This document shows positions 1 through 31,979 of a stretch of DNA of 31,979 bases, piece after piece. The translations under genes and the position numbers were made by a program. The first letter of the stretch is position 1. The number at the start of each line of letters is the position of its first letter. This stretch comes from a virus. The notes beneath the pieces are model-generated. The model was given only the letters and a program-made list of their open reading frames with translations, did not search any database and was not told the DNA's origin. Where the stretch lies: the IMG/VR virus record IMGVR_UViG_3300032006_000046, positions 1 through 31,979 of that record, one strand, 5' to 3'.

Positions 1-154
1 AACCAAAGCGGACGCACCTAATGTCACTCCGACAACTGCAACTCGCTTTGTTTTCATTAACGCATTCTCCAACCGTCTTATTTTTGGTATCTCTAATCTT
101 CTAATGTCATCGACAAAGTTTTTATATCTTTGATTATTTTCATCAACCAATAAT
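1..154. repeat. Terminal repeat, left copy (holds 5' end of the small membrane protein gene)
   Basis: This stretch matches positions 31826-31979. The inner 92 bases (63-154) are identical and there are 7 mismatches in the first 62 bases (positions 2, 10, 13, 22, 31, 36, 62). On the minus strand it encodes the first ~50 residues of the 65-residue coiled-coil/membrane protein seen complete at 31778-31975. Four mismatches are synonymous and three change a residue (Glu/Ala, Ile/Val, Ala/Val). This is what is expected where the ends of a circular assembly come from two co-existing strains. A true terminal redundancy or a tandem gene duplication is less likely. Confidence 0.9.
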
Positions 155-160
155 TACACC

Positions 161-961
161 TCAAACTGTCACATATGCTTCGGTAATGTTCCCTTTTGTG
201 AACGCATACATAATCGTGTTAACTCCGTTTCCGTCATCAGCAGGAGAATCTGGTTGAACTGTCCATTCATAGTTAATCGCACTTGTACTTGGAGCAATAA
301 TATGATGGGCATTTACATTGGTAGATGTGTACCAACTGTTCAGCCCTGAAACTGTCTTAACTGTTGAGCCGTTATATTTCAATCGTGCTGTGTATGAGAA
401 GGATATTTGGGCAACTCCACCAAAGTTCTTCTGAGCAGTTAGCATCCATGAAAAGCTGAGAAGATTATTGGCGTTTGTTGCTGTGTATGTCTGAACTCCA
501 GAATTGCTTTGCTTTTCATCTTGTTGGTTATATCCCCAAGCCCCAAAGGTGAAATTCACCAATGTATTTGCAACCTCTGTCTGGGAGATTTGATGCTGAT
601 GATTCCCTGCCGCCGCCGTTACTCCTGTTGACCCTAAACTTCTAAGAGATGGAGTCCCTGCCGCTTGGTCTGCGAGGGTTAAATCAATAACGGCAGAACC
701 GTTGTGATATTTCAACGCTGTTCCATTTCTCATCATCTCACCAGCGTTTGTTGGGTCTGCACTCTGGTCGCTCAAAACAACCGTGTTTAATTGTCCGAGA
801 GATACAGCAGACAAAGCACTTGAGCCGTCACCTGCTCCACCGCTGTGAGCGTGTACAGATAAAGCATTTAAGTTGTCTCGGATTTGCTCATTAAGAGAAC
901 CCGTGCCAGTTGCTAAAACTATTTCATCTGTTGCCCATGTTTTCGGTGTTGTCCAAGCCAT
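161..961 (-). CDS. Tail fibre-like / distal tail structural protein
   Basis: 266 residues from the ATG at 961, which overlaps the stop of the upstream gene as TAATG and has a TGGAG ribosome binding site 7 bases away; an in-frame start ten codons earlier lacks this context. The N-terminus (MAWTTPKTWATDEIV, then LNEQIRDNLNAL and HAHSGG) is a signature often seen at the start of tail fibre-like proteins of marine and actinobacterial phages. The C-terminal half is rich in Ser/Thr/Asn/Gly and beta-prone, as in receptor-binding tips. It is a longer paralogue of the product of 1197-1544. It lies at the distal end of the tail module, fitting a host-contact role, but the receptor is unknown. The circular junction places the small membrane protein gene directly downstream, with its ribosome binding site overlapping this stop codon. 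Confidence 0.7.
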   Translation of the reverse strand: MAWTTPKTWATDEIVLATGTGSLNEQIRDNLNALSVHAHSGGAGDGSSALSAVSLGQLNTVVLSDQSADPTNAGEMMRNGTALKYHNGSAVIDLTLADQAAGTPSLRSLGSTGVTAAAGNHQHQISQTEVANTLVNFTFGAWGYNQQDEKQSNSGVQTYTATNANNLLSFSWMLTAQKNFGGVAQISFSYTARLKYNGSTVKTVSGLNSWYTSTNVNAHHIIAPSTSAINYEWTVQPDSPADDGNGVNTIMYAFTKGNITEAYVTV

Positions 962-1197
962 TACAAACTCCAGCCAGCACAATCGGAACAACCAATTTTA
1001 TGGGCATTCCATTTTGTTATTAAGTCGCTCTGAGAAATTGAATCGTCATCTTTATGGATATCAAATTCCAATTTGCCATTCTCATCAGATGCAATTACCA
1101 AATATTCATGTTTGCTAATATCTATTCCTGCAACCTCTGTTGCAAAAACAGTTCCCCTTAAATGAACATTCACCCCATCAACTTGTTCTGTATTCAT
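961..1197 (-). CDS. Hypothetical protein between two tail fibre paralogues
   Basis: 78 residues; the ATG overlaps the upstream stop as TAATG and its own stop overlaps the next start the same way, so translation is probably coupled on both sides. The protein is hydrophilic and acidic in the middle (HKDDDSISQSD) and ends with a CSDC pair near the C-terminus. No family recognised. The N-terminal part alternates hydrophobic and polar residues as in beta strands. It may be a small accessory of the tail tip or a Gln/Asn-poor chaperone for the fibre; the sequence does not decide. Confidence 0.6.
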   Translation of the reverse strand: MNTEQVDGVNVHLRGTVFATEVAGIDISKHEYLVIASDENGKLEFDIHKDDDSISQSDLITKWNAHKIGCSDCAGWSL

Positions 1198-1544
1198 TAG
1201 TGAGTATGGTCTCCTGTTGCCGCTTGCAATGCTCCCGTTCCGAGAGTTCTGATTGATGCTCCCGTTGAGTCCCCTGTAAGACCTAGAACATTCGTGCCGT
1301 CATAGAACTCCAAGACCAGAGCATTTCTCTGCATTCCCCCCGCAAGAGTTGGGGCAGTTTCTAAATCTACAAAGGGAAGGTTTGAAGTTGTTAATGTGGG
1401 AATCTGTAAACTGGTCGCACCATTACCTTCTGTGCCGTCATGAGAATGCTGGTCAAGATACAAAAAGTTGTCTCGGATATGCGTGTTTAAGTCTGATGCA
1501 ACTACCATCTCAGGTTTCCAAGTTTTTGGAGATGTCCACGCCAT
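1197..1544 (-). CDS. Short tail fibre-like protein (MAWTSPKTW paralogue)
   Basis: 115 residues, starting MAWTSPKTWKPEMVV with LNTHIRDNFLYLDQHSHDG. It clearly shares its N-terminal plan with the 266-residue protein at 161-961 and stops at GDHTH, the position where the longer paralogue continues with GNHQHQIS. It therefore looks like the conserved base domain of a fibre without the distal domain. The gene may be a natural short form, or the distal domain may have been lost and the reading frame closed just before the 78-residue gene. It is 9 bases downstream of the large minor tail protein gene. Confidence 0.65.
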   Translation of the reverse strand: MAWTSPKTWKPEMVVASDLNTHIRDNFLYLDQHSHDGTEGNGATSLQIPTLTTSNLPFVDLETAPTLAGGMQRNALVLEFYDGTNVLGLTGDSTGASIRTLGTGALQAATGDHTH

Positions 1545-1553
1545 CTAATTCTC

Positions 1554-3140
1554 CTAATACGCTGGCACAGTTGATGCCCCTATTTTCCCTGTATCTAGTA
1601 CCCAGAACTGAGAGTAACCACCAGATGCTGGGGATAGCTTATATGTTACCTGATGTTCATAACCGCCTTTTTTTATTGACTGTCTTACAGACTCAATAAA
1701 GAAATCAGCGTCAATTCCCAGACCCGCATTATTATCTGCCTCAACAGTAATTCTGTCTGAGATATCCCGTGCCATAATCTGCTGTTGCATTGCGTCAGAT
1801 TGATTGGCGTTTATCTGCATTGAAAGAATCGGCAAAGGGGAACCGAATATCGAGTTGTAATAATCACACCACAACTGAGCATTCTGGCTTGTTGGAAAAA
1901 ACTCTGAGTCCGAGGCATATTTCCTTTCACCAAATTTTGCCTGTGAAACAGTATCTATTGAGCGAACCTTAACGGGGTCATTTGACCAGACCGCTGTTCC
2001 CCTTGCTTGCATGGTTGTGAGATATGCTCCATACAACGTGTGGGTATTCTTTAAGGTTACAAGCATTCTTGTGGCAGTTTTATCAGAACTGCCAACAGTA
2101 ATTGTGATTGAAGAAGTTATATCTGTTCCGCTTCCGTTCCATTCAGTATTGGCAACGATATCTGTTGACGCAACAGGAGTTGTCCATTCAGAAACTTCCA
2201 GAGCATTTCTTGGTGAACTTGGATTGGGATAAATCGCCTCATAGGTTCTTTCTTCTCCGGGCTGAAGGAACGGGGAATTCTCTCCGTATTCTGGATGAGT
2301 CCAAAGAACTGCCAACGCTTGTGTTGAATAAGTTCTTGAAGATGCCTCAACGTGGTTGGTTATCGTGGAGAGCGGGTCTTCTTGATTAAGGGTGGTGTAA
2401 CTATTCGTTGCACTAGAAGAATCGCTAAAAACAGCCTGTGGAGTATCGTACGGCGATTGTATGCGGGTGTGTCGGTTCTCAAATATTATCTTTCCATCTT
2501 TTCCTTCTTTGATGAACCCGCCTTCAGTCTCCTCAATAATCCTCAGAGCATCTAAAGTTTTTGGTCCATCTGTCCAGTATCTTGTGAGAGTTGTTTGTCC
2601 TGTCGCTAACTCCCGCAAAGAACTTGACCAGCCAACGTCATCGAGAATAGCTCCAATGACCTCGTCTGTTCTTTTATCAATCTGAGTTTCAAGAGTTGGT
2701 CGGAAATCATTCAAGTAACCTAAACTGCCGTATGCAGTTACGGTGCAAGTCTTCACTCCGTGAACTGCTGGAGTCGGAGTTATTCTCTCAAGATATCCTG
2801 TCCATGTGACAGTTGGTTCAGCGTCAAAAGAGAACGGAAAAGTGTAAGGAAAGTTCTCTATTACCCCAACTCTCATATCAAGCTGTACGGGGCGAGCAGG
2901 AAGCATATTTCCCGCAAGAACTGAAGACGCATTTGACGGGGAATATTTCCCATCGGGATTGCTGATTCTCGCAGTTAGAGTTCCAGAGATTGAATTGCCT
3001 GATAATTGGGAGGCATAGTCTCTGCCACGGGTAAAAGAAACCTCAAGGACATCTGAGGTGATATTATCGTATGTTCCTACATAATCACCGTTATTGTCCC
3101 AATCTACAAATAGCCTAGTTTCAAGCCTCTGTGTCGGCAT
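1554..3140 (-). CDS. Minor tail protein (tail tip/baseplate hub-like)
   Basis: 528 residues. The opening RLFVDWDNNGDY and the segment FTRGRDYASQLSGNSISG...NPDGKYSPSNA (about residues 34-68) are typical of the minor tail proteins encoded after the tape measure gene in siphoviruses infecting Gram-positive and marine hosts. These proteins form part of the tail-tip hub. The central part (residues ~150-240) resembles hub proteins with a long alpha/beta core (TLDALRIIEETEGGFI). No peptidase or lysozyme motif is visible. The start overlaps the 49-residue upstream gene by 20 bases. The hub role is inferred from the family and gene order. Confidence 0.75.
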   Translation of the reverse strand: MPTQRLETRLFVDWDNNGDYVGTYDNITSDVLEVSFTRGRDYASQLSGNSISGTLTARISNPDGKYSPSNASSVLAGNMLPARPVQLDMRVGVIENFPYTFPFSFDAEPTVTWTGYLERITPTPAVHGVKTCTVTAYGSLGYLNDFRPTLETQIDKRTDEVIGAILDDVGWSSSLRELATGQTTLTRYWTDGPKTLDALRIIEETEGGFIKEGKDGKIIFENRHTRIQSPYDTPQAVFSDSSSATNSYTTLNQEDPLSTITNHVEASSRTYSTQALAVLWTHPEYGENSPFLQPGEERTYEAIYPNPSSPRNALEVSEWTTPVASTDIVANTEWNGSGTDITSSITITVGSSDKTATRMLVTLKNTHTLYGAYLTTMQARGTAVWSNDPVKVRSIDTVSQAKFGERKYASDSEFFPTSQNAQLWCDYYNSIFGSPLPILSMQINANQSDAMQQQIMARDISDRITVEADNNAGLGIDADFFIESVRQSIKKGGYEHQVTYKLSPASGGYSQFWVLDTGKIGASTVPAY

Positions 3141-3270
3141 CTAGTTCTTCAACCTTTGCTTGCAGTTCTCTTACCTGACGCTCTGCCCTGATTCTCCTGA
3201 GTTGCTCATTCGCAACAGGGTTCTCTTTGCAAAGCTGTTCTATGTCTTCTGAAGTAATTCCTTCTTCCAT
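3121..3270 (-). CDS. Small coiled-coil protein (49 aa)
   Basis: Short ORF of 49 residues beginning MEEGITSEDIEQLCKENP and ending in a Glu/Arg/Gln-rich helix (RRIRAERQVRELQAKVEEL) that should form a coiled coil. The ATG directly follows the upstream stop (TAGATG), and the 3' end overlaps the start of the minor tail protein by 20 bases, so it fills the only gap in this part of the operon with good coding character. Small coiled-coil proteins at this place may help tail-tip assembly, but this is a guess from position. Confidence 0.7.
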   Translation of the reverse strand: MEEGITSEDIEQLCKENPVANEQLRRIRAERQVRELQAKVEELDADTEA

Positions 3271-3624
3271 CTAAACGTCTGTTGTCCCTGTTGTCCAATC
3301 AATACCTAAATTTTCGTCATTCACCGTCTTGAGCCATGTATACGCCTGACCCCATAATGACTTGTCAGCAGGGAGTAAAACAGAATCTGCGAAATAGGTA
3401 GTAATGTCATCAGCAGGAACCATATAAGTAGCTCCCATAATTGGCATCTGTCTCGCCTCATCATTCCCCTTACTTCTCGCAGTAGCGTCTGCATAAGTTT
3501 CCCAAGCTACTTGAACATGATGCTGAGTATTTAGTGTGGTAATCCTAACTTCAGCAATTTGAGTATAGGCATTTGCATGAGTAGCTCCGCCTATATTTGC
3601 GACTATGCTTTTCTGTATTGCCAT
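3271..3624 (-). CDS. Hypothetical tail-region protein
   Basis: 117 residues; starts MAIQKSIVANIGGATH and has mixed beta/alpha character with many Thr and Ala residues. The repeated valine/threonine strands (QIAEVRITTLNTQHHVQVAWETY) suggest a small structural beta domain. An AGGAG sequence lies just before the ATG in the 9-base gap to the upstream gene. No family recognised with confidence. Its position among tail-tip genes argues for a virion component. Confidence 0.6.
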   Translation of the reverse strand: MAIQKSIVANIGGATHANAYTQIAEVRITTLNTQHHVQVAWETYADATARSKGNDEARQMPIMGATYMVPADDITTYFADSVLLPADKSLWGQAYTWLKTVNDENLGIDWTTGTTDV

Positions 3625-3633
3625 ATTCTTCTC

Positions 3634-4263
3634 CTAAAAATATTCAATGTATGAGATAACGTAATTTGACTCAAGGTTCTGTCCGTAGTACCCACCGCTA
3701 CTACTGGGATTTGAGCCACCCTGCCATATATGAATGGCATCACCCGAATTTAACCATACAGGACCATCATCTTTACTGAGAACTCTGAATCCCGAATTAC
3801 TGAGCCATGACCCGTCTCCGTCATTTGAACTACTTACTGTTGAATAAAGCAGATATTGAGTTCTTCCTCCATACGGTGTAGATGAATTTTCGTGATGTTG
3901 GTGACCCATGTAATAAGACTGGTTATTCATTACAACCTGTTTATCAGCATTTGGGTTTGAGTTTGTAGGAGTTTGCTGGATTTCTGGGTACTGCACATAA
4001 AAAGAGTTGTTATTATAACCAGAACCAGTCTGCCATACGTTTGCGTTTAGTGACCTACTGATTCCGCAATACAAATTATTAGTCCAACCGCCTTCCCCGT
4101 TTGTAACTCTAATCATTTCAATCTTGTAAGTTCTGCCGTATGGAATAATTAAGGCTTCTGCCCGAAAATACTCATTTGAAGACCAAGCCCCACTTCTATA
4201 TGGAACGGAGCCAGTTATCGTATTTGGCAACGCATATTCATAATCGTTTAAGTTCAAGCCCAT
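3634..4263 (-). CDS. Hypothetical tail-associated protein, Ser/Asn/Tyr/Gly-rich
   Basis: 209 residues, starting MGLNLNDYEYALPNTITG. Composition is strongly enriched in Asn, Ser, Gly and Tyr, with very few Lys, typical of beta-rich, surface-exposed receptor-contact proteins. The segments SYYMGHQHHENS and SGDAIHIWQGGSNPSSSGGYYGQ resemble exposed loops of fibre head domains. No catalytic motif seen. A role in tail-tip or fibre structure is inferred from composition and position. Confidence 0.6.
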   Translation of the reverse strand: MGLNLNDYEYALPNTITGSVPYRSGAWSSNEYFRAEALIIPYGRTYKIEMIRVTNGEGGWTNNLYCGISRSLNANVWQTGSGYNNNSFYVQYPEIQQTPTNSNPNADKQVVMNNQSYYMGHQHHENSSTPYGGRTQYLLYSTVSSSNDGDGSWLSNSGFRVLSKDDGPVWLNSGDAIHIWQGGSNPSSSGGYYGQNLESNYVISYIEYF

Positions 4264-4272
4264 CGGATTCTC

Positions 4273-5493
4273 CTATGTAATTATTTCAAAATCTGCGACT
4301 ATCTGGCAGGACTTATTTAACCATTCTGGATATGACTCATCTGCCACAACTTTTGCTTTCACAACATCACCCTCAGTTAAAATCATCGGGCGTTTCATAG
4401 CAGGGACAGCGTTACCGCTTTTGGCTCTCAACATTTTGCAGATTGTAGTGGTGGCAATAGTACCTTCTGAGTTAATCACTTTTGCCCCTGATGAATCTAA
4501 AATACCTGTTGTCCCTGTCGGCATTCCTTCAATATCAATACTGACATATAATCCTGCAATCTCAGGATTTTCAATGTAGAGATTATTCAGCTTTATTACC
4601 TTTCCAGATGGAACTTCAAATAAGGTGGTTTTTGTTCTAGGGGATTGAACATTGATAACTGACCATGTGTTGTTTTGCGATTCACTACCCCCAGCTGATA
4701 TGTGACCTGTATATCCCGATTCCACCTGTTGCATCACATGTTCTTCGTAAGAGCGTGGATTGATGTAACTCATATGAGCCGCATTGCAGTACCAAGTTGT
4801 GCCATTGGAATTAGCGACTGAGCCAATAAGATGGCTGTTAGCATTTCTTAGCTGAACCCTAGACCCATAAATACCCCCAAAACAAACAATTACCATATCG
4901 CCAATCTGAGTAGGGATTGGCTCAAAAAATGGTGGATTACGATTCCCTGCCGATTGCGATGTAGTCCACACTGGATAGTTTGCTCGAATATTGGTAAAGG
5001 GATTTGTCTGGTCAACATTAGCTAAATATGCACTTGTCACCGTTGAGCCGTACTGAACAGTCCCATAGCTACTGTAATCATAGTTTGCATCTAAGTTCTT
5101 TGTTGAAGGGTTCGTTCCTGATGTATGGTTTATTTGAGAGTCTGTCCAATACCACATATCTGACCCTGCCGTATACATCGGAGTCCATTGATGATATGCA
5201 CCCGAAATCTGCGTTCCTGCTTGGTTATCGTAATCAGCAGAAGAAATTGCCGCTGTATTTCCTTGATAACACCAATGGGCAACCATTAGCGTGTTCTGCA
5301 AAGTATAGTCGCCATCCCTTAACTTCCACACTTCTGGAGTTAGAGGTGATGAACGGCTTTTCTGTCCCGCTTGCGTTCCAGAATATTCAGCGTAAACATT
5401 CCCCCAGATTAGAGAGACTCCATCCTGTACGATTTCCCAAGCAAGTGTCCCGACATTTAATTCGGTCATTGCCGCAATATTTGGATTCGCCAT
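4273..5493 (-). CDS. Large tail-associated structural protein
   Basis: 406 residues with MANPNIAAMTELNVGTLAWEI at the start. The first ~260 residues are rich in Ser, Thr, Asn, Trp and Tyr and resemble the preceding 209-residue protein in composition. The last ~120 residues change to a regular beta domain (TKTTLFEVPSGKVIKLNNLYIENPEIAGLYVSIDIEG-like stretch, then a KAKVVADE strand near the end), resembling the small C-terminal beta domain of virion proteins that coat or decorate the tail. ATG is preceded by AGGAGAACAGT. Virion role inferred from place and composition; no enzyme motif seen. Confidence 0.6.
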   Translation of the reverse strand: MANPNIAAMTELNVGTLAWEIVQDGVSLIWGNVYAEYSGTQAGQKSRSSPLTPEVWKLRDGDYTLQNTLMVAHWCYQGNTAAISSADYDNQAGTQISGAYHQWTPMYTAGSDMWYWTDSQINHTSGTNPSTKNLDANYDYSSYGTVQYGSTVTSAYLANVDQTNPFTNIRANYPVWTTSQSAGNRNPPFFEPIPTQIGDMVIVCFGGIYGSRVQLRNANSHLIGSVANSNGTTWYCNAAHMSYINPRSYEEHVMQQVESGYTGHISAGGSESQNNTWSVINVQSPRTKTTLFEVPSGKVIKLNNLYIENPEIAGLYVSIDIEGMPTGTTGILDSSGAKVINSEGTIATTTICKMLRAKSGNAVPAMKRPMILTEGDVVKAKVVADESYPEWLNKSCQIVADFEIIT

Positions 5494-5502
5494 ACTGTTC
5501 TC

Positions 5503-6042
5503 CTAGTTCCTGTTTTTTCCGAAAAATAAATTGACTGCGTATGAAGTCCCAAATCCACCACCGCCACCAGCAGAACTTTTCCATTCTAACTGAGTCCCTG
5601 CCGAGTTAACTGTTAGAAGTTGGTCGGCACTTCCTAATGCTAATTTAGCCAAAGTGTCGGCTCCAGACGCATACAGCAAATCGCCTTGTGCATATGTAGA
5701 TTGTCCTGTGCCTCCATATTCGTCTGCGATTGCTGTTCCCTGCCAGACTCCTGTCCCAATAGTTCCCACAGCCTCAAGAGATGAAGTGACAACGTTTGAC
5801 GCAAGAACTGTTCCAGTCAAATTATTCGCATCATAGTCTTCACTAGACCACGTTGGAACACCCCCTACAACCTTCAAAACGTGATTTGTAGTGCCAATCC
5901 CTAGTCTAGATAGCTGAGTTGCAGATACGGCGTAAATAAGGTCACCAGTAGCTTGAGAATCTAACTCGTGACCATCAATAGCAATATACTCATTTTCTGT
6001 TAGTGATGAACCAACACTTTTATGCTTAAATTCGTTTGCCAT
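5503..6042 (-). CDS. Tail fibre-like repeat protein
   Basis: 179 residues. The middle holds repeat units common in marine phage fibre proteins: GTIGTGVWQGTAIADEYGG, then TGQSTYAQGDLLYASGADTLA and LGSADQLLTVNSAGTQLEW. Such units form trimeric beta-structured shafts. A glycine run (SSAGGGGGFGTS) precedes the short C-terminus. The start overlaps the tape measure stop as TAATG. It is the first gene after the tape measure and could attach fibres to the tail tip. The short length points to a connector or a side fibre segment instead of a full host-binding fibre. Confidence 0.75.
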   Translation of the reverse strand: MANEFKHKSVGSSLTENEYIAIDGHELDSQATGDLIYAVSATQLSRLGIGTTNHVLKVVGGVPTWSSEDYDANNLTGTVLASNVVTSSLEAVGTIGTGVWQGTAIADEYGGTGQSTYAQGDLLYASGADTLAKLALGSADQLLTVNSAGTQLEWKSSAGGGGGFGTSYAVNLFFGKNRN

Positions 6043-7697
6043 TATGCTGTACTCAATACTCCTCTAAATGCTCCACGCCTTGCCCCATCTCTTATCGCCA
6101 TAAAGACTCTGTCCTCAAAGTCATCAAATCCGTAAGTTGGTCCAGAGAACTCCATGTTCATTGCACCGCCAGCACCTTGTTGTGCATTCTGATGGGACAT
6201 TTTCGTCAGCACCGCCAAAATCTGTTTAAGGATATCGGTATTCTGTCCGCCCTGATATTGGCTTAAAGGAACAACAGCTTCTGGTCCCGCCTCTCCAATT
6301 TGGGCAATTGTCGAGCCTGTAACAATTCCACCGTCTTCAAGTTTTGGAATTTCTGGAATATCAAAACCGAAACCTTTACCACCTAAACCCGGAACCCAAT
6401 CTGGAACATCAAAGCTGACTTTGTTTAAACCTTTAATCAAAATATTAAAGGCTCCAATCCAAAGATTGATATAAAATTTTATGACAGACCAAATACCTTC
6501 AAACACACTTGAGATTGTGTTCTTCAAACCTTCCCAGATTTTCTTACTGCCCTCAACGATTGTGTCCCAATTCTTCCATATGAGAATCGCCGCTCCAATT
6601 GCTAATGCGATTGCTCCGATTGCTATGAGAACTGGACCCATTGAAATATTAAGTGCCATCATGCCAGCAGAAAGACCAGAAACCGCAGTTGTAATTCCCG
6701 GAATTATCATGATGAGAGGACCCGCCATTGTCGCCATGCTTCCAACAGGTTCTAACGCTCCCTTGACCTTGTTCTTCATAATGTCGAACTTATCGGAAGT
6801 TGTAAGGGTTTCCTCACCCAATGTTGCCAGCGTTCCTTCTGAGTTCTGCATGACTTCCAACAGGCTGTCAAACTCCATTGCCCCTGAAAGAATCGCATCC
6901 TTAAAGCGTATGCCAGCACCAGCCCCAAATGCGTCTTGAGCCAACGCCAGAGATTCGGTGTCTGTTTCAGCATTTTTAATATCATCAATCAACTCAGATA
7001 AACCAGCAGACATATCAGTCACACCAGCATCTGTTAATTTCTTCATCGCAGTATTCAATCCGGGCATCATTCTGGAAGTCTCAAGACCCGCCGCTTCCAT
7101 GTTGGCAAACAACGCTGTGGATTCTTCTAAGTTCAACCCCATCTCTTTTAATTGTGGAGCAAACTTCACAACTGCTGATGAAAGGTCAGAAACGGGAACC
7201 CCAACTGCTTGTGATGCAACGGTTAACTTGTCCAGATGTTCTTCAACAGATGTTGCGGGTTCTCCGAAAGCCACAAGAGAATCAGAGACAGATTTAATCG
7301 CTCCGCTTGCGTCATCTCCCATAGTTCTTGAGAGATTCAAAAACGCTGTTGTGGCACTTGTTAAATCTTCACCCGTTAATCCGAGTTCAGTATTTAGGTC
7401 GGCAATTGCTGTCGCAACTTCCTGAGAATCATTCGGTACATTTGCAAATACTTCATTGAAAGAATCTTTCAAAGCATCTAGGTCTTTTCCTGATGCTCCT
7501 GTTCCCGCCCTGATAGTGTTCTCTGCTTCCTTGAACTCATCACCTATCTTGACTGCCGCTGCCGCCAATCCAGTAGCCGCGGCAGAACCAATAGCGATAG
7601 GTTTGGCAAGATTCTTTATCTTGCCCCCAAGACCGCCAATATCCTTCTCGGCGTTCCGAGTATTTGCGTCTACTTCAATTGTGACCGTATTAGCCAT
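6042..7697 (-). CDS. Tail tape measure protein
   Basis: 551 residues. The N-terminus (VTIEVDANTRNAEKDIGGLG) and the Ala-rich helices with LMxxAT-like spacing belong to the TP901-type tape measure family. The middle has a long hydrophobic stretch (about residues 325-375), and PEAVVPLSQYQGG near residue 470-480 is a C-terminal signature of many tape measure proteins. Family rule of thumb (about 0.15 nm per residue) gives a tail of roughly 80 nm. No peptidoglycan hydrolase domain is visible. The start overlaps the GT reading frame by 8 bases. The protein sets tail length and is ejected during infection. Confidence 0.93.
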   Translation of the reverse strand: MANTVTIEVDANTRNAEKDIGGLGGKIKNLAKPIAIGSAAATGLAAAAVKIGDEFKEAENTIRAGTGASGKDLDALKDSFNEVFANVPNDSQEVATAIADLNTELGLTGEDLTSATTAFLNLSRTMGDDASGAIKSVSDSLVAFGEPATSVEEHLDKLTVASQAVGVPVSDLSSAVVKFAPQLKEMGLNLEESTALFANMEAAGLETSRMMPGLNTAMKKLTDAGVTDMSAGLSELIDDIKNAETDTESLALAQDAFGAGAGIRFKDAILSGAMEFDSLLEVMQNSEGTLATLGEETLTTSDKFDIMKNKVKGALEPVGSMATMAGPLIMIIPGITTAVSGLSAGMMALNISMGPVLIAIGAIALAIGAAILIWKNWDTIVEGSKKIWEGLKNTISSVFEGIWSVIKFYINLWIGAFNILIKGLNKVSFDVPDWVPGLGGKGFGFDIPEIPKLEDGGIVTGSTIAQIGEAGPEAVVPLSQYQGGQNTDILKQILAVLTKMSHQNAQQGAGGAMNMEFSGPTYGFDDFEDRVFMAIRDGARRGAFRGVLSTA

Positions 7698-7962
7698 TTG
7701 ATTCTTCTATTCTTCCCTTATTTACAATATCCAACATCCTTAACAGACCAACATCTTCAGCAAATACTTCTGACGGTAATTTTCCATATTTCTCGCAGAT
7801 TGAATCTATCAATTCTGCCTCAATCAACCCTTTGGGTTTCTCAATCAAATTACCGTCACGGTCTGTTCCACCTCCGACAGCTTTCCATCGGAGAATATCT
7901 GCCTCTAAACTTTTCCCGAAGTTGTTGCCTGTTCTGCCCATGCTCCGATAATTGCCATGCAA
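7690..7962 (-). CDS. Tail assembly chaperone, T extension of a G-T frameshift product
   Basis: The open frame runs from 7962 to 7690, but there is no good independent start (the first possible one is TTG inside the G gene). It lies in the -1 frame relative to the G-like ORF and overlaps its last 58 bases. A heptamer GGGAAAA at 7917-7911, read as G GGA AAA in the G frame four bases before the G stop codon, lets ribosomes slip into this frame (GGG AAA AGT TTA). The fusion would have 185 residues: 112 from G and 73 from here (SLEADILRWKAVGGGTD onward). This copies lambda G/GT, where the extension recruits the tape measure and tail tube. The gene order (tube, G, T, tape measure) is also the lambda order. 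Confidence 0.85.
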   Translation of the reverse strand: MHGNYRSMGRTGNNFGKSLEADILRWKAVGGGTDRDGNLIEKPKGLIEAELIDSICEKYGKLPSEVFAEDVGLLRMLDIVNKGRIEESNG

Positions 7963-8246
7963 AAAGCAGGAGGCAAAGTCATAAAGCCTTCTCCCGTTGC
8001 GGGGATAAGCTCACCGTCTTCCTCTATGTTCCAACTTGTTAAAACCGTATCCCCAAACATGGTGAAACATTCTGCAAGTTCTTCAGCAGAGGCTCCATCG
8101 TTTATTCCTTGAAACTTCAAGAAAGTTTGAACATTAACATCCAGCTTGGTAACAAGTTCAACTCCGTAATACTCGCTTGTCTCAGGGAAGATTATGCGAG
8201 CATCACGGCGTTCAATAGAAAAGGTTTTTTTCTTAGCTACTACCAT
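7905..8246 (-). CDS. Tail assembly chaperone (gpG-like)
   Basis: 113 residues, starting at ATG 8246, which overlaps the stop of the tail tube gene as TGATGG. Compact alpha/beta protein with LVTKLDVNVQTFLKFQG and a C-terminal helix MAIIGAWAEQA. Length and place between the tail tube and tape measure genes match gpG-type chaperones, which coat the tape measure during tail assembly and are not in the virion. A fraction of ribosomes should shift into the -1 frame near its end to give the G-T fusion. Confidence 0.82.
   Translation of the reverse strand: MVVAKKKTFSIERRDARIIFPETSEYYGVELVTKLDVNVQTFLKFQGINDGASAEELAECFTMFGDTVLTSWNIEEDGELIPATGEGFMTLPPAFCMAIIGAWAEQATTSGKV
7911..7917 (-). other. Programmed -1 ribosomal frameshift site (GGGAAAA)
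   Basis: Minus-strand heptamer G GGA AAA in the zero frame (codons TCG GGA AAA GTT TAG), fitting the X XXY YYZ rule. Tandem slippage gives GGG AAA and continues in the T frame as AGT TTA GAG. Lambda uses G GGA AAG at the same place. The zero-frame stop (TAG, 7907-7905) is only one codon downstream. I did not identify a clear stimulatory stem-loop. Confidence 0.85.
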
Positions 8247-8665
8247 CAGGGAACTGTATCAAACGTTGGGTCTGTACCGTTCTGTAAAACAAGCCCAGCG
8301 GTTACAGTCATATTCCCGTCTGCTCCCTGTGAAATGTCGTAATTTGTTACGACCATTTCTGCTTGCAGTCGAGGATTCCCTGTTGTGTCTCCCCCGATTC
8401 TGATATCAACAGTTCTGACCCCAGAAGTTGTACCAAAGACTGCGTGCCACTTATTCGCCGCCGCATCAAAAATACCGCTCAATGTGACCGTTAAATCTTT
8501 CAGTCCAACCAGCTTTTCCATAGCGGATTTGCTAATGGTTGTGACATCAATAGTATTCTGGGCAATACCAATGTCATAGTTGGTTATATCGTCACTGATG
8601 TCTCTAGCTGTTCCAGCAGAGTCATCAACCTGAATAACCGTTCCTATACCCGTCTGTTTAGCCAT
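8246..8665 (-). CDS. Major tail (tube) protein
   Basis: 139 residues starting MAKQTGIGTVIQVDDSAG, with DISDDITNYDIGIAQNTIDVT and IFDAAANKWHAVF, a pattern typical of siphovirus tail tube proteins. The plan (a short N-arm, a beta sandwich and a single helix around residues 65-75) fits the tube fold. It lies directly before the G/GT chaperone genes, the standard place of the tube gene. The neighbouring upstream gene encodes a longer paralogue with the same first six residues, so one may be the main tube subunit and the other a variant or decorated subunit. Confidence 0.8.
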   Translation of the reverse strand: MAKQTGIGTVIQVDDSAGTARDISDDITNYDIGIAQNTIDVTTISKSAMEKLVGLKDLTVTLSGIFDAAANKWHAVFGTTSGVRTVDIRIGGDTTGNPRLQAEMVVTNYDISQGADGNMTVTAGLVLQNGTDPTFDTVP

Positions 8666-8674
8666 TATGACCTC

Positions 8675-9388
8675 CTAGTCTCTGACTATTGCACATGCTA
8701 TTTTTGCGTCTGTGAAAGTTCCAGAGGTTGTGACACGCACATACCTTCTGATAGTTCCCGAAATTGTTACCCGCTCTGACGTTGAGCCAGATGCAGATGT
8801 AAAGGATACCAAGTCTGCCCAAGTTGAATCATTTGCAGAATCTTCAATCTTTACATCTACTGTCCCACTACCAAGAGAAAAGACTTGCAACATTGCAGAG
8901 CCTCCACTTGCTGTTGAGGAAGTATTGTCCAAAGAATCATTTGATGACGCAGAGGAAAATGTATCGTCATGGGCTGTCAGCATTTTCCCCATCATTGGGG
9001 AGACAGCATTTATTGTGTAATTCACAGAAACAGTTAAAGGAGAACCAGTTGCTCCTGATGTCGTGTAATCCGATTGCTTTGCAACGAATCCCGCACAAGC
9101 AGAACCAATACTTGAACCAAAGGGGATTAGAACCTCTTGGTCAACTTCTGGCAATGTTCCTGAGTTCGCTGTTGCGACTGCTGAAATATGGGTTGATGCG
9201 GCATCAAAAAAAGCATTCACGCCAACAGTTGCATCTGTTCTTCCTGTTATGCGTTTGACCGCTGGTGAGTCCAGAGTTGTAACGTCATAATTTTCTAGGG
9301 TTTCCGAAATGCTAAACCCGTTTGCGTCACCGCTTAAATCATTACCTTCAACATAAAGGCGAGAATTTAATCCTGTCTGTTTTGCCAT
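8675..9388 (-). CDS. Tail tube paralogue with extra C-terminal domain
   Basis: 237 residues. Residues 1-135 parallel the 139-residue neighbour (MAKQTG..., ENYDVTTLDSPAVKRITGR, FFDAASTHISAV). After a Ser-rich linker (FSSASSNDSLDNTSSTASGGS, residues ~148-168) follows a ~70-residue beta domain (VKIEDSANDSTWADLVSFTS, RYVRVTTSGTFTDAKIACAIV) that resembles the small decoration domains on tail tubes. The gene order suggests an internal duplication of the tube gene, one copy having gained a surface domain. Confidence 0.78.
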   Translation of the reverse strand: MAKQTGLNSRLYVEGNDLSGDANGFSISETLENYDVTTLDSPAVKRITGRTDATVGVNAFFDAASTHISAVATANSGTLPEVDQEVLIPFGSSIGSACAGFVAKQSDYTTSGATGSPLTVSVNYTINAVSPMMGKMLTAHDDTFSSASSNDSLDNTSSTASGGSAMLQVFSLGSGTVDVKIEDSANDSTWADLVSFTSASGSTSERVTISGTIRRYVRVTTSGTFTDAKIACAIVRD

Positions 9389-9397
9389 ACTGTTCTC

Positions 9398-9832
9398 CTA
9401 CGGTGCAATTGGTACTTCTCCAAGAATTTCTACATTAAAAGGAACATCCAATGTTCTATATGCGACTCCACCAATATCTGTGTACCCCGTGGCTATTGCC
9501 CCAACACTTGAATCATTAACATTATTGTCCAATGTCGCATCGCCTCTCAACGCTGTATCAATATTGACTGCGGCATCCCATAAATCCAGTTCAATATTTT
9601 CTCGTACACTCGAGGAAACTTGCATACGAAAGTATGAGCGAATCATGAACGTTGTCATGGTGGACATATCATTTAATGTCGCCTGTGTAGATACTCGATT
9701 TGTTATCCAGAAGGCGCATAGCGGAGTTCCGCTGACGGATAAGGGTTCTCCCCTTAGAACAGCAGTAAATGTCGGGTCTGTGACTCCCGACAATAAAGTG
9801 TCTATCCTGTCCAATGCTCCTGACCTACTCAT
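9398..9832 (-). CDS. Tail completion/terminator-like protein
   Basis: 144 residues; ATG overlaps the upstream stop as ATGA. It begins with the helix SRSGALDRIDTLLSGV and contains RENIELDLWDAAVNIDTALRGD followed by short beta strands. Length, alpha/beta make-up and position between the gp10-like neck protein and the tail tube genes match tail terminator proteins (lambda gpU position). I cannot name the family from residues alone, so the role rests mainly on gene order. Confidence 0.65.
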   Translation of the reverse strand: MSRSGALDRIDTLLSGVTDPTFTAVLRGEPLSVSGTPLCAFWITNRVSTQATLNDMSTMTTFMIRSYFRMQVSSSVRENIELDLWDAAVNIDTALRGDATLDNNVNDSSVGAIATGYTDIGGVAYRTLDVPFNVEILGEVPIAP

Positions 9833-10233
9833 TCAAATTCCTCATGTAAAGCCTGTTCAAACAATTCATCAATTTCAGGTGAACCTCTTCTCAGCCAATC
9901 CTCTACATTTTTGAACATCCCATATCCCTTGAATACGCTCCTTTGGTTCAAGGAAGAAATACCTTCAACCCAGCCAGCGTAAACAATATTGCTTCCGTAC
10001 CTAGCCTCACCAGCGTCAATCTGTGCGTGCAAACTTTTTACAAGATTTCCACCTACATGATTTCGTAGGTTTGCTGTCACTCTTCCATGATTCGGATACA
10101 GCTGTTCTTTGACTTTATTAGCTCCCATAACTGCTATGTCAGTTAAGGCTCTATCTGCCGCCTTCTGGAGACTGTTAACGGGGTCTAAAAAGAGCGGACC
10201 CGAATATCTAAATTCAATATTTGGCTGAGGCAT
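9829..10233 (-). CDS. Head-tail joining protein, HK97 gp10-like
   Basis: 134 residues. The helix LQKAADRALTDIAVMGANKVKEQL, then SLHAQIDAGEARYGSNIVYAGWVEGIS, is the pattern of HK97 gp10-type neck proteins, in which a long helix is followed by a strand pair with a VYAxWxE core. The C-terminal acidic helix (EIDELFEQALHEEFE) completes the domain. It sits between the connector and tail terminator genes, with 1-4 base overlaps on both sides, as in HK97-like phages. Confidence 0.78.
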   Translation of the reverse strand: MPQPNIEFRYSGPLFLDPVNSLQKAADRALTDIAVMGANKVKEQLYPNHGRVTANLRNHVGGNLVKSLHAQIDAGEARYGSNIVYAGWVEGISSLNQRSVFKGYGMFKNVEDWLRRGSPEIDELFEQALHEEFE

Positions 10234-11156
10234 TAAAAGTACACCTCAGAATATGCAGTTATATTGCGGAACTCATCTAGCGTTGCGAGAACAGAGGAGG
10301 CATCAGCATCAGAACGTGTGATGCCTTCAGCACCACTTCCGATGGTGAGGGTATTGCCCATATCTCTATCCCTGAAAAATACTTTTGCCAAATCTAGGCA
10401 AGCCTGAACAACAACTGGAGAATATTCATATCCGTAAACAGATGTCCCCGCATCATGAGTGGATGCGGTTGTTCCATTAACTCCCCGCTCCACAGTTAAT
10501 GTATTAGATGAAATATTGGTTATATACATCTGCTCAGTTCCCACCAGTATTGTCTGAGCAATACTGAGTTCAGATGCGTCATTAACTCCCCATGATATTT
10601 CGGAATCTGTCGTGATTGCTCCCGTGGTTGTTTTCTCAGCAGTTAAATCATTTGCGTATCCCCAGACTCCCTCAACCGCAAGAGTTCCCTGCCCTGAATG
10701 AAAGGATTTCGCTGTGTCTTCATTTAACTTCAAACGTGTCTTGGGATTAGTGTTATATGGCTCCAGCCAATAGTCCTCGTTATAACCCTCCGTAAGCGTC
10801 TCATTAGACGTTCTTTCTGTCTGCTTGTATGAAGTTACTGATGTAATAGAAACAAGCCACGAATCAAGCGGAATCGCATTTATAAAAAAGTCTTGTCCAC
10901 CGAGTTGTGAGTCATCTGTGGATGGCGTTAAAAGTTGCGGGGTGTTTCTTAAAGAACCAGAGCCAATATCAAAGTAATGCGTTTCAGTTCGTGGACCAAA
11001 ACTTTGCATCCCGACATAGTTATCTATTCGGGTTGATGCTGACTCGATAATTCTTCGGAGAATTCCCGTGTCACTTGTCCAGCCTGAGGAGTAGGCTGTG
11101 CCAGCAAGATAATCTCTTAGTTCATCAATACTGGCGTATGAGTGACGGGTCGCCAT
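10233..11156 (-). CDS. Head-tail connector, gp6-like
   Basis: 307 residues; start overlaps the upstream stop as TAATG. The first helices (SIDELRDYLAG, TGILRRIIESASTRIDNYVG) and the C-terminal helix VVVQACLDLAKVFFRDRD are the hallmarks of gp6-type adaptor proteins that bind under the portal. The protein is about twice the length of HK97 gp6 because of a beta-rich insertion at roughly residues 70-240, including ILVGTEQMYITNISSNTLTV, a stretch seen in other phage adaptor proteins. Confidence 0.72.
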   Translation of the reverse strand: MATRHSYASIDELRDYLAGTAYSSGWTSDTGILRRIIESASTRIDNYVGMQSFGPRTETHYFDIGSGSLRNTPQLLTPSTDDSQLGGQDFFINAIPLDSWLVSITSVTSYKQTERTSNETLTEGYNEDYWLEPYNTNPKTRLKLNEDTAKSFHSGQGTLAVEGVWGYANDLTAEKTTTGAITTDSEISWGVNDASELSIAQTILVGTEQMYITNISSNTLTVERGVNGTTASTHDAGTSVYGYEYSPVVVQACLDLAKVFFRDRDMGNTLTIGSGAEGITRSDADASSVLATLDEFRNITAYSEVYF

Positions 11157-11320
11157 TATTTATTCTCCTCTGTTGTAGCCTTCTTTGTTGTCTTGGTCGC
11201 ACTCTTTTTGAAATACTCCGATTTGTTGGCGTATTCCGCTGGAATGTCGTATTTCTCACCCGCTACAAATGACTGCTTGATAGCAGAAAATGTAACGTCT
11301 TTGATGCAAGTAACTTTCAT
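11156..11320 (-). CDS. Small head-region protein (54 aa)
   Basis: 54 residues from the ATG at 11320, which has AGAGGT seven bases upstream; an in-frame start 15 codons earlier would lie in the hairpin. The protein starts MKVTCIKDVTFSAIKQ, with VAGEKYDIPAEYA, a small SH3-like beta unit, and ends in a Lys/Thr-rich tail (KKSATKTTKKATTEENK). Small proteins of this type follow the capsid gene in several HK97-like phages. Head decoration or connector accessory is possible, but unproven. Confidence 0.68.
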   Translation of the reverse strand: MKVTCIKDVTFSAIKQSFVAGEKYDIPAEYANKSEYFKKSATKTTKKATTEENK

Positions 11321-11337
11321 ATCAACCTCTACTTTAT

Positions 11338-11363
11338 GAGAGGGAGGGCGAACCCTCCCCCTC
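11338..11363 (-). promoter_or_regulatory. GC-rich hairpin with TTCG loop after the capsid gene
   Basis: On the minus strand an 11-bp stem (GAGGGGGAGGG / CCCTCCCTCTC, one G-T pair) closes a TTCG tetraloop, 13 bases after the capsid stop codon. No T-run follows, so it is probably not a full terminator. Such hairpins commonly protect the 3' end of abundant mRNAs or act as partial terminators. This would raise capsid mRNA relative to the downstream connector genes. Confidence 0.7.
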
Positions 11364-11376
11364 AATGCTTACCTAA

Positions 11377-12684
11377 CTAGGCATTTTTCATTATTTTGAA
11401 AGCCGCTGTTAGACCAACCTGACCATCGCCTCTTCTGGAAGCAAAAAATCCTATTTGGTCTGATTCCATGTACAACGAATCGTTGCGCCTTATTGAGTAG
11501 CCAACCCTATCAAAAATAATATATTGCTTGAAGTCACCGAACACGGCAATCTCGTTGCCCGTAGCCAACGTTGTTGCGAGTCCGTTACCACTAGCATCTG
11601 AGTGAGTCACACCCTTGCCGAGCAAGAAATCTGCGGGTGCAGAGTTCAGGTCAGAAATGGCGTGGATACCAGCGGCAGTTGCGCCAATTGCATTTATCTC
11701 GTTAGAGATTAGTGAAGGCATTACCCAACTTGCGTTGGCTCTGTGCTGTGCCTCAAGTGTGTAGTAGATACCGAGAACGTCAGCAACGGTTACTGCCGCC
11801 GCTCCCGCCATCGTGTAATCTGCTGCCGCACTCTGCAAGATTCCAGCATAGTTTGTGGTGTTGTCTCCGTTAAGGATTCCAACATCTTCAAACCTTCCGC
11901 TAGCCTCTTGGAATATCTGCGTTAACAGGGCGGGCAAGTTAATGGCAGAATCATCCAGAAGTTCTCGTGTGACCTTTACAAGTCCACCAGATTTTTCAAG
12001 AGCAAACTGCACCTGTCCAACAGTCGGGGTCTGGTCGCTGTAAGATGCTTCCTCTGCGATTGCTGCCCAGCTTGCTGACCCCATAGTTGGAACGTATCCA
12101 TCTTTGGAGGAAACCCGAACTACATTACAGAGATTTCGCAAAGCTCCACCGGGAACTCCGGGGTCGTGAATAGTGTTTCCAAGGAAGGCTTCAGGTACAA
12201 AATAGCCGCCTTCATTGTCGGTCGATTCCTCCATGGCTTTCTTTTCATCTGGAGTAGCCGACATTTGGAACGCCTGTTCGCTAGAAGAACTCATCCATTT
12301 AATGAACGCATCTTTGCCAACTTTGGCTTCCTCTTTAAGGTTGTCTCCCATCTGCTCCTGCACCCACATTGGCTGTGCTTGAGGTGGCAGTCCCTTTACA
12401 TATGTGGCGGGCTTATAGTCAGCCCTTGTCTTGGCTCCCTTATCGGCAGAGTCGTACTTGGCGACATCCTGCGATGCGACAGGGACTGTTTGGTAGCTTT
12501 GTTCAAAGTCAGACGTTAACGCCTTCATCTTTGCGTTGGCGGCATCCATCTCATCGGCTTTAGCCATAGTGACTTGAGCCTCTTTCACAATGCTTTCAAA
12601 CGTTTCTAGATTTCCAGAGTCCAGAGCCTCTTGAGCAGATTTTAGGCTTGCTCCTGCCTGTTCTCTCATCTCACGGGTATTCAC
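11377..12684 (-). CDS. Major capsid protein, HK97 fold
   Basis: 435 residues, start GTG at 12684 with AGGAGG 8 bases upstream. The first ~100 residues form a charged, Ala/Glu/Gln-rich helical delta-like domain (REMREQAGASLKSAQEALDS), probably removed by the protease. The HK97 core follows: EESTDNEGGYFVPEAF near residue 150, LVKVTRELLDDSAINL near 230, and WVMPSLISNEI and a C-terminal DRVGYSIRRNDSLYME region typical of the family. Gene order protease, capsid, connectors is standard. Confidence 0.95.
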   Translation of the reverse strand: MNTREMREQAGASLKSAQEALDSGNLETFESIVKEAQVTMAKADEMDAANAKMKALTSDFEQSYQTVPVASQDVAKYDSADKGAKTRADYKPATYVKGLPPQAQPMWVQEQMGDNLKEEAKVGKDAFIKWMSSSSEQAFQMSATPDEKKAMEESTDNEGGYFVPEAFLGNTIHDPGVPGGALRNLCNVVRVSSKDGYVPTMGSASWAAIAEEASYSDQTPTVGQVQFALEKSGGLVKVTRELLDDSAINLPALLTQIFQEASGRFEDVGILNGDNTTNYAGILQSAAADYTMAGAAAVTVADVLGIYYTLEAQHRANASWVMPSLISNEINAIGATAAGIHAISDLNSAPADFLLGKGVTHSDASGNGLATTLATGNEIAVFGDFKQYIIFDRVGYSIRRNDSLYMESDQIGFFASRRGDGQVGLTAAFKIMKNA

Positions 12685-12686
12685 CG

Positions 12687-13820
12687 TTAGACCTCCTGAG
12701 TATTTATCTTGTTTCTAATCATCAAATTTAGGAGTGATAATTGACGCTCGGCATTTGCAAGTAATTCTTCTGCATCGTCATCGGAGAATGTTTCCTCGGT
12801 GTCGTGTTCGGCATCCTCAGGATTTTCTTCAACGGCGAGTACCTCTTCCTCACTTTCATCTGTGGAATCTTCAATATCATCTAGAGCAGAGATTATTGCC
12901 TCTGCTTCATCCTCTGTAATATCCTCCAAATCAACCTTCCAGAAGTCCGTATTTGCTGTTCTTACTCGTGACCAGACTCTCGACCCGTCACGCAGTTCTG
13001 GAGGCGTTTTTCCAGCATCTTTAATATGCTTGGCTAAATGTTTATAAACCATCTCCCTGTCAGCCTTCGGAATATCACTACCTCCCCGACCTCCATTCAG
13101 CACTCCGATAGCTCCAGAGCAAGCACGAATGTTTGCCGCTCCGACTATCCCATCCTCTACATGATGATGGATAAATTTATAGGAAGATTTTGCATCTGGT
13201 TTCCCATCTGGATTAACCCATGCTGACGCACCTCTTAACCCTTCTGCTCCAGATGTAATTCCCCGCCTTGAATCAGAACCTTTCCACGGACCCGATGTAG
13301 TTTCGGTGGAGTGGGTTTTGATTGGCTTGTTAGCTTTTTCAGCCTTGGCAGAAATGGTAGATGTATCAGGAGATGCTCCCCTGACAACCATGCTTGTTTC
13401 CACCCAATCCAAATCAGCAATGACACGGGTGGAGTTCTTTCCTCTACCCACCTGAGAAACCGAACCATCAGGGATGTTAAATCCTACTGACCATTCTCGG
13501 ACAAAATCACCGCTGACATTACTGAAAGCATCTCGCCCGTCTTCAGTATCCATATTGAACTGCATCGTGGCGTGTAACTTGTAAGAACCATCCCCTGCGT
13601 CAACTGATTCTGCTTCCAGAACTTTTCCAACAACTAGATGCTGGTCATGCCCTGTTAAAACAGGAATGGGAAGATTCGATTGAATTGATTTATCAAAGGC
13701 AGTCGGCTCAATAATATCGCCGTCTTTGTCTTTAACTCCCATGGTGTTAACAAACGCCTCTACTACACCCTGCGAGGAGTCAACATTTTTTATTTCAATC
13801 AAACTTGTTTTTTGGTTCAT
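12687..13820 (-). CDS. Prohead maturation protease (HK97 type) with C-terminal extension
   Basis: 377 residues; ATG overlaps the portal stop as ATGA. Residues 1-150 are the serine protease domain. The putative catalytic residues are His58 (TGHD), Ser111 (WSVGF) and Glu141 (WVETSMVV), matching the His-Ser-Glu arrangement of HK97 gp4. After this come a domain with WKGSDSRRGIT and YKFIHHHVEDGIVGAANIRAC (residues ~180-280), seen attached to proteases of other phages, and a very acidic tail (residues ~310-360) that may serve as a scaffold. It cleaves the capsid delta domain during head maturation. Confidence 0.9.
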   Translation of the reverse strand: MNQKTSLIEIKNVDSSQGVVEAFVNTMGVKDKDGDIIEPTAFDKSIQSNLPIPVLTGHDQHLVVGKVLEAESVDAGDGSYKLHATMQFNMDTEDGRDAFSNVSGDFVREWSVGFNIPDGSVSQVGRGKNSTRVIADLDWVETSMVVRGASPDTSTISAKAEKANKPIKTHSTETTSGPWKGSDSRRGITSGAEGLRGASAWVNPDGKPDAKSSYKFIHHHVEDGIVGAANIRACSGAIGVLNGGRGGSDIPKADREMVYKHLAKHIKDAGKTPPELRDGSRVWSRVRTANTDFWKVDLEDITEDEAEAIISALDDIEDSTDESEEEVLAVEENPEDAEHDTEETFSDDDAEELLANAERQLSLLNLMIRNKINTQEV

Positions 13821-15907
13821 ACTCTTACCTCTGGCTGATAGTTTCTTGGCATTGGCTCCCAGTTGAGAGTACCGTTTGGGTGGTCTTCAATTAGGGCAGC
13901 ATCTTCCGCTCTGTAAATTTGCCCGTGACGTTCTGCGCAAGTTCTGCCGTATGGGTCGCCATCAGGGACGTAATTATCATTGGGGTCGCCATCTACATCG
14001 TCTGCTCTCATGTAATTAAAGCCCTGTGCTTTATAGTGAGACAAAGAGGAAAGATTCTGAGTCCTCATAACTTCAGTTCGGGCAATAGTTCTTGCCCTGT
14101 TAAGAGTTTCATTGGCAACACTACGAATGCCGGGGAATTTCTCGTCAGGAACTCCCCGTGCAAGTTGCTCAATTGAATACCCACGCTCCAATGCGACATT
14201 GATGGCTTTCTGAAAGACCTTCCTTGTTGTTGAATGAATCATGCTTGCCCGTGCGGGAGCCTCACTTGTTACAGCTACAACTGAAGGTAGATTCTCTGCC
14301 CATGTTAGAACTCCTGCAATACCCGAATCATTTATGTGTCCATATGTTGTTCGTGTTACTGCCAAGAAATTTTTGAACAGAGCCTCTGTCAGTTCATTTT
14401 CGGCATCATCAGGAATTAAAGATGTCACGCCAAATGGGAACGCCTTTTCGACATCAACAATTGACCTTTCCATCTGTCTTCCAAGAGTCCCATCAACCCT
14501 GCTTTTTATCTTCCTGAAATATCGCTGTATATCACGTTCAAATTTCTCAGTTAACTTAACCCTTTCTTCAAGTAAAGACTTGCGCAGTTTTGCCGCTCTA
14601 GGCGCAACTCTCGGAGCTTTCAATTCCATTATCCTGTCTGATAGTTCTTCCTCCTCCTCTGCCTCTGGTAATGCTGGAGTTGAAGGTTCTGGTAATGCTG
14701 GTGCATCCATTGCCTCAATAACGCTGGTGGGAATCCTCCGAACATCTCCCTCATCTATCGCATCCGCACCTACATATGCACGGGCTTCATTCAACGTGAT
14801 AATTCCCGCCTGAAATAATTGCGTTGCTCTTGATGATTGGGAGTCCGAGTCATCTAGGAATGACCGCATATCGGACATATCCGCATATATTGAACCCTCG
14901 TCTGGAAACTCATATTCCAGACAGTTATTAAGAAATCTCATTACCCTTCTGATTAAGGGTTCTAAAGTCTCAGAGTGAAATGAGAATCGTGCTTCCCGAT
15001 AGTTGGCAAATGTAGAACGTGCGAGACCGACATTTGCCGATATGAGAATTGGGGGAACCCCGAACACCGCACATATCCGAGATTCCGTCATATAGTGTAA
15101 ATCAGTTAACGCCATATCCTTTGGGGAAGATGCCATCTGCTGGTATTCTGCGTCATCATCGAGAACGGCAACCTTGTGCATATTCTGAGTGCCGCCAAAT
15201 GTGCTTCTCCATCTTGCTCTGATTCGATTGGCTTCATCCTGAGATGTCAGCCGTCTTTTAATCTTTAACAATCCAGAGGGAACGCCAGAGTTCTGGAAAT
15301 ACATCTTGGCGAAATCACCCATGTTCAAGTCAAGGTTTACTGTCCTTGCGAGAACGTGCAAAGGAGAGAGTCCGTAAACATCTCCCTGCGGGTTTGGTAA
15401 CGCAAGATGCGCTACATCTTCTTGAGGTAATGCGTATTCCCTTCCGTCAATCTCATAGACATAAGAATTGTACCCACGCTCCTCAGGAATAATGCTCATC
15501 CTATCGGGGCGTAATAACCACAATTTAATAACCTGATTTGTTCGGTCACGTTCCTTCAGAATATAAACATTCCCAGAAACTTGTAAGAAAGTTATAAGCC
15601 TCTCCAAAAAGGAATATGTATCCTCGTTGTGATTCGGCTGTAATAAAAGATTTGAAAGGGGACTATCTGATATTTCCTCAATACCACTTTCGGGAGATTG
15701 CATCCCTATGTAATATCTCGGAGACGCCACGCCGTCTGCAAGTTCTCTTATGCAGGCATGAACAATCTCATTCTTGCCGTATCCCCATTTAGCGAAATTG
15801 GAATAATTATCCTCTGGGTAGTTTACTTGGGAGGGGTCGTTGACCAGAGGTACGGCTTGAGCGATATCGCTGTCAGTAGCTTTACGGAAGAAATCAAATA
15901 TTGCCAT
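13817..15907 (-). CDS. Portal protein fused to a MuF-type head morphogenesis domain
   Basis: 696 residues; start ATG 15907 with GGGGGA just upstream. Residues ~1-400 form an HK97-type portal (SNFAKWGYGKNEIVHACI, LLLQPNHNEDTYSFLERLI, DVYGLSPLHVLARTVNLDL, VFGVPPILI). After an acidic Pro/Glu-rich linker (~405-425), residues ~560-690 form a MuF/SPP1 gp7-like domain: RARTIARTEVMRTQN, the central Asp-rich VDGDPNDNYVPDGDPYGRTCAERHGQ and a final NWEPMPRN. Usually these are two genes. Fusing them puts one minor head protein on each portal subunit. Confidence 0.9.
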   Translation of the reverse strand: MAIFDFFRKATDSDIAQAVPLVNDPSQVNYPEDNYSNFAKWGYGKNEIVHACIRELADGVASPRYYIGMQSPESGIEEISDSPLSNLLLQPNHNEDTYSFLERLITFLQVSGNVYILKERDRTNQVIKLWLLRPDRMSIIPEERGYNSYVYEIDGREYALPQEDVAHLALPNPQGDVYGLSPLHVLARTVNLDLNMGDFAKMYFQNSGVPSGLLKIKRRLTSQDEANRIRARWRSTFGGTQNMHKVAVLDDDAEYQQMASSPKDMALTDLHYMTESRICAVFGVPPILISANVGLARSTFANYREARFSFHSETLEPLIRRVMRFLNNCLEYEFPDEGSIYADMSDMRSFLDDSDSQSSRATQLFQAGIITLNEARAYVGADAIDEGDVRRIPTSVIEAMDAPALPEPSTPALPEAEEEEELSDRIMELKAPRVAPRAAKLRKSLLEERVKLTEKFERDIQRYFRKIKSRVDGTLGRQMERSIVDVEKAFPFGVTSLIPDDAENELTEALFKNFLAVTRTTYGHINDSGIAGVLTWAENLPSVVAVTSEAPARASMIHSTTRKVFQKAINVALERGYSIEQLARGVPDEKFPGIRSVANETLNRARTIARTEVMRTQNLSSLSHYKAQGFNYMRADDVDGDPNDNYVPDGDPYGRTCAERHGQIYRAEDAALIEDHPNGTLNWEPMPRNYQPEVRV

Positions 15908-15955
15908 AGTCCCCCATGCCTTTTTGGGTACATGGCGAGACCACTTTGTTTATCT

Positions 15956-15984
15956 AAAATACAGCAGACGAAAATTACAGTCAA
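15956..15984 (-). promoter_or_regulatory. Candidate sigma70-like promoter for the head genes
   Basis: Minus-strand TTGACT (15984-15979), a 17-base spacer and TATTTT (15961-15956), in the only sizeable gap of the late operon, about 50 bases before the portal start. Good match at the -35 box and spacing, moderate at -10. It would give the head genes their own promoter besides read-through from the terminase genes. Confidence 0.45.
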
Positions 15985-15991
15985 TATTAAA

Positions 15992-16048
15992 TTGCGATTT
16001 ATATTTGCAAAACGTATCTATACTCTTCCTGCCACTATAAAATCGCAA
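15992..16048 (-). repeat. Inverted repeat in the gap between the Com-like gene and the portal gene
   Basis: Nine-base arms TTGCGATTT / AAATCGCAA, extended by three more pairs after a one-base bulge, flank a ~32-base loop. It lies just upstream of the candidate promoter in the AT-rich 187-base gap 15908-16094, where I see no coding potential. It could be an operator, or a partial terminator or processing site for transcripts coming from the terminase genes. Confidence 0.55.
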
Positions 16049-16094
16049 ATAGAGGAGCGTACAGAGCCATAATTAGCTGATTCTGCTCAATTCC

Positions 16095-16208
16095 TTACGT
16101 TTCATTACGTGTTTTGCACCTACCGCACACAATAACAGTTCCCTTCCCCGCCTTCTCTGCAAGTAGTTTTCCACAGTCGGAACATCTCAGTTCTTTGTGT
16201 TCTGTCAC
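16095..16208 (-). CDS. Com-like zinc-finger microprotein
   Basis: 37 residues from GTG 16208, which overlaps the terminase stop as GTGA. The sequence has ELRCSDCGKLLAEKAGKGT and then VCGRCKTRN: two CxxC pairs with the KLL between them, the pattern of the Com family. In phage Mu, Com is an mRNA-binding protein that turns on translation of the DNA-modification gene mom. Com-like finger proteins are also frequent near terminase genes in phages without mom. Given the DNA-modification genes upstream, a regulatory role on mRNA is conceivable, but only the zinc-ribbon family is supported by sequence. Confidence 0.8.
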   Translation of the reverse strand: MTEHKELRCSDCGKLLAEKAGKGTVIVCGRCKTRNET

Positions 16209-17386
16209 CATACGCCATCTCCCGCAACATTTCGCTGTCCGTGAACTGCGAGTGCTAATGCCATCACGCAGTCATCATGAAGACCATCGGGAGCAGAATA
16301 CTTCACACCAGTTCTGGTGTACTCATAAGCAAAGGCATCTAACTCATTGACGATTTCTCCATCAGGGTAATGAATCGCCTCTGTTTGAATCGCTAAGGAA
16401 AGACCTTCCATCAATTTTTGTTTAGAGGAAGATGAAAAATTAAATCCTTGGATATTTGGTAAGTCCCTTTGAAGTCTTTCAACAATCGGGTCACCCACTC
16501 CTGTTGAGTCAACAATAGCCGACAGAAATCCTATTCTCTGTGACAGTATTTGAACTGTTTCCTCCCACGGTGCTTGGAATCTATCGAATGAACAAACAAA
16601 CCCGTTCTCATCGAGTCCTATGGCTACCGTATAGTCAACAGATTTGGCGAGGTCAACACCGAATAATACAGGAGGTCGATTTGACATTGGAGCGATGCAC
16701 TCAACGATAGCTTGTTGCCCGAAAGGATTGCCCCCATCATCGGATGGCTCAGCAAGGTAAAGTTCCTTAAATACATTGGCTGGCAACATAGATTGCGCTT
16801 GCTCGATTTCACTCCGCTCAATAACTCCTGCATCTGCCGCATCATATGCAGTTAACTTGGCATAATGCCAACCATCTTCCCCTCCCTCTGCTCGCCGTGC
16901 GAGAACATATGCCCAATTCTTTCTTCCCTTCACGTTCCCAATGATTCTGATTGGTCCTCTGGTTGCCGTCATAGTTGAACGAATAGCGTGCCACGATTCT
17001 TCCCGCAATCTGGTCGCCTCATCTATCACGCAAGCATAAACATCCTCACCGTATAAGTTGTCTGGTTTCTCCCCAGACTTAAATGCGATAGTTGCACCAT
17101 TTATCAACTTGACAGTTAACTCGGATTCATTAGATGTATAGAGTTCATTGGAAAGCCCTCTCCGTATTCTCCGAAAAGCTATGCGGGCTTGCGGATAAAC
17201 AGGAGCAAGCCACCAGTAGGCATGACCCTCTGCTCCTCTGAATGCTTGCTCGATTAACCACGAAAGGCAAGCAACAGTTTTTCCGCTCTTTGTAGCCCCT
17301 TCAATAACGGCGTATCTTTTAGGACTGAATATTGCCTCTTCCTGCTTCAAGTACAGTTTCGGTCTTTGGTAGGTTATCGTTGTCAT
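16205..17386 (-). CDS. terL: Terminase large subunit
   Basis: 393 residues from ATG 17386 (GAGAG upstream; a TTG four codons earlier is the alternative). Walker A is EGATKSGKT (residues 29-37) and Walker B VYACVIDEA (~117-124), followed by the coupling motif region GNVKGRKNW. The C-terminal nuclease domain shows the metal-binding acidic residues in FGVDLAKSVDYT, VDSTGVGD and the final GLHDDCVMALALA. The protein packages DNA into the prohead and cuts it. Its start overlaps terS by 68 bases, which suggests coupled translation. Confidence 0.95.
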   Translation of the reverse strand: MTTITYQRPKLYLKQEEAIFSPKRYAVIEGATKSGKTVACLSWLIEQAFRGAEGHAYWWLAPVYPQARIAFRRIRRGLSNELYTSNESELTVKLINGATIAFKSGEKPDNLYGEDVYACVIDEATRLREESWHAIRSTMTATRGPIRIIGNVKGRKNWAYVLARRAEGGEDGWHYAKLTAYDAADAGVIERSEIEQAQSMLPANVFKELYLAEPSDDGGNPFGQQAIVECIAPMSNRPPVLFGVDLAKSVDYTVAIGLDENGFVCSFDRFQAPWEETVQILSQRIGFLSAIVDSTGVGDPIVERLQRDLPNIQGFNFSSSSKQKLMEGLSLAIQTEAIHYPDGEIVNELDAFAYEYTRTGVKYSAPDGLHDDCVMALALAVHGQRNVAGDGVW

Positions 17387-17792
17387 TAGCACTCTCAATT
17401 ACAAAGGTTACGGGAGCATCATTTGATATGAAACTATTTTGTTGAACTTGAATCATTGCCTTATCTGGAATCACTCCATGAATCTGGCTAATCTTGTCCA
17501 TAACTTTTAAGACGATATTGGTTGCATCTATATCTCGGTTCATCGCCTGTCCCCACCACCTTAGGAGCAGTTGGTTATATCGCTCCATTTGCATACCCCT
17601 AACTTGGTCTGCCATTCCAACATGTTCTTTTGCTAACTCTCCTAATACTCGGTGAACATCTTTTTGTACCTGTCCAACTGATATGCCTTCCTGCTCTGCG
17701 AGTTGCCGAACAGAGGCTCCCGCTACCTTTCCTTGAAGGATTCGGTATCGCCTTTCCTGTCGTGCGATTTCTGCTCCGTTTTGTTTTGGCAT
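17319..17792 (-). CDS. terS: Terminase small subunit
   Basis: 157 residues. The N-terminal half carries a helix-turn-helix (AGASVRQLAEQEGISVGQVQ, residues ~24-43) for DNA recognition. A helical oligomerisation region follows (MQMERYNQLLLRWWGQAMN, VLKVMDKISQIHGV). The C-terminal part should contact the large subunit, whose gene overlaps by 68 bases. Length and gene order match small terminase subunits. No pac or cos site could be assigned by eye. Confidence 0.82.
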   Translation of the reverse strand: MPKQNGAEIARQERRYRILQGKVAGASVRQLAEQEGISVGQVQKDVHRVLGELAKEHVGMADQVRGMQMERYNQLLLRWWGQAMNRDIDATNIVLKVMDKISQIHGVIPDKAMIQVQQNSFISNDAPVTFVIESANDNDNLPKTETVLEAGRGNIQS

Positions 17793-18097
17793 TATCCGTA
17801 TGACAATCTGGTTGGAGGTTCTGGTGGCTGAATGGTAAAAGTAGGGTCTCCCATTTTAGGGAATTGCATCCTGAGAAGTGGGAGAAATCGCTTGGCGAAT
17901 ATGTCGAGATATTCCTCAAGTGTCGCCCCTACTCCTTCTGCCGCACAAACTGTACAGCCGAACGTATTCAGGAAGGACTCAAAAGCTCCTTCAACCATCT
18001 CCCTTTCAAACTTGCCACCATTTACTTTTAACGCTACAACAAATGACGAATGAACTGAGCAGTCTTCCGTTTGAATTACAACATCTGCACTCTTCAT
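17792..18097 (-). CDS. Hypothetical protein between the modification genes and terminase
   Basis: 101 residues from the ATG at 18097, which overlaps the CmoA-like stop as ATGA; an earlier in-frame start would overlap by 40 bases. The protein has VVIQTEDCSVHSSFVVALKV, then a helix-rich part (EREMVEGAFESFLNTFGC, LDIFAKRFLPLLRMQF) and a Pro-rich end. No family recognised. Coupling to the modification genes on one side and terS on the other leaves both a modification accessory and a packaging factor open. Confidence 0.65.
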   Translation of the reverse strand: MKSADVVIQTEDCSVHSSFVVALKVNGGKFEREMVEGAFESFLNTFGCTVCAAEGVGATLEEYLDIFAKRFLPLLRMQFPKMGDPTFTIQPPEPPTRLSYG

Positions 18098-18837
18098 TTG
18101 CTTGCCATCCATCCTCGGAAGTTTCCCCAAGCCCATATGGTCTCAACATTTCGGAATCCCGCATCCCGTAACAACTGCTCATTAGCTGACGCAGTTAACG
18201 GTACAAGAACGCCCTCAAGTGCTAGGCGTTTCCTCTGAATGTCTTCCTCTGAATATCCATGCTCCGCCTTCATCTCATAGTAGGCAGAAACATATCTTTC
18301 ATCTGACACCAGATTAGCTCCCGTTATCTTTTCCACCAAAAAGAATGTTCCCGCTCCGTGGAGGCTTTCATAAATGTGGGTTAATAATCGGGGGCGGTGT
18401 TCTGTTGGAACAAACATCAAGGTTAAAATGCTAGTGACTATGGAGACTGAATCTGGCTCACCGCCAATTCCTTCTCTCAAATCATGTTCGTGAATCGTGA
18501 CGTCATCTCTGCTGGCAAACCTTTCCCTTGACGCCCTTACCATTGGCTCTGATATTTCAAGCCCGTATACGTCCAGAGAGGCTTGCGTAGAGTTATCATT
18601 GCGTTGCACGATTCTTTCAATAGTTTCACCACGGGATGAACCGATATCCAGAATAGTTAACGGCTTACTACCATCACCACTATCCTCCATAATACATTGA
18701 GAGATTAGCCGATTTGTTATATCTCGCATTCCCTCATAGTTCGGAATTGAACGCCCCAGCATATCGTCAAATACTCTGGTGACCTCCTCATCAAATGCCC
18801 ATGTTTCAGGAGCATATCCTGTATCTGTATCAACCAT
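18094..18837 (-). CDS. cmoA: CmoA-like carboxy-S-adenosylmethionine synthase
   Basis: 247 residues, the same length as E. coli CmoA, with similarity along the whole chain: FDEEVTRVFDDMLGRSIPNY (CmoA has [20 protein letters not shown]), the SAM-binding ILDIGSSRG (62-70), VTSILTLMFVPTEHRPRLL, HGYSEEDIQRKRLALEG and AWGNFRGWMASK at the end. CmoA makes carboxy-SAM from SAM and prephenate and binds the added carboxylate with Arg199. Arg204 in QRKR takes that place here, which a plain methyltransferase would not need. The ATG (AAAGGAGG upstream) overlaps the cytosine methyltransferase stop by 8 bases. No CmoB partner or tRNA-modification gene is in the window. I infer that it supplies carboxy-SAM to the neighbouring DNA enzyme. 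An ordinary small-molecule methyltransferase is the alternative. Confidence 0.85.
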   Translation of the reverse strand: MVDTDTGYAPETWAFDEEVTRVFDDMLGRSIPNYEGMRDITNRLISQCIMEDSGDGSKPLTILDIGSSRGETIERIVQRNDNSTQASLDVYGLEISEPMVRASRERFASRDDVTIHEHDLREGIGGEPDSVSIVTSILTLMFVPTEHRPRLLTHIYESLHGAGTFFLVEKITGANLVSDERYVSAYYEMKAEHGYSEEDIQRKRLALEGVLVPLTASANEQLLRDAGFRNVETIWAWGNFRGWMASK

Positions 18838-19966
18838 CTAAAACCTCCTTTGCAATTGTGGATGCGATTTCTTTCATCATTAGCGGTGGGACACTCCTTC
18901 CGAGTCGTTCCCATTGTTGTTGAAATGTTCCCGTCAATTTGAAGTCAGCAGGAAATGATTGAACCAACTTTAATTCCTCAATTGTGTACTTCCTAAATTC
19001 AACAGGATGTACTACTGCTGCCGCTCCAAGATTACCGCCTTGAGCGGTAATAGTCGGAGAGGGTTTATCAAGATGGGGGCGAGATAAATTGTAATACTTG
19101 TTGGACTTCTCTCCCTGCTTCAGATTCTTCCATTCCTTGGCAATTGCATACTCATGGAAATCAACCTCCAGCATACCGACTCCCCCCATCTGGGCAGTCT
19201 CTGTAATTGTTGCTCCACTTGCAACAACTGTCGGAGGTGTTCGCTCTGAGTTTCGCCACATATCTTTTCTGACCATTACTTTTCTGGCATAAGGGAGAAT
19301 ATCTTTCAAGGCATAACAATACTTGAAGGGCTTTGGGAATACTGGTTTCTTGCCAAGGTCTTTCCGTACACCTTGAAAGAAAATTCTCTCCCTTGACTGT
19401 GGCACTCCAAGCCATTGAGCATTAAGTAAAGCAGATGACACCTCATATCCGCAATCTTGTAACGCCTTAAAGATTTCCTTGAAGTAGCCTTTTGCTCTCC
19501 CTCTAATTAGCCCTGAAACATTCTCGGCAATAAATACCTTTGGCTGAATCTCTTTTACCAATCGGGCAAACTCATAAAACAAATCATCAACCCGTTGCTC
19601 GGTGTCAGAATACTTGACGACCTGACCCCATTTCTTATCACGCTTTCCGCTCATGGAAAAAGATGCGCAAGGGGGAGAACCTTCAAGCAAGTCAATACTG
19701 CCCGCCTCAACGCCGATAGAGGACAGTATATCCTCGCCGCTAACTTGTCGTATGTCCCTTTCATCAAGTGGTGTGTTCTGGTGATTCAGTCGGTACACCT
19801 CAGATGCCGCTGGAACAAATTCTGATGCCCAGCGGACCCGATATCCCGCCATCTTCAAACCAAGTGATGAACCACCCGCCCCGCTGAAGGTCGATATGGC
19901 ATTCCATTGTGGCTCAATCTCACTAATGTCCTTCATGGAAGGAATCACATATGGTGGCTTGCTCAT
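18830..19966 (-). CDS. C5-cytosine DNA methyltransferase-family enzyme, possible carboxymethyltransferase
   Basis: 378 residues from ATG 19966, which has GGGGGTG just upstream at the previous stop; the longer reading would overlap the ParB-like gene by ~100 bases. Motifs in order: I FSGAGGSSLGLKMAGY (27-42), IV GSPPCASFS with catalytic Cys100, VI AENV (Glu148), VIII QSRERIF (190-196), a target-recognition region at ~200-290, IX RPHLDKPSPTITAQGG, and X LGRSVPP (355-361). Motif IV has PCA instead of the usual PCQ. In motif X the near-invariant Asn of GN(S/A)VPP is Arg357. Asn-to-Lys at this place lets M.MpeI and Dcm use carboxy-SAM. With cmoA overlapping its stop, 5-carboxymethylation of cytosine is likely. 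No restriction enzyme gene is present, so an anti-restriction or packaging mark is the probable purpose. Confidence 0.93.
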   Translation of the reverse strand: MSKPPYVIPSMKDISEIEPQWNAISTFSGAGGSSLGLKMAGYRVRWASEFVPAASEVYRLNHQNTPLDERDIRQVSGEDILSSIGVEAGSIDLLEGSPPCASFSMSGKRDKKWGQVVKYSDTEQRVDDLFYEFARLVKEIQPKVFIAENVSGLIRGRAKGYFKEIFKALQDCGYEVSSALLNAQWLGVPQSRERIFFQGVRKDLGKKPVFPKPFKYCYALKDILPYARKVMVRKDMWRNSERTPPTVVASGATITETAQMGGVGMLEVDFHEYAIAKEWKNLKQGEKSNKYYNLSRPHLDKPSPTITAQGGNLGAAAVVHPVEFRKYTIEELKLVQSFPADFKLTGTFQQQWERLGRSVPPLMMKEIASTIAKEVLDG

Positions 19967-19967
19967 A

Positions 19968-20456
19968 TCACCCCCACTCATAGCCACATTTGGGACATTC
20001 ATTAGTTGTCTCAATATCCTCATCAAACATCTCAAAGGAATCAGGGGCTTCAGGGATTTCCTGTCGGTCAATTATTTTTGTCAATAAATCTGATAGGTCT
20101 TCAGAAAATTCTGAGCCAGCAATAAGATTCTCCAAGATGTCAGAATCAGCCTCTGCCATTGAGGAGATAGGGTCGAGAGTTGCCAAAACTTTGTCGGCTT
20201 CCTCGTCATTCAGGTCGACAATGACAACTGGTATTTCGGTATCCTTGGCAACCTCTGCCCTAAGATGCCCATCAATTAGCATTAACCCGTCAGCCGTTTC
20301 CCGTGCGATTGCCACATCAGCAAATCCAATATCTGCCAGAACTGAACGGAGGGCATTCTCTTGAGAGGCAGGATGCAGTCTCCAGTTCTTAGGATTGGGC
20401 ATTAACTCCGATGCGGGAACTCGGCGTAATTCTTTAATCCTGTCACGAATCTGCAT
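19968..20456 (-). CDS. ParB/sulfiredoxin-like nuclease-domain protein
   Basis: 162 residues; ATG with AGAGGT upstream. Residues ~10-100 form a ParB N-terminal-type domain: VPASELMPNPKNWRLHP, ENALRSVLADIGF, and LIDGHLRAEVAK (the ParB box II GHRR variant), then VIVDLNDEEADKVLATLD. The C-terminus is acidic and ends in a single CPKCGYEW knuckle. In phages such domains often stand next to, or are fused with, DNA methyltransferases, and some have nuclease or nucleotide-binding activity. The position directly before the cytosine enzyme (1-base spacing) suggests a role in choosing sites, or in the modification process itself. Confidence 0.85.
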   Translation of the reverse strand: MQIRDRIKELRRVPASELMPNPKNWRLHPASQENALRSVLADIGFADVAIARETADGLMLIDGHLRAEVAKDTEIPVVIVDLNDEEADKVLATLDPISSMAEADSDILENLIAGSEFSEDLSDLLTKIIDRQEIPEAPDSFEMFDEDIETTNECPKCGYEWG

Positions 20457-20475
20457 ATGTTTACCTCTTATATGT

Positions 20476-20865
20476 TCATGCCTTGCTGATGGTCACTTCA
20501 ATACGGTTATCAGTACGGTGAGCGACCTTATTTGCTGTCATACTGTACGACTCGATATGTCGGGGAGAATCATCCTGAATAATGCCCGTATCAATGAAGG
20601 CATCTATGGCAGGGGCAACAGCAGATGCCAGCCCGTCATAATCCAAGCCTGTGTTGGCGTAATCCTGATGCACTTTGATGTGGGCTTTCTTCCAAGGAAA
20701 TTCTTCCTCTGAATAGGACAATTCTGACAGCTTACAACGTATCAAAAAAATCGTGTCATCCCGCATAGCTTTTGTTGCCGTCTGTTGTGTTCTCCAATGA
20801 GTTCTGCGTCTGCCATTCTTAGTGAGACAAGACGGGGGATGCGGAATGTCAATCGAAATAATCAT
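20476..20865 (-). CDS. RusA-like Holliday junction resolvase
   Basis: 129 residues from ATG 20865 (MIISIDIPHPPSC fits the RusA N-terminus; a GTG five codons earlier at 20880 is possible and neither start has a strong ribosome binding site). The segment GLDYDGLASAVAPAIDAF followed by IDTGIIQDDSPRHIES (residues ~73-106) is the RusA active site: Asp75, Asp77 and the Asp98-Asp99 pair, with the central helix between them. It resolves branched DNA before packaging. It is the first gene of the leftward operon. Confidence 0.88.
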   Translation of the reverse strand: MIISIDIPHPPSCLTKNGRRRTHWRTQQTATKAMRDDTIFLIRCKLSELSYSEEEFPWKKAHIKVHQDYANTGLDYDGLASAVAPAIDAFIDTGIIQDDSPRHIESYSMTANKVAHRTDNRIEVTISKA

Positions 20866-20911
20866 TCCCACATCATACACTATGCGTCTTTTTGTATTAA
20901 ATAATTAAAAT

Positions 20912-20946
20912 ATACCCCCTCTCTCTTTAGAGAGAGAAGGGGGTAT
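20912..20946. promoter_or_regulatory. Strong hairpin in the divergent control region
   Basis: A perfect inverted repeat apart from one bulged A: ATACCCCCT-CTCTCT / AGAGAG-A-AGGGGGTAT around a TTAG loop. It lies 47 bases before the first leftward gene and inside the untranslated region between the two divergent operons. Neither side has a run of T, so it is not a classic terminator. It may be a structured 5' leader of the leftward transcript or a replication-origin hairpin. Confidence 0.6.
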
Positions 20947-21099
20947 TTATATTTGAATCTCATAATGTCATATCTATAACTGCCCTTCAAAACCCTTGAA
21001 ACCGCTGATTTGCCGTAAATTCGGGGAATTAGCAAAAAAATAGCCCGATTATAGCCAAAAAACCCTTCCAATCTATATATAAACAAGATATTGTTCTCA

Positions 21100-21445
21100 T
21101 GTCGGAACACTAAAAACCGACACAAACCCAAGGGACGACCGACTTAAGAGAGGCGAGCCCGAACTCAGTAAAACAACCGCGTCACAAACGCAGAGCTGGA
21201 AACCAGAATTGAAGAGTACAGCCGAGCAAGTAGAGTACAGGGGCGACAACGGTAGCGAATCCGAAAGGGCTAGCGAGTTCAGAGATGAACGATGGGGGCT
21301 GAGTCAAAACGAACGTGATGAGCGTTCATCTAAATTAAAACATTGAAAGCCGTTACTCATTAGAAAAGTTTACACGAAAGGTAACGGCTAACCGCTAAGT
21401 TGGCAACTGACGGTCTGAGGATAAAGCCAGAAACACGAAAGCCTA
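21100..21445 (+). ncRNA. Long structured leader RNA of the early operon (candidate)
   Basis: About 350 bases with no ORF between the divergent region and the amidoligase gene. It is rich in A and G with many short perfect stems: TGTCGG/CCGACA (21100-21122), GCGT/ACGC, CTGG-AAA-CCAG, CC-GAAA-GG inside AGC/GCT, GTTCA-GAGA-TGAAC (21277-21290), GAACG/CGTTC (21311-21326), and AGCCGTTAC/GTAACGGCT (21348-21389). A possible long-range pair ACTCAG/CTGAGT (about 21163 with 21299) frames the centre. GNRA-type loops (GAAA, GAGA) point to selected RNA structure. No known RNA class is recognised. It ends at the ribosome binding site AGGAGGG. Confidence 0.6.
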
Positions 21446-21460
21446 TAGGAGGGCAAGAAC

Positions 21461-22462
21461 ATGGGAACAGTATTTAATCACAACCGAACATACGGAGTTG
21501 AGCTTGAGGTCAACACAAGCTATGGAGCCAACACTTTGGCAGACGCAATCAACGCCGAGTTCACCGCCAGAGGGATTTCCGCTCAATGTCAGGTGCAGAG
21601 TTACAATCACCGAGCATCAAGCAGTTGGAAAATCGTTTCCGATGCGACAGTTAGAGGGTGGGAAGTAGTAAGCCCGATTCTCAAGGGGCTTGAGGGTAAG
21701 GAAGAGATTGACGCAGTATGCGCCGCTCTCAGAAGTCTTAACGTCACAACTGGCGTACAGACAGGGATGCACGTTCACCACGATGCCAGAGGATTAACCG
21801 CCAAACAGATTGGTGGAACGTTCGGAGCATACGCCGCTTTCCAGACACTCCTCAACTACGGAGTTTCACGCAGTCGCAGAGGCAGGGAACAGGGTGGATA
21901 CAACACCATCGCCAACTGGAACAGAATCACCTCTAACGGCTCTGATAACTACAACCGAAATTACACATACGGCATCACCGCTGATACAACATTCCGAGGT
22001 CCTAGAGCAGACAACGCCAGCGCATTCATCTCCTCTATAAACAGGAAAATTGGAATGGCTAGGGAGTGTTCAATCAGCATCGGTTCTTCCCTCTCACGCC
22101 ACGGGACAATCGAGTTCCGACAGCATCAGGGAACAACCAACGCTACCAAAGTTTGGACATGGGTTTTAATCACTCAGTCCATCATCGAGCGACAGGTTCA
22201 AAATCGGGTTTCTTTCCCCAAGCCCGTATATGTAGAGATTGCCAATGGCAAGTCCGTTGCCAAAGGCGATTTCATACGGTTCAAGAGATTCATCGCAATC
22301 TCCCCTCGGTACAACGGTGGAGACACCGCTACCACCGAGCCTTATGTTTGGGCATTCAAGCAACTCTATAAGAACATCAAAAAGTTCGCCCGACAAGACG
22401 GGATAACCGATACCAAGGATATCGGTAAGAACCAAAGCAATCACAACTACGTCAGACCGTAG
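21461..22462 (+). CDS. Amidoligase (COOH-NH2 ligase) family enzyme
   Basis: 333 residues; ATG with TATAGGAGGG 7 bases upstream. Motifs of the Amidoligase_2 family: TYGVELEV (10-17), SWKIVSDATVRGWEVVSPIL (55-74), TGMHVHHDA (101-109) and HGTIEFRQHQGT (214-225). The Glu and His residues in these are the expected ATP/metal ligands. The family forms amide bonds between a carboxylate and an amine or ammonia; in phages and bacteria it is often encoded with class II glutamine amidotransferases, as here (23164-24024). The substrate is unknown. It is the first gene of the early operon, and a hammerhead ribozyme starts one base after its stop codon. Confidence 0.87.
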   Translation: MGTVFNHNRTYGVELEVNTSYGANTLADAINAEFTARGISAQCQVQSYNHRASSSWKIVSDATVRGWEVVSPILKGLEGKEEIDAVCAALRSLNVTTGVQTGMHVHHDARGLTAKQIGGTFGAYAAFQTLLNYGVSRSRRGREQGGYNTIANWNRITSNGSDNYNRNYTYGITADTTFRGPRADNASAFISSINRKIGMARECSISIGSSLSRHGTIEFRQHQGTTNATKVWTWVLITQSIIERQVQNRVSFPKPVYVEIANGKSVAKGDFIRFKRFIAISPRYNGGDTATTEPYVWAFKQLYKNIKKFARQDGITDTKDIGKNQSNHNYVRP

Positions 22463-22463
22463 A

Positions 22464-22528
22464 TGTCGAAACTCTCCCATCGCTGGGAGAGTCCGAGGTT
22501 GAGTGGCTCTCACCTCGCTGATGAGACA
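22464..22528 (+). ncRNA. Type II hammerhead ribozyme 1
   Basis: All core elements are present in type II order. Stem II 5' strand TGTC (22464-22467); GAAA (22468-22471); stem III of 7 bp plus A15.1-U16.1 (CTCTCCC / GGGAGAG, loop ATCGCT); C17 at 22493 with cleavage after it; stem I CGAGGT/ACCTCG (22494-22499 with 22512-22517), with an inner GAG/CTC stem; CTGATGA (22518-22524); stem II 3' strand GACA (22525-22528). The 10.1-11.1 pair is G-C as in the consensus. It starts one base after the amidoligase stop and ends before the ribosome binding site of the next gene. Confidence 0.93.
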
Positions 22529-22562
22529 AGCCAGAACAATTACCTTTAAGGAGGGTACAGAA

Positions 22563-22868
22563 ATGGAAGTATTTATGGAAGATTGGAACGCCGCTGAAAA
22601 GGAAGTACAGAATGCTTGCTTTGGTGAGTTATCTGCACGCATGAAAGCATACGACCCAAAGAACGGTTGGAATGCAACTGGTCGGTTCTTTATTGACCAC
22701 GGTTTTGTAGGAAATGAAATTGCCATGATTTCTGGCGGTGAACACGTTGGCTGGACAGTCATCTCCCATCGAAATTTAGATTGGACAGAAACCTACTGCG
22801 ATTATCTTGAAGACGCCATCCAAGACGTTTTAGATGGCTACAACGCAATGCCACAAGGAGGCAATTAA
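22563..22868 (+). CDS. Hypothetical acidic protein in the ribozyme-bounded cistron pair
   Basis: 101 residues from ATG 22563 with TTAAGGAGGG upstream; an in-frame start 20 codons earlier would lie inside the ribozyme, so it is rejected. The protein has MEVFMEDWNAAEKEV, then GWNATGRFFIDHGFVGNEIA and a Trp/Tyr/Asp-rich C-terminal part (NLDWTETYCDYLEDAIQDVLDGY). It looks like a compact acidic alpha/beta protein. No family recognised. The next gene starts immediately after its stop codon. Confidence 0.8.
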   Translation: MEVFMEDWNAAEKEVQNACFGELSARMKAYDPKNGWNATGRFFIDHGFVGNEIAMISGGEHVGWTVISHRNLDWTETYCDYLEDAIQDVLDGYNAMPQGGN

Positions 22869-23078
22869 ATGGGAAAGATAAAAGAGTTACAAATCTATAA
22901 AACACAATGCTGTGGATGTATGAGAAGCATCTGTTGTGGAGCAGATGAACACCCCGATGTTGAAGGGTTCTGTTTCGGGTGTAATGAAGCCACGACATTT
23001 GAAAAGTTCTGCCCTGAGTGCGATGGCACAAACCTCAACGAGGACAGCACTAAATGTTTCGATTGCCAATCCGAATAA
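22869..23078 (+). CDS. Cys-rich zinc-ribbon protein
   Basis: 69 residues; ATG follows the upstream stop directly and has AAGGAGG within the end of that gene. It carries ten cysteines in pairs: QCCGCMRSICC (14-24), CFGC (35-38), CPEC (48-51) and CFDC (63-66), consistent with two zinc-ribbon knuckle sets. Such small early proteins often bind nucleic acid or host proteins. The TAA stop is inside stem II of the second hammerhead ribozyme, so translation termination and ribozyme folding compete for the same bases. Confidence 0.8.
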   Translation: MGKIKELQIYKTQCCGCMRSICCGADEHPDVEGFCFGCNEATTFEKFCPECDGTNLNEDSTKCFDCQSE

Positions 23079-23138
23079 TCGAAAGGCTCCCGACCACGGG
23101 AGTCTCTGCGAGGATTGCCCACCTCGTACTGATGAGAT
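23078..23138 (+). ncRNA. Type II hammerhead ribozyme 2
   Basis: Stem II 5' strand ATC (23078-23080); GAAA (23081-23084); stem III of 8 pairs including A15.1-U16.1 and one G-T (GGCTCCC / GGGAGTC, loop GACCAC); C17 at 23106 with cleavage after it; stem I of 7 pairs (TGCGAGG / CCTCGTA, one G-T, loop 23114-23121); CTGATGA (23129-23135); stem II 3' strand GAT (23136-23138). Stem II has only 3 pairs (a fourth, T23076-A23139, needs a bulged A), so it is weaker than in ribozyme 1. The core is otherwise complete. It sits between a stop codon and the ribosome binding site of the amidotransferase gene. Confidence 0.88.
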
Positions 23139-23163
23139 AGGGCGAATATAAAGGAGGCACGAT

Positions 23164-24024
23164 ATGTGCGGAATAGGAAGTTTGGTTCTAGGAAAAAAAG
23201 AGCGGAGCGGAAAGGAACTCGCAAGAGTGAGGAATGACTTCTCCAATCTTATGGTAGCGACCCAAGTGAGAGGCAGACACGCCACGGGAGCATTCGTTGT
23301 TAACCCAGATGGCATCAGTTTCCACAAGTCGGATTTACCAGCAGACAAAATGGTGAAGACTGCTGGCTGGCAGAACCTAATGAAAACAATCACCAATGAG
23401 ACAGTAGCGGTTGTAGGTCATGTGAGATACGCCACTCACGGGTCGCCTTCAGACAACTCCAATAATCACCCGATAAAACAAGGAAACATTATCGGGGTAC
23501 ATAACGGAGTTCTGATGAATGACTGCGAACTCTGCGAGAAATATCCTTATGACGAGGAAGTTGATTCAGCGGCAATATTTTCCATGCTGAATATCAAGTC
23601 CGAAAAGAAAAGGTTGAACACCTCGATTATCGGAGATGCACTTCCTGAGTTGGAGGGAGATTTCGCCATCATAACTGCTGACACACGCAGACTCGATTCC
23701 ATATTTGTCGCAAGGGATGGGAGTCGCCCGATGGTTTATATAAAAGATGTCAAGAATCACTTGATTTGGCTTTCCTCTACTGGCGACATTCTGAGGAGCG
23801 GTCTAGGGGTGAAAACTCTCAAGCCCGTAATGCTTCCCGCATACAGCGTGGCAAGACTTGGCAGAAATCACGCTAGTCCCAAAACCCCAATCAAAGTTAC
23901 CCATTGGTACTACCCTCCAAGGTTCATAGAGATTCCGAAAGAGGACACGTCAGAGTACCAAGCGCAAGGAGAGTTCTCAACCTTCAAGCTATGGGATAGC
24001 GAGGAAGACGGAACAGCGAGATAA
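23164..24024 (+). CDS. Class II glutamine amidotransferase (Ntn hydrolase)
   Basis: 286 residues; start MCGIGSLV places the nucleophile Cys at position 2 after Met removal. ATG has AAAGGAGG upstream. Family motifs: RGRHATGAF (36-44), GHVRYATHG (85-93), VHNGVL (112-117) and EVDSAA (132-137). It releases ammonia from glutamine for a partner. No synthase or isomerase domain follows, so it should work with a separate ligase. The amidoligase encoded two genes upstream is the obvious partner, a combination known from other phages and bacteria. It is separated from it by the ribozyme-bounded gene pair. Confidence 0.9.
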   Translation: MCGIGSLVLGKKERSGKELARVRNDFSNLMVATQVRGRHATGAFVVNPDGISFHKSDLPADKMVKTAGWQNLMKTITNETVAVVGHVRYATHGSPSDNSNNHPIKQGNIIGVHNGVLMNDCELCEKYPYDEEVDSAAIFSMLNIKSEKKRLNTSIIGDALPELEGDFAIITADTRRLDSIFVARDGSRPMVYIKDVKNHLIWLSSTGDILRSGLGVKTLKPVMLPAYSVARLGRNHASPKTPIKVTHWYYPPRFIEIPKEDTSEYQAQGEFSTFKLWDSEEDGTAR

Positions 24025-24031
24025 ATAGGAA

Positions 24032-24054
24032 GGGGAGGGTGAATACCCCTCCCC
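24032..24054 (+). promoter_or_regulatory. Intergenic GGGGAGGG hairpin
   Basis: Eight-pair stem GGGGAGGG/CCCTCCCC with a 7-base loop, starting 7 bases after the amidotransferase stop. No T-run follows. The same arm sequence recurs in hairpins at 25557-25589 and 11338-11363, so it may be a common mRNA-stabilising or processing element of this phage. Confidence 0.65.
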
Positions 24055-24096
24055 CAACTATAAAACGGAAATACAGCCTTATAGGAGGGCAAGACA

Positions 24097-24378
24097 ATGA
24101 GTTCAACATTTACATATATGCCGTATCACCAGAGCCGAAAAGATTTACGCAGAGGGCTTTGTACAGGGTGCGGCAATAAATACTTAATCATTAAAAATGG
24201 AGCTGGTGGGGTTTTTCTAAAGTCAAGAAGAATCAGGGTCGCTAATGTTTATTACTCATACTGGTACAGAGAGAACACGGAGGGAACTCTTCAACAGATT
24301 TTTTATTCACCATGCTGTAAGTCCCCGATGGCTAGAACCCGCATAAGTGTCGGTGATGTTTTTAGGGTCATAGAATGA
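24097..24378 (+). CDS. Small zinc-binding protein, unknown function
   Basis: 93 residues; ATG with TATAGGAGGG upstream, in a leader nearly the same as that of the amidoligase gene (AGCC, ATAGGAGGGCAAGA). The protein has CTGCGNKYLIIKNG and later SPCCKSPMARTR, so four cysteines that could hold one zinc. The remainder is basic and beta-rich (RIRVANVYYSYWYREN). No family recognised. The next short ORF overlaps its stop as ATGA. Confidence 0.75.
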   Translation: MSSTFTYMPYHQSRKDLRRGLCTGCGNKYLIIKNGAGGVFLKSRRIRVANVYYSYWYRENTEGTLQQIFYSPCCKSPMARTRISVGDVFRVIE

Positions 24379-24485
24379 AGATAAAAATCAATCATCTGAA
24401 TCCCTATCGTGATAACTTTGGAACACGTTGGAAAGTTTTTGATTTTAGGGGCTTTACAAGATTAGTAGTCTGGACATATTTCTAG
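24375..24485 (+). CDS. Short basic protein (36 aa), coupled to upstream gene
   Basis: 36 residues, MKIKINHLNPYRDNFGTRWK then VFDFRGFTRLVVWTYF. The ATG overlaps the previous stop (ATGA) and has AGGG eight bases upstream. The pattern of basic and aromatic residues is not random-looking, but the frame is short and without family. It is followed by a structured non-coding stretch. Could be a real microprotein or a chance frame. Confidence 0.45.
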   Translation: MKIKINHLNPYRDNFGTRWKVFDFRGFTRLVVWTYF

Positions 24486-24490
24486 GGGTT

Positions 24491-24590
24491 AGGCTCAGAG
24501 CGGCAGGGGTTGGTCAAAACCTGGGTGGTGAAAATTCGCCACAATCGACCAGCCCCTGCGTCCCACGCCATGCGATTGTCTGAGCAATCG
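24491..24590 (+). ncRNA. Structured RNA with pseudoknot upstream of the 253-aa gene (candidate)
   Basis: The gap 24486-24617 has no gene but a clear fold. A 13-pair stem (24503-24515 with 24547-24559, one G-T) closes an inner 5-pair hairpin (TGGTG/CGCCA). Downstream is a hairpin CGATTG-TCTGAG-CAATCG (24573-24590). Its whole loop can pair with the upstream CTCAGA (24494-24499), with one more pair possible, giving a kissing/pseudoknot fold or two alternative states. It ends 13 bases before the ribosome binding site AAAGGAGG. The class is unknown; a translational switch is likely. Confidence 0.65.
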
Positions 24591-24617
24591 TAAATCTAAT
24601 AAAGGAGGTAAAAAACT

Positions 24618-25379
24618 ATGTGGAAAACGGTGCGTTCAACATCTACTACACAGGCACAGATAGTACGGCAGAAAGCCCAGAACTTGGATTGGGATGGAGA
24701 TGGGTTTGCTGTTGTCGTTGTAGACGGATTTACAACTATGCTTTTCTGGTCTGTAAAAGAGTTGTCGAAAAAGAAAAAGAAAAAAGCAAACAGAGACAAT
24801 GAGTCCCGTGTTAAAGAAATCTCAAAAGATACAGGTTCAACTATTGTTGTAGACGGACAAAGTCTCAAGAGAAGTGATTGGAAAGTTGCACCCTGTAAGC
24901 TCGGAGTGATATTAGAAAGCTACAACCGTCATGTGGGAAGTTGTGGCAAGTGTAAGGAAACCGTTGAGGATTCTCCCGTTAATATCAGGGCGGCAAAAGC
25001 TGTTGGGGGAGAACCCAGAACCCCTGCCCAAAGAGAACTTGATGAACAAGCACAAAAAGCAGATGACATCAATTCGATGGCAGAAGTTAAAACCGTCAGG
25101 GTCGCAGAAACTTATATGGAAAGGGGAGAAGAATTCTACAGGAACAAGGAGGTTCCCGTAGAGGAAGAAAGTCTGTCAGAAATGATTGACAGATTAGAAA
25201 CTGCCCTAACCCAGATTCACTCAAATAATTCAGTCAGCGAAAATAAACTGACAGAAATATTTGATGACCTGAAAGAATGGGTCAAAGGTCAGGATAAAAT
25301 TCAGAAAGAGTTGAAAGAACTCGATGCTGAAATTCAAAGATTGCAGATGCGTAAATCGCAGTTGCAACGTAGTGCATAA
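24618..25379 (+). CDS. Hypothetical protein with basic stretch and C-terminal coiled coil
   Basis: 253 residues; ATG with AAAGGAGG upstream. Residues ~24-50 form a beta-rich part (LDWDGDGFAVVVVDGFTTML), followed by a Lys run (~52-58). CGKC (109-112) may bind metal with another Cys. The C-terminal ~90 residues are a Glu/Lys/Leu-rich coiled coil (SEMIDRLETALTQIHS, LKELDAEIQRLQMRKSQLQ). No family known. The Lys run is encoded by A AAA AAG repeats that could cause slippage into the -1 frame, where a short truncated product would follow. This may be only a by-product of the Lys-rich sequence. Confidence 0.75.
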   Translation: MWKTVRSTSTTQAQIVRQKAQNLDWDGDGFAVVVVDGFTTMLFWSVKELSKKKKKKANRDNESRVKEISKDTGSTIVVDGQSLKRSDWKVAPCKLGVILESYNRHVGSCGKCKETVEDSPVNIRAAKAVGGEPRTPAQRELDEQAQKADDINSMAEVKTVRVAETYMERGEEFYRNKEVPVEEESLSEMIDRLETALTQIHSNNSVSENKLTEIFDDLKEWVKGQDKIQKELKELDAEIQRLQMRKSQLQRSA

Positions 25380-25524
25380 ATTGCCGCAAGGGGATAGAAC
25401 TCGCCGTGGTCAGTAGGTCATGTAAAAGCCACGTCAATAAGTCAGCGAAATCTGGTTGACCCTTTATATCTTTTGTTCCCCAAAAATCTCGTGAACTTGC
25501 AGAGTGATGTTACAGCGAGTGCGG

Positions 25525-25596
25525 CATAGGGTGTTTTTGGTGTCCACCCTATGGAACCCTCCCCGATAAGGAATTACCGAAGGGGAGGGAGACACC
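25525..25596 (+). ncRNA. H-type pseudoknot with inserted hairpin before the DUF932 gene (candidate)
   Basis: In the 249-base gene-free gap 25380-25628. Stem 1 is CATAGGGTG/CACCCTATG (25525-25533 with 25545-25553, 9 perfect pairs). The 3' part of its loop, GGTGTC (25539-25544), is complementary to GACACC (25591-25596). In between is an 8-pair hairpin CCCTCCCC/GGGGAGGG (25557-25564 with 25582-25589). This is an H-type pseudoknot with five T in loop 1 and a hairpin in loop 3. It lies 20 bases before the ribosome binding site of the DUF932 gene. The rest of the gap (25380-25520) shows no gene that I can support. Confidence 0.7.
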
Positions 25597-25628
25597 TATT
25601 CATAACAAGCCATATAGGAGGTTTTTCT

Positions 25629-26618
25629 ATGGCTATAAAAATCGGCAGAGATATTACTTCTGCCCAGACGGTCGAGGAGGCATTACGCCTTGCAGAATTA
25701 GATTGGACAGTTGAGAAGAATCAGACCTTTGCAAATCGGGCTTTATTCGGAAGTCTGAACTTGGTGCAATCTGAAAAGTTTGTTTCCATCATGAGGTCTG
25801 ATACAGGCGAGGAATTCGCTCACCCAACTACCCGCTATGAAGTGGTACAGAATTTGGACTCATTTAAGTGGGTTGAAAACCTTACTGCTGAAGGCGCAAC
25901 TTTCTGGAGGGCTGGTTCATTTCGTGGGGGTCGCAAAACCTTCATGATTGTGAAGTTGCCATTACCGCTCACCCTGTCTCAGGGTGACACTATTGAGAGG
26001 GCTGTAATCATTACAAGTTCTCACGATTCTTCATCTGGCATAAAAGCCAACTGGTTACCGTTCCGAATTGAGTGCAGTAATGTTATTGCTGCCGCTATCG
26101 CATCTGCCCCAATGGTCTTCAGACATACGGTGGCAGTACGCAATGGAATCTCTCCTGAATTAGCAAGGGAGATGTTATTCAACGCAGATGTGTTTTATGA
26201 CGCATTTTACAAACGGGCTAATGCCCTCTCTTCTGCTCCATTTACGGACGGAGATATGGAAACGCTGATAGATACTATCTTTCAGACAGAACGTGTCTCA
26301 AACAACCGTATAAGGCGGTCTAATGACTTTCTGTATGAATCTCTAATCCAGAACTTCAGGAACGGGAGGGAAACATACGGTTCCACAATGTGGGATGCGT
26401 ACAACGCAATCTGCGAATATCTCGATTACCAGAGACCCATTGGAAACAGAACTGAAACCTTTGGGGAAAGTGAAGATGGTGAAGTCAGAGATGAGAGGTA
26501 TTACAATTCGTTGGTATCTGCCAGCAGATATGGTGGGGTGAGAATTAGAAACAACACCATGGAATACCTCTCTGAAAGACTCACCGAATATGAGGGGTAC
26601 ATTCAATCAGGAGTTTAA
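25629..26618 (+). CDS. DUF932 phage/plasmid-like protein
   Basis: 329 residues from ATG 25629, which has ATAGGAGG 8 bases upstream; the longer reading frame would begin in the pseudoknot. Pattern of the DUF932 family: LAELDWTVEKNQTFA, HPTTRYEVVQN, FRGGRKTFMIVKLP, DTIERAVIITSSHDSSSGI and FRIECSNVIAAAIASA, with the C-terminal YESLIQNFRNGRETYGSTMWDAYNAI helix pair. The family is common on phages, plasmids and host accessory regions, near replication and recombination genes. Its activity is not established. Here it precedes a helix-turn-helix gene and the helicase. Confidence 0.88.
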   Translation: MAIKIGRDITSAQTVEEALRLAELDWTVEKNQTFANRALFGSLNLVQSEKFVSIMRSDTGEEFAHPTTRYEVVQNLDSFKWVENLTAEGATFWRAGSFRGGRKTFMIVKLPLPLTLSQGDTIERAVIITSSHDSSSGIKANWLPFRIECSNVIAAAIASAPMVFRHTVAVRNGISPELAREMLFNADVFYDAFYKRANALSSAPFTDGDMETLIDTIFQTERVSNNRIRRSNDFLYESLIQNFRNGRETYGSTMWDAYNAICEYLDYQRPIGNRTETFGESEDGEVRDERYYNSLVSASRYGGVRIRNNTMEYLSERLTEYEGYIQSGV

Positions 26619-26619
26619 T

Positions 26620-26868
26620 ATGACCAATTGGAAAGTTACCTCTCAGATGGTTTGGAAAACCGCCAAGGAGACCGCTCAGTCCCTTGGCGTTTCCAGACGC
26701 AGAGTTTGCCAGCTTGCAGAAGCTGGAAGGTTCGGTCCTAACGCCTACAAAAAATATGACAAGTCTGGAAATTACAACGGGGCATGGATGATTCCTTTTC
26801 CTAATGATTACCAGAAACGGTCAGAGGGTCGACCTAGAAAAGATGAGGAGATATTAGTAGAGTTATAA
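26620..26868 (+). CDS. Helix-turn-helix DNA-binding protein (excisionase/MerR-like)
   Basis: 82 residues from ATG 26620 (one base after the DUF932 stop, with AGGAG upstream); the longer frame starts inside DUF932. The segment TAKETAQSLGVSRRRVCQLA (residues ~14-33) is a helix-turn-helix, followed by EAGRFGPNAYK and a beta wing (GNYNGAWMIPFPN), as in excisionase/MerR-type winged proteins. The C-terminus is basic and Arg/Lys-rich. It may regulate the divergent operons or serve as a replication initiator accessory. No integrase is in the window, so excision is unlikely. Confidence 0.8.
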   Translation: MTNWKVTSQMVWKTAKETAQSLGVSRRRVCQLAEAGRFGPNAYKKYDKSGNYNGAWMIPFPNDYQKRSEGRPRKDEEILVEL

Positions 26869-26894
26869 ATCCACACCAAAAAAAGGAGGGTAAA

Positions 26895-27749
26895 GTGGAT
26901 AAGATAAAAGCACCTCTCATTGTAGAGGAAGTTACAGATGCTGGATGGCAAAGAAAAATTCGAGGGACTTGCGAGGCAATTTCCCCGACATATCCAGTTG
27001 GCAACATTTCGTTGTCGAAAGAATTGTATGACGGTCCCATTACCAAGGGGAAACAATATTTCTGTGTTTTTGAAGATACAGGGTTAAAGGACTCTGGAAA
27101 GGACGCAGACAAAACTTGGAATTACTGGTGGAAGGTCGCTGAATGGGATGTTGAAGATAGTGGGGATGATATCCCGTGGGGAGCAGAACCATCTGCACCC
27201 GCTAAATCAACCCCCTCTTCTCCCGTATTTGACGCAACAGCGGGACAGAGATATACGCAACTAGGGTTGAATGTTAGAACAGCCCTTATGCAAGCAGTCG
27301 ATATTCTGACAGTCAAGGGTGAATATCTGGGAACAGATAAAGGGCTAGAGGAAGTTGCCGATTCATTATTGGCATATATGAATTCTCGTATCTTTACAGA
27401 TTCTCCTCTCGCTGTGAATGCACTTGAGGCAGGAGCGGTTCCTGTATCGGTAGAAAAAAAGCCAGATGTTAATGAAGCCTTGTACACGGGAACTGTTACA
27501 GAAATCAAATCTTCTGAATGGTTTAGACCCGCAGAAATTGTTAACGGCAAAGAGTTTAAGACAGCGGCAACAACCAATGGCTTTGAACTCGATTGGGTTA
27601 TGCAGAAATTCCAAGAAATAGGAATCAGCAAATCTGCTGACTTTGTTAATGACGAAAGAGGCTCCTACCTTGACCTTCTTAATCTGCTAATTGATACAGC
27701 AGAAAAAGAGAACGTTGCGAAAGGGTTGCAAGACCTAGAGGAGATATAA
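26895..27749 (+). CDS. Hypothetical replication-region protein
   Basis: 284 residues, start GTG 26895 with AAAGGAGGG four bases upstream. The first ~95 residues look like an OB-like or beta domain (GWQRKIRGTCEAI, KGKQYFCVFEDTG, WNYWWKVAEW). A linker rich in Pro and Ser follows. The middle part (YTQLGLNVRTALMQAVDILT, residues ~115-140) and the C-terminal helices (FELDWVMQKFQEIG, YLDLLNLLIDTAEKE) are helical. Single-stranded DNA binding or helicase loading would fit the neighbours, but I recognise no family. Confidence 0.7.
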   Translation: MDKIKAPLIVEEVTDAGWQRKIRGTCEAISPTYPVGNISLSKELYDGPITKGKQYFCVFEDTGLKDSGKDADKTWNYWWKVAEWDVEDSGDDIPWGAEPSAPAKSTPSSPVFDATAGQRYTQLGLNVRTALMQAVDILTVKGEYLGTDKGLEEVADSLLAYMNSRIFTDSPLAVNALEAGAVPVSVEKKPDVNEALYTGTVTEIKSSEWFRPAEIVNGKEFKTAATTNGFELDWVMQKFQEIGISKSADFVNDERGSYLDLLNLLIDTAEKENVAKGLQDLEEI

Positions 27750-28052
27750 ATGTCAGCACCGCTATATTGCGGTGGTGATGGTTGTTCTCTTCATGATTAT
27801 TCAACCTCCCCTGCCTTCTGTGAGTTTCAATGGCAACTGACTAAAAAATCAGAACTGTCAGCAACACCACAGAGGACAGGGGAAACCTCTATTGAGAAAC
27901 TAGCGGAATCAATAGTCCACGCTGTTGAAAAAGTATTAACAGAGCGTGGGATAGGTAATTCCACTACTGATACCGCTTACGGCGGAAATAGAGGAGGAGA
28001 GACACCTTCTAAACCGTATCAAAACAAACGGAACGGAGGTATTTCTATATGA
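27750..28052 (+). CDS. Small hypothetical protein upstream of the helicase
   Basis: 100 residues; ATG follows the preceding stop directly (GAGGAG upstream) and its stop overlaps the helicase start as ATGA. The N-terminal part has Cys at positions 7, 12 and 24 and a His (LYCGGDGCSLHDY), possibly a zinc site. A helix (IEKLAESIVHAVEKVLTERG) follows, and a disordered Gly/Asn/Lys-rich tail. It may be a helicase accessory; nothing more can be read. Confidence 0.7.
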   Translation: MSAPLYCGGDGCSLHDYSTSPAFCEFQWQLTKKSELSATPQRTGETSIEKLAESIVHAVEKVLTERGIGNSTTDTAYGGNRGGETPSKPYQNKRNGGISI

Positions 28053-29317
28053 CACAGTTTGAATCAGCAATTCCCCCACAGAGACCTGAGGTATCTCAAT
28101 TGGGGGAGATTTATACATTGAAATGGCGTGACAAAGAAATTCAGATGCGGGTTGAAAGATTTGACACAGATACCCGAAAAAATGTCACGGCAGAAATCAC
28201 AGTTGAAGTTTTGGATACGCCTGTGGGGGAAGGGCATATTGCCAGAGGTCGTCAGGGACTCCTTTCAACCTTTAGAACCCTCATACAAGATTGCGTGGAT
28301 TTTGGTGGAGAGTTAATTTCCAATGAGGACTGGAGAATTATGTTCAAACAGTTGAGCAATGCAGTCCTCGATAAATACAGAATGGGAGAACCAGCAATCA
28401 ACCTTTCTCAAATGGGAGAAGTTGGAAAGAAACCATTCATCTTGGAGCCATTCATCTATGAGGGAAACCCCACGGTGATTTACGGCAGAGGTGGAGTGGG
28501 GAAATCTCTTTTCTGTTTATACCTCGCAGTCCTCTTACAAACAGGAACATCTCATAACAGGTTATCGGGTAAAAAGATGAATGTACTTTACCTCGATTAT
28601 GAGGCAGACCCAGATGAGTCAAAGTACAGGTCAAATATGATTGCCCACGGGCTTGAAATAGACCCCGACAGTATTGAGATTCATTACCGACATTGTTCTG
28701 TTCCTTTTCGGGAGGAGGCAGACGTTATTCAAAGAATTGTTATGGAGTTAGAAATTGGGTGTGTCGTCATAGACTCAGCAGTTCCCGCAGTTGGCGATGC
28801 CATAAGCGGAGAAGCCGTTTCCCAATTCTTCAATTCGGTGCGTTCCCTGTCTACATCAGAGAGGCAAGTGGCATCCCTCATAATTGGGCATACAACTAAG
28901 GCTCAAGAGGACAAAAACAGTAGTGGTCCATACGGAGCCGCTCATTGGAGAAATGGTCCAAGAACCGTCTGGCATTTTAAGGCAGACCAGAAACGAGGAG
29001 CGGACACGATAGATGTTCAGCTAATCCATGACAAAGTGAATCTGGATAAACTTCTTGCTCCAATCGGATTTCAAATCGAGTGGAGACAGGGAGCAATCCA
29101 TTTCCTCGACCTTGACGCAAGACGGCATAGTGTCTTTGGAAGACAGCAACATTTAGGAGATAGAATTGAGGTAGCACTAGAGGACAATAGTCATCTAGCA
29201 GAAGATGCCCTAGCAACCCTCCTAGATGCCCGTACAGAAGACATACGGACAGAACTCGATAGAGATACAAGATTTATTCAAAACACGCTAGGAGAATGGG
29301 AGTTAATGTCAATATAA
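28049..29317 (+). CDS. RepA-like replicative helicase (RecA-fold ATPase, AAA_25 type)
   Basis: 422 residues; ATG with ACGGAGG upstream. Residues ~140-330 form a RecA-like ATPase. Walker A is GRGGVGKS (146-153), LYLDYEAD (180-187) is the acidic strand, and Walker B is CVVIDSA (238-244). The sensor-like LIIGHTTK and SSGPYGAAHWRNGPRTVW follow, as in RepA/RSF1010-type hexameric helicases. N-terminal residues 1-110 may bind partners; the C-terminal ~70 residues are helical and acidic. It is the only replication enzyme recognised, so host polymerase must do synthesis. Confidence 0.87.
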   Translation: MTQFESAIPPQRPEVSQLGEIYTLKWRDKEIQMRVERFDTDTRKNVTAEITVEVLDTPVGEGHIARGRQGLLSTFRTLIQDCVDFGGELISNEDWRIMFKQLSNAVLDKYRMGEPAINLSQMGEVGKKPFILEPFIYEGNPTVIYGRGGVGKSLFCLYLAVLLQTGTSHNRLSGKKMNVLYLDYEADPDESKYRSNMIAHGLEIDPDSIEIHYRHCSVPFREEADVIQRIVMELEIGCVVIDSAVPAVGDAISGEAVSQFFNSVRSLSTSERQVASLIIGHTTKAQEDKNSSGPYGAAHWRNGPRTVWHFKADQKRGADTIDVQLIHDKVNLDKLLAPIGFQIEWRQGAIHFLDLDARRHSVFGRQQHLGDRIEVALEDNSHLAEDALATLLDARTEDIRTELDRDTRFIQNTLGEWELMSI

Positions 29318-29330
29318 AAGGAGGGCTGAA

Positions 29331-29702
29331 ATGACTCAGCTAACATTACGGAGCGCATTAGGGAAACCTGTTGCAACTTACGACCCACATTTCCGTGAAA
29401 TAAAAAAGACGGTTAGCGAGGAAGACCATATGCTGAGAACGCCACCAGCTTGGTCGTATGACACCAGCGTCATAAATACTGTTATTGAATATGAGAGAAG
29501 CCATAATAATCCAGCGATGGATGATGTTTGGTTTGTTATCAAAACAACAGATACCAAGAAAACCTATCAAGTTTCATGGAGAGTATTTATTGAGAACTCA
29601 TTCCGACATAATCGGGCTGGCTCTCAACTTGCTCTAACTCTTAATCATTGGAGTGTCTCAGGAGAGGATTTTGAGCAGTTATCCTTTGACTTGGATGTTT
29701 AA
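29331..29702 (+). CDS. Hypothetical early protein
   Basis: 123 residues; ATG with AAAGGAGGG upstream, 13 bases after the helicase. Has AWSYDTSVINTVIEYERS, then DDVWFVIKTTDTKKTYQVSW and ENSFRHNRAGSQLALTLNHW: a mixed alpha/beta protein with many aromatic residues. No family recognised. Its end overlaps the zinc-finger microprotein by 8 bases. Confidence 0.75.
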   Translation: MTQLTLRSALGKPVATYDPHFREIKKTVSEEDHMLRTPPAWSYDTSVINTVIEYERSHNNPAMDDVWFVIKTTDTKKTYQVSWRVFIENSFRHNRAGSQLALTLNHWSVSGEDFEQLSFDLDV

Positions 29703-29832
29703 GAGAAGGCGATGCGTTATGTGCAAAAAAATGTACGTTGGTCATGGGCATAACGCTGACCCGATTAAAAAAGGCTATTGCTGTAATTCTTGCAATGTTC
29801 TTGTACAGCAAAAAAGATTGAAAGACAGTTAG
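29695..29832 (+). CDS. Zinc-finger microprotein (45 aa), widespread phage type
   Basis: 45 residues from ATG 29695, overlapping the previous gene by 8 bases; a later ATG (29719) would cut off the first Cys. Sequence MFKRRRCVMCKKMYVGHGHN, then ADPIKKGYCCNSCNVLVQQK: CxxC, GHGHNA(D/E)P(I/V)KxG and CCxxCN. This is a small zinc-finger type found in very many phages (GHNAxPVxxGxCCxxCN). The function is unknown; nucleic acid binding is likely. It is the last gene before the terminator. No strong ribosome binding site, so it is probably coupled. Confidence 0.82.
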   Translation: MFKRRRCVMCKKMYVGHGHNADPIKKGYCCNSCNVLVQQKRLKDS

Positions 29833-29839
29833 AACATTT

Positions 29840-29887
29840 GAGGGGACATCTCGTAGACCCAATGCGAGATGTCCCCTCTTTTTTTTT
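29840..29887 (+). terminator. Rho-independent terminator of the early operon
   Basis: A 14-pair perfect stem (GAGGGGACATCTCG / CGAGATGTCCCCTC, 29840-29853 with 29865-29878) with an 11-base loop, followed by a long T-run (29877-29887), and by a second T-run shortly after. Clear terminator for rightward transcription. In the leftward direction no T-run follows. Confidence 0.95.
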
Positions 29888-29938
29888 GTCTTTTTTTGGA
29901 CAGGGGAGAGGATTAACAATTTAGTTTATAAAGGAGGG

Positions 29939-30187
29939 CTAATCCCGACTCCCCCATCTGAATCTAGGGAGAATCCCACGCCAGAAGGATTTCTCCGATT
30001 CATCTATCTTATCCTTTGACGCAGTAAATGCAAATATGTTTCTGCTACAAACCCCGCATACACCCCTGAGTGCTGTTCTATTTGAGCCGTTAGTCATAGA
30101 CACGACTACTTTCCTTGGAACAAGGACTTCCTGCTCTTTTTTACAGCTAACACAATGGGCAACGGTTTTACTTGTCATTGGTGTCAC
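29939..30187 (-). CDS. Zinc-ribbon protein, DUF5679-like
   Basis: 82 residues from GTG 30187, or 79 from ATG 30178; both overlap the upstream gene. Residues ~9-53 give HCVSCKKEQEVLVPRKVVVS, then RTALRGVCGVCSRNIFAFTA: two CxxC knuckles with (T)ALRGxC between, the DUF5679/zinc-ribbon pattern (xYCVKCK...KNGRPAxxGxCPxCG). The family is widespread in phages and actinobacteria and may bind nucleic acid. It is the last gene of the leftward operon (joined round the circle). The C-terminus is basic and aromatic (WRGILPRFRWG). Confidence 0.8.
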   Translation of the reverse strand: MTPMTSKTVAHCVSCKKEQEVLVPRKVVVSMTNGSNRTALRGVCGVCSRNIFAFTASKDKIDESEKSFWRGILPRFRWGSRD

Positions 30188-30350
30188 TTGTTATCACATC
30201 TTTGGATAACGCAATGATGCCCGCTCCAGCCACGCCAGCAATCTCTGGCAAGTCTTCATATATTGAGACAATTGCAATAATCCCCAGAATGATAATCGCA
30301 GTTAGAACCTGTGGTCTGAGGTGAATTATTTCCCACCATCTTTTCGGCAT
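30168..30350 (-). CDS. Small membrane protein (holin candidate)
   Basis: 60 residues, start ATG 30350 with GAGGAA upstream. After MPKRWWEIIHLRPQ comes a hydrophobic segment VLTAIIILGIIAIVSIY (15-31), a short acidic turn (EDLPE) and a second weaker one IAGVAGAGIIAL (37-48), then a charged tail. Two-span topology and size are those of small holins. No partner endolysin is recognised in the window, so this stays a candidate. Confidence 0.65.
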   Translation of the reverse strand: MPKRWWEIIHLRPQVLTAIIILGIIAIVSIYEDLPEIAGVAGAGIIALSKDVITSDTNDK

Positions 30351-30353
30351 ATC

Positions 30354-30395
30354 TCACTTCCTCGGATATTTTGGTTTCTTTGGTTTTTTAGGCAT
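30354..30395 (-). CDS. 13-residue basic microprotein (candidate)
   Basis: ORF MPKKPKKPKYPRK, followed by TGA three bases before the next gene start. The ribosome binding site TAGGAG lies 7 bases before the ATG and overlaps the stop codon of the upstream membrane protein gene. The repeated PKKPKKPKYP is not random-looking. It is basic throughout and may be a real microprotein or a leader peptide coupling translation into the holin candidate. Confidence 0.45.
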   Translation of the reverse strand: MPKKPKKPKYPRK

Positions 30396-30405
30396 TATCT
30401 AACTC

Positions 30406-31776
30406 CTACGGATTAGCAAGTTGAACTGCTGGTTCTGACATTGTGATTTCTACATTGTCAGTCACAGTCCAGTTGGCTCCTGTGACCGTGCCTTTAATTT
30501 CAAATTCTTTGGTTGCCAGATTCGTATCGTGACCAATCTCATTCTGTCTGATTTTTAGAACCCCAATATCAAGGTTCTTAAAGGTACAAGTTCCACCCTT
30601 TGTAAATACATTGGAAAGCGTCAGAGTACCAATCTGTCCATTAACTCCAGAAGTTCCCGCATCAAGCCAAACTCGGTCATACTGACCTCCTGAAACAGTC
30701 ATGGCTTCTGCTTGGTGATGCCCGCCTCCTATTGCACGATTTCTGGCATTCCCAGAAGTCTGAACAATTGACTGCCCATCGGAAGCATTGTGTTCCACAA
30801 CAATCGTGTGAGCATCGACATCCGAAAAGTCCATAGATTTACAGCGGGATTTCTCGATTATAAATGTCCCTATTTCAATGCGTGTTGCATTAAATGCGGG
30901 GTCTGAAGATTGCGGATTACCGCTTATCAGAATTGCCTCTGCTTTCCCTGATGGTAATGTAGATGCTTTTTGCCCTGCCGCATCTCCTGTGAAAACCGTA
31001 CCAACTGACACATTCTCAATTGTTATTTCCCGAACAGGAATTGCTCCAAGATTTATCTGCAAAGTATTGTCGGAATATTCTTTGTCTATCGGTCTGTTAT
31101 TTGGTGCGTTGTATTCTCCGTAATCCCCACAACTGAAACACTTATCTGCAAAGACTGTCTCATTGACAACCACTCCCGTTCCCGCCGTAGAACCCACCGC
31201 TAATAATCCGATTGCCATTTGTGGACTGAATCCCATCATCCTTAAAAAAGAATAGGGACTCATGATGATTTTGAAAGTGGTTTTCCATTTGGCTGATTCA
31301 TCGTTCAAATAGGTGATTTTTCCGATGAGCCAATCTCTCCATACGGCAATCCGTCTATATGCCCGCAACGGGCTTCTCACAACCCCCATAGGAGCAGACT
31401 TAATATTCCTCCACCACGTTCTAAAATTATGAACGTGCAGAGCGAACCCAACCACAATCAGTAGAATAGAAATTCCGACTGTCCACAACATATAGGTGTT
31501 AAAGAAAAAAACTGTATTAGATACAAGATTTTCGGTGACGTTCAGCCACGCTCCTGTCCAGAGGATGTTCTCTATACGTATTGGAAGAAATGGGGCAATC
31601 CATTTAGTCGGGTCAATGTAAGAAATAAACAATCCAAGAGAACCCGTAACAACAAGTATTGTTGTGCAGATTCCAAGGAGTATTTTCAGAACAATAGTAA
31701 GGTCTGGCAGAGGAACTCTCGGCACACTAAAACTGAACTGCGGTAAACGCAGTCTAGGAAACCGAATGTTTCTCAT
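30406..31776 (-). CDS. Membrane-anchored protein with beta-rich ectodomain
   Basis: 456 residues from ATG 31776, four bases after the upstream stop, with AAGGATG as ribosome binding site; an in-frame start 15 codons earlier lies within the upstream gene. A basic, Pro/Phe-rich N-terminus (FPRLRLPQFSFSVPRVPLP) is followed by three hydrophobic segments: TIVLKILLGICTTILVVTGS, LWTVGISILLIVVGFALHV and MAIGLLAVGSTAGTGVVV. A CFSCGDYGEY site comes next. The last ~220 residues are a regular beta-strand repeat region (IGTFIIEKS, GTLTLSNVF, IGVLKIRQ), like a beta-helix. No family recognised. It may be a virion entry protein or part of lysis. Confidence 0.7.
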   Translation of the reverse strand: MRNIRFPRLRLPQFSFSVPRVPLPDLTIVLKILLGICTTILVVTGSLGLFISYIDPTKWIAPFLPIRIENILWTGAWLNVTENLVSNTVFFFNTYMLWTVGISILLIVVGFALHVHNFRTWWRNIKSAPMGVVRSPLRAYRRIAVWRDWLIGKITYLNDESAKWKTTFKIIMSPYSFLRMMGFSPQMAIGLLAVGSTAGTGVVVNETVFADKCFSCGDYGEYNAPNNRPIDKEYSDNTLQINLGAIPVREITIENVSVGTVFTGDAAGQKASTLPSGKAEAILISGNPQSSDPAFNATRIEIGTFIIEKSRCKSMDFSDVDAHTIVVEHNASDGQSIVQTSGNARNRAIGGGHHQAEAMTVSGGQYDRVWLDAGTSGVNGQIGTLTLSNVFTKGGTCTFKNLDIGVLKIRQNEIGHDTNLATKEFEIKGTVTGANWTVTDNVEITMSEPAVQLANP

Positions 31777-31777
31777 T

Positions 31778-31975
31778 TCAGCACCATCCTTTTTCGTATA
31801 ACTTCCACCAGATAAACCCACCTAAAGCCAAAGCAGATGCACCTAACGTCACTCCTACAATTGCAACTCGCTTTGTTTTCATTAACTCATTCTCCAACCG
31901 TCTTATTTTTGGTATCTCTAATCTTCTAATGTCATCGACAAAGTTTTTATATCTTTGATTATTTTCATCAACCAA
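31778..31975 (-). CDS. Small coiled-coil/membrane protein (XhlA-like architecture)
   Basis: 65 residues from TTG 31975. When the ends are joined, GAGGTG (166-161 on the other end) lies 7 bases before it and overlaps the stop of the tail fibre gene, which supports both the circle and the start. Residues ~5-33 are a charged coiled coil (FVDDIRRLEIPKIRRLENEL) and ~36-54 a membrane segment (VAIVGVTLGASALALGGFIWW), with a short outer tail KLYEKGWC. This helix-then-membrane plan is that of haemolysin XhlA-type lysis accessories. Coupled to the next gene (TGAAATG). Confidence 0.75.
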   Translation of the reverse strand: MVDENNQRYKNFVDDIRRLEIPKIRRLENELMKTKRVAIVGVTLGASALALGGFIWWKLYEKGWC

Positions 31976-31979
31976 TAAT
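31826..31979. repeat. Terminal repeat, right copy
   Basis: Right-hand copy of the repeat at 1-154 (92 bases identical at the end, 7 mismatches before). The right copy holds the complete 65-residue gene, the left only its first ~50 codons. Joining the copies gives a circle of about 31,825 bases with a continuous leftward operon. Confidence 0.9.

Follow-up and report, generated by a model that had tools for sequence, protein, structure and literature searches.

Two hammerhead ribozymes in a single operon of a tailed phage probably serve as intercistronic punctuation, by which polycistronic RNA would be cut in cis at each gene junction. Judged from the genomes compared, such punctuation seems to be a common means among phages of splitting a long message into separate ones. 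The motifs, their conservation, their placement with respect to the neighboring start and stop codons, their same orientation and their variable number are all read from sequence. The strict placement in two hammerhead types and in many phages, unlike that of terminators, suggests that the hammerheads work at gene junctions and not in circle making.

Two type II hammerheads in one phage operon

The window, meaning the whole stretch of DNA that was analyzed, is a 31,979-base tailed-phage record of IMG/VR (IMGVR_UViG_3300032006_000046). Structural genes (portal, terminase, tape measure and head protein) are located on the minus strand, and a divergent operon on the plus strand, from 21461, consists of an amidoligase gene, a 101-codon gene, a 69-codon Cys-rich gene and a class II glutamine amidotransferase gene. 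As seen in Table 1, a hammerhead is found on either side of the two short genes.

Table 1. Hammerheads, genes and predicted fragment of the window, and hammerheads of two isolate phages (given by locus).
Feature	Position	Strand	Basis and remarks
Amidoligase gene, 333 codons	21461-22462	+	Pfam PF12224, E 1.8e-19; PHROG 2443, E 1.4e-24
HHR1, type II hammerhead	22464-22535	+	RF02276, 34.7 bits; motif scan and shuffles; predicted cut after 22493 (GUC)
Predicted 613-nt fragment	22494-23106	+	From the two cleavage sites; stem I hairpin at 5' end, stem III hairpin at 3' end
101-codon gene	22563-22868	+	ORF; ribosome-binding site AAGGAGG directly 5'
69-codon Cys-rich (zinc-ribbon-like) gene	22869-23078	+	ORF; stop abuts HHR2
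HHR2, type II hammerhead	23078-23146	+	RF02276, 35.0 bits; predicted cut after 23106 (CUC)
Glutamine amidotransferase gene (class II), 286 codons	23164-24024	+	Pfam PF13522, E 2.9e-13; aligned with L012, L021 and L023
Hammerhead, phage D3112	L535 2489-2550		Isolate locus reading
Hammerhead, phage JBD30	L536 2482-2543		Isolate locus reading

HHR1 and HHR2 lie on one strand, 613 nt apart, with phage genes around them. Both display the features of type II hammerheads, namely three helices, CUGANGA, GAAA, an NUH cleavage triplet and an open stem II. Moreover, in both of them loop I forms a pseudoknot with the segment 3' of stem II, a feature that the majority of type II hammerheads share. In HHR1, stem II is formed by UGUC (22464-22467) and GACA (22525-22528), GAAA occupies 22468-22471, stem III has 9 pairs starting from A22471-U22492, and the GUC triplet ends at 22493; stem I (22494-22499/22512-22517) is bulged, the core CUGAUGA is at 22518-22524, and the pseudoknot pairs UGGCU (22504-22508) with AGCCA (22529-22533) over 5 pairs. 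In HHR2, stem II consists of AUC (23078-23080) and GAU (23136-23138), GAAA is at 23081-23084, stem III has 9 pairs including one G-U, and the CUC triplet ends at 23106; stem I has 7 pairs, the core CUGAUGA is at 23129-23135, and the 6-pair pseudoknot UUGCCC (23115-23120)/GGGCGA (23140-23145) differs in sequence from that of HHR1. The earlier note had placed the cuts of two ribozymes after 22493 and 23106, and its coordinates were right, with core, helices and pseudoknots intact in both.

Rfam searched at the gathering threshold gave no match in the window, and both ribozymes emerge only in E-value mode; the cut-off of RF02276 (Hammerhead_II), 37 bits, is a database threshold and no chemical criterion. 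The model covers both copies end to end, HHR1 with an E-value of 8.6e-6 (201 bases searched) and HHR2 with 0.0012 (whole window searched). Compared to the family, they are alike in full length, in the open stem II, and in the pseudoknot that joins loop I to the 3' tail, but both copies are 2 bits low, HHR1 having a bulged stem I and HHR2 a CUC triplet and the G-U pair of stem III. Counted against the punctuation reading are these low scores and the minimum-energy folds, in which, with the pseudoknot ignored, alternative pairings are favored by 5-6 kcal/mol. After dinucleotide shuffling of the window (300 rounds, plus and minus strand scanned), no motif with at least 19 paired positions and only 2 motifs with at least 12 were observed; the window itself has two motifs with 19 paired positions. 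A third type II hammerhead was not found in the motif scan of both strands of the window.

Between the amidoligase start and the amidotransferase start, prediction gave neither a sigma-70-like promoter nor a convincing terminator on the plus strand; therefore, a single transcript across these genes is plausible. The predicted cuts would release from it the 613-nt RNA of Table 1, for which the earlier note had the correct sites and length. It had also claimed that this RNA encloses exactly the 101-residue and the Cys-rich 69-residue genes, and this agrees with the open reading frames, each of which has a GGAGG-type ribosome-binding site. Its further statement, that four genes would be divided among three mRNAs with all ribosome-binding sites kept, holds for both outer genes as well; the amidotransferase starts 57 nt past the predicted cut of HHR2. 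Searches of Pfam, PHROG and NCBIfam gave no matches for the two short genes, and matches of the 69-codon protein in PDB were not significant. A relative of the 69-codon gene, 46% identical, exists in L036/L038 (tblastn).

Hammerhead number varies among related genomes

Scans of IMG/VR proteins with the amidoligase or the amidotransferase alone gave no relatives, so TerL was chosen as query after these had failed, and the terminase search yielded 80 related IMG/VR loci. The amidotransferase profile found three close relatives only, and a blastn search of the operon against isolate phages gave no matches. Amidoligase and amidotransferase are both present in four genomes, the window included. The interval between them holds 0, 1, 2 or about 4 hammerheads, with differing intervening genes, and a hammerhead stands directly 5' of the amidotransferase in 3 of the 4. 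Directly after the amidoligase stop, L012 (IMGVR_UViG_3300025131_003951) has one hammerhead and then the amidotransferase, with no gene in between. The interval of L021 (IMGVR_UViG_3300025131_000111) holds three type II hammerheads at 38.2, 43.5 and 44.0 bits, all above the Rfam cut-off, and a type III-like core 5' of them, with open reading frames in between. L023 (IMGVR_UViG_3300030329_000927) has several genes in the interval, in which no hammerhead was found, and this counts against the punctuation reading. Additionally, a type I hammerhead lies just 5' of the amidoligase in L017, the leader of which holds a type III-like core recognized by eye, and in the distant relative L232 type II hammerheads occur both before and after the amidoligase.

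The hammerhead adjoining the amidotransferase is orthologous in the window, L012 and L021, with a DNA identity of 82-85%. The HHR2 orthologues of L012 (39.2 bits) and L021 (43.5 bits) both pass the RF02276 cut-off. Among the three sequences, four pairs of the HHR2 stems changed on both sides while 100% of cells stayed paired, compared to 0-1 in slid controls, and the core is unchanged. No orthologue of HHR1 was found among the relatives. The search of related genomes for paired hammerheads, which the earlier note had suggested, did not recover the pair as a unit, one copy being found in L012, about four in L021 and none in L023. Because the number of hammerheads and the enclosed genes vary among these relatives, the repeated unit, as read from the genomes, is one ribozyme per gene junction and not the pair.

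Hammerheads adjoin stop codons

Two IMG/VR samples, selected by pattern and thus non-random, were scanned for type I, II and III motifs with simple helix rules. Genes were called as uncurated open frames, and distances were taken from the end of the upstream frame (at least 60 codons) to the first paired base of the ribozyme. Among the matches listed in these two samples, hammerheads were present in 127 loci, and 54 loci had at least 2. All copies are on one strand in 53 of these 54 (among the matches listed), and the median spacing is about 650-700 nt, so the 613 nt of the window is typical. Once clustered into independent cases, type II motifs lie within 3 nt of the upstream stop codon in 94 of 139 among the matches listed, compared to 3.6 after random shifts; type I motifs, likewise clustered, do so in 22 of 62, likewise among those listed, compared to 1.5. 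Terminator-like hairpins near stop codons of the same loci are within 3 nt in only 4 of 24 cases, with a median of 16.5 nt, whereas in this comparison 105 of 140 type II hammerheads are (both counts among the matches listed). As to the 107 adjacent hammerhead pairs among the matches listed, 46 enclose a single interval-filling open reading frame and 37 others have a stop that abuts the next ribozyme.

The window fits this placement. The amidoligase stop codon (22460-22462) ends 1 nt ahead of HHR1, and stem II of HHR2 overlaps the stop of the 69-codon gene (through 23078) by 1 nt. It can be seen that the order of stop codon, ribozyme and next start, as found in these genomes, is a positional rule sharper than earlier descriptions of such phage hammerheads. 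Part of the abutment could come from the compactness of phage genomes. A pattern search of GTDB genomes gave mostly chance matches and 4 loci with hammerheads, and yielded no host or prophage sample.

Isolate phages show the same placement. At all 10 isolate-phage loci that were read against deposited gene calls, the hammerhead adjoins a stop codon, with a gap of 0 nt in D3112, JBD30, B23, PeaS-P1 and RC1, about 1 nt in YPCBV-1, KS10, RcapMu and Jevington, and 10 nt in Paedore; nine are thus at 0-1 nt. The motifs of PeaS-P1, KS10 and RC1 were read by eye from sequence after the strict scanner had missed them, and the abutting copy of Jevington differs from the copy matched by blastn. The Mu-like phages (D3112, JBD30, KS10, RcapMu, B23, YPCBV-1, PeaS-P1 and RC1) are alike in having one type II hammerhead 0-1 nt past an annotated stop, followed by the next gene. 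Where the gene upstream carries a name, it is HU-like (KS10 and RcapMu are loci L540 and L541), and the gene content is unrelated to the operon of the window. The type II consensus matches 76 Pseudomonas phage records, and a second consensus gave no blastn matches in phages; among the bacteria infected by hammerhead phages are Pseudomonas and other Gram-negatives. Several type II motifs also occur within about 5 kb, six in Streptomyces phage Jevington (L542) and four in Paedore (L544). The arrangement shared by D3112 and JBD30 makes the role directly testable in laboratory phages.

A proposed role in operon processing

HHR1 and HHR2 would punctuate an early-type phage operon, and each of them occupies the gap from the upstream stop codon to just ahead of the next ribosome-binding site. 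The operon RNA would cut itself in cis soon after synthesis, 25-31 nt past the stop and 57-69 nt ahead of the next start. In type II hammerheads stem I and stem III are both closed hairpins; the upstream mRNA would end in a GC-rich hairpin and the downstream mRNA would begin with a hairpin, open reading frames and ribosome-binding sites remaining intact. The product ends are expected to be 5'-OH and cyclic phosphate. Neighboring genes would be uncoupled in translation and decay, with presumed consequences for expression, and genes may be gained or lost at one junction without disturbing the next gene, as among the relatives.

In mitochondria, structured tRNAs abut open reading frames and mark the cuts in polycistronic RNA. 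By analogy the phage hammerheads may act similarly, although the mitochondrial tRNAs are cut by RNase P and RNase Z and the hammerheads are predicted to cleave themselves. The idea of operon processing is itself already published. Perreault et al. (2011; PMC3088659, Figure 3) described multiple hammerheads, including type II, that flank single genes or short blocks in prophages, and proposed that transcripts are processed to mRNAs the length of a gene or an operon and to circles. Three of their tandem arrays cleave in vitro and one cleaves in vivo in E. coli, and a halovirus 5' end was mapped at most 3 nt from a hammerhead site. Their clusters share with the window at least two same-strand hammerheads flanking phage operon genes, but the enclosed genes differ. 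The term "stop codon" is absent from the text of that paper, and neither the stop placement, the IMG/VR counts nor the operon of the window was found in it. Nor was the placement rule found in the literature searched, which lay mostly outside the subscription journals. The arrangement in the window is of a kind known since 2011, the stop-codon rule being the part that the literature searched did not describe. According to a 2017 review (PMC6155905), bacterial and phage hammerheads flank small open reading frames of unknown function and their role is an open question in the field, on which the placement rule bears.

The punctuation reading may be extended. If stop placement were functional in general, a terminating ribosome would gate folding and cutting, and trimming after the last codon would give hairpin-capped single-gene mRNAs; we regard this extension as possible but rather improbable. 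A narrower form of it, in which GAAA and the 5' part of stem III stay hidden under the ribosome that terminates at the adjoining stop, so that folding and cutting are delayed until termination, is unlikely, and the same is true of its corollary that the cutting rate would report translation of the upstream gene. In all 94 abutting type II hammerheads among the matches listed, the first core box is 2-7 nt past the stop, a distance that falls within the footprint of a ribosome at termination, and type I copies, with a different part of the motif beside the stop, follow the same trend. However, the ribozyme is able to fold before the first ribosome comes, and compactness alone can explain the abutment.

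Cleavage may instead act as a switch of decay or termination, the 5'-OH downstream RNA being attacked by a 5' exonuclease of the RNase J type, which would lower downstream expression or release the polymerase. The 5'-OH products of the glmS ribozyme riboswitch are RNase J substrates in Bacillus, which favors such a switch. But the downstream fragment of the phage operon has the closed hairpin of stem I at its 5' end and retains its strong ribosome-binding site, and hammerhead phages infect Pseudomonas and other Gram-negative bacteria, many of which are not known to have an enzyme of the RNase J type. This reading, too, seems improbable.

It is very unlikely that HHR1 and HHR2 are a paired device that jointly frees one bicistronic mRNA, possibly circularized by ribozyme or host ligation. 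The geometry of the 613-nt RNA, with predicted 5'-OH and cyclic phosphate ends, is in principle ligatable, and a chimeric stem II of 2 pairs is possible from its ends. Retrozymes and viroid-like circular RNAs are similar in that a pair of hammerheads frees a unit several hundred nt long; unlike these, the phage unit is protein-coding, its two type II ribozymes are unlike each other, and circles and mobility are unsupported. The same interval in the window and its relatives holds 0, 1, 2 or about 4 ribozymes. Of the earlier note's design, the processing of one operon is supported, and the pair as a two-gene excision device is not. The pairing of the circle is no better than that of the outer join, in the window with 2 pairs versus 4, and in 71 adjacent pairs among the matches listed with 2.45 versus 2.32 pairs, shuffled partners giving 1.79. 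Chimeric stem II pairing therefore lends no specific sequence support to the suggested circle, and circle formation or splicing by ribozyme re-ligation is not favored. Spliced or circular products of other phage hammerheads were sought, and none was detected (Perreault et al. 2011, PMC3088659). Least probable of all is that the motifs persist by chance as relics or passengers without a role. For this speak the number varying among relatives and the absence of hammerheads in L023, and against it stand the compensatory changes of HHR2 around an unchanged core and a stop-codon placement that is tight, far from chance and unlike that of terminators.

Other noncoding elements of the region

A conserved noncoding leader RNA is located 5' of the amidoligase (window 21109-21460; L012 4827-5447, minus strand). 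Over 149 nt it has 94% DNA identity to L012, while the encoded proteins are about 49% identical. A 65-nt part of it recurs in L021 (5460-5523, minus strand), 3' of the amidoligase and beside the type III-like hammerhead. The leader has no match in Rfam, and a further hammerhead hidden in it was unsupported by the motif scan and by examination of the leader. Additionally, an intergenic element with GGTTAGGCTCAGAGCGG, a hairpin and GCGATTGTCTGAGCAATCG is placed ahead of ribosome-binding sites in the window (24485-24592), in L015 (632-712, minus strand) and in the L012 leader, and looks like another structured RNA. A translation leader, AGCCT(T)(A)TAGGAGGGCAAGA, is repeated before ATG at 21437-21463 and 24074-24099 of the window and at the amidoligase starts of L017 and L012.
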